A stretch of DNA of 64,000 nucleotides from an uncultured Alphaproteobacteria bacterium (GTDB lineage Bacteria > Pseudomonadota > Alphaproteobacteria > HIMB59 > GCA-002718135). A program made the position numbers and the translations under genes. The notes under the pieces are model-generated. The model was given only the letters and a program-made list of their open reading frames with translations, ran no database searches and was not told the DNA's origin. Location of the stretch: positions 1 through 64,000 of the forward strand of contig CACLJX010000002.1 in the NCBI GenBank assembly GCA_902607435.1. Direction: 5' to 3'. Shown here piece after piece: positions 1-64,000 of this stretch; position 1 is the stretch's first letter; the number at the start of each line of letters is the position of its first letter.

Positions 1-11
1 TTATAGATAAA

Positions 12-752
12 ATGGGTAACCGGTATGAGTTGGACAAAGATTATGTTAATAAGCTATATTATCAAACAACAGATAAAAAAAATCAAAGCTTTGTTGATAA
101 TTTGTATAAGCAAATAGCGCAAAGCTTAACTGATGTATCGTCTTTTAATGTTTTAACAATTCTAAAAAAAAGTAAAATAAAAAAAAGTAATTTTATTCCA
201 ATAAGACTCCCACATCATTTATCTGGACATTCAAATATAACTTGGGTCGATGAAGGCGCCTTTAAGACAATATTAAATAACAAAAAAATTAATTCTTTTT
301 TAGATATTGGATGTGGACCAGGGGGCATGGTCTATTTAGCAAAGAAGTTTGGATTAAGATCACTTGGCATAGATGGAGATGATTCAATAGTAAGGAAAAA
401 TCCTGAATTTTTTGAAATTCATGATTTTACCACTGGGCCATTTATATCAAGTGAAACTTATGACTTAGGTTGGAGTGTTGAATTTTTAGAACATGTAGAT
501 GAATCGTTTCAAGAAAATTATTTTCAAGCATTTAAAAAGTGTAAATATGTATTTTGTACACATGCCCCGGAGGGAAAAGGAGGTTACAATCATGTAAATG
601 CTCAAAATATAGATTATTGGTTAAAAGTATTTAAAAGAAATAATTTTGAAATAAATAATAATTTAACTGAAGAAATAAGAAAGGCTAGTACAATCAAGAA
701 AAATTTTATTAGAAATCACGGTATATTTTTTGAGAATAAAAATTTCAAATAA
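12..752 (+). CDS. Class I SAM-dependent methyltransferase (possibly 5'-truncated by window edge)
   Basis: A 246-residue protein with a clear SAM-binding motif I (FLDIGCGPGG, residues 97-106), an acidic loop after strand 2 (GIDGDD, about 119-124) and a later FLEHVDE stretch typical of class I methyltransferases. The substrate is unknown. Its place at the start of a run of glycan-modifying genes suggests a sugar or lipid-linked glycan, which is inference. The frame stays open from the ATG back to base 1, so the true start may lie outside the window. No ribosome binding site is visible in the 11 upstream bases. The fold is clear; the exact role is not. Confidence 0.75.
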   Translation: MGNRYELDKDYVNKLYYQTTDKKNQSFVDNLYKQIAQSLTDVSSFNVLTILKKSKIKKSNFIPIRLPHHLSGHSNITWVDEGAFKTILNNKKINSFLDIGCGPGGMVYLAKKFGLRSLGIDGDDSIVRKNPEFFEIHDFTTGPFISSETYDLGWSVEFLEHVDESFQENYFQAFKKCKYVFCTHAPEGKGGYNHVNAQNIDYWLKVFKRNNFEINNNLTEEIRKASTIKKNFIRNHGIFFENKNFK

Positions 753-802
753 TCCTGGATTGTATAAATATTTGTAATATTTTATTAAAATTGATACTTT
801 TA

Positions 803-1759
803 CTAATTGTTATTAACTATGCATTTTCGAAGTAAAGACCAAATATATCTTTGCCAACTCTCATCAGCTAATTCTTCATTTGTCCATTGGTAAAAGGCAA
901 TGCGATTACACCATCCTTTTCTGTCAGGTTCATGCACATTTTCAATTTCTTTAACAGAATGTTGTGAAACAGGATTTGAAACTGCGCTTTTGCCTAATGC
1001 AATAACAGGAGTGCCATAAAGTGTAGCTTCTACACAGGATATACTGTTATAACACAACAAACACCACGATCTGTTTAAATCTTCATAAAGATCTTTAATT
1101 TTAGAAACCATTACGCGTGGATTATTACCAAAAATATTCATAAGATATTTTGTTGCTGAATTTCCTTTATCTGATGGATGCGGTCTTAAAATAATTTTAC
1201 GATCTGTAACATTTAAAAGTTCTTGGATAGCTAAAGTCATAAAATGAAGATATCCTGGACCAACAAAATTGATTTCGTTTAGTGAAAAATCTGTAGGAAT
1301 TTGTAAAGCAACTAGAATTACATCTCCACGGCGTTTCCAATCATGTACTTTAATATTAAATTGTTGTGCTAGCTGACTCCAACGGTCATAATTTGGGTCA
1401 AAAGGATATATCCCTTTAACAGCACATAAATCATTCCAAGCTAGTCTTGGAAATACGTTAGCTGTATTACTACTATTTCTTGCCATGTCTCTAAGAACTG
1501 TGGCATCTCTCAAAAGAACTGGTTTCCCACTATTAATAGTTTTATCAAAACAAGCTTGTATAGTTGAATTAAATATTTTTTTTTTGCCTCCACATTGAAA
1601 ATATGCGTCAGCTGCAGGAGTCTGATCTGGATGTGTTGTTGTACCTATAATTACCTCATCTTCATCAGTTGATTCCGCCATTTTTTTAAGAAGGTTTAGT
1701 TGCTCTAGTTGATTCTTGCCTTTGTCCCCGTCAAAGTATTGAAAAGCAGCTATAAGCAC
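803..1759 (-). CDS. Capsule-polysaccharide-type transferase (KpsC/KpsS or CDP-glycerol transferase-like fold)
   Basis: A 318-residue protein, convergent with the preceding methyltransferase gene. The C-terminal half has an RPHP motif (192-195) followed by a SISCVEATLYGTPVI block (about 239-253). This pairing is typical of GT-B-like enzymes that use CMP- or CDP-activated donors, such as capsule Kdo transferases and teichoic-acid polymerases. The N-terminal half is not recognised. Base composition is visibly less AT-rich than the flanking genes, which hints at separate acquisition. Donor and acceptor cannot be told from sequence. Alternative: a general polysaccharide biosynthesis protein of unknown activity. 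Confidence 0.55.
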   Translation of the reverse strand: MLIAAFQYFDGDKGKNQLEQLNLLKKMAESTDEDEVIIGTTTHPDQTPAADAYFQCGGKKKIFNSTIQACFDKTINSGKPVLLRDATVLRDMARNSSNTANVFPRLAWNDLCAVKGIYPFDPNYDRWSQLAQQFNIKVHDWKRRGDVILVALQIPTDFSLNEINFVGPGYLHFMTLAIQELLNVTDRKIILRPHPSDKGNSATKYLMNIFGNNPRVMVSKIKDLYEDLNRSWCLLCYNSISCVEATLYGTPVIALGKSAVSNPVSQHSVKEIENVHEPDRKGWCNRIAFYQWTNEELADESWQRYIWSLLRKCIVNNN

Positions 1760-1966
1760 GATAATTCAAACCTTTTATTGAAGTAAATCTGAATTATTAT
1801 AAACATGAAATACAATATTTTATCTTTGAATATTAGTAATATAGGCCTAATTAAATAAATTTAAAATATTTTTTTAAAAATGAATCTTCTAATATTCCAA
1901 ATCAATTATTTAGAATAATATAGTTATGTTTATTATTTTCCTTTTTGCAAACAAATTAATTAAATT

Positions 1967-2689
1967 TTGAGTACTTTAATTTTTCAGATTGATATTGAAG
2001 AGGGTACACAATGGGAGAAAGAAGTATCTATCAATCCTATTAGAAAAATTTTTATTCCTTCTGTAAGAAAATATGCTCAAAAATACGATTATGATTATCA
2101 ACTTATAACAGAAAGTGAATATGTTAAACAGGGTGGGGATTTTCAGTTTTTGCAAACTAAAGAAAAACATTTTTCTTTTGAAAGATACTTTCATTTTGCC
2201 CAAAATTATGAAAATATTGTTTATATCGATAATGATATTTATGCTTTTATTGATGCAAATCCATTGCCAGAAATTACAGGAATTATGAATGTGGCAGAAC
2301 CAGAAGGAAAATCTTCAAATATATTCAGACAATTTCATCAACAAAAATTTGTTAAAAAATACTTTAATTCCGGGGTAACTATGACGCAAAAACATGTAGC
2401 TCATCATTTACAAGAGTATATGCAATGGAGAATGAAAAATAATCTTAAAGCAAAAGGCAAAAATTCAGATAATTCACTATTGAATGAATATATACTAGAA
2501 TATCCTAATTTTTTTACAGAAATTGGCAATGAATGGAATTATATGCCTTTTTTAGAAAATGTTCAAAAAGTGGATCGTCCTAATTTTTTTCATTTTATTG
2601 GTATTTTTGGAAAAAAATATTTATTAGAACTTCAAAAACAAACCAATGATATTCAAAGTATTTTAGAGAATAATATTAGGCACAAATAA
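1967..2689 (+). CDS. Glycosyltransferase-like protein (GT8/GT-A type, DxD motif)
   Basis: A 240-residue protein. Its central YIDNDIYAF segment places a DND triad at residues 88-90, after a hydrophobic strand, as in GT-A glycosyltransferases where DxD binds the metal-nucleotide donor. The region about 130-180 (FNSGVTM, later NSLLNEY) resembles the acceptor half of GT8-like enzymes. The start used is TTG at 1967 and no clear ribosome binding site is seen. The 207 bases upstream are AT-rich, without a recognisable site. The gene is followed on the same strand by other glycan-modifying genes. Sugar and acceptor are unknown. Confidence 0.55.
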   Translation: MSTLIFQIDIEEGTQWEKEVSINPIRKIFIPSVRKYAQKYDYDYQLITESEYVKQGGDFQFLQTKEKHFSFERYFHFAQNYENIVYIDNDIYAFIDANPLPEITGIMNVAEPEGKSSNIFRQFHQQKFVKKYFNSGVTMTQKHVAHHLQEYMQWRMKNNLKAKGKNSDNSLLNEYILEYPNFFTEIGNEWNYMPFLENVQKVDRPNFFHFIGIFGKKYLLELQKQTNDIQSILENNIRHK

Positions 2690-2802
2690 TTATAAAGACC
2701 AAGAACTTTCAAAGAAAGATGTTATAAAAGTTTATTTAATTTTAAATAAATAAAAGAAAATATTTAAAAGATAGATTTCGCATTATAGAAAATTGAATTT
2801 TT

Positions 2803-3492
2803 TTGTTTTTAAAGGTATATCTATTTATTGTGAAAAAAGTAAAAAATTATTATATTCCTGATAATGATAAACATTTTGAGAATTATTTTAATCACTACGA
2901 TCATTATCAAGAAGCTCAACGCAATAGAGCGCTAAGTTTTGTAAAAAAGTGGGACTTGGCAATTGATATTGGTGCCAATATTGGTTTATGGTCAAAAGAT
3001 CTTACAAATTTTTTTGATCAAACTATTTGTTTTGAACCAAATTTAGATTGCTTAGATTACCTAAAAAAAAACATAAATATAGAAAAATCGATAATTTATG
3101 ATTTTGCATTAGGAGATAAAGAAGAAGATAAAATTATTTATTGCCCAGACAATATTGGGGCTTCTTCTTTTATTAATTATACCAAAACTACATATAAAAA
3201 TGATGGCTCAATAATTTATGGCCCATTTCCGAAAAATACAAAAAAAACATTAGTCGAAATAAAAACATTTGATAGTTTTTATTTCGCCAATATTGATTTC
3301 ATTAAAATTGATGTGCAAGGTTATGAATTAGAAGTTTTAAAAGGTGCGGAAAAGACATTAAGAGAGCTATCCCCTATAATATGTATTGAGGAAGAAAATC
3401 CAAAAAACTCAAAATCTTTAAAATTTCTTCAGAGCTTAGATTATAATATTGTTGATGTTATAATCAAAGATTATATTTTAAAGAAAAAATAG
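2803..3492 (+). CDS. FkbM family SAM-dependent methyltransferase
   Basis: A 229-residue protein with the FkbM pattern: SAM motif I IDIGANIG (54-61), CFEPN (about 76-80), a FALGD strand (101-105) and the diagnostic IKIDVQGYELEVLKGAE block (about 167-183). FkbM enzymes O-methylate sugars or polyketides; here the neighbours suggest a cell-surface sugar. The TTG at 2803 has no ribosome binding site. An in-frame GTG at 2830, preceded by AAAGG about 13 bases away, is an alternative start that keeps the whole domain. The family call is firm; the substrate is not known. Confidence 0.82.
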   Translation: MFLKVYLFIVKKVKNYYIPDNDKHFENYFNHYDHYQEAQRNRALSFVKKWDLAIDIGANIGLWSKDLTNFFDQTICFEPNLDCLDYLKKNINIEKSIIYDFALGDKEEDKIIYCPDNIGASSFINYTKTTYKNDGSIIYGPFPKNTKKTLVEIKTFDSFYFANIDFIKIDVQGYELEVLKGAEKTLRELSPIICIEEENPKNSKSLKFLQSLDYNIVDVIIKDYILKKK

Positions 3493-3562
3493 GTGTAAAA
3501 TTTTAATTACTAATGTATTTGTATTTTCAATACATAAAAGTATTAAGTTTTGATTAATAATT

Positions 3563-3570
3563 AAGAGAGG
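3563..3570 (+). promoter_or_regulatory. Ribosome binding site deciding the gmd start
   Basis: AAGAGAGG is a good Shine-Dalgarno sequence, 6 bases before ATT 3577. No ATG, GTG or TTG lies at the proper distance. It is one of few clear ribosome binding sites in the first 8 kb, and it supports translation starting at the ATT rather than at the internal TTG 3760. Confidence 0.6.
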
Positions 3571-3576
3571 TAAATA

Positions 3577-4560
3577 ATTTCTAAAACAGCATTAATTACT
3601 GGAATTACTGGGCAAGATGGCTCATATTTAGCAGAATTACTGCTTAATAAGGGTTATGCAGTTCATGGCATTGTAAGACGTGTAGCATTAGATAATCATA
3701 CACACAGATTATGGAGAATAAAACATCTGTTAAAAAAAATAAATCTTCATAGCGCTTCTTTGGAAAGTTACGCTAGTATTTGTAAAATAGTTAACTTAAT
3801 TAAGCCAGAAGAAATTTACCATTTAGCTGCTCAAAGTTATGTTGATTATTCATTCCAAGATGAATTTACAACTCTAAATACAAATATTAACGGCACACAT
3901 TATATTCTTTCTGCTCTCAAAGAATTTTCTCAAGATTCTAAATTTTACTTTGCAGGATCATCAGAAATGTTCGGCAAGGTAACAACAACTCCACAAGATG
4001 AAAACACTCCTTTTCATCCTCGTTCTGCTTATGGTATTTCTAAAGTCGCAGGTTTTGATTTAACTAGAAATTATAGAGAAGCTTATAATTTACATGCATC
4101 ATCTGGAATCTTATTTAATCATGAATCTCCAAGAAGAGGATTTGAATTTGTAACAAGAAAAATAAGTTTAGCAGCAGCAAGAATTAAACTAGGTTTACAA
4201 AAAAATATTTATTTAGGAAATATTGAAGCCAGAAGGGATTGGGGGCATGCAAAAGATTATGTTGAAGCTATGTGGCTAATGTTACAGCAAAATAAACCAG
4301 ATGATTATGTAGTTGGAACAGGAAAAAATTATGCTGTTCAGGAATTTATAAAAAAAGCATTTGAAATATTAGATTTAAACTATGAACATTATCTTAAAAT
4401 TGATAAAAATCTTTTTAGGCCTAGTGAAGTAAATTTACTTATTAGTAATGCTACTAAAATTCAAAATATAATCAATTGGCAACCAAAAATTACATTTGAA
4501 GAATTAGTTTCTGAAATGGTTTTATTTGATTACAATAGTTTGAAAAATCAATTGAAATAA
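3577..4560 (+). CDS. gmd: GDP-mannose 4,6-dehydratase, apparently with an AUU start codon
   Basis: Converts GDP-mannose to GDP-4-keto-6-deoxymannose, the first step to GDP-fucose, rhamnose or perosamine. The reading frame encodes about 327 residues with the Rossmann motif TGITGQDG (8-15), SSE (128-130) and the catalytic YGISK pair Y152/K156, followed by the HESPRRG segment typical of GMD. The first in-frame ATG, GTG or TTG is a TTG 61 codons in (3760), which would delete the NAD-binding strand. An in-frame stop (3571-3573) leaves only ATA (3574) or ATT (3577) as a start before the domain. ATT sits 6 bases after AAGAGAGG. Either AUU is used, as in infC, or the ATG has mutated. No partner reductase or aminotransferase lies next to it. 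Confidence 0.85.
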   Translation: MSKTALITGITGQDGSYLAELLLNKGYAVHGIVRRVALDNHTHRLWRIKHLLKKINLHSASLESYASICKIVNLIKPEEIYHLAAQSYVDYSFQDEFTTLNTNINGTHYILSALKEFSQDSKFYFAGSSEMFGKVTTTPQDENTPFHPRSAYGISKVAGFDLTRNYREAYNLHASSGILFNHESPRRGFEFVTRKISLAAARIKLGLQKNIYLGNIEARRDWGHAKDYVEAMWLMLQQNKPDDYVVGTGKNYAVQEFIKKAFEILDLNYEHYLKIDKNLFRPSEVNLLISNATKIQNIINWQPKITFEELVSEMVLFDYNSLKNQLK

Positions 4561-4621
4561 TCAAATTAATTTGTGCAATATATAAGTTTGTTAGTATTTA
4601 CATAAAAATAATTTTTAATAT

Positions 4622-6259
4622 ATGGTTATACATAATCCACTAATTACTGATCTTTTTTCCAAAGCTATTAATAGCCAACAAAAAGGTAATTTTGTAGAAG
4701 CTAAATTAATTTACAAAAAAATAATTAAAATTAACCCTAATTTTCCCAATGTTTATTATAACTTAGGTAATATTTTAAAAGATTTAGGAGAATTTGATCG
4801 AGCTATAGATTGTTATCAAAAAGTGATTAAAATTGAGCCTAAGAATGTTAGTGCATTAAATAATTTGGGAGTATTATACCGAGAAATCAAAGAATATCAG
4901 AAAGCTATTTTTTACTTTAATAAAGTGGTTGCTATTAATCCAAACTTAATAATTGTTTATCTGAATCTTGGATATGCTTTTTGGGGTCTTGAAAATCTAG
5001 ATAAAGCAAAATTATATTATAAAAAAGCAATTCAATTAAACTCTTACAATATAGACGCTCATTATAGCTTCATGGAGTTTCTAGAGAAATCTAATAATAT
5101 AAAAGAACTTGATCAAGCAATAGCAACAGCAAAAAGATTTTTAAAAAGTAATCCAATTATAATAATTTTTCAAACATTTTTATTATTTAGAGAAAATCGC
5201 TATTTAGAAGCAAAATTATTATTAGAATCTATTAATATTGAAAAATATCTTAATATTTCACCAGATCAAAAAATTAAATATTATGAGCTATTAGCTATAA
5301 CTTATGATCAAATTAATCAAACTAAAAAGTCTTTCAATTTTTTTTTAAAAGTCAACCAATATGATTCTCAAAAAAATCAAAATATAAAATATGATAAAAA
5401 ACAAATATTAAACGAAATTAATAATAATATAAAATATTTTATACCTAAAAATATTTCAAAGTGGAAAAAAATTAATTTAGTCATTAATGATAATGAGTTT
5501 TCACCAGTCTTTCTGATTGGGTTTCCTAGATCAGGCACAACTCTTTTAGACACGATATTGAGAGGGCATCCTTCGATTAAAATTTTAGAAGAAAAACCCA
5601 TGATAGAAAAAATGAATTTTGATTTTCATAAGTTATTAAATGGTAAATTAGAAAAATTAACTCATATTAATAAAATTCAAATTAGAAAACTTAGAAATAC
5701 CTATTTTGACATTGCAAAAAAATATTTGCGTAATGATATACAAAATAACATGATTGTTATTGATAAACTTCCTCTTAATATAAAAGATGTAGGTTTTATT
5801 TATAGAATTTTTCCTGAAAGTAAGTTTATATTTGTATTGCGGCATCCTTGTGATTCTATTTTAAGTTGTTTTATGAATAGATTTGGAATGAATAAGGCAA
5901 TGATAAATTTTTATACTTTAACTGATGCATCTAATTTTTATGATAAAATTATGATTCTGTGGAAGCAATATAAGACAACATTACCAATAAATTATCACAC
6001 TATAAAATATGAAGATATAGTTGAAAATATAGAGTTTAGTATAAAACCGCTTATTAGTTTTTTTAATTTAGAATGGGATAAATCAATAATCAACTTTCAA
6101 AGGACAGCCCAAAAAAGATCTATCATTAATACGCCTAGTTATAATCAAGTTATTAAGCCAGTTTATACAAAATCAAGTGGAAGATGGAAACGTTACAAAA
6201 AAGAAATGAACATGGCTTATCCAATATTAGAAAAATGGATAAAAGAATTTAATTATTAA
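4622..6259 (+). CDS. TPR-repeat sulfotransferase
   Basis: A 545-residue two-part protein. Residues about 10-160 form tandem 34-residue TPR repeats (PNVYYNLGN, SALNNLGVLY and VYLNLGYAF mark helix A of successive repeats). From about 295 it is a PAPS-dependent sulfotransferase: the 5'-phosphosulfate loop GFPRSGTT lies near 300 and the 3'-phosphate-binding segment VLRHPCDSILSCF near 405. The family transfers sulfate from PAPS to hydroxyls of glycans or proteins. The TPR part probably binds a protein partner or substrate. No signal peptide is seen, so it should act in the cytoplasm. Acceptor unknown. Confidence 0.85.
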   Translation: MVIHNPLITDLFSKAINSQQKGNFVEAKLIYKKIIKINPNFPNVYYNLGNILKDLGEFDRAIDCYQKVIKIEPKNVSALNNLGVLYREIKEYQKAIFYFNKVVAINPNLIIVYLNLGYAFWGLENLDKAKLYYKKAIQLNSYNIDAHYSFMEFLEKSNNIKELDQAIATAKRFLKSNPIIIIFQTFLLFRENRYLEAKLLLESINIEKYLNISPDQKIKYYELLAITYDQINQTKKSFNFFLKVNQYDSQKNQNIKYDKKQILNEINNNIKYFIPKNISKWKKINLVINDNEFSPVFLIGFPRSGTTLLDTILRGHPSIKILEEKPMIEKMNFDFHKLLNGKLEKLTHINKIQIRKLRNTYFDIAKKYLRNDIQNNMIVIDKLPLNIKDVGFIYRIFPESKFIFVLRHPCDSILSCFMNRFGMNKAMINFYTLTDASNFYDKIMILWKQYKTTLPINYHTIKYEDIVENIEFSIKPLISFFNLEWDKSIINFQRTAQKRSIINTPSYNQVIKPVYTKSSGRWKRYKKEMNMAYPILEKWIKEFNY

Positions 6260-6422
6260 TATTGTTTTTAATTTCTACAATAAGAAAAAAATATAATATA
6301 TTTTTTATTAATTTTTTAATAAACAATATTTATTATCTAACTTATTTTGATATTTTATTTTCTTGTAAATTATTTAACAAAGAATATTATTTTAGATTAT
6401 TTTATTTTAAATTAGTCAAAAT

Positions 6423-7184
6423 ATGAACAAAATAAAAGAATATATTATAGACAGAATTTCTTCTTCTACATTGATGAATGATCCTTTTGCACATATGTTT
6501 ATTAAAAATATTTTTCCAAATGATTATTATAAAAATATGCTTTCCAATCTTCCTTTGAAATCAGATTATATTCCTATAATAAAAACAGGATCTGTAACAT
6601 CCAACTATAGTCCGGAAAGATTTGTTTTTAATCTTCTTGATAAAAATAATATTAATAAACTAAATCATAATAAAAAATTATTCCTTAATGAATTGATTAG
6701 CACTCTTTTATCAAAAGAATTATTTATGGCAGTAACAAAAATTTTCTCAACAACAATTGATTATCGTTTAAAAAATCTCACAGAATATGAAAAAGAAAAA
6801 ATTGGCACTACTAATTATAAGTTTTCAATAAGACCCGTTTTAGTAAAAGATTTTACAAAATATAATCTTGGGGCACACACAGACAATGTAGGAAAATTAA
6901 TATCTTTTTTATTTTATTTACCTGCTGATGATACTTTGAGCAATATTGGAACGTCATTATATAAACCTGTTACAGAATTACCGCATGAAACTCATAAATA
7001 TTTTACAGCTGACCAAACTAATAAAAATTTTAAAAAAATTAAAACATGTCCATTTATTGCAAATTCCCTTTTTCTTTTCCCAAGAACTCAATTATCATAT
7101 CATGGGGTTGAAGAAGTTAATATTGATCAAAAAGAAAGAAATATATTACAATTAAATTATTATATAAATAAAAATGATCAATAA
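6423..7184 (+). CDS. 2-oxoglutarate/Fe(II)-dependent oxygenase-like protein
   Basis: A 253-residue protein with the facial triad of 2OG-Fe(II) oxygenases: an HxD pair in GAHTDN (about 150-152), a distal His in SYHGVEEV (about 225), and an Arg about 14 residues later (KERNILQLNYY) fit to hold 2-oxoglutarate. The jelly-roll strands around ISFLFYLP agree. Members hydroxylate proteins, sugars or small molecules. It lies between two sulfotransferase genes, so a glycan or glycan-linked substrate is plausible, but this is inference. The 162 bases upstream are almost pure A/T. Confidence 0.7.
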   Translation: MNKIKEYIIDRISSSTLMNDPFAHMFIKNIFPNDYYKNMLSNLPLKSDYIPIIKTGSVTSNYSPERFVFNLLDKNNINKLNHNKKLFLNELISTLLSKELFMAVTKIFSTTIDYRLKNLTEYEKEKIGTTNYKFSIRPVLVKDFTKYNLGAHTDNVGKLISFLFYLPADDTLSNIGTSLYKPVTELPHETHKYFTADQTNKNFKKIKTCPFIANSLFLFPRTQLSYHGVEEVNIDQKERNILQLNYYINKNDQ

Positions 7185-7297
7185 AAACCATTATGAAACC
7201 AAAAGATTCTAAAGAGAAAATAAAAGTAAAAAATGAAAAATTGCAAGCAATTTACACATATATTAAAATATGAATTATTTAAACGGATTTTATTAAC

Positions 7298-8119
7298 TTG
7301 AAAAAAATAATTTGGATTTCTTCTTATCCCAAAAGCGGCAATACATATGTAAGAGCTTTTCTTGCGCACTATCTTTTTTCTAAAAATTCAATCCTTGACT
7401 TTCATTTATTAAAAAAAATACCAAAGTTTGAAAAAAAAGAAACATTTAATATTGTTTTAAATGCAGAGTTGTTAAATGATAATTTAAATTTATTAAAATA
7501 TTCTTTGGAAGTCCAAAAAAAATTAATCCAAAAATTTGATCAAAAAAAATTAATTTTTAAAACTCATCATTTTTTTGGTACATTAAACAATCATATATTT
7601 ACAGATTCTAATAATACCTTATTATTTATTTATTTAGTAAGAGATCCAAGAGAAATTTTAGTTTCACTTGCAAATTTTAATAATTTATCAATAGATAAGC
7701 AGCTAGAGCATTTTGTTTCAGATAATGTTTTGCGCCAAGCAGAAATAGAGACAATTGTTAATTGGGGATTGCATTATAGATCATGGAAAAGTTTTAAGTC
7801 AGTTCCAAGTCTTTTTTTAAGATATGAAGATATAGTTCAGGAACCATTGAAAAATTTTAGTAAATTAATTTCTTTTCTTGCTAATTATATAAATATTGAA
7901 ATAGATAATGCAGTTATTGAGAAAACTATTGAAATTACAAAATTCGATAAGCTTCAGAATTTTGAAAATAAACATGGCTTTCATGAATCCCCAAATGATG
8001 TTAATTTTTTCCGAACTGGTAAAATAGATAGTTGGAAAGAAAAATTAAATACAAATCAAATAAAAAAAGTTGAAGATACATTTTATGAAAATATGAAAGA
8101 ATTAAAATATTTAAAATAA
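7298..8119 (+). CDS. Sulfotransferase (single-domain, PAPS-dependent)
   Basis: A 273-residue protein that begins almost at the PAPS-binding loop (WISSYPKSGNTYVR, about 5-18) and has the 3'-phosphate-binding segment YLVRDPREILVSL near 112. This is the standard bacterial sulfotransferase layout, without the TPR part of the other sulfotransferase at 4622. The start is TTG at 7298, placed just before the first strand. The gene ends the first glycan block, tail to tail with the purH operon. Acceptor is unknown; a sulfated surface polysaccharide or glycolipid is the simplest reading. Confidence 0.8.
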   Translation: MKKIIWISSYPKSGNTYVRAFLAHYLFSKNSILDFHLLKKIPKFEKKETFNIVLNAELLNDNLNLLKYSLEVQKKLIQKFDQKKLIFKTHHFFGTLNNHIFTDSNNTLLFIYLVRDPREILVSLANFNNLSIDKQLEHFVSDNVLRQAEIETIVNWGLHYRSWKSFKSVPSLFLRYEDIVQEPLKNFSKLISFLANYINIEIDNAVIEKTIEITKFDKLQNFENKHGFHESPNDVNFFRTGKIDSWKEKLNTNQIKKVEDTFYENMKELKYLK

Positions 8120-8129
8120 TTATTTATAT

Positions 8130-8387
8130 TTAATATTCGTTATCTATGTAGATTTCAATTAATTTTTTATTAGTCCGAAATTTAAATTTTTTAATAAACA
8201 TTTCGTCTGTATGATTTATATTTTTTGTAAAAAATTTTGTTAATAGTGTGTTTTTTAACACTCTAATATAATGATCATGATAATTTTTCCTACCGGATTT
8301 TATTTTTGGGTATTTGTTAATTATTTTTGTTAAATATTCTTGATTGTTTATTCTGATTTTTAATAATTTAATTTTTTTTTTCATATT
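8130..8387 (-). CDS. Small basic hypothetical protein downstream of purH
   Basis: An 85-residue, strongly basic reading frame whose ATG (8385-8387) begins one base after the purH stop codon on the same strand. I do not recognise it. It is Lys/Asn/Ile-rich, with a KSGRKNYHDHYIRVLKN core that looks less like random AT-rich translation than the rest. The tight spacing behind purH argues for co-transcription and reality. The composition, and the lack of a ribosome binding site not shared with purH, argue against. It could be a chance frame. Confidence 0.3.
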   Translation of the reverse strand, partial: NMKKKIKLLKIRINNQEYLTKIINKYPKIKSGRKNYHDHYIRVLKNTLLTKFFTKNINHTDEMFIKKFKFRTNKKLIEIYIDNEY

Positions 8388-8388
8388 A

Positions 8389-9915
8389 TTAATGTCTAAA
8401 GAATCTATACTTAGAAAAATATATTGGTATATTATTTTTATTAGCAAAATCAATAATTTTATAATCATGTAGTGATCCACTTGGTTGTAAAATAGCCCGA
8501 CAATTATTTTTTAATAAAAATTGGATATTATCAATAAAAGGAAAAAAAGCATCCGATGCTGCAACAAAAGTAATTTTTTTATTCTTATTAAATATTTTCG
8601 AAACCGCAATTTTTGTTGCATCAATTCGACTCATTTGCCCAGCGCCAATGCCTATAGTTTTTTTATTTTTTACCAAAACAATTGCATTTGATTTAATGTG
8701 TTTACAAACTTTAAATCCAAAAACAAGATCATTTAGTTGATTGATTGAAGCTTTTTTATTTGTAACACATTTTAAGTAATTTTTATTAAATCTGATTAAA
8801 TTTTTTTCTTGGAAAAGATAAGCGCCATTTATGGATTTAATTTCTGTTGTAGTTTCCTTTTTAATTTTTTTTGTTTGAATTAGAGTAAGTTTTTTCTTTT
8901 TTTGGAAAATATTTATTGAGCTTTTACTGTATGATGGAGCAAGTATTATTTCAAAATAATTAGAAATTATGCTTTTTGCTATTTCTTTTGTTACATGACG
9001 ATTTACCGCAACTATACCTCCAAAAGCACTTATTGAATCAGATGTAAATGCATTGGTAAAAGCTTTAAGAATATTTTTATTTGAGGCTACACCACAGGGA
9101 TTACAGTGTTTTATTATAGCACATGTAGGTTCACTAAATTCACTAATGCAATCCAGTGCCGAATCAACATCTAAAATATTATTGTAGCTTAATTCTTTTC
9201 CTGATTGCACAATATTGTCAAAAATAGAATTTTTATCCAAACTTTTTAAATAATGAGCTTTTTGATGAGGATTTTCTCCATATCTAAGAGATATATTTTC
9301 ATGATTGAGAATTTTTAAAAATTTTTTTTTGTTACTATTAAGATAATTCGCAATGATAAAATCGTAACTTGAAGTAGTCTCAAACGCTTTAACGGCCATT
9401 TTTTTTCTAAATCTTAATGTTGTTGTTCCATTGTTTTGATTAAGATTATCAATAAACAAATTATAATCATTTTTATCACTTATAACTGTGACAGAATTAT
9501 AATTTTTCGCAGCTGATCTTAGTAAAGCTGGCCCACCAATATCTATCATTTCTATACAATGATTTAAATTTGATGATTTTTTTTGACTTTGATAGAAAGG
9601 ATAAAAATTAACAATTAAGAAATCTATCCTTGGAAAACTTAATTTATTAAATTGTTTGTTATGATTTTTATTGTTTCTTTTAAAAAGCAATGATGCATGA
9701 ATTTCAGGAAGAAGAGTTTTAACTCTTCCATCAAGAATTTGTTTAAATTTTGTAAATTTACTAATAGCGTAGCATTTAAATCCAAATTTCCTAATATATT
9801 TTGAAGTTGATTCTGTGGAGATAATATTAATTTTATGTTGAATTAAAGTTTCGCACAATTGTTCGATTTTTTCTTTATCAAAAGTTGATATAAGTGCGTA
9901 GCTTTTTCTTTTCAT
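8389..9915 (-). CDS. purH: Bifunctional AICAR formyltransferase / IMP cyclohydrolase
   Basis: Carries out the last two steps of purine synthesis (AICAR to FAICAR to IMP). The 508-residue protein (about 530 in E. coli) has the N-terminal IMP cyclohydrolase domain (starting SYALISTFDK, with the IGGPALLRSAAKN block) and the C-terminal formyltransferase domain: SLRYGENPHQ, IKHCNPCG with the catalytic Lys-His, GAGQMSR and AASDAFFPF, ending in FRH as usual. Its start overlaps the stop of the upstream heparinase-like gene by four bases (ATGA), so the two are translationally coupled. The sequence is divergent, but all signature motifs are present. Confidence 0.95.
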   Translation of the reverse strand: MKRKSYALISTFDKEKIEQLCETLIQHKINIISTESTSKYIRKFGFKCYAISKFTKFKQILDGRVKTLLPEIHASLLFKRNNKNHNKQFNKLSFPRIDFLIVNFYPFYQSQKKSSNLNHCIEMIDIGGPALLRSAAKNYNSVTVISDKNDYNLFIDNLNQNNGTTTLRFRKKMAVKAFETTSSYDFIIANYLNSNKKKFLKILNHENISLRYGENPHQKAHYLKSLDKNSIFDNIVQSGKELSYNNILDVDSALDCISEFSEPTCAIIKHCNPCGVASNKNILKAFTNAFTSDSISAFGGIVAVNRHVTKEIAKSIISNYFEIILAPSYSKSSINIFQKKKKLTLIQTKKIKKETTTEIKSINGAYLFQEKNLIRFNKNYLKCVTNKKASINQLNDLVFGFKVCKHIKSNAIVLVKNKKTIGIGAGQMSRIDATKIAVSKIFNKNKKITFVAASDAFFPFIDNIQFLLKNNCRAILQPSGSLHDYKIIDFANKNNIPIYFSKYRFFRH

Positions 9916-11486
9916 GTATTTATTTTAGAAATTGACCATTTTTCAATTTTTTTTGGCAATGAAGTGTATCCAGAAATAACAATTTGTTTAGTTCTTTCAA
10001 CTCTTTTACCATTATTAATATAAATACTTTCTTCTAATTTTAATTTATTTTCAGATGAAAATATCCAGGATTGATTTAGTTTAGTTTTAATTAATACTGA
10101 TTTTTGATTATTGGTTAGCAAGCATGTACAAATAGGCGTTAAGTGAAATCTAATATTATACAAAGCTTTTTTTGAATTTAATTTGTGACATATGATACTA
10201 TCTTCACCATTAATTGTAGGATAATTCTTTGAAATTATAAGTTTTCTTTTAATTATTCTTCTAAAGTTATCCATGTATCCATCATGAGTAGCACTCCAAC
10301 TTAAAATATTTTCCGTTTCTTCATTATATAATAAAATTATTTTAGGAATTCTTTTATAAGATTTTTTTTCTACTAACTCACTTATATTCGTATTATTTAG
10401 TATTATAGTTGAATGTGCTGCACTAAACCTAAGATATTCGGGTTTTTTTCCAATTCTTTTTTCAACTGAACCACAATTAGTTATAATTTTCTCTTTATCA
10501 CAACTCATTTCGAAACCTAGTGTTCCTGCATGAAGATTTTGATTTAAAAGTTTACTATCAGGTTTGATAGCGTCAAAAAAAACTTTAAATTTATTATTTT
10601 CAAATATTGCTAAACCGTTTTTAATTTTAGCTAAATTTTTAGCAGTAATGTCATTAATTAATTTATTTATTTTTGTTATAGATTCAATATTAGCATTATT
10701 AGATCCATTGAACAAAGCAATCATGCCATCCTTATGAAACAAATTTTTTAATACCGCAGACATATTTGTTATTTGAAATTCAATTTCTTTAGGTGGAACA
10801 AAATTAAAAAATAGACATATATTTTTTATCTCATATAAATGATTTATAAATTCTGCATGTGTACATGGATTCATACTTTTGTGCATTCCATTTTGATTAA
10901 TATTTTCATTTAATTGTTTATTTAGCTTTTTAACTATTTCACTAGTTTCTAGTTTATGGATTAAATGAAACAAAAACATAGCCTTAGTTATTTCAATTGA
11001 AACATCATTTTTATTTAGTTTAATTAGAAGGTTTAAAATGAAATAATGTTTTAATATTATAATATTTAATATCTTCTTTTCTTCTTTAGTTGCTGAAACT
11101 GCATAATAGTCAAAATTATAAATTAAATTTATTAATCTTTTAGCAACAAAATTCTTTTCCCAAACAAATGAGCTGAGTCTATATTTTTTAATATGCCAAT
11201 TAAATATATGTTTTTTTGCTAGAGATATATTTTTTAATCCTCCAATTTTTTTTGCCGCGTAGAGCCACTCAAAATAATGATAAGAAATGCTATTTTCATC
11301 ATAAAATCTATTGTTTAAATATTTTTTAGAAAAAAAAATTTTTTTTAATTCTGATAAGTTCTCAAAACTGATATTTATAAAATCATAATTATAATCAATT
11401 ATATCAAATTTTTTTTTTCTTATATCAAATATTATTTTATTGTTGTAAAAAAAATTAAAAAATAAAAAGATTATTTTATTTATCAT
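9912..11486 (-). CDS. Heparinase II/III family protein
   Basis: A 524-residue protein of the heparinase II/III (polysaccharide lyase-like) family. The N-terminal half is an all-helical toroid with segments such as FEWLYAAKK and HAEFINHLYEI. The C-terminal beta-sandwich carries the family's LHAGTLGFEMS, NCGS and FSAAHSTIILNN motifs. In alphaproteobacteria a gene of this family is commonly found between rsmB and purH, as here, though its function is not established. It overlaps rsmB by 11 bases and purH by 4. The N-terminus is hydrophobic (FFNFFYNN) but not a clear signal peptide. Confidence 0.85.
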   Translation of the reverse strand: MINKIIFLFFNFFYNNKIIFDIRKKKFDIIDYNYDFINISFENLSELKKIFFSKKYLNNRFYDENSISYHYFEWLYAAKKIGGLKNISLAKKHIFNWHIKKYRLSSFVWEKNFVAKRLINLIYNFDYYAVSATKEEKKILNIIILKHYFILNLLIKLNKNDVSIEITKAMFLFHLIHKLETSEIVKKLNKQLNENINQNGMHKSMNPCTHAEFINHLYEIKNICLFFNFVPPKEIEFQITNMSAVLKNLFHKDGMIALFNGSNNANIESITKINKLINDITAKNLAKIKNGLAIFENNKFKVFFDAIKPDSKLLNQNLHAGTLGFEMSCDKEKIITNCGSVEKRIGKKPEYLRFSAAHSTIILNNTNISELVEKKSYKRIPKIILLYNEETENILSWSATHDGYMDNFRRIIKRKLIISKNYPTINGEDSIICHKLNSKKALYNIRFHLTPICTCLLTNNQKSVLIKTKLNQSWIFSSENKLKLEESIYINNGKRVERTKQIVISGYTSLPKKIEKWSISKINT

Positions 11487-12759
11487 TTTTTACTAATTTA
11501 GCTGCAAAAAAACCATCAACTAAAATACCGTTTTCTAATTTTGATGGCAATACAAAATAAAATCCTTTTTTATCTATAAAAGATTTTCCTATAATTTTTG
11601 ATTCTCTAGAAAATTTCATAAGATTAAAATTTTTATTTTGTTTTAAAAAGTTTATAATTTGATCTTGTCCTTCATTAGATAAAAAAGAACAAACCATATA
11701 GATAAGAATACCATTTGTATTTAATATTTTAACAGCTTTTTCTAGAAGTTTTTTTTGTAAAGATATAATTTTTTTGAAATTAGGTTCTGTATTTCTGAAA
11801 AAAATTTCTGGATGTCGCCGTATAGTTCCTATTGATGAACAGGGCGCATCTAGAATAATTAAATCAAATTTATTTTTTTCTTTGATTTTTAATACATCTT
11901 GCATTTCTATTTTACAATTAAGTTTTAATCTTTTTAAATTTTCTTGCATTAATTTTACTCTTAACTTATTTTTTTCAAAAGCTAAAACATTAGCTCCATA
12001 TGTTAACAGTTGAAATGTTTTACCTCCAGGAGCAGCACACAAATCTGCAGTTAATTTATTTTTAATATTTCTATTTAAGTAAAGTGGAAGCATAGTTGCG
12101 AAGTCTTGTATCCACCAAAGCCCCTCTTTAAATCCTGGAATTTTTTTAATTGGCAATGATTCTTTTAATACCGCTGAAAAAGAAGTTGTTTTAATTATTG
12201 GTAATTTTATTTTTTGTAAATATTTTTTATTTTTATAAACTAAATGCATATTAGGTTCTTCACAAATAGTTTGTAAAAAATTTGTTTTTTGTTTTGTATT
12301 CCAGCTAAATGTATTTTTAATAAACCATGAAGGTAATTGATCAAAATTTATTTTATATTTTAATATATTTCTTTTATTTCTGATAATAGTTCTGAGTAAA
12401 CCATTAACAAAGTTCGGTGAGGTTTTGATTCTTTTATCTTTTGATAATTCTACAGTTGAATTTACAACTGCAAAATTTTTGAAATCTAATATTAATAATT
12501 GAGTAATGGCACTTAATAGTAAAAAATATACATTGTGTGAAAATTTAATATTATTAGTATATTTTTTTATAATTATATTAATTAATAAGTGATAACGCAT
12601 TGAGTTTAAAACAACATTTTGAATCATCTTATAGTCACTTATTGAGAATTTATTATTCTCAATTTTTTTAAAATAAGCTTGTTCAAAACTAATTGGATGA
12701 TTCTTAAGAATTTTTAAGATTTCATAAATCGCATATCTAGTTGCCAAGCCTTTTTGCAT
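11476..12759 (-). CDS. rsmB: 16S rRNA (cytosine-967-C5)-methyltransferase
   Basis: A 427-residue RNA methyltransferase. Residues about 1-140 form the NusB-like RNA-binding domain. The C-terminal Rossmann domain has the SAM motif CAAPGGKT, the motif IV LDAPCSSIGTIRRHPEI and the motif VI cysteine in MVCSFLSNEGQD; two cysteines are needed for m5C catalysis and release. It leads the rsmB / heparinase-like / purH operon, a known alphaproteobacterial arrangement. It is divergent from the glycosyltransferase at 12807, with only about 45 bases between them for both promoters. Confidence 0.93.
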   Translation of the reverse strand: MQKGLATRYAIYEILKILKNHPISFEQAYFKKIENNKFSISDYKMIQNVVLNSMRYHLLINIIIKKYTNNIKFSHNVYFLLLSAITQLLILDFKNFAVVNSTVELSKDKRIKTSPNFVNGLLRTIIRNKRNILKYKINFDQLPSWFIKNTFSWNTKQKTNFLQTICEEPNMHLVYKNKKYLQKIKLPIIKTTSFSAVLKESLPIKKIPGFKEGLWWIQDFATMLPLYLNRNIKNKLTADLCAAPGGKTFQLLTYGANVLAFEKNKLRVKLMQENLKRLKLNCKIEMQDVLKIKEKNKFDLIILDAPCSSIGTIRRHPEIFFRNTEPNFKKIISLQKKLLEKAVKILNTNGILIYMVCSFLSNEGQDQIINFLKQNKNFNLMKFSRESKIIGKSFIDKKGFYFVLPSKLENGILVDGFFAAKLVKNDK

Positions 12760-12806
12760 TAATATATAATTAAATTAAGGTATATTAATTATAAAGAAAT
12801 ATTTTG

Positions 12807-13970
12807 ATGCCTTATTTTAGTTTTTCATTAATCGATAGTTTTAAAATTAATTATTATGCTAAATGTCAAATAGATTTTAGCCGAATAAAGCCGAATATAA
12901 AATATTTTTCAAAAAATACGGCTTTGTGGAAAATATTAAATAATAAAAAAAATTTTTCAAATCTAAATTTTATAAAACAAGAAAAAAGAAAAAAAATTAC
13001 AAAAATTAAAAAAACAGTTTTAATTTGCTTGCCTCCTAGTATTGGGTTGGGAGATGCTATAGAATATGCCCTTTCTATAAAAGCAATTATAAATAGTGGA
13101 CAATTCATAAATCTAGGTGTTGCTTTTGTTGGTCAATACAGAAATATTTTTGAAAAATATTTTAATATTAAAAATATTTATGCAGAGATTATTAGCGAAG
13201 AGTCAATTAACTTATATGAAACAATTTTTCATTTAACATTAGAAATAAAACAATTAATTTATCAAAAATATGATAGAAAAAATATTGAACAGCTTGTTAT
13301 AAATTATTTTGGTATTTCAAAATTTAGAAATTTTAAAAATCAAACAATAAATTCAATAAAAAAAATTACTATTTTCCCAATTTCTCGGTCACCTATCCGT
13401 ACAATGCCAATTGATTTATTAAATTACATTATTATTAAATTTATTAAAAAAATAAATATTGAAATTATCTTAGATAATCAGTTAGAAATTTCTAATTATA
13501 TAGAAAAAAAAATACATCCTAATAAAATTAAAATTATACATCCAAAAAACCTTAATCAATTACTTAAAATTATTGAAAATATAGACTTTGGGATTTTTAT
13601 AGATTCAGGACCATTACATGTTGCAAAAATTCTAAATAAAAAAGGAATTTTAATTACAAGTAGTGTTGGAAAAAATATATTACTTAAGGGATTTGAAAGT
13701 ATTCAGGGAATTGATAATGATTATCAATCAGTTTATTGTACTGCTCCGTGTGGATTAGTTAATGTTTTTAATTATAACAACAAAATAGGCTGTTATGATT
13801 CTTTGAAGGTTTCAAAAAATAAAATTTTAGATCATGGCAACTTAAAAAAACTACAAAGAGGCAATTTGGAAAATAAATATATTAATTTAATTTTTAATCC
13901 TGTAAGTTGTCTTAAGAAAATTAATAAGACAAAAATAATAACTGAAATAGAAAAAAATATTTTTAATTAA
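12807..13970 (+). CDS. Glycosyltransferase family 9-like (heptosyltransferase fold)
   Basis: About 387 residues. After an unrecognised N-terminal 75 residues, a glycine-rich LPPSIGLGDAIEYALSIKAI segment matches the donor-side loop of GT9 heptosyltransferases. Near 265, IFIDSGPLHVAKIL matches the D(S/T)GPxHxA motif that ends the GT9 nucleotide-sugar site. The C-terminus has a short Cys-containing stretch (YCTAPCGL). TTG at 12804 directly precedes ATG 12807, and the ATG is preferred. The gene stops one base before tdk, so the two are likely co-transcribed. Probable role in LPS or glycan assembly; the sugar is unknown. Confidence 0.65.
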   Translation: MPYFSFSLIDSFKINYYAKCQIDFSRIKPNIKYFSKNTALWKILNNKKNFSNLNFIKQEKRKKITKIKKTVLICLPPSIGLGDAIEYALSIKAIINSGQFINLGVAFVGQYRNIFEKYFNIKNIYAEIISEESINLYETIFHLTLEIKQLIYQKYDRKNIEQLVINYFGISKFRNFKNQTINSIKKITIFPISRSPIRTMPIDLLNYIIIKFIKKINIEIILDNQLEISNYIEKKIHPNKIKIIHPKNLNQLLKIIENIDFGIFIDSGPLHVAKILNKKGILITSSVGKNILLKGFESIQGIDNDYQSVYCTAPCGLVNVFNYNNKIGCYDSLKVSKNKILDHGNLKKLQRGNLENKYINLIFNPVSCLKKINKTKIITEIEKNIFN

Positions 13971-13971
13971 T

Positions 13972-14523
13972 ATGCGTGGCACATTGGAAACTATTGTTGG
14001 AGCTATGTTTGCTGGTAAAACTAGCGAATTATTAAAAAGAATTTTGTGGGCAGAACACCAGGGGAAGAAAATTTTAGTTATCAAGCCTAAAATTGATAAT
14101 CGTTATTCTGAAGAATTAATTTCTACACATAATAATTTAAGTCATGAATGTTTTTCTATGATAAATTGGCAAGAAGTAAAATTAAAGTTTATTATAAATA
14201 AAAGTAATTACGAAGTTATATTTCTTGATGAAGTTCAATTTATGGATTCCAAAGAAACAATTGAGACTGTTGAAAAATTTTTAAACAAGGGAATAGACGT
14301 AGTTTGTTCTGGATTAGATCAAGATTCGCGTGGTAAACCATGGGAGACGTCTTCTTTGCTTTTAGGTTTAGCAGATAAAATAACTAAAATTTATGGTTTT
14401 TGTAATGTATGTGGATTAGAAGCAACAAAAACATATAGAAAAATTGAAGGTGGAAGTAGGACTCAGGTTGGAGCAGCAAACATATATGAGCCTAGATGTC
14501 TTCAACATTGGGAACCAAGATAA
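13972..14523 (+). CDS. tdk: Thymidine kinase (type II)
   Basis: Phosphorylates thymidine to dTMP in salvage. The 183-residue protein has the P-loop GAMFAGKT (10-17), the DEVQF motif with catalytic base E87, GLDQDSRGKPW (about 114-124), and a zinc site made by C144-x-x-C147 with C176 and H179. The nucleoside-binding lasso ends in GAANIYEPRC. Length and motif order are normal for the small tetrameric thymidine kinases. It follows the GT9-like gene with a one-base gap and converges on acs with only six bases between stops. Confidence 0.95.
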   Translation: MRGTLETIVGAMFAGKTSELLKRILWAEHQGKKILVIKPKIDNRYSEELISTHNNLSHECFSMINWQEVKLKFIINKSNYEVIFLDEVQFMDSKETIETVEKFLNKGIDVVCSGLDQDSRGKPWETSSLLLGLADKITKIYGFCNVCGLEATKTYRKIEGGSRTQVGAANIYEPRCLQHWEPR

Positions 14524-14529
14524 CAATTA

Positions 14530-16470
14530 TTACTTATTTAATCTCCCTTCGACTAAGCTTTTCACAACACTTTGATCAGCTAAAGTTGAAGTATCACCTA
14601 ACTGATTATGTTCATTTGCTGCAATTTTTCGAAGTATGCGTCTCATAATTTTTCCGGATCTTGTTTTAGGTAGACCTGAAGAAAAATGAATAAAATCAGG
14701 AGTTGCAATAGACCCAATTTTTTTTCTGACCCAATATATTAGATCATTTTTTAATTTATTAGATACAGTTTCTCCCACATTAAGAGTCACGTAACAATAA
14801 AGTCCATTTCCTTTTATTTCATGAGGATAGCCTACAACGGCAGCTTCTGCTACTTTTGGATGAGCTACAAATGCACTTTCTATTTCCGCTGTTCCAAGAT
14901 TGTGTCCTGAAACAATTATTACATCATCAACACGCCCTGTAATCCAATAGTAACCATCTTTATCTCTTTTACATCCATCTCCTGAAAAATATTTTCCATC
15001 AAATTGAGAAAAATAAGTGTCTATAAATCTTTGATGATCACCATACACTGTTCTCATTTGCCCTGGCCATGAATCAGCAATGCATAATCTCCCTTCACAT
15101 TCTCCATTAAGTTCGTTACCATTTTTATCAACCACTAAAGGTTTAATTCCATAAAAAGGTTTTGTTGCTGATCCAGGTTTTAATTCAATAGCACCTGTTT
15201 GAGGAGAAATCAAAATACCACCTGTTTCTGTTTGCCACCAGGTATCAACAATTGGGCAAGTTGAATTGCCTGGTACTTTATAATACCACATCCAAGCCTC
15301 GGGATTGATTGGTTCTCCAACTGTTCCAATTAGTTTAAGTGACTTTCTACTTGTTTTATTAACAGGCCCATCTCCTTCACGCATAAGAGCCCTAATTGCT
15401 GTTGGTGCAGTGTAAAAAATATTAACTTGATGTTTATCTACTACTTGCCAAAAACGTGAAGCATCAGGATAATTAGGCACACCTTCAAACATAACTGTTG
15501 TAGCACCATTAGCAAGGGGTCCATAAATAATATAGCTATGTCCAGTTATCCAACCTATATCTGCTGTACACCAATAAATATCATCTTGCTTGTAATTAAA
15601 AATATATTCATGTGTCATTGATGCATAAACTAAATAACCTCCAGTTGTATGTAAAACGCCTTTTGGTTTTCCTGTTGAACCTGAAGTGTATAATATAAAT
15701 AAAGGGTCTTCAGCAGACATTTCTTCAGAAGGGCAATTTGAGCTAACAGAAGAAATAATTTCATCTAAGTATTCATCCCTTCCATTAATCAAATTAATTT
15801 TATTTCCAGTGCGCTTAATAACTAAACATTTTTTAACATTTGGACATGCTGACAAAGCTTCATCAGCAATTTCTTTTAGGGGAATAATTTTGCCGCCACG
15901 AATACCTTCGTCAGCAGTTATCATAAATTCAGATTGACAATCCTGAATACGTCCAGCAATTGATTCAGCTGAAAAACCGCCAAAAATAATTGAATGTACT
16001 GCTCCAATTCTAGCACAGGCAAGCATAACATAAGCTAATTCTGGCACCATAGTTAAATAAATAGTAACTCTGTCACCTCTTTTTATGCCAACTTTTTTTA
16101 ATGCATTAGCTGTTTTACAAACATTGTTTAATAATTCTTTATAGGTAATTTTTTTTGATAATGAAGGATCATCCCCTTCCCAAATTATTGCAATTCTATC
16201 AGGATTAATTAATGCATGACGATCTATACAATTAGTTGATGCATTTAAAGTTCCATCATAATACCATTTGATGTGCACATCTTTTGAGCTGTACTTTACA
16301 TCTTTTATTTTACTATAAGGTTTAATCCATTTAATTCTTTGCCCATGTTTTTTCCAAAAATTTTCATTATCAGTAATTGATTCTTTATATAAATTTTCAT
16401 AATCTATTTTATTAATAATAGCATTTTTAGACCATTCTCGATCTATTTTAAAAGTTTTATCTGAGTTCAT
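14530..16470 (-). CDS. acs: Acetyl-CoA synthetase (AMP-forming)
   Basis: Activates acetate to acetyl-CoA through acetyl-AMP. The 646-residue length is typical of the family. Visible are the P-loop-like [11 protein letters not shown], the acetate-pocket region [10 protein letters not shown], the hinge region [14 protein letters not shown], and the C-terminal [13 protein letters not shown], whose last lysine is the catalytic residue acetylated in many bacteria. It is alone on its strand between tdk (convergent) and the EVE gene (54 bases upstream). There is no sign of disruption. Confidence 0.97.
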
Positions 16471-16523
16471 TACATACCTAGCATAAATAACAAATTATAA
16501 CCTAGTGCTTAAAAAATTTAAAA

Positions 16524-16931
16524 TCATAAATCACCCATTTTGCAAATAATATTCCATGACTTTTTATCTATTGGCATAACTGATAACCTTGATTGCTTCA
16601 CCAAAGATATATGAGAAAGTTTTTTTTCAGTTTTAATTTTTTCAAGAGTTATTGGAATTGGAAAAGATTTTTTTACTTTGACATTCACTACGACAAATTT
16701 ATTTGTTTTATCTGTCGGATCTGGATAATGTTCTTTTGTAACAGAAACAATACCCATTATTTGTTTTTCCTTTACTGAGTGATAAAAAAAACACAAGTCG
16801 TTTATTTTCATTGCAATTAAATTATTTCTTGCTTGATAGTTTCTAACACCATCCCACATTGTTGTTTTAGATTTATTTTGATCTAGCCATGACCAGTTGG
16901 TAGGTTCTGATTTAATTAGCCAGTAATTCAT
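16524..16931 (-). CDS. EVE domain protein
   Basis: A 135-residue single-domain protein of the EVE (PUA-like) family. It starts MNYWLIKSEP and contains TMWDGVRNYQARNNL and LCFFYHS, the conserved blocks lining the pocket that in related YTH/EVE proteins reads modified bases. It lies eight bases downstream of tsaD on the same strand, a neighbourhood common in alphaproteobacteria, so the two are likely one transcript. The biological role of stand-alone EVE proteins is not settled; a link to modified RNA or DNA is inference. Confidence 0.92.
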   Translation of the reverse strand: MNYWLIKSEPTNWSWLDQNKSKTTMWDGVRNYQARNNLIAMKINDLCFFYHSVKEKQIMGIVSVTKEHYPDPTDKTNKFVVVNVKVKKSFPIPITLEKIKTEKKLSHISLVKQSRLSVMPIDKKSWNIICKMGDL

Positions 16932-16938
16932 AAAGCAA

Positions 16939-17958
16939 TTAGTTTATTATTGTTAGTCTTGGATTAGCTTTAAAATCAAGATTCGGTTTAATCTTTGCTT
17001 GATGATGTTGTACACATGTCCAGGCGATAATAGCCGCATTGTCCCCACATAACTCTAAAGGAGGAGAAATTAATCTATAACCATTAATTTGACTAAATGA
17101 TTCTAAAGATTTTTTAATACTTTTATTAGCAGCCACCCCACCTACTATAGCTATATCTTTAATATTGTATTGTTGTTTTCTTAAATTTTTCAAAACCAAA
17201 TCAGTTTTTTTTATTAATATTTCAATAATTTTTTTTTGAAAAGAAGCAGCAATATTATTTTTAATTTTGTTATTCATTTCTTTTTGATTTTTGACTAATA
17301 AACTTACTGCTGTTTTAATACCAGAGAATGAAAAATTAAAATTTTTTTTAAATTCTAAAGGGTGGGGCAATTCATAAACTTCAGAATTTCCAACTATTGC
17401 TAATTTTTCTACTAATGGACCACCTGGATACCCAAGTCCAATTAATTTTCCAACTTTATCAAAAGATTCCCCAATAGCATCATCAACTGTTTCGCCTAGT
17501 AATTTATACTCTCCAATAGATTTGATTAAATATATTTGTGTATGTCCACCAGTAAGTAAAAGAGTTAAATTAGGAAAATTCATTGAAGTTGAGAAAGCGG
17601 GGGATAATAAGTGTCCTTCTAAATGATTAATGGGATAGAAAGGCTTATCTGATCCAATAGCCATAGACTTAGCGATTGTTGAACCAACAAGCAAGCCTCC
17701 TATCAGCCCCGGACCACATGTTGCACAAAATATATCAATATCATTTATTGATAGTTTCGCTTCTTTAAATGATTGAGGAATAATATTCTGAAGAATTTGT
17801 AAATGCGCTCTAGATGCTATTTCTGGAACAACGCCTCCAAATTTATTATGATCTTCTTGGTTAACAGTAATATGGCTTAAAATTTTCCTTTTATCATCTA
17901 AGATAGCTACAGACGTTTCATCACAAGAAGTTTCTATAGCGAATACAAGGATACTCAT
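16939..17958 (-). CDS. tsaD: tRNA N6-adenosine threonylcarbamoyltransferase
   Basis: Transfers the threonylcarbamoyl group to A37 of ANN-decoding tRNAs, with TsaB and TsaE. The 339-residue protein has the ASKHA-fold ATP motifs: FAIETSCDETSVAIL (6-20), CGPGLIGGLLVG (81-92) and the metal-binding NHLEGH with H112 and H116. Later it has GGHTQIYLI, GEXXDKVGK-like residues and GGVAANKS. Length is normal. It is divergent from the mitofilin-like gene with a 64-base gap. In many alphaproteobacteria the next genes would be hemC and hemD; neither is present here. Confidence 0.97.
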   Translation of the reverse strand: MSILVFAIETSCDETSVAILDDKRKILSHITVNQEDHNKFGGVVPEIASRAHLQILQNIIPQSFKEAKLSINDIDIFCATCGPGLIGGLLVGSTIAKSMAIGSDKPFYPINHLEGHLLSPAFSTSMNFPNLTLLLTGGHTQIYLIKSIGEYKLLGETVDDAIGESFDKVGKLIGLGYPGGPLVEKLAIVGNSEVYELPHPLEFKKNFNFSFSGIKTAVSLLVKNQKEMNNKIKNNIAASFQKKIIEILIKKTDLVLKNLRKQQYNIKDIAIVGGVAANKSIKKSLESFSQINGYRLISPPLELCGDNAAIIAWTCVQHHQAKIKPNLDFKANPRLTIIN

Positions 17959-18022
17959 AAAGTTTCTGATAAATTTGTGCTGTGAAACATACTATGAAAA
18001 ATGATAAACTCAAATAATATTA

Positions 18023-18922
18023 ATGAATAATTTATTAAATAAATTCTATTTTTTATCCAAACTAACAACTTCTTTTGTATTATTTTTTACTTTGTTATTT
18101 CTAGGGTATCTTTTCTTAAAAGCTTATGTACTAGAAAGTAATAATTCTAATTCAGTTTCTGAATTAACAAAAGAATTAAAAATTATTTCAAATACCGTTG
18201 AAAATAATTCTAATAATTTAAATATTATTGGAGATACTATTATTAAAAACAATGAATCATTTAATAAAATTACCTCTATTGTTCAAGATTTAAAAAATCA
18301 TGAGCCAAATAAAGAATTTCTTATTCAAATAAACAAACTTTTTAAAGAAAACAAATTACTCAAGAAAGAGATTGCCAATCTTTCTATAAAAATTAATTCA
18401 TTAGATAATCAAAATCAAAAACTAGTCAAAAAAGAAGAAAAAGAGGATCTTCCTAAAATTAATTTAATAAATCTTATTAAACTTAAAGTGGAAAATGGAA
18501 TTAACGTATTAGAAGAAGTTAAATTGCTTCATAATTTAAATCACAATGAAGAAAAGGAAACTTATGTAGCAAAGTTACAAATTTTATCAAATAGAAATTT
18601 TATTGGATTAAATAAATTAAATAAAAATTTTGATAAGATTACTTCAGAGTATTTAAATAATTATTATTTCAAAAATAATAATAATTTTATTCGGTATTTA
18701 TCAGGCATAGTTTCAATTCAACCAAATTTTGATGGAGATATTGAAGATGAAACAATAAAGCTTTTTGTCATAGTCAAAAAAAAGCTTACTGAAAAGGACA
18801 TAGAGGGAGCACTAAATTATTTATTGGCAATTAATGATAGTAAAATTTTTTTTAAAAAGTGGATAAATGAAGCAAGTTATTTTATTGAATATGAAAAGAC
18901 TATTAATAAAATCTTAAATTAA
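18023..18922 (+). CDS. Mitofilin (Mic60)-like inner-membrane protein
   Basis: A 299-residue protein: a short cytoplasmic head, one membrane segment (about 17-36), a long predicted coiled coil (about 45-135, rich in Asn, Lys, Leu and Ile), and a C-terminal helical part. The end (LTEKDIEGALNYLLAI then FFKKWINEA) resembles the mitofilin signature. Alphaproteobacterial Mic60 homologues, which shape the inner membrane, are known to sit just before hemY in the haem operon. Here hemY follows after three bases. Assignment rests on architecture and neighbourhood, since the sequence itself is weakly conserved. Confidence 0.65.
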   Translation: MNNLLNKFYFLSKLTTSFVLFFTLLFLGYLFLKAYVLESNNSNSVSELTKELKIISNTVENNSNNLNIIGDTIIKNNESFNKITSIVQDLKNHEPNKEFLIQINKLFKENKLLKKEIANLSIKINSLDNQNQKLVKKEEKEDLPKINLINLIKLKVENGINVLEEVKLLHNLNHNEEKETYVAKLQILSNRNFIGLNKLNKNFDKITSEYLNNYYFKNNNNFIRYLSGIVSIQPNFDGDIEDETIKLFVIVKKKLTEKDIEGALNYLLAINDSKIFFKKWINEASYFIEYEKTINKILN

Positions 18923-18925
18923 TTT

Positions 18926-20263
18926 ATGACTAGATATTTATTAATTTTATTTCAGTTTATTTTTTTATTAATTATAGCAAGTTGGGCAATTAAAAAATCT
19001 CAACTCGTTTCTTTTACTTTGAATGATTTGGTTGTAACGACCTCATCTTCAGTTTTGATAATTGGCTTAATAATTATTATATTAATAACATTGCTTTTAC
19101 AGAGAATTGTGTTTTTTTTTAAACAAACAGCACTGAAATACAGAATTAGAAAAGAGAGAGTTAAATATGAAAGAGGATATAATTCTTTTTTATTAGGAAT
19201 GGTTGCTTTAGCAAATAAAGATTATAAAAAAGCAATTTTAGAAACAAAAAAAATCAGCAAATATTTTAAGGATGAATCCCTTAGTCTTTTGCTAAAATCA
19301 GAAACACTTAAGATAGAAAAAAAATTTGATGAATTAAATAGTGTTTATGAAATAATGCTTAAAAATCCTAATACAAATTTACTCGGTTTACGAGGATTAA
19401 TGGAACAAAATTTGCGCGCACAAGATTTTCATCATGCATTTATATATGGTGAAAAATTATTTAATTTGAATCCTAAGATTGATAAACTTTATGACACATT
19501 AATTAATATTATTGGCAAAACACAAAACTGGCAAAAACTTTTTCAAATAAATGATCAAGCTGCGAAACTTAATATTATTGACAAAACGACATACGCAGAG
19601 AACAAGTCAATTGCCTTATATGAAATAGCAAAAATTAAACAATATAGTTCAGAGAATGAAGCTATTAAATTAATGGAAAAAGCTTTAAAACTTCGAGAAT
19701 ATTTTACACCTTATGTTTCTTTATATATTCAATTATTAATTGCTGGTAAAAAACTATTAAAGGCAAAAAATTATTTAAATAAAGCATGGAGCAGATTGTC
19801 ACATCCAGAATTAAAAAATGAGATTAAATTATTATCCAAAACTCTGAAAGTTTCTTATTATGAACTCTCAAAATATATTACCTCTAATACTTCCCATACT
19901 TTTGATTCAAAAATATTGCTAACTGAATCATTAATTGAAAACGAAAATTGGTCGGCAGCAAAAAAACAGTTGAGTTCTCTTTTGGAACATAAACCACAAA
20001 AAGAGGTTTGTTTATTAATGGCTAAGATAGAAGAAGGAGACACCAATAATCCTCAAAAAATAAATTCTTGGATTTCTAGGGCTAATTTTGGAAAACTAAA
20101 TAAAATTTGGATATGTCGTATTAGTAATATTTCGCAAACAGAGTGGGCTTCAGTTTCAAAAGGTGGTTATTTTAATTCCTTAGAATGGGAGTATCCTATT
20201 AATAATTCGGAATTAACTTCATCTAATCTTGAAACAAATTCAATTGAATATATAGATAACTAA
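18926..20263 (+). CDS. hemY: HemY-like TPR membrane protein
   Basis: A 445-residue protein with two N-terminal membrane segments (about 4-24 and 37-63). A HemY_N-type stretch follows (YERGYNSFLLGMVALANKDYKKA, read as pieces around 90-115), then helical TPR-like repeats to the end. In alpha-, beta- and gammaproteobacteria this family lies in the haem-biosynthesis operon. It is not an oxidase despite the symbol, and its exact role is unknown. It probably acts with the upstream Mic60-like protein in the membrane. The C-terminal 25 residues are Ser/Asn-rich and low in structure. Confidence 0.8.
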   Translation: MTRYLLILFQFIFLLIIASWAIKKSQLVSFTLNDLVVTTSSSVLIIGLIIIILITLLLQRIVFFFKQTALKYRIRKERVKYERGYNSFLLGMVALANKDYKKAILETKKISKYFKDESLSLLLKSETLKIEKKFDELNSVYEIMLKNPNTNLLGLRGLMEQNLRAQDFHHAFIYGEKLFNLNPKIDKLYDTLINIIGKTQNWQKLFQINDQAAKLNIIDKTTYAENKSIALYEIAKIKQYSSENEAIKLMEKALKLREYFTPYVSLYIQLLIAGKKLLKAKNYLNKAWSRLSHPELKNEIKLLSKTLKVSYYELSKYITSNTSHTFDSKILLTESLIENENWSAAKKQLSSLLEHKPQKEVCLLMAKIEEGDTNNPQKINSWISRANFGKLNKIWICRISNISQTEWASVSKGGYFNSLEWEYPINNSELTSSNLETNSIEYIDN

Positions 20264-20266
20264 TTA

Positions 20267-20977
20267 ATGAATATCAAAAATCCAACTTTTTTTATTGGCT
20301 ATGATTCAAAAGAAGATATTGCATATAGGATTTGTAAACAATCATTACTAAAAAAATCATCTATTAAAATTAACGTACTAGCTTTAAAACTTTATGAACT
20401 GATAGCTAAAAATTATTATAAAAGATCCGTTGACCCTTTGGCATCAACAGAATTTACGTATTCACGTTTTTTTGTACCTAGTTTAATGAACTATAAAGGT
20501 TGGGCAGTTTTTTGTGATTGTGATTTTTTATTTTTAAATGATGTTGCAAAGCTATTTCACGATTTATCAAATGATAAAGCAATTTATTGTGTTCAACATG
20601 ATTATAAGCCAAAAGAAAAACATAAAATGGATGGTCAACAACAAACAATTTATCCTCGAAAAAATTGGTCTAGTTTTATCGTTTTTAATTGCTCTCATCC
20701 AAGTAATAAAAAATTGAATATAGATGTGGTGAATAAAGAAACAGGTTCTTACTTACATCAATTTCAATGGCTAAAGGATGATGAAATAGGATCTTTAGAT
20801 GAAAGATGGAATTGGCTTGAGGGATGGACTTCTAATCATAATAAGTCTAGCCCCTATGCAGTTCATTATACTAGAGGCGGGCCTTGGTTTGATGAGTGGC
20901 AAGATGTTGAATATGCCGAAGAATGGATAAAAGAAAGAGATAATTATATAAATAATAAATATAATCAGATTCTTTAA
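20267..20977 (+). CDS. GT8-like glycosyltransferase
   Basis: A 236-residue protein beginning FFIGYDSKEDIAYRICKQS. This opening, the DPLASTEFTYSRFFVP segment (about 65-80) and the VFCDCDFLFL strand (a DCD in the DxD position, near 85) are typical of a GT-A family widespread in alphaproteobacteria and marine phages. C-terminal HYTRGGPWF (about 208-216) is also conserved there. It follows hemY by three bases and overlaps the stop of the convergent TPR gene by four. The donor sugar is unknown. It is probably an added surface-glycan gene at the end of the hemY transcript. Confidence 0.7.
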   Translation: MNIKNPTFFIGYDSKEDIAYRICKQSLLKKSSIKINVLALKLYELIAKNYYKRSVDPLASTEFTYSRFFVPSLMNYKGWAVFCDCDFLFLNDVAKLFHDLSNDKAIYCVQHDYKPKEKHKMDGQQQTIYPRKNWSSFIVFNCSHPSNKKLNIDVVNKETGSYLHQFQWLKDDEIGSLDERWNWLEGWTSNHNKSSPYAVHYTRGGPWFDEWQDVEYAEEWIKERDNYINNKYNQIL

Positions 20978-22779
20978 TTTTTTTTAATTAAATCTTTTTT
21001 GATTTTTTCTATAGTTTGCTCCCATCCATTAAGATAAGGATATAGTCTAATACTAGAATACCACGGAGTTGTTTGATATGGCTGATTCCAATAATGAAAA
21101 ACAGCATGATTTTTTGGTTTAATTAGCCATGTCGGCACTCCTAAAGCACCAGCGATATGGGCCGTGGTATTGCTAACTGAGATTAACAAATCTAGATTTA
21201 TTAACAAAGATGATATAGCCTCAAAATCATTAAAAAGATCTACTTCTTCGAAATTTATAATATTTATCTTGTAATTTCTATAGAAACTTTTGATTTCTTT
21301 TTTAGTGTCTCCATATTGTAAATTTATAAATGTATAATCTTGTAATTTAAAAAGAGGGACAAGCATTTTCAAATCTAAAGATTTAGCCGAACCATAATTT
21401 TCATTTTTACTATACCAAGAAATTCCTATTTTCTTTTTATTATCAATTCGTGCTAATTTTTTTTTAAAAATATTATCTTTTTTTTTATCACTAAATAAAA
21501 AATGTTTTTTGGGGAAATCTTTTATATTATTTCTGTACAATCTCCCAAGACTACCTGCATATATAACAAAATCAAAATCTTTTAAACTTTCTTCATTTTT
21601 TGAAAAAGCATTGTAAGGAACAAAATTATTTAAACTATCAAACGATCTTTCAAAAAGTGAAATTAATCTCGGATCTGTTTCAATTTTTGATCTAGGAAGA
21701 TTTTTAAGTAAATCAGGATACATAGAAGCATATAATATTTCATCTCCAGCACCCTGTTCCTTAATAACTAATATTGTTTTATTTTTATCAAGTTTTTCTC
21801 CATTCCAAAGTTTGTCTCTTGTATTGTGTATATGGTCATTTTTAACTTTAAATTCATCTAATTTTAATCTTCCATCATGCATCTCCCATGCTTCTTTGTA
21901 TTGTTGAAGAGCTAGAAGGAGTATTGAATAATTTTTACTTAATTTATTGTTTTCAGGATTTATAGTGTAAGATCTCTTATAGTAATCTTCAGATTTTTTA
22001 TAATCTTTTAAAAAAGCATAAGCACAGCCAATATTAAATAAAAGTTCATTATTTTTTTTGTCTATTTTTAAAGCTTTAAAATAATAACTTAATGCTTTTT
22101 TATAATATCCAGTTTCGCTATAATGATTTGCAATATTGTTTAATGCATCTAAATGATTTGGATCTTTATCAAGTACTATTTTATAATATTTTAAAGCTAG
22201 ATCTCTTTTATACTGAAGTGAATAACATCTGCCAAGATTATTATATGTTGAAATATATTCTGGATTAGCTTCAATTACTTTTTTAAATATTTTTTCCGCA
22301 TCTTGTATTTTTTTAAGTTCTAAGTAAATCATCCCGAGAGTGTTTAAAGCAATGAAGTCTTGTGAATTTTGTTTTAATGAATCTATGATATATTTTATTC
22401 CTTCATCAGGTTTTTTTAAGTTTAAAAAAATTAATGCTTTGTCTCGCAATGCTGGTTGATAATTATTTTTAATTTTTAATACCTCATCAACTAATACTAA
22501 TGCATCTTCAAATTTTTTTTGTTTTATTAAAATTAGATATAAATTAAATCTAGAACGCCAGTGAGTTTTGTCTTTTCTTATTATTTCATTATAGTTTTTT
22601 ATTGCTAAATTGATTTTTTCAGTATTTTGATACATTAAAGCTAAATTATATCTAGCGACATTGTCAGAGGGATGTTTGACTAAAAATGAATTTAATTGAT
22701 TTATAGAATCAGTTTTTTTCCCTTTTTGAAAATCAGTTATAATTTTGTTAACTACTGAAGAATTATAAGAAAGAGACAT
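20974..22779 (-). CDS. TPR protein with a C-terminal GT9/GT-B-like glycosyltransferase domain
   Basis: A 601-residue protein. Residues about 5-300 are tandem TPR repeats (ARYNLALMY, STYNNLGRCY, DALNNIANHY and LLFNIGCAYAF mark successive helices A). Residues about 320-600 form a GT-B-like half with EQGAGDEILYASMYPDLL (donor-side glycine loop) and ISVSNTTAHIAGALGVPTW (nucleotide-binding end), as in many TPR-linked GT9-type proteins. The start codon lies against the preceding terminator, with no room for a Shine-Dalgarno sequence, so a leaderless mRNA or a later start should be considered. Substrate unknown. Confidence 0.75.
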   Translation of the reverse strand: MSLSYNSSVVNKIITDFQKGKKTDSINQLNSFLVKHPSDNVARYNLALMYQNTEKINLAIKNYNEIIRKDKTHWRSRFNLYLILIKQKKFEDALVLVDEVLKIKNNYQPALRDKALIFLNLKKPDEGIKYIIDSLKQNSQDFIALNTLGMIYLELKKIQDAEKIFKKVIEANPEYISTYNNLGRCYSLQYKRDLALKYYKIVLDKDPNHLDALNNIANHYSETGYYKKALSYYFKALKIDKKNNELLFNIGCAYAFLKDYKKSEDYYKRSYTINPENNKLSKNYSILLLALQQYKEAWEMHDGRLKLDEFKVKNDHIHNTRDKLWNGEKLDKNKTILVIKEQGAGDEILYASMYPDLLKNLPRSKIETDPRLISLFERSFDSLNNFVPYNAFSKNEESLKDFDFVIYAGSLGRLYRNNIKDFPKKHFLFSDKKKDNIFKKKLARIDNKKKIGISWYSKNENYGSAKSLDLKMLVPLFKLQDYTFINLQYGDTKKEIKSFYRNYKINIINFEEVDLFNDFEAISSLLINLDLLISVSNTTAHIAGALGVPTWLIKPKNHAVFHYWNQPYQTTPWYSSIRLYPYLNGWEQTIEKIKKDLIKKN

Positions 22780-22805
22780 AAAAAAACCCAGCTATAAAGC
22801 TGGGT
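22780..22805 (-). terminator. Rho-independent terminator of the BI-1 family gene
   Basis: A perfect 8-base stem (ACCCAGCT / AGCTGGGT, 22786-22793 with 22798-22805) closes a 4-base loop. Read on the minus strand it is followed at once by a run of T. It lies about 35 bases after the stop of the BI-1 family gene and directly before the start codon of the TPR-glycosyltransferase gene. Confidence 0.88.
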
Positions 22806-22840
22806 AATAATATAATTAAAATTTATCTATTAAAAGCAGT

Positions 22841-23593
22841 TTATCTACGTTGACCAAACAATCGCAATAACATGATAAAAAGATTAATAAAATCTAAATA
22901 AAGTCTAAGGGCGCCCATTAGAGCCTTTTTCCCAGCAACACTTTCGGAATCACCAGCATAATACATTTCTTTGATACGTTGTGTATCATATGCTGTGAGG
23001 CCAACAAATATTAAAACACCAATCACTGAAATAGCAAAATACATCGCACTACTTTGCAGAAATAAATTTACCAAACTTGCAATAATAATACCTATAAGTC
23101 CCATAAAAAGGAAACCGCCTAATTTGGTTAAATCTTTTTTTGTTGTATAGCCATATATACTCATTGCTGCGAAAGTGCCTGAGCTAATAAAAAATACTCT
23201 TGCAATTGATGCTTGGGTATAAACTATAAAAATAGAAGCGAGAGATAGACCCATCACAATAGAAAAAATCCAGAATGTTATTTGTGCACTGGAAAGACTA
23301 ATTTTATGTAATCTAGCACTAAGATAAAAAACAAATCCAAGTGGAGCTAGCATAACTACCCATTGTAGAGGTGAATTAAAAAGCAAGTTTCCAAGTGAAG
23401 TAACACCAATTATTTGTCCTACTTCATTGGAAATAATTGATGCTTTCCCGAAAAAATAAGAAACAAAGCCAGTTAATAATAATCCTGTAGTCATATAGTT
23501 GTAGACTTTAAGCATATATGCTCTTAAGCCCTCATCAATGACTGCTTGGTCAGCTGTTTTTGTGAAAGATTTTTGGTTAAAGTCTAAAGCCAT
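22841..23593 (-). CDS. Bax inhibitor-1 / YccA family membrane protein
   Basis: A 250-residue protein with about seven hydrophobic segments from residue 35 to the end. It carries family marks MTTGLLLTGFVSYFF near 33-47, LTAYDTQRIKEMYYAG near 198-213 (conserved aspartate of the pH-sensing pair), and LRLYLDFINLFIMLLRLFG at the C-terminus. Bacterial members (YccA, BsYetJ) sit in the inner membrane; some leak calcium or interact with FtsH. A strong AAAGGAG ribosome binding site lies 7 bases before the ATG, and a dedicated terminator follows, so it looks like a single, well-expressed gene. Confidence 0.93.
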   Translation of the reverse strand: MALDFNQKSFTKTADQAVIDEGLRAYMLKVYNYMTTGLLLTGFVSYFFGKASIISNEVGQIIGVTSLGNLLFNSPLQWVVMLAPLGFVFYLSARLHKISLSSAQITFWIFSIVMGLSLASIFIVYTQASIARVFFISSGTFAAMSIYGYTTKKDLTKLGGFLFMGLIGIIIASLVNLFLQSSAMYFAISVIGVLIFVGLTAYDTQRIKEMYYAGDSESVAGKKALMGALRLYLDFINLFIMLLRLFGQRR

Positions 23594-23682
23594 AAAATTC
23601 TCCTTTAAATTACTCCTAATATTGCTATAAATCTGACATTTTCAAGATATTTTCGAAAAAAATTATAATATTATCAAAATTA

Positions 23683-24735
23683 ATGAAATATAGAAAACTT
23701 AGTACTACAAAAATTGACGTAAGTGTAATTTGCTTAGGAACAATGACATTTGGCGAGCAAAATTCTCAAATAGAGGGTTTTAAACAAATGGATTATGCAG
23801 TTGATCAAGGTATTAATTTTTTTGATACAGCAGAGTTATACCCAGTTATGCCAAGAAAAGAAACCTATGGTAATACTGAAAAAATTATAGGTAATTGGTT
23901 TAGAGAAAGGGGCAGTAGAAACAAAATTATCCTTGCAAGCAAAATAGCCTCAAAATCTGAAGGTTTGGAGTGGATTCGAGGAGGAAAAGATAATATTCGG
24001 TTTGATAAAACAAATATGAATATTGCTGTTGATGCAAGCCTTAAACGTCTTCGAACAGATTATATAGATCTATACCAACTTCATTGGCCAGAGAGAAAAG
24101 TACCTTTATTTGGAAAATTAAACTTTGAATATGATCCAAACGATAATGATTGGACAATTATTGAAGAAGTTTTAGAAAATTTAAATGATTTAATAAAATT
24201 AGGTAAAATTCGTTATGTAGGTCTTTCTAACGAAACTCCCTGGGGCCTTATGAAATTTCTACAGGTATCAATAACAAAAAATTTACCTCGCATGATTTCT
24301 ATTCAAAATGTTTATAATTTAGTTAACCGTGTTTTTGATGTAGCAAACTCTGAAGTATCAATAAGAGAAAACTGCGGACTTCTAGCATACTCTCCACTTG
24401 CTGGGGGTAGGCTAAGTGGAAAATATATGCACAGTCAGAAACCAAAAAATGCTAGATACACTCTTTGGCCAAGCAGATTTTCTAGACATCATACCAGACG
24501 TGGAGAATTAGCTATAACTAAATATGTAGAGCTTGCAAAAAAATATAATATTGCTCCATCAACATTCGCTAATTCTTATGTTAATAATCGACCATTTGTC
24601 ACTAGCAATATTATTGGGGCAACTACAATGGATCAATTAAAAGAAGATATAAACAGCATAAACATTACTTTAACTGAAGAAATGTTAAAAGAAATTGAAA
24701 ATATTCATCTATCAGATCCTAATCCTTGTGTTTAG
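23683..24735 (+). CDS. Aldo/keto reductase (Tas-like)
   Basis: A 350-residue NADPH-dependent oxidoreductase of the aldo/keto reductase family. The catalytic tetrad can be read: Asp in FFDTAELYP (about 47) with the Tyr five residues on, Lys in ILASKIA (about 86) and His in LYQLHWPE (about 127). The insertion after the Tyr (MPRKETYGNTEKIIG) and the total length match the Tas/YajO group rather than the short aldose reductases. It is divergent from the BI-1 gene with 89 bases between, and convergent with the asparaginase gene. The physiological substrate is unknown. Confidence 0.9.
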   Translation: MKYRKLSTTKIDVSVICLGTMTFGEQNSQIEGFKQMDYAVDQGINFFDTAELYPVMPRKETYGNTEKIIGNWFRERGSRNKIILASKIASKSEGLEWIRGGKDNIRFDKTNMNIAVDASLKRLRTDYIDLYQLHWPERKVPLFGKLNFEYDPNDNDWTIIEEVLENLNDLIKLGKIRYVGLSNETPWGLMKFLQVSITKNLPRMISIQNVYNLVNRVFDVANSEVSIRENCGLLAYSPLAGGRLSGKYMHSQKPKNARYTLWPSRFSRHHTRRGELAITKYVELAKKYNIAPSTFANSYVNNRPFVTSNIIGATTMDQLKEDINSINITLTEEMLKEIENIHLSDPNPCV

Positions 24736-24785
24736 ATAAAAATTAATTTTGAATTAAGTTAATATTATCGGAATATAAATATCCT

Positions 24786-25781
24786 TTATTTTATTTCAGC
24801 TATAATTTTCCCGATTGTTTTTTTTGCATGATTATATAATGGTTCTTCAGACCAATATTCCAATGATTTTTCTTCTTTGTGTGAAAGTAAATTTAATTGC
24901 GAAAATATTTTCATTGTTATTGATGGTTTTGCTCTATCATTTCCATCTAGAACTTTAATGACCCCACCAATTTTTTTGGAAAAATCTGCAAAGAGCAATA
25001 CTCCTTCAGCTCCTCCTTTACAAAATATTCTCCCTTTTGTAATTTTTATAATTTCACTATCAAAACTATTACCACCACCAATAAGTTCAGGAAATTTGTT
25101 AATAGATAATAAAATTGTATTAATTGCCTTGGAGTATTCATTATTATTATTCTTTTCTTTAATAAGATTTATCATAGAATCAGATAAATGATTTAGTAAG
25201 AAAGCATATTGAGGAGCACTACATCCATCTATACCAACACAATTTTTGTTTATTTTTGAACCCATAAAAATTTCAAGAGATTCCCGTATTAATCTTTGAT
25301 AAGGATGATCAAAATCAACATAATTTTTATAACTCAAATTATTAGCCAAGCATCCGCTAATCATCCCTAAATGTTTGCCTGCGCAATTATTATGAAGTTG
25401 TGTAGGAGTTTCACCACCTAAAAGTAAATTATTACTAGACGGAAGATCTATTGGATTGTGTATTCCGCATTTAAGGTCTGCTATACAAATATTGATTTTG
25501 GTTATCCACTTATTTAATACACCTAAATGTTGAGTTTCGCCTTTATGAGAGGAACAAGCTATAGCTATATTTTTTTCATTTAATTTAAATTTAATTGGAG
25601 CATTAGAGTTAATAAATGGCAGTGCTTGAAAAATTTTTATAGAAGATCGAGGATATATAAAATCATTTTCATTATTTGTTGATAATATAATATTTCCTTC
25701 GATATCTTTAATTGAACTAATTATTTGATGTTTGCTTTCGATTAATTTACCACGGTATACATTTACTGATAGAGAAACCAT
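24786..25781 (-). CDS. Asparaginase of the Rhizobium etli AnsA (ReAV) family
   Basis: A 331-residue protein of the family unrelated to E. coli asparaginases. The residues known from R. etli ReAV can be matched: an SxxK pair in RSSIKIFQ, a serine in ACSSHKGE, a Cys/Lys pair in NNCAGKHLG, a cysteine in GIDGCSAP and a lysine in FCKGGAEGV. ReAV hydrolyses L-asparagine to aspartate and ammonia using the Ser-Lys tandems and a zinc site held by the cysteines. No signal peptide is seen, so a cytoplasmic enzyme is expected. It stands alone on its strand. Confidence 0.85.
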   Translation of the reverse strand: MVSLSVNVYRGKLIESKHQIISSIKDIEGNIILSTNNENDFIYPRSSIKIFQALPFINSNAPIKFKLNEKNIAIACSSHKGETQHLGVLNKWITKINICIADLKCGIHNPIDLPSSNNLLLGGETPTQLHNNCAGKHLGMISGCLANNLSYKNYVDFDHPYQRLIRESLEIFMGSKINKNCVGIDGCSAPQYAFLLNHLSDSMINLIKEKNNNNEYSKAINTILLSINKFPELIGGGNSFDSEIIKITKGRIFCKGGAEGVLLFADFSKKIGGVIKVLDGNDRAKPSITMKIFSQLNLLSHKEEKSLEYWSEEPLYNHAKKTIGKIIAEIK

Positions 25782-25975
25782 ATCTGATTATGCCACGGAA
25801 ATTTTGTTTTGTCAGTTTGATTATATAGTTAAGACAAAATTTAATAATGAATTCATAAAATGGCAATATTTAATAGCAGAGGAAAAAAAATTAAAAAAAT
25901 GTTCTATTTTCTGTAATTGATAAAGACTAATAAGATGTGTTATATCATGAATTAATTATTCGTTATTTCAAAAAC

Positions 25976-26452
25976 ATGAAAAAATTATTAATTTTATTAT
26001 TTTTTAATATAACTCTTTATGTACCACATATTAGTGCTGATGAATTAGAGTCTGGAAAATGGAACTTTATTGTTGAAGATGATTATTGTTATGTAGGTAG
26101 CAAACCAACTATTACAGAAATTGAAGAAGGAAAAAAAAGAGATATTACATATATCCTTGTTTATCGAATTAATAAAAGCCCTGATGCAATTGTTCAAATT
26201 GAGGCAGGCTATCCATATGATCAAAAAAAGACTGTTGAGGTTAAAATAGATAAATCTTTATATAAATTTTTTTCTGAAGAAGAAACACCTGAGACAGCTT
26301 GGACTAAAAAAGATCAAGAAGTTATTTTTGCTATGAAAAAAGGCATTACATTGATCGTAAAAGGTTATTCTTCTAGAGGAACTATTACTATTGATACTTA
26401 TACTTTAAAGGGATTCACTGCAGCCTATAATAAACTTACAAAAGATTGTTAA
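25976..26452 (+). CDS. IalB-like exported protein
   Basis: About 158 residues from the ATG at 25976. An upstream ATG at 25937 adds 13 residues that do not look like a signal sequence, so the later start is preferred. The N-terminus MKKLLILLFF... ending HISA before DELES is a good Sec signal peptide. The rest (WNFIVEDDYCYVGS, VFAMKKGITLIVKG-like and ITIDTYTLKGFTAAYNKLTKDC) resembles the invasion-associated locus B family, widespread in alphaproteobacteria and of unclear function. Two cysteines, one near each end, could form a disulfide in the periplasm. It ends three bases before argG. Confidence 0.75.
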   Translation: MKKLLILLFFNITLYVPHISADELESGKWNFIVEDDYCYVGSKPTITEIEEGKKRDITYILVYRINKSPDAIVQIEAGYPYDQKKTVEVKIDKSLYKFFSEEETPETAWTKKDQEVIFAMKKGITLIVKGYSSRGTITIDTYTLKGFTAAYNKLTKDC

Positions 26453-26455
26453 TAT

Positions 26456-27634
26456 ATGCCTAAAAAAATTGTACTAGCCTATTCTGGCGGTCTTGATACC
26501 AGTGTTATACTTAAGTGGCTTCAGTTAAATTATAATTGTCCAGTTGCAACTTATACTGCTGATATTGGCCAAAGTGATTGTTTTGATGAAATTAAATCAA
26601 AAGCAAAAAATCTAGGCGTACAAGAAATTTATATTGATGATTTAAAAGAAGAATTTGTAAAAGATTATGTTTTTCCTATGTTTAGAGCTAATGCACTTTA
26701 CGAAGGCTTTTATCTTTTAGGCACTGCTATTGCTAGGCCACTTATTGCTAGAAAACAAGTTGAATATGCAAAAAAAATTGGTGCTGATGCAGTAGCACAT
26801 GGCTCAACAGGCAAAGGTAATGATCAAGTGAGATTTGAAATAGGCTATTATGCAACTGACCCAAGTATAGAAATTATAGCTCCATGGAGATTATGGGATT
26901 TTAAATCTAGAAAAAATTTAATAGAATTTGCTCAAAAATATCAAATTCAAGTATCAAAAGATAAAATTGGAGAACCACCATTTAGTGTTGATGAAAATGT
27001 TTTACATACATCTGCAGAAGGTAAAGTATTGGAAAATCCTTGGCTATCTCCCCCAGATTATATTTTTTCAAGAACTAAAAATATTGAAGATACTCCAAAT
27101 AAAGCCGAAGAAGTAATTATTTCTTTTAAGAATGGAGATCCAATAAAAATTAATGAGCAGACTTTTGGTCCATACAATATTTTACAAAGGTTAAACAAAC
27201 TAGGTTTTAAGCATGGTATTGGAAGAGTAGATATGGTTGAAAATAGATTTATAGGCATGAAATCCAGAGGTATTTACGAAACTCCAGGGGGCACAATTTT
27301 ATATCATGCACACCGTGCTATTGAGAGTATTACACTTGATAGGAAAACAACACGTAACAAAGATCATATTGTTTCAGAATATGCTGAATTAATTTACAAT
27401 GGCTTTTGGTTTAGCAAAAAAAGAAAACAATTCCAAGAAATTATTGATAACAACAAAAGTAATGTCAATGGAGACGTTAAATTAAAATTATTTAAAGGAA
27501 ATGTTATTTTGTTGGGCCGTAAATCAGAAAATAGCTTATATGATTTATCAAAAGTTTCTTTTGAAAATAATCAACAAAAAGACCAAAAATTTGCTGAAGA
27601 GTTTATCAAATCCCAATTTTTAAAAATTAATTAA
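26456..27634 (+). CDS. argG: Argininosuccinate synthase
   Basis: Joins citrulline and aspartate with ATP in arginine synthesis. The 392-residue protein has the PP-loop AYSGGLDTSVILKWL (about 8-22), the ARPLIARKQ segment, HGSTGKGNDQVRFE (about 117-130) and GRVDMVENRFIGMKSRG, all in the usual order and spacing. There is no sign of damage. It follows the IalB-like gene after three bases and precedes a GT9-like gene by one base, so the three may share a transcript. Confidence 0.97.
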   Translation: MPKKIVLAYSGGLDTSVILKWLQLNYNCPVATYTADIGQSDCFDEIKSKAKNLGVQEIYIDDLKEEFVKDYVFPMFRANALYEGFYLLGTAIARPLIARKQVEYAKKIGADAVAHGSTGKGNDQVRFEIGYYATDPSIEIIAPWRLWDFKSRKNLIEFAQKYQIQVSKDKIGEPPFSVDENVLHTSAEGKVLENPWLSPPDYIFSRTKNIEDTPNKAEEVIISFKNGDPIKINEQTFGPYNILQRLNKLGFKHGIGRVDMVENRFIGMKSRGIYETPGGTILYHAHRAIESITLDRKTTRNKDHIVSEYAELIYNGFWFSKKRKQFQEIIDNNKSNVNGDVKLKLFKGNVILLGRKSENSLYDLSKVSFENNQQKDQKFAEEFIKSQFLKIN

Positions 27635-27635
27635 T

Positions 27636-28472
27636 ATGGGTTATGGTGACTCAATAATGGTTACAGGTATGGCGAAAGCTGCAAAAAAGAAGTATCCAGA
27701 TTATCAAATTATTGTGGGTGATAGAAAAAAACTTTTATCCTATTATGATCACATTATTTTTAACAATAATCCTAATATCACTGTAGAGTCTGAGATTGAT
27801 CTTTCAAAAAGAACTATTTGGATTGAAGAATATCAAGGAAAAAGAAGCTATGTAAGTAATGCAGATAAAAATAAATTTTATTGGAATGAAAAATATAGAG
27901 CATTTAAAGGAGAATTTTTTTTTACTCATAAAGAAATAAGATTTGCTCAATCTATTATTAATAAAATAAAAAAAATATCTAATACAAAATTAAAAAAAAT
28001 AATTTTTATTGAACCTTCTAGAAATACGTCTCATAAAAATGCAGATAAAAATAATGGAGAAGAAAACAAAAAATGGGAGATAAAAAAATGGCAAAAGGTA
28101 GTTCATTATTTTAAAAATAAAATTTTATTTATACAATCAACTTATAAAAATTGTGAAATTTTAGACGGAGTTTATAATTTTGACTTAAGTTTTAGAAAGG
28201 CTTGCGTTGTAATGAGTTTGTGCAATTTTTATCTTGGGTGGGAAGGTGGTTTTAGTCATGCAGCAGCTGCTTTAGATAAAAAAGCAGTTGTATTATTTGG
28301 CGGCTATATTCATCCCAAAACTACAGGTTATAATTTTCATCACAACATTTATATAGATATCGCAGGCTCTCCTTGTGGCATGAGAACATATTGTAAGCAT
28401 TGTGAAGAGTGTAGAAATCTTATTACAACTGATCAAGTAATAAATAAAGTTGAAACAATGTTGGCTAGTTAA
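27636..28472 (+). CDS. GT9-like glycosyltransferase (short form)
   Basis: A 278-residue protein that opens with MGYGDSIMVTGMAK, the glycine loop that lies a little further in from the N-terminus in classical heptosyltransferases. An in-frame stop five codons upstream confirms this short start. The C-terminal half has LGWEGGFSHAAAALDKKAVVLFGG (read in two parts near 200-222), matching the GT9 nucleotide-sugar site. A cysteine-rich CGMRTYCKHCEEC tail near 246-258 may hold a metal. The ATG follows the argG stop by one base. Likely surface-glycan role; sugar unknown. Confidence 0.65.
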   Translation: MGYGDSIMVTGMAKAAKKKYPDYQIIVGDRKKLLSYYDHIIFNNNPNITVESEIDLSKRTIWIEEYQGKRSYVSNADKNKFYWNEKYRAFKGEFFFTHKEIRFAQSIINKIKKISNTKLKKIIFIEPSRNTSHKNADKNNGEENKKWEIKKWQKVVHYFKNKILFIQSTYKNCEILDGVYNFDLSFRKACVVMSLCNFYLGWEGGFSHAAAALDKKAVVLFGGYIHPKTTGYNFHHNIYIDIAGSPCGMRTYCKHCEECRNLITTDQVINKVETMLAS

Positions 28473-28494
28473 AGTGCAAAAGTGCAATAGTAAA

Positions 28495-29151
28495 TTATTG
28501 ATATTTTTTAAAATCATCATTTATACCAAAAGAATGATATTTTAATTTTTTATTTTCAAAATAAGAACATACTAAAAAAATTTTTAAATTATATTTATTA
28601 GATAAAGCCGAAATAAAACCCCACCACCATTTTGGATGAAATAAAGAAACATGCGCGTTTCTTCCATCATCTAATATAATATGGGCAGGATAACAAGCTA
28701 TGTTTAAAAAAACAATTTTTTTTGAAAAAGAAAGAATTTCATCAATAACCCAATTTAAATCTTGATAAGGGATATGCTCTAAAACATCTATTGAAATAAC
28801 AATATCAAATTTTTTATCTTTAGGTTTACAAAATTCGATAATACCTGGATCATATAAAGTTGGATTAATATTCCAAAAATCTTTCAGAGGTGGAAAAATT
28901 TTATTATTAAATTTTCTTTCCTCAAAATAAAAATTACCTTTTCCTGAACCATAATCCAACATAGTTTTACAATTGTTTTTCTTTATTAGTGTTTGTATAA
29001 AATCAGCGAAAAAAAGTGTGGCCCAACCGTTATATGTCTCTTCAGGTAATTTTTTTTGGTTATTACGTTTAAAAGAACCTTTTAAATGAATTTTCTTATA
29101 AATTTCTGTTAGTTTTATATAGTCAGGAGATGGGTTTTTAGAGTTAAACAT
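28495..29151 (-). CDS. Class I methyltransferase, paralogue of 30316-30987
   Basis: A 218-residue methyltransferase-fold protein with motif I TMLDYGSGKGNF (about 64-75), LYDPG (about 99-103), and DIVISIDVLEHIP (about 116-128) as the acidic strand-4 region. It shares the block order NPSxxY, LDYGxGKxxYY, LKDxW, YDP, IDVLEHIP, KKIVFxxxACY, NAH and FKKY with the gene at 30316, so the two are clear paralogues. They flank folD and yggT. The start overlaps the end of folD by 8 bases. Substrate unknown; similar proteins occur in marine bacteria and their phages among glycan genes. Confidence 0.75.
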   Translation of the reverse strand: MFNSKNPSPDYIKLTEIYKKIHLKGSFKRNNQKKLPEETYNGWATLFFADFIQTLIKKNNCKTMLDYGSGKGNFYFEERKFNNKIFPPLKDFWNINPTLYDPGIIEFCKPKDKKFDIVISIDVLEHIPYQDLNWVIDEILSFSKKIVFLNIACYPAHIILDDGRNAHVSLFHPKWWWGFISALSNKYNLKIFLVCSYFENKKLKYHSFGINDDFKKYQ

Positions 29152-30034
29152 TTAAATTTGAATTTTTAAAAGCAATTGTAGTATTTCTTAGTAAGCAAGC
29201 TATAGTCATTGGCCCAACACCACCTGGGACTGGAGTAATAGCCGAAGCTTTTTTAAAAGCTTCATTATATTTTACGTCACCAACTAGAACTGTTTTCTTT
29301 TCTCCATTTATTTCAACTTCAATTCTATTAATGCCAACATCAATTACTATTGCGCCTTCTTTTATCCATTCACCTCGAACTATTTCTGGTTTTCCAACAG
29401 CAGCAATTAAGATATCCGCATTATTACATATTTTAGGTAAGTTATTTGTTTTAGAATGAGCGATAGTAACAGTACAAGATTCTTTTAAAAGGAGTTGAGC
29501 CATTGGTTTGCCGACTATATTTGATCTGCCAATAACGACAGCATTCTTCCCAACTAAATCAATCTTTAGTCCTCTTAACATTAATAGACAGCCATATGGG
29601 GTACAAGGAATTAGAAGATTGTTATCATTATTACTTGCAATAGATAATTTGCCAACATTAACCGGATGGAAACCATCTGCATCTTTATCAGGACTAATTG
29701 CATCTAAAATAGTCTGCTCATGTATTTGTTTAGGCAAAGGAAGTTGCACCAAAATTCCGTTAACATTACTTTGTTTGTTAAGATTATTAATAAGATCTAA
29801 CAAAAGCTCTTGTGTTATAGTTTCATCTAAATGATGATCAATTACTTCTATTCCCACCTCCAGTGCATTTTTTGTTTTTGCTTTAACATAAACGCTACTA
29901 GCTGCCACATTACCAACTTGAACAACAGCTAATCCAGGTACACTTCCATATTTTTTTTTAAGTTCAGTAATTTCTTTTTTTAGTTCGTTTCTAAGATTGG
30001 AAGCAATTTTTTTACCATCGATTATTATAGACAT
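29144..30034 (-). CDS. folD: Methylene-THF dehydrogenase / methenyl-THF cyclohydrolase
   Basis: Interconverts 5,10-methylene- and 10-formyl-tetrahydrofolate, feeding purine synthesis among other pathways. The 296-residue protein has SVYVKAKTKNA with the catalytic lysine of the Y-x-x-x-K pair (about 48-52), GILVQLPLPKQI (about 94-105), PCTPYGC, the NADP loop VIGRSNIVGKPMA (about 168-180) and DAITPVPGGVGPMT near the C-terminus. Length and motifs are normal. It lies between yggT (three bases upstream) and a methyltransferase gene that overlaps its end. Confidence 0.97.
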   Translation of the reverse strand: MSIIIDGKKIASNLRNELKKEITELKKKYGSVPGLAVVQVGNVAASSVYVKAKTKNALEVGIEVIDHHLDETITQELLLDLINNLNKQSNVNGILVQLPLPKQIHEQTILDAISPDKDADGFHPVNVGKLSIASNNDNNLLIPCTPYGCLLMLRGLKIDLVGKNAVVIGRSNIVGKPMAQLLLKESCTVTIAHSKTNNLPKICNNADILIAAVGKPEIVRGEWIKEGAIVIDVGINRIEVEINGEKKTVLVGDVKYNEAFKKASAITPVPGGVGPMTIACLLRNTTIAFKNSNLNV

Positions 30035-30037
30035 AAA

Positions 30038-30319
30038 TTACCTTGGCCAATATTCAATTAATAAACTTTGTAAAAACCATAATAGTAGATAGACAATTAT
30101 AGGTGAAATATCTATGCTTCCAAAGAAAGGAACAAATTTTCTTACTAATCTTAAGCTTGGTTCGCATAATTTATATAGAGTCTGCATTGCACTAAATACG
30201 AAACGATTTGAAGTATTGATTATATTAAAACTTATTAGCCAAGCTGCAATAATATATATTAATAAAATAAATTTATATAGATTAATAATTTGTATTATAA
30301 GTCCTAATAATGAATTCAT
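30038..30319 (-). CDS. yggT: YggT family membrane protein
   Basis: A 93-residue protein of the YggT family: two hydrophobic segments (about 3-27 and 68-88) separated by a conserved amphipathic stretch with ALYKLCEPSLRLVRKFVP-like residues and the SIDISPIIVYLLL segment. Members are small inner-membrane proteins of uncertain function, linked to osmotic response and membrane protein placement. It overlaps the end of the upstream methyltransferase gene by four bases and precedes folD by three, a tight co-transcribed set. Confidence 0.88.
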   Translation of the reverse strand: MNSLLGLIIQIINLYKFILLIYIIAAWLISFNIINTSNRFVFSAMQTLYKLCEPSLRLVRKFVPFFGSIDISPIIVYLLLWFLQSLLIEYWPR

Positions 30320-30987
30320 TTTATTGAAGAATATTTTTTAAAAGTATCATTTATTTCAATACATCTGTGCACCATTTTATTATTGTCTGCAAGAAAATTG
30401 CAAAAAGCAATAATTTTTATTCCTTTAAATTCCATAGCGCATTTAATAAGCTGCTTTTCCCACCAATCATAGGTTTGAATATTAATATGTGCGTTTTGAC
30501 CATTAGGTAATATGGCGCTTGCTTCATAACAAGCAACGTCTATAAAAACAATTTTTTTTGTAAGTGAAAAAAAATCTCTTAAAACCCAGTGAATATCAAG
30601 GCTTGGAATATGCTCTAATACATCTATACAAATTGTTAAATCAACTTTGTTATTCGTTAGTTTATTATATTTTTCATAACAGGGATCATAAAGATTGACT
30701 TCAACATCCCAGTAATCTTTTAAGCATGGATAAGTAGACTTGTTTGTTTGAAAACCTTTGTGATAATATTTTGCTTTACCACATCCATAATCTAATAAGC
30801 TTTTACACTTATTTATATCAATAATCTTTTTTATAATTTTTACAAATTGTCTTGTTGAAATTCCATCATATGCATTTTCTTTACTTATAAATTTGTCTAA
30901 TCTATTAAATCCGTTTTTATGCATTTCTTTATAGCAATCTATATTCTGCATATATTCTTTTGAGGGATTTTTTTTAGAAAAGATCAT
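30316..30987 (-). CDS. Class I methyltransferase, paralogue of 28495-29151
   Basis: A 223-residue methyltransferase-fold protein with motif I LLDYGCGKAKYYH (about 64-76), LYDPCYEKY and DLTICIDVLEHIP. It aligns along its whole length with the protein at 28495-29151, including the shared N-terminus (KKNPSKEY) and C-terminus (NDTFKKY), so it arose by duplication followed by strong divergence. It lies eleven bases after the ccmE-ccmG fusion gene on the same strand and could be read from the ccm operon. Substrate unknown. Confidence 0.75.
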   Translation of the reverse strand: MIFSKKNPSKEYMQNIDCYKEMHKNGFNRLDKFISKENAYDGISTRQFVKIIKKIIDINKCKSLLDYGCGKAKYYHKGFQTNKSTYPCLKDYWDVEVNLYDPCYEKYNKLTNNKVDLTICIDVLEHIPSLDIHWVLRDFFSLTKKIVFIDVACYEASAILPNGQNAHINIQTYDWWEKQLIKCAMEFKGIKIIAFCNFLADNNKMVHRCIEINDTFKKYSSIK

Positions 30988-30998
30988 TAATTCAATTA

Positions 30999-31853
30999 TT
31001 ATAAGAAAGGAATGATGTTATTTTTAACAATTTCTTTTGTTATTGGTCCTACATGTTTAAAAATAATTTCTCCTTGCTTATTAGTTAGAAAAGTTTTCGG
31101 CAAAACAAGAACATCAAATTCCAAACCTATATTTCCTTTATAGTCAGTACCAATAAAGCCATAAGGATTTCCTTCTTTATTTAAAAAATTAATAGCGTCT
31201 TCTTTTTTGTCTTTGTAATTTATGCCAATAATTAATAAATCAGGAAATCTATTTTTTAATTCAATAAATAATGGATGTTCTATTTTGCATGGAGCACACC
31301 AAGAGGCAAAAAAATTTATTAATGAAATTTTATTATTAATATCCTGATTTGATAAAATGATAGTTTCATCCATCAAGCTTGAAGTTGCAAATTCAGGAAT
31401 CTTTTCATTAGAATAATTATTGTTCCAATGTTGATTTTCTTTGAGTTGTTTTTTTATAGATGCAGGCATGTAATTTTCATCATGTTTCGCAAAAACTTTT
31501 TCTGCTTTTAATTTATTTTTTTTAATTAAGTATCCTTCTGCAACCGCTCCTTTTTCCTCACGAAAAAGATCAGGTAGAATGCCTTGATATTCAACAAATA
31601 TATCTTTTTCATTATCAGTAATAATAAAAGTTATAAAATGACTATTATTTAACTTATTATTAATGGAACTTTTTTTTATAAAACCACCTATTCTTACTTT
31701 TTGATTTATTTGTAGATCCGACTCAAGTAGTTCAGAGGGAGTATAAAAAAAAATTAAATTCTTTTTGGAGTTATTTAATATTAAAATGACTGCTCCTGCT
31801 ATCAAGATTAAGGACAATAAGATAATAATTAATCTTTGTATTTGAATGGTCAC
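30999..31853 (-). CDS. CcmE-CcmG fusion: haem chaperone joined to thiol-disulfide oxidoreductase
   Basis: One uninterrupted 284-residue protein. Residues 1-135 are CcmE: a membrane anchor (about 8-27), an OB-fold with FFYTPSELL (35-43), YQGILPDLFREEKGAVAEG (89-107), and the haem-binding FAKHDENYMP, where H124 would bind haem covalently and Y128 is the axial tyrosine. Residues about 150-284 are CcmG/HelX: FFASWCAPCKIEHP with the redox pair C186/C189, and a cis-proline in VLPKTF (P252). CcmG normally has its own anchor; here CcmE's anchor would hold both domains in the periplasm. The start is GTG, overlapping the ccmD stop (GTGA). The gene sits in the helX slot of an alphaproteobacterial ccmABCD-G operon. 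Confidence 0.9.
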   Translation of the reverse strand: MTIQIQRLIIILLSLILIAGAVILILNNSKKNLIFFYTPSELLESDLQINQKVRIGGFIKKSSINNKLNNSHFITFIITDNEKDIFVEYQGILPDLFREEKGAVAEGYLIKKNKLKAEKVFAKHDENYMPASIKKQLKENQHWNNNYSNEKIPEFATSSLMDETIILSNQDINNKISLINFFASWCAPCKIEHPLFIELKNRFPDLLIIGINYKDKKEDAINFLNKEGNPYGFIGTDYKGNIGLEFDVLVLPKTFLTNKQGEIIFKHVGPITKEIVKNNIIPFL

Positions 31854-31972
31854 TTTTGATTTTTCTCTAATTTTTTAAGTTTCTTAAAAGAGATAATTGC
31901 AAGTATTCCCAAAAGCAAAAAAGTAGTAAAATAAGAAGAAAAAATATACCAAAAATACATATTATTGCTCAT
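31850..31972 (-). CDS. ccmD: Haem exporter accessory protein CcmD
   Basis: A 40-residue frame starting ATG at 31972: one membrane segment (about residues 10-28, with YIFSSYF at its start as in CcmD) followed by a basic tail (KKLKKLEKNQK). The usual CcmD plan is a short periplasmic N-terminus, one helix and a charged cytoplasmic tail, which helps release holo-CcmE from CcmABC. It lies between ccmC and the ccmE-ccmG fusion, and its TGA overlaps the GTG of the fusion gene. Position and architecture make the call sound despite the small size. Confidence 0.85.
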   Translation of the reverse strand: MSNNMYFWYIFSSYFTTFLLLGILAIISFKKLKKLEKNQK

Positions 31973-32037
31973 ATCAAATTTTTGTTAAAATAAATTATTT
32001 TTGTGTAGAGACTAAGAGACTAATAGTCTTAATTTAT

Positions 32038-32736
32038 TTACAAAAGTTGTTTTCTATCCAATATTTCAGATTTTATTCTGACAATAGCAAGTAACAAGCC
32101 AATTAAACTGAAAGAAATTGTCATAATGATTAATGGCCATAACATAGCAGGGTCTATAGATGGCGATGAAAATTTACTTATACTTGCTGGTTGATGGAGT
32201 GTATTCCACCAATCAACAGAAAATTTTATAATAGGAAGATTAATAGAGCCAATTATAATAAACAAAGCTGTTATTTTTTCTCCTACTTCTAAATTAGTAA
32301 ATGAATGTCTTAAAAATATTATTATTAAATAAATCAAGAAAAGAATAAACACTGATGTAAGTCTAGCATCCCATACCCACCATGTGCCCCACATAGGTTT
32401 GCCCCATAATGATCCTGTAATTAAACAAATTAAAGTAAAAACAGCTCCAATAGGCGCTACAGCTGTGTTAATAATAAAACCAAAAGGTATTTTAAATGCA
32501 AGAGCAACAATACTATAAATTGTCATTATAAAAAAAGTTAATAGAGATAGCCATGCAGCCGGCACATGTACATACATTATTTTTACAGTTGACCCTTGTT
32601 GATAATCATCCGGTGATATAAAAAAGATAAAAATTAGACCTATTAAGAGACTTATAATAGATAATGAAACGAGAGGTTTAAAAATAAAATCTGCAAATTT
32701 AGTAAATTGACCAGGATTAATAAAAATTTTAAACAT
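32038..32736 (-). CDS. ccmC: Haem exporter protein CcmC
   Basis: A 232-residue inner-membrane protein that loads haem onto CcmE. It has six hydrophobic segments, the tryptophan-rich periplasmic loop GKPMWGTWWVWD (112-123), and the two conserved periplasmic histidines, H57 in YVHVP and H180 in WNTLHQP, which ligate haem. Its start overlaps the ccmB stop by one base. Everything expected for CcmC is present, so the CcmE domain of the downstream fusion has a working loading partner. Confidence 0.96.
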   Translation of the reverse strand: MFKIFINPGQFTKFADFIFKPLVSLSIISLLIGLIFIFFISPDDYQQGSTVKIMYVHVPAAWLSLLTFFIMTIYSIVALAFKIPFGFIINTAVAPIGAVFTLICLITGSLWGKPMWGTWWVWDARLTSVFILFLIYLIIIFLRHSFTNLEVGEKITALFIIIGSINLPIIKFSVDWWNTLHQPASISKFSSPSIDPAMLWPLIIMTISFSLIGLLLAIVRIKSEILDRKQLL

Positions 32737-33410
32737 TATTTATTTCTTATTGCTATCTTAATACAAGTTGCACTAATCCATGGTGTTATAGCTAAAAATA
32801 GCATCAGTATTCCAAGCAATATATTTAATTGAGGTGTCACAAGTACAGTAGTTGAGTTAATAATATTTACGCTAAATATTATTATAGGAATACTAAATAA
32901 AATTATTATTACGCTTCCAATTGCAAAGTTTTTGTTATTAAGTAAATTCATTGAACCAGAAATTGATGATAATGCAGTTAAAATTGGAGAACTAATTATA
33001 AAAGTTAAAATTAATAAAATTATTTTGTCTGTAGTTACATTTAAAATTAGACAAACTATTGGTATAATAATAAGGAAAGGAAGTTGAAAAAAAACCCACG
33101 CTGTAATTATTTTAATAATTACTATTAATTCTAAAGAGATACCACTTATATAAAATAAAATTAAATTACCATCATTAAAATCATCTTGATATAATTTTTT
33201 TAAAGATAAATTTGTGCTCAATAATATTAATGTCCAAATTATTCCTATGCCAATTTGACTATATATTGCTTTATCAGGACCAATCGCAAAAACAAAAATT
33301 AAAACTCCTAAAATAAAAAACACAATTACAGTCAATACATTGTAAAAATTTCGAAAAGTAATCAAATATTCTCTAAGAAAAATAGATATAATTGATCTAA
33401 ATATTAGCAT
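32736..33410 (-). CDS. ccmB: Haem exporter ABC permease CcmB
   Basis: About 224 residues from the ATG at 33410. A longer frame starting at 33485 only adds 25 residues translated from inside ccmA. The protein has six hydrophobic segments and an amphipathic N-terminus (FRSIISIFLREYLITFRN), followed by FAIGPDKAIYSQIGIGIIWT-type CcmB sequence; the usual length is about 220. It is the membrane subunit paired with CcmA, whose ATPase activity drives release of haem-loaded CcmE. It overlaps the ccmA end by 14 bases. Confidence 0.92.
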   Translation of the reverse strand: MLIFRSIISIFLREYLITFRNFYNVLTVIVFFILGVLIFVFAIGPDKAIYSQIGIGIIWTLILLSTNLSLKKLYQDDFNDGNLILFYISGISLELIVIIKIITAWVFFQLPFLIIIPIVCLILNVTTDKIILLILTFIISSPILTALSSISGSMNLLNNKNFAIGSVIIILFSIPIIIFSVNIINSTTVLVTPQLNILLGILMLFLAITPWISATCIKIAIRNK

Positions 33411-34020
33411 AATGTTCCAATGGCAAATCTTCAATGCTCGTGATTGGAGGATAAAAATGTGAAGAAAATATAACCATTCCTCCATTTTGAGAGTGATTTA
33501 TTAAAGTTTCATTAAAAATATTTGTTGTTAGTTCATCGAGACCCGAATATGGTTCATCCAAAATCCAAAGTTTTTTTTGTTCTATCATTAGTCTACATAA
33601 TTCTAACTTTCTAATCTCACCATATGATAGGTATTTTACCATTACATTTTTATAAATGTTCAGCTGCAGTAAATTTAATAGTGATTCGATCATTTGATCA
33701 CTTATTGATGACAAAAATAGTTTTTTCCAAAATAAAATATTTTCATAAATAGTCATATCTATTTTCGAAGTATTAGTATCCATTATATATGTGAAGTTTT
33801 TAAAAAAAAGATGTGAGTCTTTTTTAATATTTTTACCATTCCAATAAATTTCTCCAGTTGAAGGAACTAAAATGTTTGACAGTATTTTAATCAAAGTTGT
33901 TTTTCCTATTCCATTCCTGCCCTTAATTTGAATTATTTTTTTTGGAGATAATGAAATATTTATATTGTGAAATATGGTTTTGGAACCTCTTTTAAAAGAC
34001 AGGTTATTAGTAAGTAACAT
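33397..34020 (-). CDS. ccmA: Haem exporter ATP-binding subunit CcmA
   Basis: A 207-residue ABC ATPase with Walker A GRNGIGKTT (34-42), a short ABC signature LSYGEIRKLELCRL (about 127-140) and Walker B LWILDEPYSGLDE. The family's signature is LSxGQ; here it is LSYGE, an odd but not unique change. First gene of the ccmA-B-C-D-(E-G) operon and divergent, past a terminator and the histone-like gene, from acnA, an arrangement seen in other alphaproteobacteria. Length is normal. Confidence 0.95.
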   Translation of the reverse strand: MLLTNNLSFKRGSKTIFHNINISLSPKKIIQIKGRNGIGKTTLIKILSNILVPSTGEIYWNGKNIKKDSHLFFKNFTYIMDTNTSKIDMTIYENILFWKKLFLSSISDQMIESLLNLLQLNIYKNVMVKYLSYGEIRKLELCRLMIEQKKLWILDEPYSGLDELTTNIFNETLINHSQNGGMVIFSSHFYPPITSIEDLPLEHYANI

Positions 34021-34085
34021 ACTATATTGAAATAATGTTAAATATTATTTTAAATAATCATAAAAATTTAATGTGACAACACATA

Positions 34086-34114
34086 AAAAAACGGGGCTGA
34101 AAACCCCGTTTTTT
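34086..34114. terminator. Bidirectional Rho-independent terminator
   Basis: AAAAAACGGGG and CCCCGTTTTTT pair perfectly around a 7-base loop, giving a GC-rich core with T-runs in both directions. On the minus strand it ends the histone-like gene (stop at 34185). Just beside it, 34115-34128 is a perfect 14-base palindrome (GAGATTTAAATCTC). It separates the histone-like transcript from ccmA, whose start is 66 bases further on. Confidence 0.88.
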
Positions 34115-34184
34115 GAGATTTAAATCTCTGGTCTTAAGAAAAAGAGAGCTTAAAGTAAGTCGCTTTTTAACAGAGTTAAATAAG

Positions 34185-34370
34185 CTACCTTTTTCTTCTT
34201 TTAGCAGCTTTTTTCTTTTTCTTAGGAGCTGCTCTTCTTTTAGCAGCTTTTTTTCTTTTAGGTGCAGCTTTTTTTCTTTTAGGTGCAGCTTTTTTTCTTT
34301 TAGGTGCAGCTTTTTTTCTTCTAGGTGCAGCTTTTTTCTTCTTTGCAGCTTTTTTTCTTTTCTTTGCCAT
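34185..34370 (-). CDS. Histone H1-like Lys/Ala-rich DNA-binding protein
   Basis: A 61-residue protein made almost only of Lys, Arg, Ala and Pro, built on a repeated KRKKAAP heptad; it resembles the C-terminal tails of eukaryotic H1 and bacterial H1-like (Hc2, AlgP-type) proteins that bind and compact DNA. It has a textbook AAGGAG ribosome binding site six bases before the ATG and its own terminator, so it is likely a strongly expressed, separate gene and not a shadow. Low complexity makes family assignment by sequence alone unsafe; the charge and heptad are direct observations. Confidence 0.75.
   Translation of the reverse strand: MAKKRKKAAKKKKAAPRRKKAAPKRKKAAPKRKKAAPKRKKAAKRRAAPKKKKKAAKRRKR
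34240..34344 (-). repeat. 21-base tandem repeat encoding KRKKAAP heptads
   Basis: Two perfect 21-base copies (34261-34281 and 34282-34302), a third with one difference (34303-34323), and partial copies on both sides. Each copy encodes one KRKKAAP unit, so slippage would change protein length in whole heptads without a frameshift. Confidence 0.85.
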
Positions 34371-34689
34371 TTAATGCTCCTTGTAGGTTGTTATTGTGGA
34401 GGAACCAATCCCCCCTTAGTCACATATGTGCGACAAACATAAAAGGCTATTTATATTTCCCAAAAGTTTCACCTAAAGTCAATAATTTACTCTTGTAATA
34501 ATTTTTTAAAAATAATTTTTTCTTTTTAAAAAAAATATATATTTACAATAAAAGAATTTTTGGAATAAATTATTAATTTAAACATTAATTTTTCCCAGAA
34601 AACTAATAAGTTTTTTGATTTATTTGTAAAAAAATGTTTTTTAAAAAAACAAGTTACTTAATGTAAAATATTGCAATATACTTATATTT
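34371..34689. other. Intergenic region between the histone-like gene and acnA
   Basis: A 319-base, very AT-rich gap between two divergent genes that must hold both promoters. On the histone-gene side are the AAGGAG ribosome binding site, a short C/G run (34409-34416) and a 10-base palindrome CACATATGTG (34421-34430). The half next to acnA is A/T tracts without a convincing -35/-10 pair. No ORF, tRNA or hairpin of note is seen. Confidence 0.6.
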
Positions 34690-37335
34690 ATGTCTTCAAT
34701 TGATTCATTTAAAACCCTAAATAAACTAAATATAGATAGTAAATCGTACTCTTTTTATGATTTAAATATCTTAGCAAATCATTTTAACTTTGATTTAAAA
34801 ATTATTCCAGCTTGTAAAAAAATTCTTCTAGAAAATTTAATTAGGAACGAAGACGGCACTATCATTACAGCTGACTTAATTAGTGATTTTTGTAAACAAT
34901 TAACTGCTCAAGATAATACATTAGAAATATCATTTTTCCCAACAAGAGTGTTAATGCAAGATTTTACAGGTGTTCCAGCTGTTGCTGATTTAGCTGCAAT
35001 GAGGGATGCTCTTAAAATTAAAAATATTGATCCACAAAAAATAAATCCTTTATCTAGGGTTGATTTAATTATTGATCATTCTGTAATGGTTGATTTTTTT
35101 GGAAACCCTAACTCTTATAAACAAAATGTTGAGAAGGAATTTTTAAGAAATAAAGAGCGTTATGAGTTTTTAAAATGGGGTCAAAGTGCTTTTGATAATT
35201 TTTATTTAGTACCACCAGGTGCTGGTATTTGTCATCAAGTAAACTTAGAAAACATAGCTCAAACAATATGGATTAACAAAACTAATAATGAAAATATTAT
35301 TTATCCCGACTCTGTTGTTGGCACAGATAGTCATACTACAATGATTAATGCTTTATCTGTTTTAGGATGGGGAGTTGGAGGTATTGAAGCTGAAGCGGTA
35401 ATGCTTGGTCAGCCAATTTCAATGAATGTTCCAAGAGTGGTTGGTTTTGAAATAAATGGTTGTTTAAATGAAGGAGTTACTGCAACAGATCTAGTTTTGA
35501 CTATAACAGAAAAATTAAGGTCTTATGGAGTGGTTGGAAAATTTGTTGAATTTTGTGGCAATGGTTTAAAAAGTTTAACTCTTGCTGATCGTGCAACAAT
35601 TTCCAATATGGCACCAGAGTACGGGGCTACTTGTGGTTTTTTTCCAACAGATAATGAAACAATTAATTACCTTGAACTTACAGGAAAAGATAAGCACCAA
35701 CTTAGTATCATATCTAAATATACAAAATTTCAAAAACTATGGTTTGATGAAAAACTTTCTTACAAATACGATGAATACATTAAATTTAACTTAAATGAAG
35801 TCAGACCATCAGTTGCTGGTCCCAAAAGACCACAAGATAAAGTTTTACTGAAGAATGTGTCTCATTCTTTTAACTCTTCATTTAAAGTAAATCCAAAAAA
35901 AAAATTATCTACTCATAAATTAGAATCGGGAGATATAGTAATTGCTGCTATTACAAGCTGTACGAATACATCTAACCCCAACGTGATGATTGCTGCAGGA
36001 ATTGTAGCAAAAAAGGCTGTTGAAATGGGATTGAGAGTTAACCCTTGGGTAAAAACGAGCCTTGCACCTGGAAGCAAAGTTGTTAATGATTATTTAGAAA
36101 AATCTGGTTTATCAAAATATCTTAATGAAATAGGTTTTAATCTAGTGGGTTACGGATGTACAACTTGTATTGGTAATTCAGGACCATTAGATCCTTGGAT
36201 TTCAGAGGAAATAAATAGCAGAAAACTATCAGTTTGTTCAGTCTTATCAGGTAATAGAAATTTTGAAGGAAGAATTCATCAAGAGATAAGAGCTAATTAT
36301 CTTGCCTCCCCACCATTAGTTGTAGCTTTTGCATTAGCTGGAAATATTAATATTAATTTAGAAACTGAACCTATCGGCTCAACTCATAGTGGTAAAAAAA
36401 TTTTTCTAAAAGATATATGGCCAACCTCAAAAGAAATTGAAGAAACATTAAGGAATTCTTTATCTAAAGAAATGTTTGTTAATAGATATAAAGAAATTTA
36501 TCAAGGTGATGATAATTGGTCTAGAATTAGCATTAATGATAATAATACTTTTGAATGGAATGAAATTAGTACCTACATTAAACACCCACCATTTTTTGAA
36601 GAAGACTTAATAAATACTAGCAATGGTATCATTGAAGCAAGGATTTTAGCAATGTTAGGAGATAGCGTAACAACTGACCACATTTCCCCTGCTGGGGCAA
36701 TTGCGTTTGATAGTCCTGCAGGCAAATATCTAGCTGAAAGACAAGTGAATCGAAAAGATTTCAATTCTTATGGTTCTAGAAGAGGCAATCATGAGATAAT
36801 GGTACGAGGTACTTTTGCAAATATAAGAATCCGTAATGAACTTGTTCCTAACACAGAAGGAGGTATTACACGCTGTTATTTAGATGGAAAAAAAACTTCG
36901 ATTTATGAAGCTTCAAAGGAATATGCTAAGAAAAAAATTCCACTTATAGTAATAGCAGGACGAGAATATGGAACTGGATCTTCTCGGGATTGGGCAGCCA
37001 AAGGAACGCGATTGCTCGGAGTTCAAGCTGTTATAGCTGAATCTTTTGAGAGAATTCATCGTTCTAATTTAGTAGGAATGGGCATTATACCTTTTGAATT
37101 TGTAAATGGAGAAAACAGAAAATCATTAAAACTAACAGGTAATGAAAAAATTACGATTAAAGAAATAGATATAATACAACCAAATAAGATTGTTAACTGT
37201 GAAATTATTGGGGAAAAAGATATTAGAAAAATTAATTTATTAACTCGTATAGATACATTGATGGAATTGGAATACTATAAAGCAGGTGGAATTTTACAGT
37301 ACGTTTTAAATTCTATTATAAATAAAACTACTTAA
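34690..37335 (+). CDS. acnA: Aconitate hydratase A
   Basis: TCA-cycle enzyme converting citrate to isocitrate with a [4Fe-4S] cluster. The 881-residue protein matches AcnA/IRP1-type length and order: HSVMVD, GVVGTDSHTTMI near 212-225, the three cluster cysteines (ITSCTNTSNP and GYGCTTCIGNSG near 421-430 and 488-500), then the swivel domain with GDSVTTDHISPAG and EYGTGSSRDWAAKG. It is divergent from the histone-like gene and followed six bases later by the Suv3-type helicase gene. No clear ribosome binding site precedes the ATG. Confidence 0.97.
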   Translation: MSSIDSFKTLNKLNIDSKSYSFYDLNILANHFNFDLKIIPACKKILLENLIRNEDGTIITADLISDFCKQLTAQDNTLEISFFPTRVLMQDFTGVPAVADLAAMRDALKIKNIDPQKINPLSRVDLIIDHSVMVDFFGNPNSYKQNVEKEFLRNKERYEFLKWGQSAFDNFYLVPPGAGICHQVNLENIAQTIWINKTNNENIIYPDSVVGTDSHTTMINALSVLGWGVGGIEAEAVMLGQPISMNVPRVVGFEINGCLNEGVTATDLVLTITEKLRSYGVVGKFVEFCGNGLKSLTLADRATISNMAPEYGATCGFFPTDNETINYLELTGKDKHQLSIISKYTKFQKLWFDEKLSYKYDEYIKFNLNEVRPSVAGPKRPQDKVLLKNVSHSFNSSFKVNPKKKLSTHKLESGDIVIAAITSCTNTSNPNVMIAAGIVAKKAVEMGLRVNPWVKTSLAPGSKVVNDYLEKSGLSKYLNEIGFNLVGYGCTTCIGNSGPLDPWISEEINSRKLSVCSVLSGNRNFEGRIHQEIRANYLASPPLVVAFALAGNININLETEPIGSTHSGKKIFLKDIWPTSKEIEETLRNSLSKEMFVNRYKEIYQGDDNWSRISINDNNTFEWNEISTYIKHPPFFEEDLINTSNGIIEARILAMLGDSVTTDHISPAGAIAFDSPAGKYLAERQVNRKDFNSYGSRRGNHEIMVRGTFANIRIRNELVPNTEGGITRCYLDGKKTSIYEASKEYAKKKIPLIVIAGREYGTGSSRDWAAKGTRLLGVQAVIAESFERIHRSNLVGMGIIPFEFVNGENRKSLKLTGNEKITIKEIDIIQPNKIVNCEIIGEKDIRKINLLTRIDTLMELEYYKAGGILQYVLNSIINKTT

Positions 37336-37341
37336 AAAATA

Positions 37342-39915
37342 ATGCAAATAGAAAAAAAAGATAGCAATATATTTGCTATTCTTGGCCCAACCAACACTGG
37401 CAAAACTTATTTAGCTTTTGATCGAGTTTTATCATACCAAACTGGAATATTTGGTTTTCCTCTGCGTTTATTGGCACGAGAAAACTATGATAAAGCAATA
37501 CATAGAGTCGGGACAGATAAAGTGGCTCTATTAACCGGAGAGGAAAAAATTTTTCCTAAAAATGCAAAATATTTTTTTTGCACAGTTGAATCAATGCCAA
37601 CTAACATTGAGGTTGAATGTGTTGCAATTGATGAAGTTCAATTGGCATCTGATTATGAACGTGGACATATTTTTACAGATAGGATTTTAAATTCAAGAGG
37701 ATCTTTGGAAACAATTTTTTTAGGTTCGATGACTATTAAAAGTGTGCTAAAGAAATTATTTCCAAAGATAAAAATAGATACACGAGATAGATATTCAAAA
37801 CTTTTATTTGATAAAAAAGAAAACATTTCAAAATTAAAGCCAAGATCAGCTGTTATAGCATTTAACGTAACTGCAGTTTACGAAATAGCTGAAATATTAC
37901 GTTCTTATAAAGGAGGAGCTGCTGTAGTGTTGGGCTCCTTAAGTCCAAGAACGAGAAATGCTCAAGTCGCTGTGTATGAAAACAAAAATGTTGATTATAT
38001 AGTAGCGACTGATGCTATAGGTATGGGGCTTAACTTGAACATTGATCATGTTTCATTTTCATCATTTCGAAAATTTGACGGCCGTTATAACAGAAATTTA
38101 TTGCCTGCTGAAATAGGACAAATTGCTGGTAGGGCCGGAAGATTTCAGAATGACGGAACTTTTGGATATACAAAAGAAGCAAACTATCTTGATCCAATAA
38201 TTATTAAGTCTGTTGAAGAACATCAATTTGATGCAGTAAAAAAAATTTATTGGCGTAATTCAAAAATTGATTTTTCTTCAATAGAATCTCTCATTAATTC
38301 TTTAAAAAAAAATCCAGAAAAAAATTTTTTTATACATAAGAAAAATGCCGAAGATGAAATTAATTTTCGATCGCTTTCAAAAGATCAAAAAGTAAAAAAA
38401 TACTTATTTACGACTGATAATATAAAATTACTTTGGGATGTATGTCGAATTCCTGATTTCCAAAAAATTATGCATGATAATTATATTGATTTATTAAAAG
38501 ATATTTTTTTAAATTTGATAGAAAATGATCTATTTATTTCACAAAGTTGGATTGAGGAACATATATATAAATTGGAGGATTATAGTGGTGGCATAGATGA
38601 ATTATCTCGTAAGATAGCTAATATCAGAACTTGGACCTATATATCTAATCAATCTAATTGGTTAAAAAATAAAGATTATTGGCAAGAAAAGACTAGAGAT
38701 ATTGAAGATAATTTATCTGATCATTTACATGAAAGTTTAACAAATAGATTTATTGATGTTTCAGCTAATTATTTAGTAAATACTAAAACCCCAGGTGTAG
38801 AATCTAAAATTGAAATAAAAGATGATAAATCTATTAATTTAGATGACCAAACTTATGGATATATAAATGGATTTAATTTAAAATTATTTGATAAAATAAA
38901 GTCAGTATCTATACTTACACATAATTATGTTAAAAAAACTGCTAGGACTATGATAGAGGAAAGAGTCAACGATTTTATTCATGCCCCTATTGATTCTATT
39001 AATCTGGGGAATATTCAAAATTTGAATTTAAGTGATGATATTCGATTATACTGGGGAGATGAACCAGTGGGCTTATTAAAAAAAGGAGAGAATATTTTTT
39101 CTCCTGTTGCTGAATTGTTTAGTTCAGAGTTTGTAGAAGCAGAAAAAAAATATTTAATTAAAAGAAAGTTGCAAGAATGGATTGATAATAAAATTAAAGT
39201 TACTCTAAAGCCCATAAAAGATAATTTGGAAGATACAATTTTATCAGCAGATGTACGGTCAATTACTTATAATTTATTTAATTTTTTAGGTACAATGCCT
39301 ATCGAGGATTATCAATCAGATATCAAAAACTTAACTGAAGAAAATAAATCAATGATATCTAAACTAGGAATTCGAATAGGGGTAAAATTTTTTTTTATTC
39401 CTAATTTTTTAAAAAAAAGCGCTATAGAACTAAATGCTATTTTATGGCGAATTTTTTATGATGATAGTTTATCTGGTATTTATCCTTTACCAAAAGATGG
39501 AAGAGTTTCATTCACGAGTAACATCAATATGCCTAGAACTTATTGGGCAGCTATTGGGTATGTATGTATAGATAATTTTTCTGTTAGGATAGATATTTTT
39601 GAAAAAATTTTTTTTATAGCCAGAAAAAAAATAAAAACTGGCCCCTTTTTAGAATCATCTGATTTAATGAATCCGATTGGATGTAATTCTACGCAATTAT
39701 CAAATATATTATCTTTTTGTGGATTTGAAAATATACTTCTAGGTAATGAAAAAAGATTGTTTTTTTATAAACAAAAAAAGGTTATTCAAAAAAAAATTAC
39801 TCGCAAAAAATCAGCAAATAAAAAAATTATAAAGCAAAAGATAAAATCAATAAAAACAAAAGAAATAAAAGTTGACCCAAATTCTCCTTTTGCAGTTTTG
39901 CAAAAATTACTCTAA
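37342..39915 (+). CDS. Suv3-type DExH RNA helicase
   Basis: An 857-residue helicase with Walker A GPTNTGKT (15-22), motif II DEVQ (97-100) in place of DEAD, LGSMTIKS as motif III, and motif VI IGQIAGRAGRF near 255-265. These are marks of the mitochondrial degradosome helicase Suv3 and its alphaproteobacterial relatives. A long Suv3-specific C-terminal region follows, and the last 50 residues are very rich in Lys. In alphaproteobacteria this gene usually leads a set with an S4-domain gene, fdxA and carD; here a TerB-like gene sits in the S4 position. Role in RNA turnover is inferred from the family. Confidence 0.9.
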   Translation: MQIEKKDSNIFAILGPTNTGKTYLAFDRVLSYQTGIFGFPLRLLARENYDKAIHRVGTDKVALLTGEEKIFPKNAKYFFCTVESMPTNIEVECVAIDEVQLASDYERGHIFTDRILNSRGSLETIFLGSMTIKSVLKKLFPKIKIDTRDRYSKLLFDKKENISKLKPRSAVIAFNVTAVYEIAEILRSYKGGAAVVLGSLSPRTRNAQVAVYENKNVDYIVATDAIGMGLNLNIDHVSFSSFRKFDGRYNRNLLPAEIGQIAGRAGRFQNDGTFGYTKEANYLDPIIIKSVEEHQFDAVKKIYWRNSKIDFSSIESLINSLKKNPEKNFFIHKKNAEDEINFRSLSKDQKVKKYLFTTDNIKLLWDVCRIPDFQKIMHDNYIDLLKDIFLNLIENDLFISQSWIEEHIYKLEDYSGGIDELSRKIANIRTWTYISNQSNWLKNKDYWQEKTRDIEDNLSDHLHESLTNRFIDVSANYLVNTKTPGVESKIEIKDDKSINLDDQTYGYINGFNLKLFDKIKSVSILTHNYVKKTARTMIEERVNDFIHAPIDSINLGNIQNLNLSDDIRLYWGDEPVGLLKKGENIFSPVAELFSSEFVEAEKKYLIKRKLQEWIDNKIKVTLKPIKDNLEDTILSADVRSITYNLFNFLGTMPIEDYQSDIKNLTEENKSMISKLGIRIGVKFFFIPNFLKKSAIELNAILWRIFYDDSLSGIYPLPKDGRVSFTSNINMPRTYWAAIGYVCIDNFSVRIDIFEKIFFIARKKIKTGPFLESSDLMNPIGCNSTQLSNILSFCGFENILLGNEKRLFFYKQKKVIQKKITRKKSANKKIIKQKIKSIKTKEIKVDPNSPFAVLQKLL

Positions 39916-39945
39916 TAGTAGTTATTATTAAATTATGGAAATCCT

Positions 39946-40407
39946 TTGTTAGATATTCTTCAAAAGTTTTTTAATCAATCTAATTTGACAAATAATGAAA
40001 CAGCTTTGCCTGATGAGTTAATGTTGTTATGTGGTATTATGGTAGAAGCTGCTAATATAGACGGCCAGATTAATCAAAATGAAATATTAAAAATTAAAAC
40101 AGCTTTAGTTAATATTTTTCATGAAGAGCCCAAAGAGGTAGATTCAGTTTTAACTGCTTGTTTAAAACAATCGCAGGAATCAAATTCTCTGCATTCTTTT
40201 ACTTCAAAAATGAATAAATTGTTTAATGAGGAAAAAAAGATCAATTTATTAGAAATATTATGGGAAATAGTTTTAATCGATGGACATGTTCATGATTACG
40301 AGTCAAATTTAATTCGTCGATTGGCAGGTCTCTTATATATCTCAGATGTGGATTGTGGTAATGCTAAAAAAAGAGCTTTAAGTAAACTAAAAATAAATTT
40401 AAATTAG
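39946..40407 (+). CDS. TerB-like (tellurite-resistance-type) domain protein
   Basis: A 153-residue all-helical protein with two repeats of the acidic TerB pattern: LCGIMVEAANIDGQINQNE (read around 28-46) and LWEIVLIDGHVHDYE (around 105-119). Asp and Glu residues placed after each helix could bind metal, as in TerB. The TTG start at 39946 is chosen because the only nearby ATG (39935) runs into a stop. It lies 30 bases after the helicase gene and six before fdxA. Such proteins are common and their function is mostly unknown; no other ter genes are present. Confidence 0.75.
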   Translation: MLDILQKFFNQSNLTNNETALPDELMLLCGIMVEAANIDGQINQNEILKIKTALVNIFHEEPKEVDSVLTACLKQSQESNSLHSFTSKMNKLFNEEKKINLLEILWEIVLIDGHVHDYESNLIRRLAGLLYISDVDCGNAKKRALSKLKINLN

Positions 40408-40413
40408 AATTTT

Positions 40414-40746
40414 ATGACCTATGTAGTTGATGAAAATTGTATAAAATGCAAGTTGATGGATTGTGTTGAAGTTTGTCCAGTTGATTGTTTTTATGAAGGA
40501 GAGAATATGTTGGTGATTCATCCTGAAGAATGTATTGACTGTGGTGTTTGTGAGCCCGAGTGTCCCATCGAAGCTATTCATCCAGATACAGAAGACAATA
40601 TGGAAAAATGGGTTGAACTTAATAAAGTTTATGCAGACAAATGGCCTAATATAAATGAAAAGAAACCTCCTCCTTCTGATTCAAAAGAATGGGAAAATGT
40701 TGAAAATAAATTTGAAAAATATTTTAGTGATAAACCAGGAAAATAA
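40414..40746 (+). CDS. fdxA: Ferredoxin FdxA ([3Fe-4S][4Fe-4S])
   Basis: A 110-residue ferredoxin. The cysteine pattern C9-x7-C17 with C50 fits the [3Fe-4S] site, and C21 with C40-x2-C43-x2-C46 fits the [4Fe-4S] site, as in Azotobacter-type seven-iron ferredoxins; an extra C12 and C25 are also usual. The C-terminal 50 residues after HPDTED are typical of FdxA. It sits between the TerB-like gene and carD, stopping directly before the carD ATG. The fdxA-carD pair is a stable alphaproteobacterial neighbourhood. Confidence 0.95.
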
Positions 40747-41250
40747 ATGAATCCAAAAAAAAACAATGAGTTTAAAATTGGTGAAATTGTTGTTTATCCC
40801 AAACATGGAGTAGGAGAAGTTAGAAAAATAGAATCTTTAGAAGTTGAAAGTATTAAGACAAAATATTACGTTGTTCAAATGGAACAAGATAAATTGATGA
40901 TCAGAGTACCTTTAGATAAACAAGAAGAAGTTGGACTTAGAAAAATTGCATCTAAAAAAATACTTAATAAAATTTTTGATACTCTTAAATTAAAACCAAA
41001 AATTAGACGAATAATGTGGAGCAGAAGAGCGCAAGAATATGATGCTAAAATATTCTCAGGTGATCCATTAAGGATCGCAGAAGTGATAAGAGATTTATTC
41101 CGCAAAAACAATCAACAAGAACAGTCTTATAGCGAAAGACAAATGTTTCAAGTTGCACTTGAAAGATTGGCTAGAGAAGTTGCTGCTATTGAAAAAACAG
41201 ATTATTTTCAGGCGACAGAAAAAATAGAAAACACTTTGTTAACTAAATAA
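40747..41250 (+). CDS. carD: CarD family RNA polymerase-binding regulator
   Basis: A 167-residue protein of the CarD/CdnL family. The N-terminal RNA-polymerase-interacting Tudor-like domain starts FKIGEIVVYPKHGVGEV (about 8-24). The C-terminal helical DNA-binding part has the SRRAQEY and LAEVIRDLF-like blocks (WSRRAQEYDAKIFSGDP and RIAEVIRDLFRK). CarD stabilises open promoter complexes, mainly at rRNA and other weak promoters. ATG begins right after the fdxA stop, so both are translated from one message. Confidence 0.95.
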   Translation: MNPKKNNEFKIGEIVVYPKHGVGEVRKIESLEVESIKTKYYVVQMEQDKLMIRVPLDKQEEVGLRKIASKKILNKIFDTLKLKPKIRRIMWSRRAQEYDAKIFSGDPLRIAEVIRDLFRKNNQQEQSYSERQMFQVALERLAREVAAIEKTDYFQATEKIENTLLTK

Positions 41251-41256
41251 CTAATT

Positions 41257-42069
41257 GTGCAAAGCAATTCAAAATTTGCAGAATTAAAATGTTGCAATAA
41301 TATTTGGGCTATTGGATCAATACATTCTCATCTTGATTCTTTTGAATTAATTAAGAATCATATTATAAAAAATTTTTCAAAAAATGATAAAATAGTTTTT
41401 TTAGGAAATATTATAGGTTTAGGTAATAATGCAAAAGAAACTCTTTCTAGTGCAATTGATTTACGTAATCAACTAATGTCAAATTTTTTTTTAAAAAATG
41501 AAGATGTGATATTTTTACGAGGAGCTCAAGAAGAAATGTTTTTAAAATTATTACAGCTTCAAACTGCTCCAAACCCGTATGAAATTGTAAAATGGCTATT
41601 TGAACATGGAGTTGATAAAACAATTCGTTCTTATAATATGAATATAACTGAAGTTCATGAGATTGCTACACAAGGCACAATTTCTATTAGTAGATGGACT
41701 TCTAAGCTAAATAAAACAGTTGCTTCAGTCAATGGGCATAAAGAATATTTTTCCAATTTACATCATGCAGCTTTTGCAGATACAAAAAAAATTCTTTTTG
41801 TTAATAGGGGAGTAGATATAACTAGGCCTTTATCTGCTCAAAATGATTGTTTTTGGTGGGGTTACCATAATTTTTCTAAACTTGATAAGCCCTACAATAC
41901 TTTTAAAAAAATTGTTAGAGGTTATGAACCATCTTTAAATAAGAATTTAGAGGATATTAAAAAGAAAATTGTTTGTTCCTTATACCAAGGCCCTTTATCA
42001 AATAATAAAATTATAGCTGGTTTATTTAATGATTCTGCTGAAATTCTTGATTTATTTGTTTCTAAGTGA
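41257..42069 (+). CDS. Degenerate metallophosphoesterase (predicted pseudo-phosphatase)
   Basis: A 270-residue protein whose order of motifs follows the PPP/ApaH-type phosphoesterases, but with the catalytic residues changed. GDxHG reads GSIHS (20-24), GDxxDRG reads GNIIGLG (50-56), GNHE reads GAQE (89-92), FVHAG reads FVNRG (181-185), and the late GHT reads GYE. Only H23 of the usual metal ligands is kept. The frame is intact and follows carD by six bases from a GTG start. It is therefore likely a structural or regulatory pseudo-enzyme rather than a decaying pseudogene. Nucleotide or protein binding is possible but not shown. Confidence 0.7.
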   Translation: MQSNSKFAELKCCNNIWAIGSIHSHLDSFELIKNHIIKNFSKNDKIVFLGNIIGLGNNAKETLSSAIDLRNQLMSNFFLKNEDVIFLRGAQEEMFLKLLQLQTAPNPYEIVKWLFEHGVDKTIRSYNMNITEVHEIATQGTISISRWTSKLNKTVASVNGHKEYFSNLHHAAFADTKKILFVNRGVDITRPLSAQNDCFWWGYHNFSKLDKPYNTFKKIVRGYEPSLNKNLEDIKKKIVCSLYQGPLSNNKIIAGLFNDSAEILDLFVSK

Positions 42070-42149
42070 TCTAATAATAAGTCAATTTTATTTATAATAT
42101 CATGTGTAATACAAAAATTTTTTTGTTATCAATAAACTGTTAAATTTAT

Positions 42150-42680
42150 ATGAAAAAGCTTGTTTCCATAATTATTATTTTTTTTTCAACCCATGTTATA
42201 GCGGAGGGGTATGATGTATTTGGTATTGGAGTTTATGATGTTAAATTTGATGAAAGTAAAACAAATGAAGCAGTTGATTTTAGGTTTGAAAGAAGATTTG
42301 ATAAATCGTTACTAGCAATTGGTCCTGAAAATTATGATTTTTTTAATTTAAAACCTTTTATTGGATTTGAAACAACCTCTGACCGTGCATCATATTTTTT
42401 AACTGGAATATATCTTGAAGATAATGTTGGCACTTTATTTGCAGGTGAATCTTCAAATTTTATATTTACACCAAGTGTTGGAATAGGAGCTTATGATGAT
42501 GGTAACGGCAATGAATTAGGCCATACTATTGAGTTTAGAACTACTTTAGAAATAAGTTATGAATTAAAAAATAAAAATAGAATCGGTCTTTCTTACGGAC
42601 ATATTTCTAATGCAAATCTTGGGGATAATAATCCAGGTGTTGAAATAATAAGTTTCTCTTATCAAGTTCCATTTAAATAA
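42150..42680 (+). CDS. PagL-like lipid A 3-O-deacylase / acyloxyacyl hydrolase
   Basis: A 176-residue outer-membrane beta-barrel-type protein with a signal peptide (cleavage probably after IAEG or VIA, near 18). The C-terminal HISNANLGDNNPG segment holds H151 and S153, with E165 twelve residues on. This is the same spacing as the His126/Ser128/Glu140 triad of Pseudomonas PagL. It ends in an aromatic residue two positions from the C-terminus (PFK), near the usual outer-membrane signal. Would trim an acyl chain from lipid A. The first half is not conserved enough to judge. Confidence 0.75.
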   Translation: MKKLVSIIIIFFSTHVIAEGYDVFGIGVYDVKFDESKTNEAVDFRFERRFDKSLLAIGPENYDFFNLKPFIGFETTSDRASYFLTGIYLEDNVGTLFAGESSNFIFTPSVGIGAYDDGNGNELGHTIEFRTTLEISYELKNKNRIGLSYGHISNANLGDNNPGVEIISFSYQVPFK

Positions 42681-42682
42681 AT

Positions 42683-43663
42683 TTATATTACTACCTTTTG
42701 TTTTCCAATAAATTCTAAAAAAATAGATTCTAATTTATCAATTTCATAATTTTTCATATTTAAATTAATTTCTGATTTAATATTCTTGCCGTTGGGCGTG
42801 GAAAAAAAAATGTGTAACAAAGGGCTGAGCAATCTAAAAATAGAATCATGACCAATTCTGTTTTTTATGTAATCAAAATATTCAATTATAATATTTTGAT
42901 AAATATTGTTATTATTAGTTTGATTAAAAAATAATTTATCTATATTTGAAAGACAAAATGGATCAACCTTAATAAGCCTACCAAGCATAACTCCATCAAA
43001 TTTTTTAGATAATTTGTATGCATCATCTAGGCTGTTAATTCCACCATTTAAGATAAATTGGATATAAGGATAATTTTTTTTGATTCTATAAACAAAATCA
43101 TAATTAAGTGGTGGAATAGTCCTATTTTTTTTTGGATTTAAACCATTTAATATTGCATTTCTAGCATGCACATAGATAATTTTTATACCACTTTTGATTA
43201 TTTCATCAATAAATTCGTGAAAAAAATCATAATTAAATTTATTTCCAATTCCTATTCTGCATTTCATTGAAACTTCAATATTTGTATTGTTGGCCATAGC
43301 ACTCAAGCAATCCCTGACTAACTTCTTTTTTTTCATTAAGCAGGCACCAAAGTTTCCTTTTTGTACAGCTTTACTAGGACATCCAACATTTAGGTTTATT
43401 TCATTATAATTATAATCTTGAGCAATTTTTGCACAGGCTATTAAGTCTTTGTATTCCGCCCCGCCAACTTGTAAAGCAATAGGATTTTGATGATTATTTT
43501 CTATTATTAAATCTCTATTTTTTGCATGCAAGATAGTTTTTGAGGAAATCATTTCTGTAAAAAGAAATGCTTTTTTGGATAAAATTCTGTAAAGTTTTCT
43601 CGCATGAGGTGTGGTATATCCCATCATGGGTGCTACACAGAACTTTCTTAAATTATTATTCAT
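42683..43663 (-). CDS. dusA: tRNA-dihydrouridine synthase A
   Basis: Reduces uridine in the tRNA D-loop using FMN and NADPH. The 326-residue protein starts with the FMN-barrel motif VAPMMGYTTPHAR (about 11-23), has LNVGCPSKAVQKGNFGACLM (about 92-111) with the catalytic cysteine in GAC, MKCRIGI (about 133-139), and NGGI and DGVMLGR in the phosphate-binding end. The VQxGxFGACLM block separates DusA from DusB and DusC. It converges on the PagL-like gene with a two-base gap. Confidence 0.94.
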   Translation of the reverse strand: MNNNLRKFCVAPMMGYTTPHARKLYRILSKKAFLFTEMISSKTILHAKNRDLIIENNHQNPIALQVGGAEYKDLIACAKIAQDYNYNEINLNVGCPSKAVQKGNFGACLMKKKKLVRDCLSAMANNTNIEVSMKCRIGIGNKFNYDFFHEFIDEIIKSGIKIIYVHARNAILNGLNPKKNRTIPPLNYDFVYRIKKNYPYIQFILNGGINSLDDAYKLSKKFDGVMLGRLIKVDPFCLSNIDKLFFNQTNNNNIYQNIIIEYFDYIKNRIGHDSIFRLLSPLLHIFFSTPNGKNIKSEINLNMKNYEIDKLESIFLEFIGKQKVVI

Positions 43664-43780
43664 TAATTTTAACTTATTTGCTTCAATACCAAAAAAAATA
43701 TTATAATTGTACTACTAATTATTTGATATAATCATTTATTTCAGCAATCAATATGTATTTGAATATATAATAAAGAATAG

Positions 43781-45256
43781 ATGAAAAAAAGTATTTATAA
43801 TCTAATTAATAAATCACCTTTTCTTTATGATTATGAGTTAATTCAAAAATCTGAGAAAAAAACTTTTGAAAAAACTAAAAGTTTTGTGATTATGCAAAAA
43901 GCTGCAAAAAAATGTTATTTTTTTATAAAGAAGAATTTTAAATTTCAAAAAATTTTAATTCTTTGTGGTCCAGGCAATAATGGGGGGGATGGAGTAATAA
44001 TTGCTAATCATTTCATAAATGATAAAAATTCAGTTGATATTTTATATCCTTTCGGTGAGCCTATAACAACTGATGCAATAAAAGCATTATCTTTATTGTC
44101 AAAAAAAGATTGTATAAAGAAAAAAGTAAATTTTAATGATTATGATTTAATCATTGATGCCCTTTATGGAATTGGGTTTAATAAAAAATTTGATATTAAA
44201 AAAACTTCATTAATCAAACAGATTAATTCTTCTAAAGGTAAAATTATTTCAATTGATATACCTTCTGGAGTTTATATTAATAATGGTCAAATTAGCAGTA
44301 CTGCAATTGAAGCCAAGCATACTTTAAGCTTACATCGTTTTAAGCCCGGTCAGTGGCTACTTCCTGGCAAAAAATATTGTGGCAATAATATTTTATTAAA
44401 CATAGGATTGGAAAATTTTGATAACGAATCCAATGTAAAATTAAATTTAGTTCATGCATTGCCTAAACCAACTTTATTTGATCACAAATATTCACGAGGT
44501 AGTTGCTTTGTTGTAGCAGGAAGAAATTTTGTTGGAGCAACTAAACTCGCATGTTTATCAGCTAGTCAATCTATTTTAAGAGGAGGATCTGGTTTATGTA
44601 AACTTTTAGTACACATTTCACAAAAAAATTTTTTTAAAAAACATATTATGGAAGAAATGATTTTGTCATATAATAATATAAATGATTTTAAAAAAATTAT
44701 TAATGAACAACAATGTGATGCATTAGTATACGGATGTGGTATTGATAATAGTTTAGATAACAAAGCAATTCTTAAATATCTACTCCTACAACCCAAAAAT
44801 TTAGTTTTAGATGCTGTTGTTTTTACAATGATACAAGAAAGTAGAAATGAGTTTTTTAAAATTTTACAGTCTCGTATTGCGAAAACAGTTATGACTCCAC
44901 ACATAGGCGAATTTAAAAGAGTGTACCCATTAAATAACCTTAAAATAAATGCATGCATCAAAGCAGCAATAGAAAGTAATACAGTTATAGTTTTGAAGGG
45001 AAATGATACAATAATAGGATCTAAAGATGGGAAAGCTTATGTTAATGCTTATACATCTCCTTATTTAGCTACAGCAGGATCGGGTGATGTTTTAGCTGGT
45101 CTGATCGGAAGTTTTTTATCACAAGGATTAGAAGCAATAGACGCAGCAAGACTTGGTTGCTATATCCATTCACAATGTGGAATAAATTTAGGATTAGGAC
45201 TAATAGCTAGTGATTTGATAAAAGAAATACCAAATGTAATGAAAAAAATGAACTAG
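43781..45256 (+). CDS. nnr: Bifunctional NAD(P)H-hydrate epimerase / ADP-dependent dehydratase
   Basis: Repairs hydrated NADH and NADPH. The 491-residue protein has an N-terminal epimerase domain (YjeF_N: ILCGPGNNGGDG at 60-71, then IIDALYGIGF) and a C-terminal ribokinase-like dehydratase domain with the late MTPHIGEFKR, VLKGNDTIIG and TAGSGDVLAGLIGSFLSQG blocks, where the Asp of GSGD is catalytic. Domain order and length match E. coli Nnr. It stands alone after dusA (divergent, 117 bases apart). Confidence 0.94.
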   Translation: MKKSIYNLINKSPFLYDYELIQKSEKKTFEKTKSFVIMQKAAKKCYFFIKKNFKFQKILILCGPGNNGGDGVIIANHFINDKNSVDILYPFGEPITTDAIKALSLLSKKDCIKKKVNFNDYDLIIDALYGIGFNKKFDIKKTSLIKQINSSKGKIISIDIPSGVYINNGQISSTAIEAKHTLSLHRFKPGQWLLPGKKYCGNNILLNIGLENFDNESNVKLNLVHALPKPTLFDHKYSRGSCFVVAGRNFVGATKLACLSASQSILRGGSGLCKLLVHISQKNFFKKHIMEEMILSYNNINDFKKIINEQQCDALVYGCGIDNSLDNKAILKYLLLQPKNLVLDAVVFTMIQESRNEFFKILQSRIAKTVMTPHIGEFKRVYPLNNLKINACIKAAIESNTVIVLKGNDTIIGSKDGKAYVNAYTSPYLATAGSGDVLAGLIGSFLSQGLEAIDAARLGCYIHSQCGINLGLGLIASDLIKEIPNVMKKMN

Positions 45257-45404
45257 ATTTTGTGGTGAATAAACGTTTCTTTAAATAAGAACTGTTAAAA
45301 TTTTTTCAAAAGATAAGCTTGTTTTTTCTATATGATATTATTATGATATTATTATTATTGGTTTTAATATAAACTGCGCTTATGATGATATTCAGAAATA
45401 CAAT

Positions 45405-47087
45405 ATGCTTTTAATTAACCCCGCAAGTGAAAAATTTGGGGGTTTTCTTTCTAGATATGTTCCTGTAGGCATTCCTACATCTCTTGGTTATGTCGCTGCA
45501 TATCTTGAGAAACACAATATTCGTTGTAATGTTCTTGATGAAGAAATTATTGATATTACTCCAAGTATTTTGAGAGACAAGATAGAAGGTTTAGAAAAAC
45601 CATATATATTTGGTATCAGTTGTTTGACTGCTCATGTTGGTCGTGGTTATCAAATAGCAAAGATGATTAAAAGTGAGTTTCCTGATTCAACTGTTGTTTT
45701 CGGGGGTCTTCATCCAAGCTCACTACCTGAAGAAGCTCTAGCAACCGGATACTGTGACTATGTAGTAAGAGGAGAGGGCGAAGAGATAACACTTAAGCTT
45801 TGCCAAGCCTTACGTGGCAAAGGAGATGCAACACAATTACTTGGCTTATCTTTTATTAAAGAAGGTATGATTATAAATAATCCTGAAGCACCTCTTATTC
45901 CTGACATTAATACAATTCCACCATACCCATACCATCTTTTTAATCATCCTAAATATGATATGGGTTTTTTAACGAGTTCCCGTGGTTGTCCTTATCGTTG
46001 TTCTTATTGTAGTCAACGTTTACTTACTGGCACAACATACCGCTATAAGTCTGCCGACTATATTGTTAAGGAACTTGATACTGTTGTAAACAAATTTGGT
46101 CAAAAAGCTGTTGTTTTTTATGATGATAATTTTTGCCTTAAATCTAGGCGTGTTCATGAACTGTGTGATAAAATCATTGAACGTGGTTTGCATAAAAAAG
46201 TTAAGCTATCTGTTCAAACACGTGCAGATAATGTAGTTATAAATGGAGGAGAAGATTTGGTTCGTCATATGGCTGAAGCAGGTTTTACCCATATGGGTTT
46301 TGGTCTTGAAACAGGGGTCCAACGTCTTGCAGACTTATCACGTAAGGATGAAACTGTGCAAATTCACTTTGATGCTTTGGACCTTTGTAACAAATATGGA
46401 ATGGATGTTTCTTTCTTTATGATTTTTGGTTTTCCTACGGAAACTGCTGCTGATAGATTAGAAACATTTAAATTAGTTCGCAACTCAACTGCTGTCGCTA
46501 CTAAATATAACAACATGATCCCGTACCCCGGGACACCAATTTATAATGAGTTAAAAAACAGTGGCAGGGTTGTTGTAACTGAAAACTGGGGAAACTTTAA
46601 CAGTGTGCTGGCAATGACAACCAGTATATTTGATAAAACACCATTGCCGTATGTACCTGAAACGTGTTCCGAGTGGGAACTAAAGCGAGATATTATTTTT
46701 TATAATTTAAAGTCTTTTGTAAACTGGAAATCATTGGCCGGTATATTTGGTCACACAAAGGGCATAGGTTGGTTTATGTTGCCACATGGTTGGTGGTATA
46801 AACCAAGAGAAGTTTGGGAAATAGCAAAGATTGGCATGTATCTTCTTACAAATATAATATTAACATTACTTCCTTTGTGGTTGACTGAGCCATTTATGTG
46901 CTGGTTAAATCCTAATCTCAAAAAACGTCAACGTGTTAAAAATTATGATCCTTCCACATATGTAGAGATAGATTGGGATCGTATGGACGTTCGTAACAAA
47001 GCAGTGTTACTAAAAAAAGCAAGAGATGAATTTAAAGAAAGTGGCACTTTCAATGTTACAGTTAAAGAAAATAAAATTGCAAGTTAG
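45405..47087 (+). CDS. B12-binding radical SAM protein
   Basis: A 560-residue protein: an N-terminal cobalamin-binding-type Rossmann domain (about 1-150; GISCLTAHVGRGYQIA, FGGLHPSSLPEE), a radical SAM barrel with the cluster motif GCPYRCSYC (cysteines near 194, 198 and 201), and a long C-terminal part with hydrophobic stretches near 425-500. The N-domain lacks an obvious DxHxxG, so B12 may not bind through histidine. Arginine is mostly CGT here, against AGA in the neighbours, and the gene is visibly less AT-rich: signs of transfer. Relatives act in lipid, hopanoid or bacteriochlorophyll modification. The reaction is unknown. Confidence 0.8.
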   Translation: MLLINPASEKFGGFLSRYVPVGIPTSLGYVAAYLEKHNIRCNVLDEEIIDITPSILRDKIEGLEKPYIFGISCLTAHVGRGYQIAKMIKSEFPDSTVVFGGLHPSSLPEEALATGYCDYVVRGEGEEITLKLCQALRGKGDATQLLGLSFIKEGMIINNPEAPLIPDINTIPPYPYHLFNHPKYDMGFLTSSRGCPYRCSYCSQRLLTGTTYRYKSADYIVKELDTVVNKFGQKAVVFYDDNFCLKSRRVHELCDKIIERGLHKKVKLSVQTRADNVVINGGEDLVRHMAEAGFTHMGFGLETGVQRLADLSRKDETVQIHFDALDLCNKYGMDVSFFMIFGFPTETAADRLETFKLVRNSTAVATKYNNMIPYPGTPIYNELKNSGRVVVTENWGNFNSVLAMTTSIFDKTPLPYVPETCSEWELKRDIIFYNLKSFVNWKSLAGIFGHTKGIGWFMLPHGWWYKPREVWEIAKIGMYLLTNIILTLLPLWLTEPFMCWLNPNLKKRQRVKNYDPSTYVEIDWDRMDVRNKAVLLKKARDEFKESGTFNVTVKENKIAS

Positions 47088-47109
47088 TTATTAACTTTCT
47101 AATATTTTT

Positions 47110-47580
47110 TTATAAAGATTTTAGAGATTTAAAAATATAATATACTATATTTAATAGCATGCTTTTTATATTTTTATGTTTGATAATATCATTATTTATT
47201 TCTATTTGTTTGGATGAAACAAATCTTTTTAATCTTAAATCCAATATTTTTTCAATAGTATATATATTCAAATAATCTTTTTTTTTGATGATCTTATGAG
47301 TATAAAAATCAAGTAAAATTTTTGTCCTAGGAGAGGTTTGTATCATGTTTGAAATATGGTATATTACCCAAAATATTAAGGAATTTAGTAGTAAAACAGT
47401 TAATATTACTTTTATATCAAATAGATAAAACATAATAATTATTGAAAATATATTGTTAATAGTAAACGCAATAATCTCAGCTATTCTAAATGGAAAATAC
47501 ATTTTTTGTTTAAAAGCAAAATAACTTATTTTTAAAATAAACAAAAAAGAAATTACATTTATAAAAAAAAATAATAACAT
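47110..47580 (-). CDS. Small membrane protein with winged-helix-like C-terminus (paralogue A)
   Basis: A 156-residue protein I do not recognise. Three hydrophobic segments (about 2-22, 32-53 and 56-77) are followed by a basic helical part (about 85-150) with the helix pattern of a winged helix (TKILLDFY, YTIEKILDLRLKRF, then a short beta-like turn). The C-terminus ends in another hydrophobic/basic helix. The same plan occurs in the next gene upstream, so the two look like diverged copies. One base separates them. They lie between a radical SAM gene and a GT2 gene. Confidence 0.55.
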   Translation of the reverse strand: MLLFFFINVISFLFILKISYFAFKQKMYFPFRIAEIIAFTINNIFSIIIMFYLFDIKVILTVLLLNSLIFWVIYHISNMIQTSPRTKILLDFYTHKIIKKKDYLNIYTIEKILDLRLKRFVSSKQIEINNDIIKHKNIKSMLLNIVYYIFKSLKSL

Positions 47581-47581
47581 T

Positions 47582-47974
47582 TTAACCCTCTGATTTTAAT
47601 CCAAGAAACTTTTTTATAAAAATAAATATTTTACAAAAAATCACACCATTATTAGTTAATAAAATAGAATCGTTTTGCATTACAATAAGCTTATCCTTTA
47701 TTAGAATTTTTATTCTTTCTTCTATTATTTTTTGATCTTCAAGATAGGTTAGAATTTTTTTTCTTTCACAAGAATTATTTTTTTTTAAATAATTAATAAT
47801 GTCATAACTTGGACTATTGATGAATCTTATTCCAATAACAAGAGTATAACTAATAAAAAAAAGGAAATTCATGATTAAACAAAGGAAATTATAGGGTTGG
47901 TTAAAATTTAAAAAATTGAGTTTTAATGAAATTAAAATAAATATAAATAAAATGAATTTTAGTAATTTTAACAT
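47582..47974 (-). CDS. Small membrane protein with winged-helix-like C-terminus (paralogue B)
   Basis: A 130-residue protein with two hydrophobic segments (about 3-22 and 28-50) and a C-terminal region about 57-122 that reads like a winged helix: YDIINYLKKNN (helix 1), KKILTYLED (helix 2), IIEERIKILIKDKLI (recognition helix), then VMQNDSILLTNNG, the typical wing ending in xLTxxG. No DNA-binding role is shown; a membrane-tethered regulator or a protein-protein adaptor are both possible. Next to paralogue A and downstream of the GT2 gene on the same strand. Confidence 0.55.
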   Translation of the reverse strand: MLKLLKFILFIFILISLKLNFLNFNQPYNFLCLIMNFLFFISYTLVIGIRFINSPSYDIINYLKKNNSCERKKILTYLEDQKIIEERIKILIKDKLIVMQNDSILLTNNGVIFCKIFIFIKKFLGLKSEG

Positions 47975-48058
47975 ATGTGAATTTATTTATTGATGTAAAA
48001 AAAAGATTTGAAAATATTACAAATAAAAAAACAAATAGTATATTAGCAAAGAAATACA

Positions 48059-48781
48059 TTAATTACTTTTTTTTAAAAAAAATTTAATAATAAACAATCT
48101 TGTTATTGAAAAAAATACATAAATGCTATTTTTTATTTTAAATGCCTTTGATTCACCTTTGGTTCTGTCATTAAGTGTTGTTGGTATACATACATAAATC
48201 AAGTTTTTAGTTTTAAAAAGCTTCAGTAAAACTTCAATTTGCCAAGTAAAACTGTTTGTATAAATATCTATATCTTTTAAAATTGAGCTTTTGTAAACTC
48301 CTAAACCATTATAGTAAGGAAGCTTTAATCCAAATATAAAATTCAGAAAAGGAGTATAAAATTTCGTAAAATAATTTCTAAGGAATGTTCTTACCTCAAG
48401 ATTAGAATAGTAGGTTAATACTAAATCATACCTATCACTCATATTGATTAATTTTTTTATCTCAGAGCTTTGATGACAATTGTCTCCAGGTAAAAACATG
48501 ATTTTATCTAATTTAGCTTCAAGCAGACCTTTTTTGATTGCCCCACCTAATCCAATATTTTTTATATTTTTTACAATTTTGATATTTTTCTTTTTTCTTT
48601 TTAAATTTTCAGCAATTTGAAAAGTTTGATCTGTGCTACCATCATCAACAATTATAATTTCGTATTCTTTTCTAGATGACTGATTTACAGCAGTAAAAAT
48701 TTCATTGACTGTATTTTCAATATTATTTTTCTCATTATAGCATGGAACAATAAAGGAGATAGAGTTGTTATTTGATGTCAT
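48059..48781 (-). CDS. Glycosyltransferase family 2 (dolichol-phosphate mannosyltransferase-like)
   Basis: A 240-residue GT-A enzyme. It opens SFIVPCYNEKNNIENTVNEI (about 9-28) with VDDGSTDQT (45-53), the UDP/GDP-binding start of GT2, then NIGLGGAIKKG and LPGDNCH, where the DxD-equivalent acidic residue lies. The C-terminal part holds basic and aromatic stretches but no clear membrane anchor. It resembles polyprenyl-phosphate sugar transferases that make lipid-linked sugars. It leads the minus-strand set with the two small membrane/winged-helix proteins, and a functional link is plausible but untested. Confidence 0.8.
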   Translation of the reverse strand: MTSNNNSISFIVPCYNEKNNIENTVNEIFTAVNQSSRKEYEIIIVDDGSTDQTFQIAENLKRKKKNIKIVKNIKNIGLGGAIKKGLLEAKLDKIMFLPGDNCHQSSEIKKLINMSDRYDLVLTYYSNLEVRTFLRNYFTKFYTPFLNFIFGLKLPYYNGLGVYKSSILKDIDIYTNSFTWQIEVLLKLFKTKNLIYVCIPTTLNDRTKGESKAFKIKNSIYVFFSITRLFIIKFFLKKSN

Positions 48782-48939
48782 TTTATCAACTTGTTTTATT
48801 ATTTATAAAGATGTAAACAACTAAAAAAACTAAATTTCACAAAGTTTTTGATTCAATATTTGTAAAATTTAGTGTTTTAGCTTAGAATTTTTTAATAGTA
48901 TAATAAATTGAAAAAGCAATAACTTACTTAGTTTTTACA

Positions 48940-50463
48940 GTGAAAAATAAAATCTTATCTTTCCAGAATTTAATTAAAATTTCAAAATTAAAGCGTAATC
49001 AAAATAAAAAAATTGTTTTGTGTCATGGCGTTTTTGATCTTTTGCATATTGGTCATATTAAGCACTTTGAAGAAGCAAAAAATTTCGGCGATGTATTAAT
49101 AGTTACTATTACCCCAGATAATTTTATTAATAAGGGACCTAATAGACCAGCATTTAATACTAACTTAAGACTCGAAGCTTTACAAGCTCTCGAATGCATT
49201 GATTATGTGTCTGTTAACAAATGGGCCACAGCAACACAAACTATAAAATCATTAAAACCGGATGTTTATTGTAAAGGGCCTGATTATAAAAAAAAAGATA
49301 ATGATATTACAAAAAAAATATATGAAGAAGAAAAAGCGATTAAATCTGTTAATGGTTCACTTAAGTTTACCAATGCAATAAATTTTAGTTCAAGTAACTT
49401 ACTTAATAATTTTATTAAAATTCATACAAATAAACAAAGAAGATATTTAAACTATATTACTAAAAAGTTTTCCTTCCATGATATAAAAAATTTAGTTTCT
49501 AAATTGTTTGCTATTAAAGTGCTAGTTATTGGAGAAACAATTTTAGATAAATATGTTTTTTGTGAAACTCTTGGCAAGTCTGGCAAAGAACCAATACTAG
49601 CTTTAAGAGAAATTAAAACTGAAACATATTATGGAGGTTCGATTGCAATTTCTAATCATTTGTCAAATTTTTGTAAATCAATAAAATTATTTACAATGAT
49701 CGGTCAAAAAAAAGAATATAAAAATGATATAATGAAAAATAAATCTAAAAATATATCAGTTAATTTTTTTTATAAGCGTAATTCTCCTACAATCGTAAAA
49801 GAAAGATTTGTAGATTTAATTAATAAAAATAAAATTTTAGGAGTATATAAAATCAATGATGAATTAATAAATATCAAACAACAAAAAGAAATCGAAACAC
49901 AACTTAATAAACTAAAAGGAAAAATTGATCATATTATTGTTGCAGACTATGGTCATGGTTTTATTTCAGAAAAAATAGCGAGAAATATAACTAAAATATG
50001 CAAGTCTATTTCATTAAGTGCGCAGTTGAATGCTGCTAATCTTGGAATGCATACTATTAATAAATATAAAAAAATAGAAACAGTGGTGATTAATGCAATG
50101 GAATTAAGACAAGAAATGAGAGACAGAAATTCTCCAATTAAAATATTAATGAAAAAATTAACTCACAGAATAAAAATAAAAAATTTAATAGTTACAACTG
50201 GACAAGATGGATCTATTTTGTACGATAAGATTAATAATAAATATATCGAATGTCCTGCCTTTGCATCTAGTGTAGTAGATAAAGTAGGAGCTGGAGATGC
50301 AATGTTAGCTATTGTATCAATAGCGTTAAATATTGGTATTGATAAACATTTATCTTTACTTTTAGGTTCATTAGCAGCAGCGCAGTCAGTTGAGTCTATG
50401 GGCAATAGTAGTTTTGTAGATAAAAATCAAATGATGAAAGCAATTGAATCTCTAATTAAATAG
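48940..50463 (+). CDS. Cytidylyltransferase-PfkB kinase fusion (HldE-like with reversed domain order)
   Basis: A 507-residue fusion. Residues about 20-150 are a nucleotidyltransferase with HGVFDLLHIGH (29-39; HxGH site) and RLEALQALECID, like the HldE C-domain. Residues about 180-507 are a PfkB/ribokinase-family kinase starting LVIGETILDKYVF, with YGGSIAISNHL and the catalytic GAGD near 451-454. E. coli HldE has kinase first, transferase second; here the order is reversed. It would phosphorylate a sugar at C1 and then activate it with CTP or ATP. The start is GTG. First gene of the plus-strand sugar island. Confidence 0.85.
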   Translation: MKNKILSFQNLIKISKLKRNQNKKIVLCHGVFDLLHIGHIKHFEEAKNFGDVLIVTITPDNFINKGPNRPAFNTNLRLEALQALECIDYVSVNKWATATQTIKSLKPDVYCKGPDYKKKDNDITKKIYEEEKAIKSVNGSLKFTNAINFSSSNLLNNFIKIHTNKQRRYLNYITKKFSFHDIKNLVSKLFAIKVLVIGETILDKYVFCETLGKSGKEPILALREIKTETYYGGSIAISNHLSNFCKSIKLFTMIGQKKEYKNDIMKNKSKNISVNFFYKRNSPTIVKERFVDLINKNKILGVYKINDELINIKQQKEIETQLNKLKGKIDHIIVADYGHGFISEKIARNITKICKSISLSAQLNAANLGMHTINKYKKIETVVINAMELRQEMRDRNSPIKILMKKLTHRIKIKNLIVTTGQDGSILYDKINNKYIECPAFASSVVDKVGAGDAMLAIVSIALNIGIDKHLSLLLGSLAAAQSVESMGNSSFVDKNQMMKAIESLIK

Positions 50464-50538
50464 TAAAATGGAAAATAATATTTTAAATATAGAATATGAA
50501 AAAATAATTACTATAAAAGGAGAAAGGTCTTTTTAATT

Positions 50539-50874
50539 GTGAATAGTTTTAAAAATTTTTCAAATACCCCAACAATAACTGTGGAAAAAAAATGGTCTCT
50601 TCTGGACAATGACTCTAAAATAGATCAAATAACCTTTCAAATTAATGCATTTAATAACAATAAATTGAATATTAAAGTTGTAAGTGCTGATAGCAAAGGT
50701 CAAGTAATTATTGCTCTTCATGAAAATATGCCTGCCAAAGAAAGAGGTATGTTTTTACTTGATTTAGAGAATTTTTTAAAAGAAAATATAGATTCTGGTA
50801 TAAATATTTGGTGCGAACCCATTGGAGACAAAAATAAATTAAGACAACTTAGAGGCATAGAAATAAACACTTAA
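50539..50874 (+). CDS. Unknown 111-residue protein paired with a radical SAM gene
   Basis: I do not recognise this protein. It has a mixed alpha/beta pattern with strands (QITFQINAF, KLNIKVVSAD, QVIIALHE) and an amphipathic helix (KERGMFLLDLENFLKEN), ending LRQLRGIEI. No cysteines other than one in IWCEP. The start is GTG, with a purine-rich AAAGGAGAAAGG 11 bases before. It ends four bases before the radical SAM gene and both are preceded by the sugar-activating gene, so it may be a partner or carrier for one of them. That role is inference. Confidence 0.6.
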   Translation: MNSFKNFSNTPTITVEKKWSLLDNDSKIDQITFQINAFNNNKLNIKVVSADSKGQVIIALHENMPAKERGMFLLDLENFLKENIDSGINIWCEPIGDKNKLRQLRGIEINT

Positions 50875-50878
50875 AAAA

Positions 50879-52051
50879 ATGGAAAATGTAATTTTAAATA
50901 ATATAGAAAATAAAGACTCTTTAATAAGAACAAATGAAGGAGATTTAATTTTAGATTCTCATAAATTATCTTATCATTATGAAAGAGTAGAAGCTTGGGA
51001 AAATGGTGAAAAAATTGCTCCAGTAAGTGTAGATATGGCTCTTACTCGTGCATGTGGTGCAATGTGCTCATTTTGTTATGCTATGGTTCAAGAGCCTCAG
51101 GAAAGAGCAAGCATTAAAATTAAGGAGGCATTAGACTTAGCAGATGATTTTGCTAAAATTGGTGTTAAAGCTGTATCATTAATATCTGATGGCGAAAGTA
51201 CATTATCTAAATGTTATGTCCCCTTTATCCAACATTTATCAAATTTAGGTATTGATGTCGGAAATGCAACAAATGGATGGGAATGGGGACCAGAAAAAAT
51301 TGAATCTGTCTTACCCCACTTAACATGGGTCAGATTTACGGTGGGTGCTGGAACACCAGAAAGTTATTCAAAAATTATGTTTAAAGGTTCTGAGTACACG
51401 CATGTGTTCGACAAAGCAATGTCGAATATAAAGTATGCAGTTAATTTAAAAAAGAAAAATAAATTATCATCTACTTTGGGAATTCAAATGGTTCTTATGC
51501 CAGAATTTAAAGATGAAATTATTCCTTTTGCAAAATTAGCTCTGGAACTTGGAGTTGATTATGGCATTATAAAGCATTGTTCGGATGACGAATTTGGGAC
51601 TTTAGGAGTAGATTATAGCAAATATGAAGATATGTATGGTTTGTTAACAGAAGCTGAAAATTTAAGTAATGAGCAAACTAAAATCATTGTAAAATGGAAT
51701 AAGATAAAAGATAAAGGAATGCCTTCTTATAAAAGATTTTATGGACCTCAATTCTTGCTTCAAATTAGCGGTAGTGGATTAGTCGCACCTTCTGGTATGT
51801 TTTTTAATGCCAGATATTCTAAATTTCACATAGGAAATTTTGTTGATGAAAGATTTATAGATATTTTTAAATCTGATAGATATTCTAGAATAATGAATTA
51901 TCTTGCTTCTCCAAACTTTGATGCTCGATATATGATGGGCACGTTACCAATACAATACTATGTAAGCACAGCATTAGATAATCATGCGAAAGGAATAAAA
52001 AAAATAAAACCAAGAAATGAAAATAAGCCTTTGCACGTTAATTTTATATAG
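50879..52051 (+). CDS. Radical SAM enzyme, probably acting on a sugar intermediate
   Basis: A 390-residue radical SAM protein with the cluster motif TRACGAMCSFC (cysteines 59, 63 and 66), a GGE-like stretch read as ISDGEST near 100-106, and a TIM-barrel layout. Unlike MoaA or SPASM enzymes it lacks a second cysteine cluster at the C-terminus: cysteines after 66 are few. Position among sugar-nucleotide genes suggests epimerisation, dehydration or carbon-chain chemistry on a sugar. The substrate cannot be told. It follows the unknown 111-residue gene by four bases. Confidence 0.75.
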   Translation: MENVILNNIENKDSLIRTNEGDLILDSHKLSYHYERVEAWENGEKIAPVSVDMALTRACGAMCSFCYAMVQEPQERASIKIKEALDLADDFAKIGVKAVSLISDGESTLSKCYVPFIQHLSNLGIDVGNATNGWEWGPEKIESVLPHLTWVRFTVGAGTPESYSKIMFKGSEYTHVFDKAMSNIKYAVNLKKKNKLSSTLGIQMVLMPEFKDEIIPFAKLALELGVDYGIIKHCSDDEFGTLGVDYSKYEDMYGLLTEAENLSNEQTKIIVKWNKIKDKGMPSYKRFYGPQFLLQISGSGLVAPSGMFFNARYSKFHIGNFVDERFIDIFKSDRYSRIMNYLASPNFDARYMMGTLPIQYYVSTALDNHAKGIKKIKPRNENKPLHVNFI

Positions 52052-52168
52052 TTGAATCATATTATTATTTACTATTTTTTTTTATTTTATATAAATTCTA
52101 TATTACTTATAGAGAATAGTTCTTGACTTAAAAAAAATTTACAAAATGATACTTAATTATATTAAATA

Positions 52169-53122
52169 ATGAAAATATTAGTTACTGGAGCATGCGGGTA
52201 CCACGGTTCAAAGTTGGTTCCAATTTTATTAAATCAAAATCATAAAATTATTGCTGTAGATACACAGTGGTTTGGCAATTATTTAAAGAATCATAAAAAT
52301 CTTAAAATTATAAAAAAAAATATATTGGATTTAAAAAAACAAGATTTAAAAAACATAGATACCGTCATACATTTAGCTTCTATAGCCAATGATCCAATGG
52401 GAGATCTCAAACAAGAACTTACTTGGGAAATATCTTGTCTAGCGACAATGAAATTAATGGAAAATGCATTATCAAATAATGTTTCAAAAATCATATATTC
52501 TTCTTCAGCTTCAGTTTATGGTTTGAAAAAAGAAAGAAATGTTACAGAAGATTTGTCTTTAGAACCAATCTCAACATATAATAAAGCAAAAATGATAGCT
52601 GAAAGAACAATATTGTCATTTAAGGATTCTATTAATATATCAATTATTAGACCTGCAACAGTTTGTGGTCTTTCTCCAAGAATGAGATTTGATTTGAGTG
52701 TCAATATGCTAACTTATCAAGCTCTTAAGAATAAAAAAATTAATGTTTTTGGTGGTCAACAAATAAGACCTAACATTCACATTGACGATTTAATGAATGT
52801 ATATTTATTTTTTTTAAATAATGGTAGTAAATACAATGGAATTTTTAATGCTGGATTTGAAAATTTAAGTATTTTAAAAATTGCAAAAAAAATACAGAAA
52901 GTTGTGAATTCAAAAATTCATATTACAAAAAATGTCAATGACGTAAGAAGCTATAGAATTGACTCTACAAAGTTATTAAAACTAGGATTTTTACCAAAAA
53001 AAAATATTAACAATGCTATTAATGAAATTAATGATTATTATTTAAATAAAGTTGATAATGTAAAAATGAATTGTTTTTCTCTTGAATGGTTAAAAGCTCA
53101 ACAATCAAAATTATTGCAATAA
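52169..53122 (+). CDS. NAD-dependent sugar-nucleotide epimerase/dehydratase
   Basis: A 317-residue extended SDR. The Rossmann loop is TGACGYHGSKL (6-16), a variant of TGxxGxxG. The catalytic pair is Y137 and K141 in STYNKAK, preceded by the SSSASVYG strand (about 111-118). IRPATVCG and HIDDLMNVY (around 158 and 207) are usual for sugar-nucleotide epimerases. First gene of a tight run (gaps of 8 bases or less, some overlaps) to 60028. The 117 bases upstream probably hold a promoter; none is clear. Substrate unknown. Confidence 0.85.
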   Translation: MKILVTGACGYHGSKLVPILLNQNHKIIAVDTQWFGNYLKNHKNLKIIKKNILDLKKQDLKNIDTVIHLASIANDPMGDLKQELTWEISCLATMKLMENALSNNVSKIIYSSSASVYGLKKERNVTEDLSLEPISTYNKAKMIAERTILSFKDSINISIIRPATVCGLSPRMRFDLSVNMLTYQALKNKKINVFGGQQIRPNIHIDDLMNVYLFFLNNGSKYNGIFNAGFENLSILKIAKKIQKVVNSKIHITKNVNDVRSYRIDSTKLLKLGFLPKKNINNAINEINDYYLNKVDNVKMNCFSLEWLKAQQSKLLQ

Positions 53123-53128
53123 ACTGTA

Positions 53129-54097
53129 ATGTTAAAAAAAGAAAAAATAAAATTATTAAAAAAAATGAAGTTAATAAGATTAGCAGAAGAATCTATTGCG
53201 GAAAAATATTCTGATCAAAAAATGAGATGTCCAGTACATCTGTGTACAGGTCAAGAGGCTACTGCTGCAGCAATAGGATTATTATTAAATAAAAATGACT
53301 ATGTAGTTAGTACACATAGATCCCATGGCCACTATTTGGGAAAGGGTGGAAACTTAAAAAAAATGTTAGCAGAAATTTACGGCAAGACTGATGGTTGTAG
53401 CAAAGGATACGGGGGATCTATGCATTTAATTGATTTAAATGTTAACTTTATGGGAAGCACAGCGATTGTTGGTAACTCTTTGCCAGTTGGAGCAGGATTA
53501 GCTTTAACTATAAAAATTGAGAGATCAAAAAAAATAAGTTGTATTTTTCTAGGAGAGGGATGCATAGAGGAAGGTGTTTTTCATGAGACAGTTAATTTTT
53601 GTGCTGTTCATAAATTACCAGTTCTCTTTGTTTGTGAAAATAATTTATATTCTGTTTATTCATCTTTATTGTTCAGACAACCAAAAAATCGTTCTATAGC
53701 AAAAATGGTAAATGCCATGGGTATTAAAAGTTTTTCTATTGATGGCAATGATGTTAACAAAATATATGAACTAGCATCTAAAGAGTTGCCAAAAATTCGC
53801 TCAGGATTAGGGCCAAGATTTATAGAATTTAAAACCTATCGATGGCGAGAACATTGTGGTCCAGATTTTGATAATCATATAGGATATAGAACAGAAAAAG
53901 AATTCCAAAAATGGAAAAAGAAAGATCCTATTCAACAATTTCAAACTAAACTTTTAAAAAATAATGAAATAACTAAACAAGAAATAAAAAAAATTGATAA
54001 AAATTTATTAAACAAAATTAATCTTGCTCATAACTATGCTGAAAAGTCACCTTTTCCAAAACCAAGTGAAGCACTTAAAAATGTTTATGCTAAATAA
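53129..54097 (+). CDS. Thiamine-diphosphate E1 component, alpha-subunit type
   Basis: A 322-residue protein of the 2-oxo-acid dehydrogenase/acetoin dehydrogenase E1-alpha family: CTGQEATAAAIG, STHRSHGHYLGKGG (about 68-81), KGYGGSMHLID, and the diphosphate/Mg-binding GEGCIEEGVFHETVNFCAVHKLP ending in CENN (here GEG in place of the common GDG). The beta subunit follows after two bases. No E2 (lipoyl) or E3 gene is near, and the flanks are sugar genes. A carboligase role adding a two-carbon unit to a keto sugar is a fair hypothesis, not a fact. Confidence 0.85.
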   Translation: MLKKEKIKLLKKMKLIRLAEESIAEKYSDQKMRCPVHLCTGQEATAAAIGLLLNKNDYVVSTHRSHGHYLGKGGNLKKMLAEIYGKTDGCSKGYGGSMHLIDLNVNFMGSTAIVGNSLPVGAGLALTIKIERSKKISCIFLGEGCIEEGVFHETVNFCAVHKLPVLFVCENNLYSVYSSLLFRQPKNRSIAKMVNAMGIKSFSIDGNDVNKIYELASKELPKIRSGLGPRFIEFKTYRWREHCGPDFDNHIGYRTEKEFQKWKKKDPIQQFQTKLLKNNEITKQEIKKIDKNLLNKINLAHNYAEKSPFPKPSEALKNVYAK

Positions 54098-54099
54098 TT

Positions 54100-55158
54100 A
54101 TGACAAATAGAAAAATTTCTTTTGTGAGAGCTATAAACGAAGCTTTGTTTATTGCTATGAAAAAGGAAAAAAAAGTAATTTGTTTTGGATTAGGCGTAGA
54201 TGATCCAATGGGTACTTTTGGAACCACTGTTGGTCTTCAAGAAGAGTTTGGGATTGAAAGAGTATTTGATATGCCTACCTCTGAAAACACTTTGACAGGG
54301 GTTTCAATAGGAGCTGGATTAGCAGGTTATAGATCAGTTATATCTCATCTAAGAGTTGATTTTTTTTTACTTGCAATGGATCAGCTAGTTAACGGTGCTG
54401 CAAAATGGCATTATATGTTTGGAGGCAAAACATCAGTTCCTATAACTATAAGATTGATTGTTGGAAGAGGTTGGGGGCAAGGACCTACTCATTCACAGAG
54501 TTTACAATCCTGGTTTGCTCACATCCCTGGATTAAAAGTTGTAATGCCTTCTACAGCGTATAATGCAAAAGGATTATTAATTGCAAGTATATTTGATAAT
54601 AATCCAGTCATCTTTATAGAACACAGATGGCTGCATAATCAAATTGGATATGTTCCAAAAAATGAATACAAAATACCCTTGCAAAAAGCAAAAATTGTAA
54701 AAAAAGGAAATGATATAACAATTGTTTCCATATCTTTTATGGTTGTAGAAGCTATAAAAGCAATTAATTTTTTAAATCAACATAAAATTTCATGCGAGTT
54801 AATTGATTTAAGAACAATTAGCCCTATTGATTATTTAACAATAAATAGATCTGTGAAAAAGACAGGTAGATTATTAGTTTTAGATACAGATAATGCAAAT
54901 GTATCGGTAGCTAGCGAAATTGTAGCTAGAATTTCTATGAATCTTTTTAATTTCTTAAAGACTGCACCAAAAATGATTGCCTTACCAGATGTACCTACCC
55001 CTTCAAGTTTTGGACTTACAAAAAATTTTTATCCAGGCTCAAAAGAAATTGTTGAAAAAATATTAAAAATATTAAAAAAGAGCATTAATACCAATAAACT
55101 TTCTAACAGTAACGATCTTCATGATGTACCTGGTTCATGGTTTAAAGGCCCTTTTTAA
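54100..55158 (+). CDS. Thiamine-diphosphate E1 component, beta-subunit (transketolase-like) type
   Basis: A 352-residue partner of the preceding alpha-type gene. It has the pyrimidine-binding fold with the conserved glutamate region (FDMPTSENTLTGVSIGAGLAG, read around 64-84), a hydrophobic VDFFLLAMDQLVNGAAKWHYMFGG block, and a transketolase C-terminal domain with IVSISFMVVEAIKA and IDLRTISPID. Alpha-beta E1 pairs usually feed a lipoyl E2, which is absent here. A C-terminal extension of about 20 residues (DLHDVPGSWFKG) is unusual for the family. Confidence 0.85.
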   Translation: MTNRKISFVRAINEALFIAMKKEKKVICFGLGVDDPMGTFGTTVGLQEEFGIERVFDMPTSENTLTGVSIGAGLAGYRSVISHLRVDFFLLAMDQLVNGAAKWHYMFGGKTSVPITIRLIVGRGWGQGPTHSQSLQSWFAHIPGLKVVMPSTAYNAKGLLIASIFDNNPVIFIEHRWLHNQIGYVPKNEYKIPLQKAKIVKKGNDITIVSISFMVVEAIKAINFLNQHKISCELIDLRTISPIDYLTINRSVKKTGRLLVLDTDNANVSVASEIVARISMNLFNFLKTAPKMIALPDVPTPSSFGLTKNFYPGSKEIVEKILKILKKSINTNKLSNSNDLHDVPGSWFKGPF

Positions 55159-55160
55159 TT

Positions 55161-56162
55161 GTGATTCAAAAAAAAAAAATTGTTGTTATTGGTTCTAATT
55201 CTTTCTCTGGCTCTAACTTTATTAATTATTCTCTTTCGAAGAAAGATAATATTATTGGTATAAGCAGATCTAATGAATATAATAAAGTTTTTCTTCCATA
55301 TAAATCAAATAAAAATCTAAATAAATTTAAATTTTATAAATTAGACATAAATAAAAATATAAATAAAATTCTTGATATAATTGATAATTTTAAACCAGAA
55401 ATAATTGTAAATTTTTCTGCTCAGGGAGAAGTTCGTAATAGCTGGAATTATCCTGAGCAGTGGTATAATACAAATTGTTTATCAGTAGTAAATTTAAGCA
55501 ATGCATTAGTAAAGAGAAGTTTTATTAAAAAATACATAGCTATATCTACACCTGAAGTTTATGGAAGTAATAAAAAAAAAATTAGCGAAAGCAATTCATT
55601 TTATCCGAGCACTCCTTATGCTGCTTCAAAACTTGCAGGTGACTTACATTTAATTACATTATTTAAAAAATATAACTTTCCAGTTATTTTTACTCGATCA
55701 GCCAATGTTTATGGACCTTTTCAACAACTTTATAGAATAATTCCTAAGACCATTATATCGCTTAAAAAAAATATAAAAATTAAATTGCATGGAAAAGGTA
55801 AATCTAAAAGATCATTTATACATATTGATGATGTAATTAGTGGAGTTTATAAATTAATTACCTACGGCAAAAATGGTGAAGCATACCATATTTCTCCAAC
55901 AACAAGAAATATTTCCATCTACAGTCTTGTAAAGTATATTTGTAAAATTATGGATTATGATTTTAATTCATCAGTTAAACTAGTAAATGAAAATTATGGT
56001 CAAGATTTAGCATATATATTAAACTCTAATAAAATTAGAAAAATTGCAAATTGGTCAGATAATATTTCTTTAGAAAACGGAATACAAGATACGATAGAGT
56101 GGGTTAACAATAATTGGCAAGCCATTCATATCATGTCTGTTGATTATCAGCATAAAAAATGA
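55161..56162 (+). CDS. NAD-dependent sugar-nucleotide dehydratase/epimerase (second SDR)
   Basis: A 333-residue extended SDR with the loop IGSNSFSGSNF (10-20), STPEVYGS (129-136), and the catalytic Y153/K157 in TPYAASKLAG. RSANVYGPFQQ (near 175) and FIHIDDVISGVY are typical of the GDP-mannose/dTDP-glucose dehydratase group. Start is GTG, three bases after the E1-beta gene, and its stop overlaps the next ATG by four bases (ATGA). A keto-sugar product of such an enzyme would suit the aminotransferases that follow. Substrate unknown. Confidence 0.85.
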   Translation: MIQKKKIVVIGSNSFSGSNFINYSLSKKDNIIGISRSNEYNKVFLPYKSNKNLNKFKFYKLDINKNINKILDIIDNFKPEIIVNFSAQGEVRNSWNYPEQWYNTNCLSVVNLSNALVKRSFIKKYIAISTPEVYGSNKKKISESNSFYPSTPYAASKLAGDLHLITLFKKYNFPVIFTRSANVYGPFQQLYRIIPKTIISLKKNIKIKLHGKGKSKRSFIHIDDVISGVYKLITYGKNGEAYHISPTTRNISIYSLVKYICKIMDYDFNSSVKLVNENYGQDLAYILNSNKIRKIANWSDNISLENGIQDTIEWVNNNWQAIHIMSVDYQHKK

Positions 56163-57316
56163 AAACAGCAAATAAAAACTATTTATCCAAGCAATATAAA
56201 AAGGATGATAAACTTTTAATAAGTCATAATTATTTAAAGCTCCAATTTAAAAATTCAAATAAAATTATATCAGATATAAAAAAACTTATTAAAAAAGGAG
56301 ATTATACTTTAGGTAAGGCAGTGGATGAGGCTGAAGAAAAATTTAAAAAAATTTCAAATAGTAAATATGCAATTGGAGTAAATAGCGGTACTGATGCAAT
56401 CATTTTAAGTTTAAGAGCAATAGGCATTAAAAAGGGAGATGAAGTAATTACAACACCATATACTTTTTATGCAACTATAGGTGCAATAGTAACTGCTGGA
56501 GCAAAGCCTGTATTTGTTGATATACAAAATGATTATAATATAGATGTTAAAAAAATTGAAAGAGCTATAACGAAAAAAACAAAAGCAATACTTCCAGTTC
56601 ATTGGTCAGGTTTAATTTGCGATATGAAAAAAATTAGTAAATTAGCTAAAAAAAATAACATATTTATTATTGAAGATGCTTGTCATGCGATAAATGCATT
56701 AAGAGATGGTGAAAATCCAGGAAAATACAGTATTGCTGCCTGTTATAGTATGCATCCATTAAAAAATCTAAATGTTTGGGGGGACGGTGGATTTATTACA
56801 ACTAATTCTAAAAAATTTTATGAAAAATTACTTTTATTACGTAACCATGGATTAATTAATAGAGACACTTGTAAAGTTTTTGCCGGAAATTCAAGATTAG
56901 ATACTATACAAGCAATTGTTGCGAAACATTTAATAAATAAAATTCAATATATAACTAATAAAAGAATCAAGAATGCTAATTTTTTTGATAAGGAATTTTC
57001 ATCTATTCCTGAAATTATTTTACCTACTAGATACAAAAATTCAAAACAAGTTTTTCATATATATGTTATAAGGGCAAAAAAAAGAGATTTATTGAAAAAA
57101 TATCTTATAAAACATGGAATTGATGCCAAGATCCATTACCCTCTTCCAATGCATTTACAACCTGCAGCAAAAAAATATGGTTATAGAAAAGGCGATTTTC
57201 CTAATTGTGAATTAATCTGTAAATCAGTTTTATCTTTACCAGTTCATGAATTTATTTCTAACAAACAAAGAAACTATGTAGCTAAAGTAATTAAAAATTT
57301 TTATAAAAATTATTAA
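56159..57316 (+). CDS. DegT/DnrJ/EryC1 sugar aminotransferase (first of a tandem pair)
   Basis: A 385-residue PLP enzyme of the keto-sugar aminotransferase family. NSGTDAI (75-81), VHWSG, IIEDACHAINA (170-180; Asp for the PLP ring nitrogen), and SMHPLKNLNVWGDGG (197-211) with PLP-lysine K202 are present. It has a 25-residue N-terminal extension that its neighbour lacks, and a cysteine/His pair (ACHA) where most have AAQ. The two tandem copies align throughout but are clearly diverged, so they probably act on different keto sugars or positions. Confidence 0.85.
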   Translation: MKTANKNYLSKQYKKDDKLLISHNYLKLQFKNSNKIISDIKKLIKKGDYTLGKAVDEAEEKFKKISNSKYAIGVNSGTDAIILSLRAIGIKKGDEVITTPYTFYATIGAIVTAGAKPVFVDIQNDYNIDVKKIERAITKKTKAILPVHWSGLICDMKKISKLAKKNNIFIIEDACHAINALRDGENPGKYSIAACYSMHPLKNLNVWGDGGFITTNSKKFYEKLLLLRNHGLINRDTCKVFAGNSRLDTIQAIVAKHLINKIQYITNKRIKNANFFDKEFSSIPEIILPTRYKNSKQVFHIYVIRAKKRDLLKKYLIKHGIDAKIHYPLPMHLQPAAKKYGYRKGDFPNCELICKSVLSLPVHEFISNKQRNYVAKVIKNFYKNY

Positions 57317-58416
57317 TGAAGGTTCCATTTGTTAACTTAGGATTACAATATCAAGCTATTAGAAATCAAATAATTGATAAATTTGATGAACTATCAAAAA
57401 AAGGTGAATATATTTTAGGTGAAGAGCTTGAAAATTTTGAAAAAGATTTTTCAAAATATTGTGGGACAAAATTTGCAATAGGAGTCGGCAATGGTTCTGA
57501 TGCACTAACATTGAGTCTTAGGGCAATAGAATTGGAAAAACAAAATGAAGTTATTATGCCTGGAAATTCATTTATAGCTACAGCCTGGACAGTAGCAAAT
57601 TTGGGAGCCAAGCCAGTATTCATTGATGTATTAGAAGATTTTAATATTGATCCTTCATTAATTGAACAAGCTGTCACTAAAAATACAAAAGCAATCATCC
57701 CTGTGCATTGGACAGGCAGAATGGCAAATATGCTTCAAATAAATGATATAGCAAAAAAACATAATTTGCATGTTGTTGAGGATGCAGCTCAGTCAGTTGG
57801 AGCATCAATTGGATTACAAAAATCTGGATCATTCGGCATTACAGGTTGTTTTAGCTTACATCCTTTAAAAAACCTTCATGTTCATGGAGATGGGGGCGTA
57901 ATTACAACAAATGATGATAAAATTTATAATATTGTAAAAAAATTAAGAAATCATGGACTTAAAAATAGAGATACAAGCGAATTATGGGGTTATAATTCTC
58001 GTCTGGATAATATTCAGGCTGCAATAGCAAGAATAAAATTACCTTATTTAGATGGATGGAATAAAAAATTTATTGAAATAGCAAATATATATTCAAATGA
58101 GTTAAAAAATATTGTCGAGGTTCCTAAAGAAGAAAAAAATAAAATTTCTATTTATCATAGATATATGATTCAACATCCAAATAGAGATAAGCTAAAAAAA
58201 TTTTTACAAGAGAACGGAATAGAAACTAAAATTAATTATCCAATTCCACTACATTTGCAACAAGCAGCATCTAGTTTAGGTTATAAAATTGGAGACCTTC
58301 CTAATGTTGAGAAACAATCTAAATTAATCTTAAGCCTTCCTATTTATGCTGAGTTGGAATATAATCAAATACATTACATAATAGAAAAAATAAAAAAATT
58401 TAATCAAGTTTTTTAA
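57316..58416 (+). CDS. DegT/DnrJ/EryC1 sugar aminotransferase (second of a tandem pair)
   Basis: A 366-residue PLP enzyme with GNGSDALTLSLRA (58-70), PVHWTGRMANM, VVEDAAQSVGA (153-163) and SLHPLKNLHVHGDGG (180-194) with PLP-lysine K185. Start and previous stop overlap by one base (TAATG). The canonical AAQS suggests it is the more typical sugar 3- or 4-aminotransferase of the two. It precedes a membrane protein gene by one base. Amino acid donor is normally glutamate in this family. Confidence 0.88.
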   Translation: MKVPFVNLGLQYQAIRNQIIDKFDELSKKGEYILGEELENFEKDFSKYCGTKFAIGVGNGSDALTLSLRAIELEKQNEVIMPGNSFIATAWTVANLGAKPVFIDVLEDFNIDPSLIEQAVTKNTKAIIPVHWTGRMANMLQINDIAKKHNLHVVEDAAQSVGASIGLQKSGSFGITGCFSLHPLKNLHVHGDGGVITTNDDKIYNIVKKLRNHGLKNRDTSELWGYNSRLDNIQAAIARIKLPYLDGWNKKFIEIANIYSNELKNIVEVPKEEKNKISIYHRYMIQHPNRDKLKKFLQENGIETKINYPIPLHLQQAASSLGYKIGDLPNVEKQSKLILSLPIYAELEYNQIHYIIEKIKKFNQVF

Positions 58417-58417
58417 T

Positions 58418-60028
58418 ATGGTTAATCAAAAACATAAATATTTTTTTATTTTTTTATTTTTTCTAGGTTTATTGCATTGGATTTTTTTTTATTTTTTTGT
58501 AGATTATTATTCATATAATAATATTGATCCTACAAAAAATATAGAAATAACTAATATAAATGTTCCTTTAGTGGATCAAAATCATCTTTTTATTCTTAAG
58601 AATAATTATTATAATGATGATAAAGATTTAATTAAAAAAATTATTAAAGAAAAGAAAATAAAATTTTCTAAAATATTCCAGTACAAAAAATATAATGCCC
58701 ATGATTGGGTAAAAGATCACAAATACCACAAGATCATTACTCAGTCTTTAAGAGAATTTAAAATTCCATATACAGTTAAAAATATAAATAATTTTTTTCC
58801 TATTACAAATGAAAACTATTTATCAGTTCCTTCGATTCCTTTTTCACCACAAATTATTCTTTTATATTTTTTTAATTCAGAAATTTATATGTTAATTAAT
58901 TTAATTCTACTATATTCAATTGGTTTTGTGGGTTGTTTATTAATTAGAAATTATTACAATTTATCTATTATCCCTTTTGTATTTTTGTATCTGATATTTA
59001 ATTTTAACGGTTACGTTGTTGAAAAATATAGTGCTTATGGTTCTTCACAAATGGGATATTATTTTTTTCCTTTTATTTTTTATTTTTTACTGAGACTTTC
59101 CGATGAACAAAACACTCAAAAATGTTATTTTTGGAGCATTTTATTAGGAATTTTTCTATCACTTGTATTGCTACAAGGAAGTTTTCATTATTGGGCTGAA
59201 CTTATGACTTTTGTCGTATTTTGGAGCATTGTAAATTATAAACTTTGGAAAGCTTCTTTTTTAATTTTTCTTACTCATTTTTCAACTGGCTTATGTAGAT
59301 TGCTAACGAGTTTTGTCACTTATAAATTTACTAAAAATCCTCATACTTATGAATGGAAACAAGGATACAATAATTTTGAAATTTTTATATCTGGTCTAGT
59401 ATCTACTCAAGACCAATTAACCCCACAAGTCTTTGCCTCATGGGAGAGAAGTATATATATAAGTATAATTGGACTATTTTTTCTAGTTTATTTTAGTTTA
59501 TGGGGACATGTAATCAAGGCTCCTTGGAGAAAATTTACTGGATGGAAATATTTTATATTACCTTGTCTATTAATCACTGTAATTTCTTTTCGCCAATTTA
59601 AATTTTATATTGTGCCTGATTTTATTCCAATATTAAATGCTGAATCTTTATTTCATAGATATATAATTTTTGCATTAATTTTATTAACAATTATTGCAAC
59701 CATAAATATTCAGGGCTTCGTTGAACATTATAAAAATATTAAAAGAATTAATATTGTTTTAATTGGATCTATTAGTTTAATGGCTCTTTTTTTATTTAAT
59801 CATTCAAGACTATGGAGAAATCATCTTGTTCAAAATCAGTATGACTGGACACAAAAAATACATCCTGAGCCAAGTGTAGCTTTTCTTAGAGAAACTGAAT
59901 TGCTTATTACTAATAGTAATGTCGATACTTTGTATGTTACAGCTTTTTGGGGTGGTTGGATCATCACTTTTATTTCTTCAGTTTTTTTTATTAGACTGTT
60001 ATTAAAATTATATAATAATAAATCATAG
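58418..60028 (+). CDS. Large multi-pass membrane protein, possibly a GT-C-type transferase
   Basis: A 536-residue protein I do not assign to a known family. It has an N-terminal membrane segment (about 8-28), a soluble loop of about 100 residues, then around eight hydrophobic segments (about 148-175, 180-200, 210-230, 238-275, 345-365, 380-400, 410-430 and 445-465) and one at the very C-terminus. This plan, with a large first periplasmic loop, resembles polyprenyl-sugar-using GT-C or YfhO-like proteins, but no catalytic motif can be named. It ends the sugar run, so transfer or export of the finished sugar is likely. Confidence 0.6.
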   Translation: MVNQKHKYFFIFLFFLGLLHWIFFYFFVDYYSYNNIDPTKNIEITNINVPLVDQNHLFILKNNYYNDDKDLIKKIIKEKKIKFSKIFQYKKYNAHDWVKDHKYHKIITQSLREFKIPYTVKNINNFFPITNENYLSVPSIPFSPQIILLYFFNSEIYMLINLILLYSIGFVGCLLIRNYYNLSIIPFVFLYLIFNFNGYVVEKYSAYGSSQMGYYFFPFIFYFLLRLSDEQNTQKCYFWSILLGIFLSLVLLQGSFHYWAELMTFVVFWSIVNYKLWKASFLIFLTHFSTGLCRLLTSFVTYKFTKNPHTYEWKQGYNNFEIFISGLVSTQDQLTPQVFASWERSIYISIIGLFFLVYFSLWGHVIKAPWRKFTGWKYFILPCLLITVISFRQFKFYIVPDFIPILNAESLFHRYIIFALILLTIIATINIQGFVEHYKNIKRINIVLIGSISLMALFLFNHSRLWRNHLVQNQYDWTQKIHPEPSVAFLRETELLITNSNVDTLYVTAFWGGWIITFISSVFFIRLLLKLYNNKS

Positions 60029-60215
60029 ATTGTGAAAAATTTATAATTTAAACTTTTTTTGTTCATTTCTTATCTACATATTTTTAAAGTTTCGAGCACG
60101 TTTCATCGCAAATGGTTGATTAATAGAATAACAATTAAAGCTTCATTAATTTAGGGGCAGAATAATTCATTGGTAATAGTTTATGAGTTGTGAATTCTGT
60201 GTTATTAGATAATTA

Positions 60216-61232
60216 ATGAATCTGCAAAAATTTGAACGTTACCCATTAACATTCGGAAAAACACCTATTGATTATCTGCCAAGACTTTCAAAAGAAATTA
60301 ATGGCAATTTACAAATTTATGCAAAAAGAGATGATTGTAACTCTGGTTTAGCTTTTGGAGGAAATAAACTTAGAAAACTTGAATATATTGTTCCTGATGC
60401 AATTGCATCTGGAGCAGATACTTTAGTATCAATTGGTGGTGTTCAATCAAATCATACTAGAATGGTTGCTGCAACAGCAGCAAAAATAGGAATGAAGTGT
60501 AGACTTGTTCAAGAAAAATGGGTTCCTCACTTTGATGGGGTATATGATAGAGTTGGAAATATTCTTTTAACTCGTTTGATGGGTGCTGATAGTCGTCTTG
60601 TTGAAGATGGATTTGATATTGGAATTAGAAAAAGTTATGAAGAAGCAATTCAATCAGTTAAAGATGAAGGTGGAAAACCATATGGTATTCCAGCTGGAGC
60701 GTCTGTCCACAAATATGGCGGATTAGGTTATGTAGGTTTTGCTGAGGAAGTACGCGAGCAAGAAAAAGAACTAGGATTTAAATTTGATTATTTTATTGTT
60801 TGCGTTGTAACCGGCTCAACTCAAGCGGGAATGATTGTAGGTTTTGCGGAAGATAATAGAGCTGATCGAGTTATAGGTATTGATGCTTCAGGAACTTATG
60901 AACAAACACGTGCTCAAGTTAAACAAATAGTAGATAATACTGCTGAAATGGTCGAACTTGGAAGAAAAGTAAGAGACGATGAAATAGTTATCATTTCTGA
61001 TTATGCTTATCCTGCATATGGAGTACCAAGCGAAGAAACAAACGAAGCAATAAGATTAGCAGCAAAAACGGAGGCGTTAATTACTGATCCTGTTTACGAG
61101 GGAAAGTCTATGCAAGGATTAATCGATCTTGCTAAAAAAAATTTTTTTCCAGAACGTTCTAAAATTCTTTATGCTCATTTAGGAGGAGCACCAGCTTTAA
61201 ATGGATATAGTTACTATTACAAGGATGGTTAA
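60216..61232 (+). CDS. acdS: 1-aminocyclopropane-1-carboxylate deaminase
   Basis: A 338-residue fold-type II PLP enzyme that opens the cyclopropane ring of ACC to 2-oxobutyrate and ammonia. The residues that separate true ACC deaminase from D-cysteine desulfhydrase are all in place, at the numbers of the Pseudomonas enzyme: K51 ([10 protein letters not shown]), S78, Y294/E295 (DPVYEGKS) and L322 ([10 protein letters not shown]). The desulfhydrase has Thr at the last two. The gene is visibly less AT-rich than its neighbours and stands 187 bases from the sugar island, starting a catabolic run. Confidence 0.9.
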
Positions 61233-61341
61233 AATTTAAACTTTTAAAACATAGTGATTACCACTATCGACTATGAGGAATGTTGAGGAGCAAATTAAAA
61301 AAGCTATTGTCTAATTAAATTTTTTCTGTCACATTTGTCTT

Positions 61342-62172
61342 ATGAAAGTAGAATTGCTATCAGGAGCTTGTGGAGCAGAAATTACAGGTATAGATTTGCG
61401 TGATATTTCAAATGATAATATCAAAATTATTAAAGACCTATTATTTGAGCACAAGGTAATTTTTTTTCGTAATCAAGGTATTACCCATCAAGAGCAAATA
61501 GATTTATCAAAATGTTTTGGACCTATTGAAAAACATGCTTATGTAAAAGGGCTTCCTGCATACCCAGAGATATTAAGAATTGTAAAAGAACCATTTGAAA
61601 AAAATAATTGGGGAGAAAATTGGCATAGTGATGTAAGTTATAATCCAGAACCAACACTAGCTGTTATTTTAAAATCTGTAGAGATACCTCCGATTGGAGG
61701 TGATACGATGTTTGCTAATATGGAACTAGCATGGGAAACATTGGATGAGAAAATAAAAAATAAAGTAAGAGATAAAAAAGCATTACATAGTTCATTAGGT
61801 GTGGCTTTTTTCATAGACAATTATAAGGGAATGGAAGCGAGAGATACAAATTTAGGAGAGTACTCTAATGAACACCCAATAGTAAGAACCCATCCTGAAA
61901 CAGGTAAAAAAATATTATATGTGAATTGGACTTATACGAAAAGTATCATTGGTATGGACAAAAAAGAAAGTGATGATTTATTAACTAAAATTTTTAAACA
62001 TCAAGAAAGATTAGAGTTAACTTGCAGATTCAAATGGACAAAAAATGCTGTGGCTATATGGGATAATAGAAGTGTTATACATTATGCCATAGCTGATTAT
62101 TTTCCTAACAGAGGTTTGGAACATCGAAGAATTATGGACAGAATTGCAGTAAGAGGAGAAAAACCGTTTTAA
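61342..62172 (+). CDS. TauD/TfdA family 2-oxoglutarate dioxygenase
   Basis: A 276-residue Fe(II)/2-oxoglutarate dioxygenase with the triad H95-x-D97 (WHSDVSY), distal H247 (NRSVIHYA), and the 2-oxoglutarate-binding arginine in HRRIMDR (near 262). The hydrophobic FFRNQGITHQEQIDLSKCFGP start is typical of the TauD group. Members act on taurine, sulfonates, carnitine precursors or aromatic ethers, so the substrate cannot be given. A 109-base gap separates it from acdS. The Rieske oxygenase gene follows after 33 bases. Confidence 0.9.
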   Translation: MKVELLSGACGAEITGIDLRDISNDNIKIIKDLLFEHKVIFFRNQGITHQEQIDLSKCFGPIEKHAYVKGLPAYPEILRIVKEPFEKNNWGENWHSDVSYNPEPTLAVILKSVEIPPIGGDTMFANMELAWETLDEKIKNKVRDKKALHSSLGVAFFIDNYKGMEARDTNLGEYSNEHPIVRTHPETGKKILYVNWTYTKSIIGMDKKESDDLLTKIFKHQERLELTCRFKWTKNAVAIWDNRSVIHYAIADYFPNRGLEHRRIMDRIAVRGEKPF

Positions 62173-62205
62173 TTATAACTTTCGTTATTTTTATAAATAA
62201 TAGCA

Positions 62206-63288
62206 ATGACAAATAAAATTTCAAAAGGATTACCATCAGAAGCATACACTAATAAAAAGTTTTGGGCCAAAGAATGCAATACGATATTTGTCAATAATTG
62301 GGTTTTTGTTGGTTTTGCTCATGAGTTAAAAAATTTAGGAGATGTTTTGCCCATTACTGTAGGTGGTCAGCCTTTAGTTTTAGTAAAAAATAAAAATGGA
62401 AATATTCTTGCTTTTCATAATGTGTGTAGTCATCGTTGTCTAAAACTAGTTGACCATCCAAAAAATGTTGGAAAAATAATTCGTTGCCCTTACCATTCAT
62501 GGTCTTATGATCTTGATGGAAAGTTATTATCATCGCCTCATTTTGGCGGAACAAATAATCATAGACCCAAAGGTTTTATGCCAAAAGATAATGGGCTACG
62601 ATCTATTAGAATAAAAGTTTGGCATGATTGGATTTTTATTAATTTAAATAATAATGCTTTGCCATTTGAAAAATATGCTGCTCCATTAATTAAACAACTA
62701 AAAAATATTAATTTAGAAAAAATTAGTCCTGTTGCAACATTGGATTTTGGAGAAATATTTACTAATTGGAAATTTCTTATAGAAAATTTTATTGAACCAT
62801 ATCATGTTCAATTTGTTCATAAAAAAACAACCAGCCAACCTCTAAAAGATCATTATACAATCGTGAATGGTTTATGTTATGGGAGTGGAGTTGATTTAAA
62901 AGAAGAAGATGCTTCTAGTGGTAGTCTTGCTGTTAGTTCAAAATATCTTTCATTGTTCCCAAATTTTATTATAGGTACTTACTACCCAGGTCAATTAGGC
63001 GTTTATCTAAATAATCCAATTGATCCAAATAGAACGTACCAAAAAAGAATTATTTATACGACAGAAGGTCATAAACTGACTAGGTCAGAAATCAAAAATC
63101 AAAAAGATTTGTGGTGGAAAGTTCATAAAGAAGATCATGAAATATGTGAGCGACTTCAACTAGGTCGTGCCTCACCTATTTCTAAAAATGGCGGATTATT
63201 ATCTCCACATTGGGAAAATAGTGTTCGCTCATTTCAAAAAATTGTGATTAAAGCGTTAAAGAAATCAGGGAATAGAAAAAAAAGGTAA
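62206..63288 (+). CDS. Rieske non-haem iron oxygenase, alpha subunit
   Basis: A 360-residue ring-hydroxylating-type oxygenase. The Rieske centre is C74-x-H76 with C94-x-x-H97 (VCSHRC and CPYHSWSYD). The catalytic domain has H200 and H205 (EPYHVQFVH), two of the facial triad at the mononuclear iron. Size fits an alpha-3-type oxygenase without a beta subunit. No reductase or ferredoxin gene is in the window. Relatives oxidise aromatic acids, quaternary amines or sterol-like compounds; the substrate is open. Confidence 0.9.
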   Translation: MTNKISKGLPSEAYTNKKFWAKECNTIFVNNWVFVGFAHELKNLGDVLPITVGGQPLVLVKNKNGNILAFHNVCSHRCLKLVDHPKNVGKIIRCPYHSWSYDLDGKLLSSPHFGGTNNHRPKGFMPKDNGLRSIRIKVWHDWIFINLNNNALPFEKYAAPLIKQLKNINLEKISPVATLDFGEIFTNWKFLIENFIEPYHVQFVHKKTTSQPLKDHYTIVNGLCYGSGVDLKEEDASSGSLAVSSKYLSLFPNFIIGTYYPGQLGVYLNNPIDPNRTYQKRIIYTTEGHKLTRSEIKNQKDLWWKVHKEDHEICERLQLGRASPISKNGGLLSPHWENSVRSFQKIVIKALKKSGNRKKR

Positions 63289-63292
63289 GTGC

Positions 63293-63718
63293 ATGTCTGA
63301 AAACAAAATTTTTGATGGATTTAGATTAGCTCATACAATGCTTCGTGTTCTTGATCTTGAACTTTCTTTAAAATTTTATTGTGAAATTTTAGGTATGAAA
63401 GTACTTCGTCGAACAGATTATCCAGAAGGTCGTTTCACAAATACTTTCATCGGTTATGGAGCTGAGGTTGATTTTCCAACACTAGAATTAACTCATAATT
63501 GGGATCAAAAAGAGTTATATGACAAAGGAAATGGATGGGGTCACATCTGCATTGAAACCCCAGATGTTTATAAAGCCTGTGAAGCACTTAGTGCTGCAGG
63601 TATTAAAATTACAAGACCTCCAGGTCCAATGAAGCATGGCACGAGGGTCATAGCATTTTGTGAGGATCCAGATGGTTATAAAGTTGAATTAAACGAAAAA
63701 ATACAACTCTCTAAATGA
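63293..63718 (+). CDS. Glyoxalase I / VOC-family metalloenzyme
   Basis: A 141-residue protein close to GloA in form: AHTMLRVLDLELSLKFYCEILGMK (about 13-36, first half-module with metal His), RFTNTFIGYG, then GHICIETPDVYKACEAL and DPDGYKVELNEK in the second half, with metal-ligand candidates H14, E66-type, H84 and E134-type. GloA removes methylglyoxal using glutathione. Its place in a catabolic run allows another VOC activity too. It starts five bases after the Rieske gene and the next gene begins 14 bases after its stop. Confidence 0.85.
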   Translation: MSENKIFDGFRLAHTMLRVLDLELSLKFYCEILGMKVLRRTDYPEGRFTNTFIGYGAEVDFPTLELTHNWDQKELYDKGNGWGHICIETPDVYKACEALSAAGIKITRPPGPMKHGTRVIAFCEDPDGYKVELNEKIQLSK

Positions 63719-63731
63719 AAGGAACAAGATT

Positions 63732-64000
63732 ATGAAAAAAAAACCTCAACTATATAAATTTTCAGACATTGAACATAGATTACATACTTTAGAACCAGGA
63801 CAAACGTATATTAAACCTTTTGTAACTTCTAAAGTGAGTGACACAATGTGTGGTGGTTTAAATTTTCTTAATAATATTTCTGTTCCTTGGGATTTAACAT
63901 GTGATGAAATAATATATTGTATGAAAGGAACTTTCAGGTTGACTTGTGATGGTGAATCTTACATTTGTAATCCTGGTGATGTACTTTATGTACCTCGAGA
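63732..64000 (+). CDS. Cupin-domain protein, 3' end beyond the window
   Basis: The first 89 residues are visible. From about residue 35 the sequence runs as a double-stranded beta-helix (CDEIIYCMKGTFRLTCDGESY and then CNPGDVLYVPR, read in pieces), the usual cupin motif spacing, with a Pro-Gly-Asp turn. EutQ-like proteins have this form. An AAAGGA ribosome binding site lies nine bases before the ATG. Its role in the catabolic run is unknown. The reading frame continues past the end of the window. Confidence 0.75.
   Translation, partial: MKKKPQLYKFSDIEHRLHTLEPGQTYIKPFVTSKVSDTMCGGLNFLNNISVPWDLTCDEIIYCMKGTFRLTCDGESYICNPGDVLYVPR

Follow-up and report, generated by a model that had tools for sequence, protein, structure and literature searches.

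A natural CcmE::CcmG fusion in the marine HIMB59/AEGEAN-169 clade, most likely formed by deletion of ccmF

In System I cytochrome c maturation, the way in which haem delivery is coordinated with apocytochrome reduction is unsettled (PMC3884852). In a 64,000-nucleotide stretch of DNA (the window) from an alphaproteobacterium of the marine HIMB59/AEGEAN-169 clade (PMC10308909), one gene appears to join the haem chaperone CcmE to the thioreductase CcmG. An earlier note on this DNA had proposed that such a chain would bring both substrates of the CcmF/H ligation step into one molecule. The locus raises the question of whether the fusion is real, how it came about and whether its two halves work together.

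Results

One frame encodes CcmE and a CcmG redoxin domain

The gene is a single uninterrupted minus-strand frame of 284 aa (31853 to 30999), with a GTG start at 31853, overlapped by the stop codon of ccmD, and a stop at 30999; the plus strand carries stop codons throughout the locus. Both expected profiles scored well above their curated cut-offs, Pfam CcmE (PF03100) at residues 35-131 (E 4e-29, 101.2 bits, cut-off 24.6) and Redoxin (PF08534) at residues 149-273 (46.7 bits, cut-off 26.6). An AlphaFold2 model, built from an alignment of 55 rows, contained an anchor helix, the CcmE beta-barrel and a thioredoxin fold, with a mean pLDDT of 91.7 and a pTM of 0.62. Such values would be expected of two rigid domains joined by a flexible tether, and a loose stretch indeed separates the two folds (residues ~121-149, pLDDT 63-65). 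In Foldseek searches the model matched CcmG of P. aeruginosa, B. japonicum and E. coli (E 1e-13 to 1e-15) as well as the CcmE subunit of the CcmABCDE complex (8ce8_E, 4e-12) and CcmE of E. coli; Foldseek and phmmer together returned the CcmG structures 3kh7, 1kng and 2b1k and the CcmE structures 8ce8_E and 1sr3. Pfam, AlphaFold and Foldseek thus agree with the earlier note that one frame holds a full CcmE and a CcmG/HelX thioredoxin domain, and H124, Y128, C186, C189 and cis-P252 all lie where it had placed them.

The N-terminal half has what defines CcmE of System I (E. coli, PF03100), namely a single membrane anchor (helix 2-31), the OB-fold and the HDENY haem tail. It is encoded directly after ccmD, downstream of ccmABC, and is the only copy found. 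Its H124 and Y128, within FAKHDENYMP, align with those of relatives (54-63% identity over the full length) and correspond to H130 and Y134 of the E. coli protein (PMC10457321). Whereas ordinary CcmE ends about 20 residues past the haem motif, here the C-terminus continues into the redoxin. The His by which CcmE binds haem sits in a flexible C-terminal tail (PMC10457321), so a domain added beyond that tail is sterically plausible.

The C-terminal half shares with the CcmG/DsbE/HelX/CycY thioredoxins (1kng, 2b1k, 3kh7) the fold, WCxxC together with the E and H downstream of it, and the cis-Pro (C186, C189, E192, H193 and P252). Its orthology with the relatives' CcmG is indicated by a tree (support 89, not starred) and by the same locus. 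It differs from them in having no anchor of its own, the CcmE anchor standing in its place, and in its fingerprint, where GVxGxPETF has become DVLVLPKTF.

Table 1. Features of the fusion gene, its operon and the second ccm cluster of the same genome
Feature	Position	Strand	Basis or context
CcmE::CcmG fusion gene, 284 aa	30999..31853	-	
CcmE moiety, residues 1-147 (anchor helix 2-31, OB-fold, haem tail)	31413..31853	-	PF03100, AlphaFold
Haem-binding HDENY motif, H124 and Y128	31470..31484	-	sequence
Fusion junction / flexible linker, residues 131-149	31407..31463	-	pLDDT 63-65
CcmG redoxin moiety, residues 149-284, without CcmG anchor	31002..31409	-	PF08534
CAPC redox motif, C186-C189	31287..31298	-	sequence
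Degenerate CcmG fingerprint, DVLVLPKTF for GVxGxPETF (G247D, G250V, E253K)	31089..31115	-	comparison with 105 natives
ccmD, 40 aa	31850..31972	-	size, hydrophobicity, position
ccmC	32038..32736	-	PF01578
ccmB (listed frame; actual start probably downstream, near 33411)	32736..33485	-	PF03379
ccmA ATPase	33397..34020	-	PF00005; syntenic with relatives
ccmF-ccmG-ccmH cluster without ccmE	contig C10, L032:7322-10211	-	an ABC/outer-membrane gene set on one side, an agmatinase gene on the other

Between ccmA and acnA lies a 61-aa frame of Lys/Ala/Arg-rich repeats (AAPKRKK units; 34185-34370, minus strand), which resembles a small histone-H1-like DNA-binding protein.

The same fusion occurs in a second genus

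Among 162 genomes of the order, one frame covering residues 1-284 was found in two, the window genome and G003, a MAG (JAGFWP01, sampled at 150 m, sample code V_ETNP) from another genus in this family. The G003 fusion has 289 aa and 63% identity, and lies on JAGFWP010000049 (G003:C44). In a 385-genome alphaproteobacterial sample, the window genome alone spanned both domains among the best-scoring matches listed, and no CcmE::CcmG fusion was present in 72,556 plasmids.

The second copy also answers the concern, raised in the earlier note, that an assembly or sequencing artefact had joined two genes. An independent MAG carries the same junction at the same operon position, at this degree of amino-acid divergence, and ccmF is absent from both loci. 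A chance join in the window assembly is thereby excluded, and we give an artefact practically no weight.

The fusion locus is the family operon without ccmF and ccmH

The earlier note had set the gene against a layout of ccmABCD-helX with a separate ccmI-E-F-H operon, which would imply a ccmG at the usual helX position that had gained a ccmE; this idea is not supported. The family is arranged otherwise. In relatives, acnA is followed by a divergent ccmA-B-C-D-E-F-G-H, then by a periplasmic binding protein, folD and argG, and about 2.4 kb separates ccmE from ccmG, with ccmF in between. The window shares the acnA boundary and also has folD/argG downstream, with ccmD, the fusion and a methyltransferase gene in succession; in G003, the binding protein directly follows the fusion. 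The fusion locus thus equals the relatives' operon minus ccmF, the CcmG membrane anchor and ccmH. CcmE is preserved down to its last residues and leads directly into the beginning of CcmG's soluble domain, so that the junction is where these two native ends meet. Given the order ccmE-ccmF-ccmG-ccmH in relatives, the join points to loss of the intervening ccmF.

The methyltransferase gene is one of two similar SAM-methyltransferase-like genes (30316-30987 and 28495-29151, minus strand), which have a small membrane protein gene and folD between them. At their site, relatives carry a periplasmic amino-acid-binding protein after ccmH.

A foreign ccmF-ccmG-ccmH cluster lies elsewhere in the genome

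Contig C10 of the window genome encodes CcmF (644 aa), CcmG (176 aa, with the intact fingerprint GVYGIPETF) and CcmH (142 aa), and these are the only copies of CcmF and CcmH in the genome. The C10 CcmF is not part of the starred clade formed by family CcmF (support 99). It shares 41-45% identity with family CcmF, compared with 55-62% within the family, and many other alphaproteobacteria give it higher scores than its own family does. By these sequence comparisons the C10 genes are xenologs from outside the family; the CcmF placement and identities rule out that they are displaced native genes. The corresponding agmatinase loci in G003, G004 and G001 differ from the surroundings of the cluster, and no ccm genes were found at any of the three. 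The redoxin of the fusion, in turn, groups with the family's CcmG by identity and by tree (55-63% identity, against 40% to the C10 CcmG).

The fusion as the cell's only CcmG is not supported, given a separate intact ccmG beside ccmF and ccmH on C10. Of the separate intact ccmE and ccmG that the earlier note had named as grounds for refutation, only the ccmG was found; a search for a second ccmE came up empty in the window genome, whose assembly is 84% complete, so that another ccmE could sit in a gap.

These data suggest that the fusion most likely arose from a deletion of ccmF that followed the acquisition of foreign ccmF, ccmG and ccmH at another site in the genome. The ancestor of the window genome and G003 would have gained, or already had, replacement lyase genes; native ccmF and ccmH would then have become dispensable, and a deletion could have joined ccmE to ccmG in frame. 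In G003 (91% complete) we found no CcmF and no further CcmG of this kind. The missing CcmF, and the empty counterpart of the C10 insertion site, weaken the case for a prior arrival of foreign ccmFGH in this genome. Its acnA contig stops 434 bases past acnA and the fusion contig is just 4.8 kb long, which indicates that the assembly breaks around the fusion locus; we take the G003 lyase genes to lie in an assembly gap.

Whether the fusion formed once depends on the tree. A 23-gene tree, mostly of acnA-region genes, places the window genome and G003 together (support 77/99), as a single origin predicts. A ccm-only tree pairs the window genome with G001 (94/99) and G003 with G002 (88/90), and taken as is would mean two separate fusions. 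The 23-gene tree does not support two independent events, which we consider less likely; a single origin is the simpler reading, although not proven.

The window redoxin has lost three fingerprint residues and remains under selection

In a reference set of 105 native CcmG sequences, 18 positions were at least 99% conserved. The window redoxin retains 15 of them, including W185, C186, C189, E192, H193, D215 and P252. The three losses, G247D, G250V and E253K (codons GAT, GTT and AAA; 100%, 99% and 100% conserved in the natives), all fall among the four of these 18 positions that lie in the fingerprint, a clustering with a chance probability of 4/816 (~0.005). The G003 redoxin keeps 18 of 18, with the fingerprint GVFGLPETF. 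In E. coli CcmG, E145 of the fingerprint is critical for the complex with nDsbD (PMC5909903), and the glutamate that contacts DsbD is among the three residues lost. The window genome encodes a DsbD-type transporter in a 684-aa frame (G000:C1:87261-88918), with a redoxin frame just downstream, and this protein is possibly the reductant source for Ccm redoxins. With a DsbD-type protein encoded and the docking residues gone, the normal electron donor probably no longer serves the fused redoxin, while it probably does serve the C10 CcmG.

Between the window and G003 fusions, pN was 0.22 for the redoxin and 0.24 for the CcmE half, with pS of 0.65 and 0.73 (pN/pS was used in place of dN/dS proper, synonymous sites being near saturation). 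Both halves are under purifying selection. Identity to unfused relatives is 53-58% for the redoxin and 54-61% for the CcmE half, without stop or frameshift. Outside the fingerprint the redoxin is therefore constrained about as strongly as the CcmE half, indicating that it is not simply decaying.

Discussion

We favour, with moderate confidence, a natural fusion by deletion in which the CcmE half works, the C10 CcmG performs standard thioreduction, and the redoxin is redundant or re-specialised. As the only CcmE found, with all haem-handling residues in place, the CcmE half very probably serves as the haem chaperone. The chain would be inserted in the membrane through the CcmE anchor, accept haem from CcmABCD at H124, Y128 acting as a ligand, and deliver it to the foreign CcmF/H, the redoxin travelling along on a linker of ~20 residues. 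Since the fingerprint lacks its DsbD-docking residues and the catalytic residues are kept, the standard electron route, from the DsbD-like protein through CcmG to CcmH and the apocytochrome, most likely runs through the C10 CcmG. The tethered redoxin would then be redundant or re-specialised for handling thiols, for instance as a holdase for those of the apocytochrome close to the haem carrier.

The idea closest to the earlier note is a bifunctional protein that carries haem and also reduces the apocytochrome CxxCH thiols, thereby coupling both inputs of CcmF/H. The catalytic residues of both domains are all conserved, both halves are under purifying selection, and in the AlphaFold model a flexible linker lets the two domains reach a common partner. 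In the window genome, however, the loss of G247, G250 and E253 weakens this mechanism, a complete CcmG with an intact fingerprint is encoded beside ccmF and ccmH, and a fusion made by deletion requires no functional coupling; we regard it as rather unlikely. For G003, judged from its sequence, bifunctionality is the more natural interpretation, and the fused domain there may still be a working CcmG, with its fingerprint intact and no other CcmG of this kind found. One might suppose, at the other extreme, that the redoxin is a passenger in early decay and that the CcmE half alone matters. Degeneration of three invariant fingerprint positions alongside a redundant CcmG would fit, but the similar pN of the two halves and the intact frame speak against it, and we think it improbable. 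A more speculative proposal builds on the fusion as a tethered machine: a redoxin whose docking loop was re-tuned in the window lineage, with no need of DsbD, would prepare or hold CxxCH thiols at CcmF/H as the CcmE half presents haem. We offer it only tentatively.

A natural CcmE::CcmG chain suggests that the pathway tolerates a tether between haem delivery and thioreduction, and it provides a ready-made construct for asking whether thioreduction is accelerated or replaced by such a tether. On the reading favoured here it is also a clear instance of a fusion created by loss of an intervening gene once xenologs supplied the function, and an example of how a 'Rosetta stone' fusion can exist without functional coupling.

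Single chains that combine components of one assembly line occur in other systems as well. E. coli CcmH is a fusion of CcmH and CcmI (PMC3601427), and CcsBA is a fusion in epsilonproteobacteria (PMC3884852). Those fusions join lyase/chaperone parts or the System II synthase, whereas here a haem carrier is joined to a thioreductase. A full-text search of open-access papers found no CcmE-CcmG fusion, so that, as the earlier note had supposed, the combination is apparently undescribed, its parts being known. Two further long ccm frames were noted in the course of this work. A single 901-aa CcmE-CcmF-CcmG frame in G540 (L173:3294-5999, minus strand) crosses two 100-base N gaps and was discarded as an artefact. 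In G464, CcmE and CcmF share an uninterrupted 880-aa frame without N (L172:1605-4247, plus strand), a possible CcmE::CcmF fusion in another alphaproteobacterium.

Follow-up and report, generated by a model that had tools for sequence, protein, structure and literature searches.

Gene content of the locus

A preliminary description of the window, by which we mean the whole stretch of 64,000 nucleotides from an uncultured alphaproteobacterium that was analysed, had listed ten genes, and all ten were present when its open reading frames were checked. Their families were assigned with Pfam and NCBIfam profiles. Together with the divergent gene upstream, they are as follows.

48059..48781, minus strand: glycosyltransferase, family-2-like (from reading of the sequence), upstream and divergent
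48940..50463, plus strand: NTkin, an HldE-like fusion in reversed order; CTP_transf_like at residues 28-152, PfkB at residues 193-492 (Pfam)
50539..50874, plus strand: U111, 111 residues, no family assigned by Pfam or NCBIfam; aligned with its relatives and adjacent to rSAM1
50879..52051, plus strand: rSAM1, radical SAM enzyme; Radical_SAM at 39.4 bits, cut-off 29.5 (Pfam)
52169..53122, plus strand: SDR1, NAD-dependent epimerase/dehydratase (Pfam Epimerase); nearest solved chain 6vo6
53129..54097, plus strand: E1-alpha-type TPP subunit; E1_dh, 214 bits
54100..55158, plus strand: E1-beta-type TPP subunit; Transket_pyr and Transketolase_C, aligned with PDH E1-beta
55161..56162, plus strand: SDR2, dTDP-glucose 4,6-dehydratase-like SDR in the module's variable portion; Epimerase, TIGR01181 at 196 bits (cut-off 365), PDB 6bi4 at E 5e-41
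56159..57316, plus strand: DegT1, sugar aminotransferase in the module's variable portion; DegT, 324 bits
57316..58416, plus strand: DegT2, sugar aminotransferase in the module's variable portion; DegT, 351 bits; nearest solved chains 7b0d, QdtB and 3uwc
58418..60028, plus strand: membrane protein without a Pfam or NCBIfam match, ending the gene run

From SDR1 to the membrane protein the genes form a tight run, with gaps of 6, 2, 2, -4, -1 and 1 bp, which bears out the earlier view that much of the set is one operon. NTkin, U111 and rSAM1 lie on the same strand, at gaps of 75, 4 and 117 bp, and with these short distances a single transcript from NTkin through the membrane protein is likely. 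NTkin, both SDRs, the two E1 subunits and both DegT enzymes stay below the NCBIfam equivalog cut-offs, in agreement with the statement that the combination matches no known pathway.

A core shared between phyla and phages

A search with exact 8-mers of the window rSAM1 gave 26 cellular loci carrying this gene, from SAR11, Nitrospira, Nitrosospira, Zetaproteobacteria, Polynucleobacter, Verrucomicrobiota and Prochlorococcus. U111 adjoins rSAM1 in 25 of the 26, a TPP enzyme lies near it in 22 and the kinase/nucleotidyltransferase fusion in 21; three of the four loci devoid of a TPP enzyme are truncated by contig ends. Such co-occurrence far exceeds chance, and from these neighbourhoods the module is a real functional unit. 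The proposal that the window genes belong together is thereby upheld across several phyla, and scattering of the genes into unrelated contexts, which was looked for in the relatives, was not found for the core. The identity of rSAM1 across loci (median 77% versus 39-50% for the neighbouring genes) is not accepted at face value, since the search relied on its own exact 8-mers. Among 60 genomes of close relatives, rSAM1 was present in the source genome only, and one Prochlorococcus rSAM1 (L033) has no module partners.

The recurring parts are a GmhA-like isomerase, the reversed HldE-like fusion, an SDR, a TPP enzyme, rSAM1 and mostly U111, often accompanied by a second radical SAM protein of the SPASM type (rSAM2); the Nitrospira-type core includes both the GmhA-like SIS protein and rSAM2. 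As a ten-gene unit the set holds for these core genes, but not for SDR2 and the membrane protein, the latter being unmatched across the 26 loci and hence outside the core. DegT genes vary between loci: two of them lie next to rSAM1 in many SAR11 loci, and in Nitrospira, Nitrosospira and Polynucleobacter rSAM1 is found with the E1 pair and no DegT nearby. Since the Nitrospira and Polynucleobacter copies do without one, amination, one of the steps proposed in the preliminary description, is not central to the module.

The module was also found on contigs of tailed phages, where terminase, portal and capsid genes lie next to it. Named phage records gave no close rSAM1 copy. Radical SAM cassettes and rfaE have been reported among the host-recognition cluster genes of pelagimyophages (PMC7029224); the likeness lies in phages carrying such genes, and the difference is that single genes are reported, the passages searched containing no TPP-radical SAM sugar module. 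Our literature search returned no paper joining radical SAM, transketolase, phosphoheptose isomerase and polysaccharide, and other combinations likewise gave nothing relevant. Phage carriage, the exchange of TPP enzymes and the loss of auxiliary-cluster cysteines in the window rSAM1 clade are new here; the tailed-phage carriage, the GmhA-like isomerase and the heptose-type logic of activation had been missed in the preliminary description.

Activation, TPP and radical SAM enzymes

NTkin scores 167 bits against the NCBIfam HldE model (cut-off 521) and falls outside that family. Like HldE / RfaE, it unites a PfkB heptose kinase and a cytidylyltransferase-fold domain in one protein; unlike them, the nucleotidyltransferase precedes the kinase. 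The earlier reading as a cytidylyltransferase-kinase fusion therefore stands as regards the fusion of both domains, whereas its nucleotide need not be CTP. Its relatives keep HxGH (52/57) and G[AC]GD (54/57). The GmhA-like SIS protein of the source genome lies outside the window, on another contig (C23), and the GmhB model had no match in this 84% complete assembly. Phage L101 carries isomerase, kinase, phosphatase and nucleotidyltransferase all together; its HAD phosphatase has counterparts near U111 in loci L016 and L017, and several loci carry no SIS or phosphatase gene within the stretch examined. SDR1 is nearest to 6vo6, which we take to be Cj1427, the GDP-heptose C4-dehydrogenase. By analogy, activation probably proceeds as for heptoses, for example in the GDP-heptose route of the Campylobacter jejuni capsule, where an isomerase, a C1 kinase, a phosphatase and a nucleotidyltransferase are followed by a C4-oxidising SDR (PMC10680097). 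The likeness extends to the activation steps and to SDR1; the C. jejuni pathway differs in its separate kinase and guanylyltransferase and includes no TPP enzyme or radical SAM protein.

The TPP slot is occupied by an E1 pair, by a split transketolase (in many NTkin loci) or by an acetolactate-synthase-type enzyme (in phage L091). Versions of the E1 pair are carried by the isolates Polynucleobacter sp. AP-Melu-500A-A1 and Azospirillum oryzae KACC 14407. The window E1 pair is about 30% identical to PDH E1, and alignments with human and Geobacillus-type E1 chains show its TPP site and catalytic His/Glu kept, E1-beta retaining the residues aligned with the catalytic Glu and His of PDH E1-beta. 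A captured spare pyruvate dehydrogenase E1, unrelated to the sugar genes, would fit that identity and those residues. Yet the locus has no E2 gene near the pair, the E2 genes of the source genome lie elsewhere, with one set beside its own PDH E1, and E2-linked E1a sequences form a separate clade (99/98 support) that excludes the window E1a. Moreover, other TPP families replace the pair in relatives, and several phage forms of E1-beta have no C-terminal Transketolase_C domain. Judged from gene content, the pair is probably not a PDH E1 working with an E2 or lipoyl carrier, and chance capture appears highly improbable.

Two installers of two-carbon sugar branches have been reported, namely E1-type and acetolactate-synthase-type (YerE-type) enzymes (PMC4425429; PMC4753412; PMC10338323). 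AviB1/AviB2 and Pau11/Pau12 are E1-type pairs making the C2-branched sugars eurekanate (of avilamycin) and paulomycose; like the window, their sugar clusters combine SDR and glycosyltransferase genes with a PDH-like alpha/beta pair that has no E2 (PMC4425429). Compared by description, they differ in belonging to actinobacterial antibiotics, and the papers mention no GmhA-like or HldE-like activation, U111 or rSAM1. YerE, of yersiniose, likewise is a TPP enzyme adding a two-carbon branch to a 4-keto sugar and has its counterpart in the enzyme of phage L091, but it is a single flavoprotein of O-antigen routes that have no radical SAM step. The YerE O-antigen routes use CDP-sugars. From gene context and the replacement by an acetolactate-synthase-type enzyme, we infer that the window pair may perform an AviB-type transfer of C2 from pyruvate to a keto sugar.

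With its domain score and its CxxxCxxC motif (C59, C63, C66; invariant in 23 aligned sequences), rSAM1 belongs to the radical SAM superfamily. Its C-terminal end is degenerate SPASM-like: the four cysteines of 14 relatives are replaced by F287, S305, M353 and P357, leaving no auxiliary-cluster cysteines and placing it outside the SPASM/twitch class. Its nearest solved folds are DesII (top), SkfB, PqqE and BlsE; the fold nearest DesII is thus also near peptide-modifying enzymes. The likeness to DesII and BlsE is one of fold, at 13-14% identity, and rSAM1 differs in its missing auxiliary-cluster cysteines and its U111 partner; the DesII equivalog TIGR04426 is not among its NCBIfam matches.

U111 has a conserved C-terminal motif, VW.EP.GDKSKLR.LRGI, in which GDK and LRG are invariant, and a structure model with a pLDDT of 86. 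It is not assigned to the NFU1/NifU C-terminal domain: VIA gave Z 9.1 to NFU1, but many folds reach 7-8, Foldseek E values were 0.05 or worse, and the conserved CxxC is absent. A role as Fe-S carrier was not adopted either, because the fold likeness is weak and common to many small alpha/beta folds and the alignment holds no conserved cysteine. A 360-residue Azospirillum protein with a U111 domain showed no sequence link to PDB or Pfam.

A possible route to a carbon-extended sugar

We lean towards reading the set as an operon that moves horizontally and makes an unusual nucleotide sugar for a surface glycan, combining a heptose-type NDP-sugar route with two-carbon transfer by a TPP enzyme and tailoring by a radical SAM enzyme; a sugar-nucleotide route in which TPP chemistry changes the carbon chain had already been proposed, and the gene set supports it. 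The GmhA-like enzyme would isomerise a ketose phosphate and the kinase half of NTkin would phosphorylate C1; after removal of a phosphate by an HAD phosphatase, the nucleotidyltransferase half would activate the sugar, as in heptose pathways. SDR1/SDR2 would then produce a keto sugar, to which the E1 pair, without E2 or lipoyl carrier, could move a two-carbon unit from TPP. rSAM1 with its partner U111 may carry out a radical deoxygenation, an epimerisation or a C-C step, in some versions of the module DegT enzymes would introduce amino groups, and the finished sugar would go to glycosyltransferases. Directly observed were the genes present, their conserved co-occurrence, the interchange of TPP enzymes, the retention of catalytic motifs and the occurrence in phages; substrates, order of steps and product are our reconstruction. 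In favour of this reading are U111, rSAM1, the TPP enzyme and NTkin standing together in the 26 loci, the SIS protein and rSAM2 of the Nitrospira-type core, the phosphatases, the affinity of SDR1 to 6vo6, the interchangeable TPP enzymes and the two described branch makers, the kept residues of the E1 pair with no E2 nearby and a separate PDH, and the nearness of rSAM1 to the sugar enzyme DesII. The lone L033 gene, the stretches without SIS or phosphatase, the unmatched GmhB model and the peptide-modifying enzymes among the near folds of rSAM1 were counted against it.

Perhaps the TPP enzyme acts first, building an unusual ketose phosphate in a transketolase-like manner for later isomerisation by SIS and activation by NTkin, which would make the sugar linear and higher-carbon rather than branched. 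The split transketolase in the same slot and the need of the SIS isomerase for a ketose phosphate agree with this, but E1-type and acetolactate-synthase-type enzymes usually take 2-oxo acids such as pyruvate, and SIS could not convert a pyruvate-derived 1-deoxyketose to an aldose; we regard this order as unlikely. A desosamine-like scheme is more doubtful still. In it, a 4-keto-6-deoxy sugar made by SDR2 would be aminated at C4 by one DegT, deaminated by rSAM1 in the manner of DesII and aminated at C3 by the other DegT, leaving the E1 pair to a different sugar. Such a scheme would account for DesII as the top structural match, for the window's single dehydratase-like SDR and its pair of DegTs and for the paired DegTs of many SAR11 loci, yet rSAM1 goes with the TPP enzyme and not with the DegTs, as the three genera without DegT illustrate, and NCBIfam does not match it to DesII. 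There is very little to recommend a peptide-modifying (RiPP-like) pair of U111 and rSAM1 merely travelling with sugar genes: the distant similarity to SkfB and PqqE would suit it, but no short precursor ORF recurs across loci, sugar and TPP genes are steady neighbours, and U111 is unlike a precursor.

Returning to the heptose-type route with TPP transfer, we tentatively suggest that TPP carbon transfer, coupled to a radical SAM enzyme that has lost its auxiliary cluster and works with the new family U111, makes carbon-extended nucleotide sugars, branched or higher-carbon, of a class not yet described. Aquatic bacteria and tailed phages would exchange this pathway, and the phages, which hold it amid their head genes, would use it to decorate their virions or to change the receptors of the host. 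If this is true, a further route to carbon-extended sugars exists across several aquatic bacterial phyla, U111 gains a testable role, and radical SAM enzymes with and without the auxiliary cluster form a natural pair for comparing its function. Phages would moreover carry most of a nucleotide-sugar pathway among head and packaging genes, bearing directly on marine phage-host recognition. As polysaccharide regions contain more than one sugar pathway, some neighbours, namely DegT, SDR2 and the membrane protein, may belong to a different one. A 59% relative of the window's upstream glycosyltransferase adjoins the same module in another locus (L015).

The sugar island and its relatives

We consider that the island is best read as a mobile pathway to a heptose-type NDP-sugar, at which a TPP-dependent two-carbon transfer and radical SAM tailoring would be combined with optional amination, the product being predicted from sequence. 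The genes concerned, together with their upstream neighbors, are:

45405–47087, a radical SAM protein of 560 residues, cobalamin-binding type by sequence reading, upstream of the island
47110–47974, minus strand, two very AT-rich ORFs (GC 17–19%) between this gene and the island
48940–60028, plus strand, the island: NTkin (nucleotidyltransferase and PfkB kinase fusion), U111 (111-residue protein), rSAM1 (radical SAM), SDR1, E1a and E1b (E1-alpha- and E1-beta-type TPP subunits), SDR2, DegT1, DegT2 and a membrane protein

The ten ORFs of the preliminary description were all confirmed in the window and its family assignments agree with Pfam/NCBIfam; no Pfam match was obtained for U111 or the membrane protein, even with the E-value relaxed to 10. 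From SDR1 to the membrane protein the genes form a tight run with intergenic gaps of −4 to 6 bp, and the three genes upstream of SDR1 are co-directional with it (gaps of 75, 4 and 117 bp). Much of the island had been regarded as one operon, and indeed the core recurs together in relatives rather than as genes apart in unrelated contexts. The genes had also been read as a route to an unusual amino sugar; a real and unusual sugar operon stands, but amination is optional, DegT being variable across loci.

Relatives of rSAM1 were searched in one genome per species (84,980 species) using exact 8-residue words of the window's rSAM1. This search gave 26 loci with 66–82% identity, in SAR11, Prochlorococcus, Nitrospira, Nitrosospira, Zetaproteobacteria, Polynucleobacter, Opitutales and others, some being metagenome bins that may be mislabelled. 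One such case is L034, a contig of 4.6 kb carrying U111-rSAM1, which was binned, probably in error, in a MAG labelled as the gut bacterium Bifidobacterium breve. U111 adjoins rSAM1 in 25 of the 26 loci, 22 have a TPP enzyme (an E1 pair in 20, a split transketolase in 2) and 21 have NTkin; three of the four loci without a TPP enzyme are cut by contig ends and the fourth is a solitary Prochlorococcus copy (L033). Nitrospira, Nitrosospira and Zetaproteobacteria share the arrangement rSAM2-SDR-SIS-NTkin-E1a-E1b-U111-rSAM1, in which SIS is a GmhA-like isomerase and rSAM2 a SPASM radical SAM; in Polynucleobacter, two additional genes precede E1a. On an annotated Azospirillum oryzae plasmid, the genes run SDR-SDR-NTkin-SIS-SDR-E1a-E1b-DegT-DegT-U111-containing protein-rSAM1. 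The DegT genes and SDR2 are variable parts of the module.

Own genome counted, rSAM1 was found in 4/162 genomes of the same order and U111 in 2/398 sampled across the phylum, where NTkin was found in 49/398. This patchy presence, together with similarity across phyla, points to spread of the module by horizontal transfer. Median identity is 77% for rSAM1 versus 39–50% for core neighbors, partly a selection effect, since the search used exact words of the window's rSAM1.

The TPP enzyme and the predicted sugar

In NTkin neighborhoods of other genomes, a split transketolase (TktN/TktC) replaces the E1 pair; five large genomes of Alphaproteobacteria (L130, L131, L135, L136, L137) have it with SDR-NTkin-SDR on one side and a pair of DegT genes on the other. 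The E1 match of L117 and L120 falls within a single ORF of ~690 residues, apparently a fusion of E1-alpha and E1-beta; NTkin adjoins this ORF, and the adjacent rSAM1 relative keeps its auxiliary cysteines. In phage locus L091 the TPP enzyme is of the acetolactate-synthase type and follows, in the same protein, a cupin-like segment (assigned by eye). The occupation of one slot by three TPP families argues that TPP carbon chemistry is what the slot requires.

The literature attributes two-carbon branches of sugars to two mechanisms, one using the PDH-like pair AviB1/AviB2 and the other using the flavoprotein YerE (PMC4425429; PMC4753412). Both enzyme types are found in the module's TPP slot. Residues that align with the active-site histidines and glutamate of PDH E1, which are catalytic there, are conserved in the window's E1 pair. 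No E2 gene was found at the locus. Elsewhere the genome encodes a PDH of its own and further E2 genes, and E1a falls outside the E2-linked clade in the tree. Among several radical SAM genes on contig C6 of the same genome (46000–65500, L146) lie genes for an E2 and for a fused E1 protein of ~645 residues. Contig C13 (L144, L145) has a further sugar island of different make-up, with SIS, split transketolase, radical SAM, DegT, SDRs, two genes resembling sugar nucleotidyltransferases and an E1-like pair whose beta-like subunit is short.

Heptose activation proceeds through isomerase, kinase, phosphatase and nucleotidyltransferase steps (PMC10680097). These steps would be taken by the SIS isomerase, PfkB kinase, HAD phosphatase and nucleotidyltransferase; the phosphatase gene adjoins the module in phage L101, and in L016 and L017 it is close to U111. 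NTkin is HldE-like, with the domain order (nucleotidyltransferase then kinase) reversed, and scores 167 bits against the NCBIfam HldE model (cut-off 521). The closest solved structure to SDR1 is 6vo6, which we take to be Cj1427, a GDP-heptose C4-dehydrogenase. A suitable SIS gene lies on contig C23 of own genome; the GmhB model found no match in this assembly, which is 84% complete. A heptose-type substrate is likely as far as sequence can tell.

Within such a pathway, the TPP step would add a branch to the activated keto sugar, or it may instead build a ketose precursor; we slightly favor the branch on the activated keto sugar.

Phage copies of the module

In IMG/VR contigs, rSAM1 was found at 23 loci, 17 of them in records with a terminase match (two weak). 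The terminase lies between E1b and rSAM1 in L096, and portal or head-tail and capsid genes surround the module in L098 and L101. A TPP enzyme is near rSAM1 in 17 of the 23 loci (11 E1 pairs, 4 transketolases, 2 acetolactate-synthase-type). In L092, L093 and L101 the block E1a-E1b-U111-rSAM1-NTkin-SDR-DegT-SIS is flanked by portal-like and capsid-like genes, assigned with PHROGs in L101 and from the same layout and length in the other two. Phage E1a of L096, L098 and L099 grouped among bacterial sugar-cluster sequences.

The Transketolase_C domain is absent from several phage E1b and TktC proteins. Such E1-beta-like or transketolase-C-like proteins of only 160–200 residues, with the pyrimidine-binding domain kept (L092, L100, L102, L103, L105, L106, L107, L108, L111), are predicted parts of very small two-subunit TPP enzymes.

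The searched passages of the pelagimyophage work (PMC7029224) mention radical SAM cassettes and rfaE and describe no pathway. One to three copies of a family without Pfam match (~250–360 residues; e.g. L101:6702–7652, motif RPNSVLVxAMGxHW), possibly a glycosyltransferase, lie beside the phage module in L092, L093, L101 and L110. The complete podovirus genome MW202801 (L147) is a named phage record with a parallel glycan cassette: a distant radical SAM gene (23–26% identity) directly after the capsid gene, followed by glycosyltransferases and a methyltransferase.

rSAM1 and its neighbor U111

Structure comparison of the rSAM1 model gave DesII, SkfB, SuiB, PqqE and BlsE as its nearest folds. A tree of 59 sequences places the window's clade (29 rows, support 100/100) inside a set of phage and Azospirillum sequences. 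Four C-terminal cysteines, in a pattern typical of an auxiliary Fe-S cluster, are kept in every compared relative outside this clade and replaced within it (F287, S305, M353 and P357 in the window); the clade has thus probably lost the auxiliary cluster. C59, C63, C66 and C234 are kept in the clade. In the alignment, the copy of phage L091 is out of register at the C59 and C63 columns, yet it has CGAMCSFC.

U111 is predicted to fold as a small alpha/beta domain; its resemblance to NFU1, RbfA and KH domains has scores common to many unrelated proteins. The ends of U111 and rSAM1 often overlap, and from this adjacency U111 may be a partner of rSAM1. A third radical SAM family (~300–380 residues, motif CxxxCxxCIN) was observed beside rSAM1 and rSAM2 in L022, L100, L103, L105, L106 and L108.
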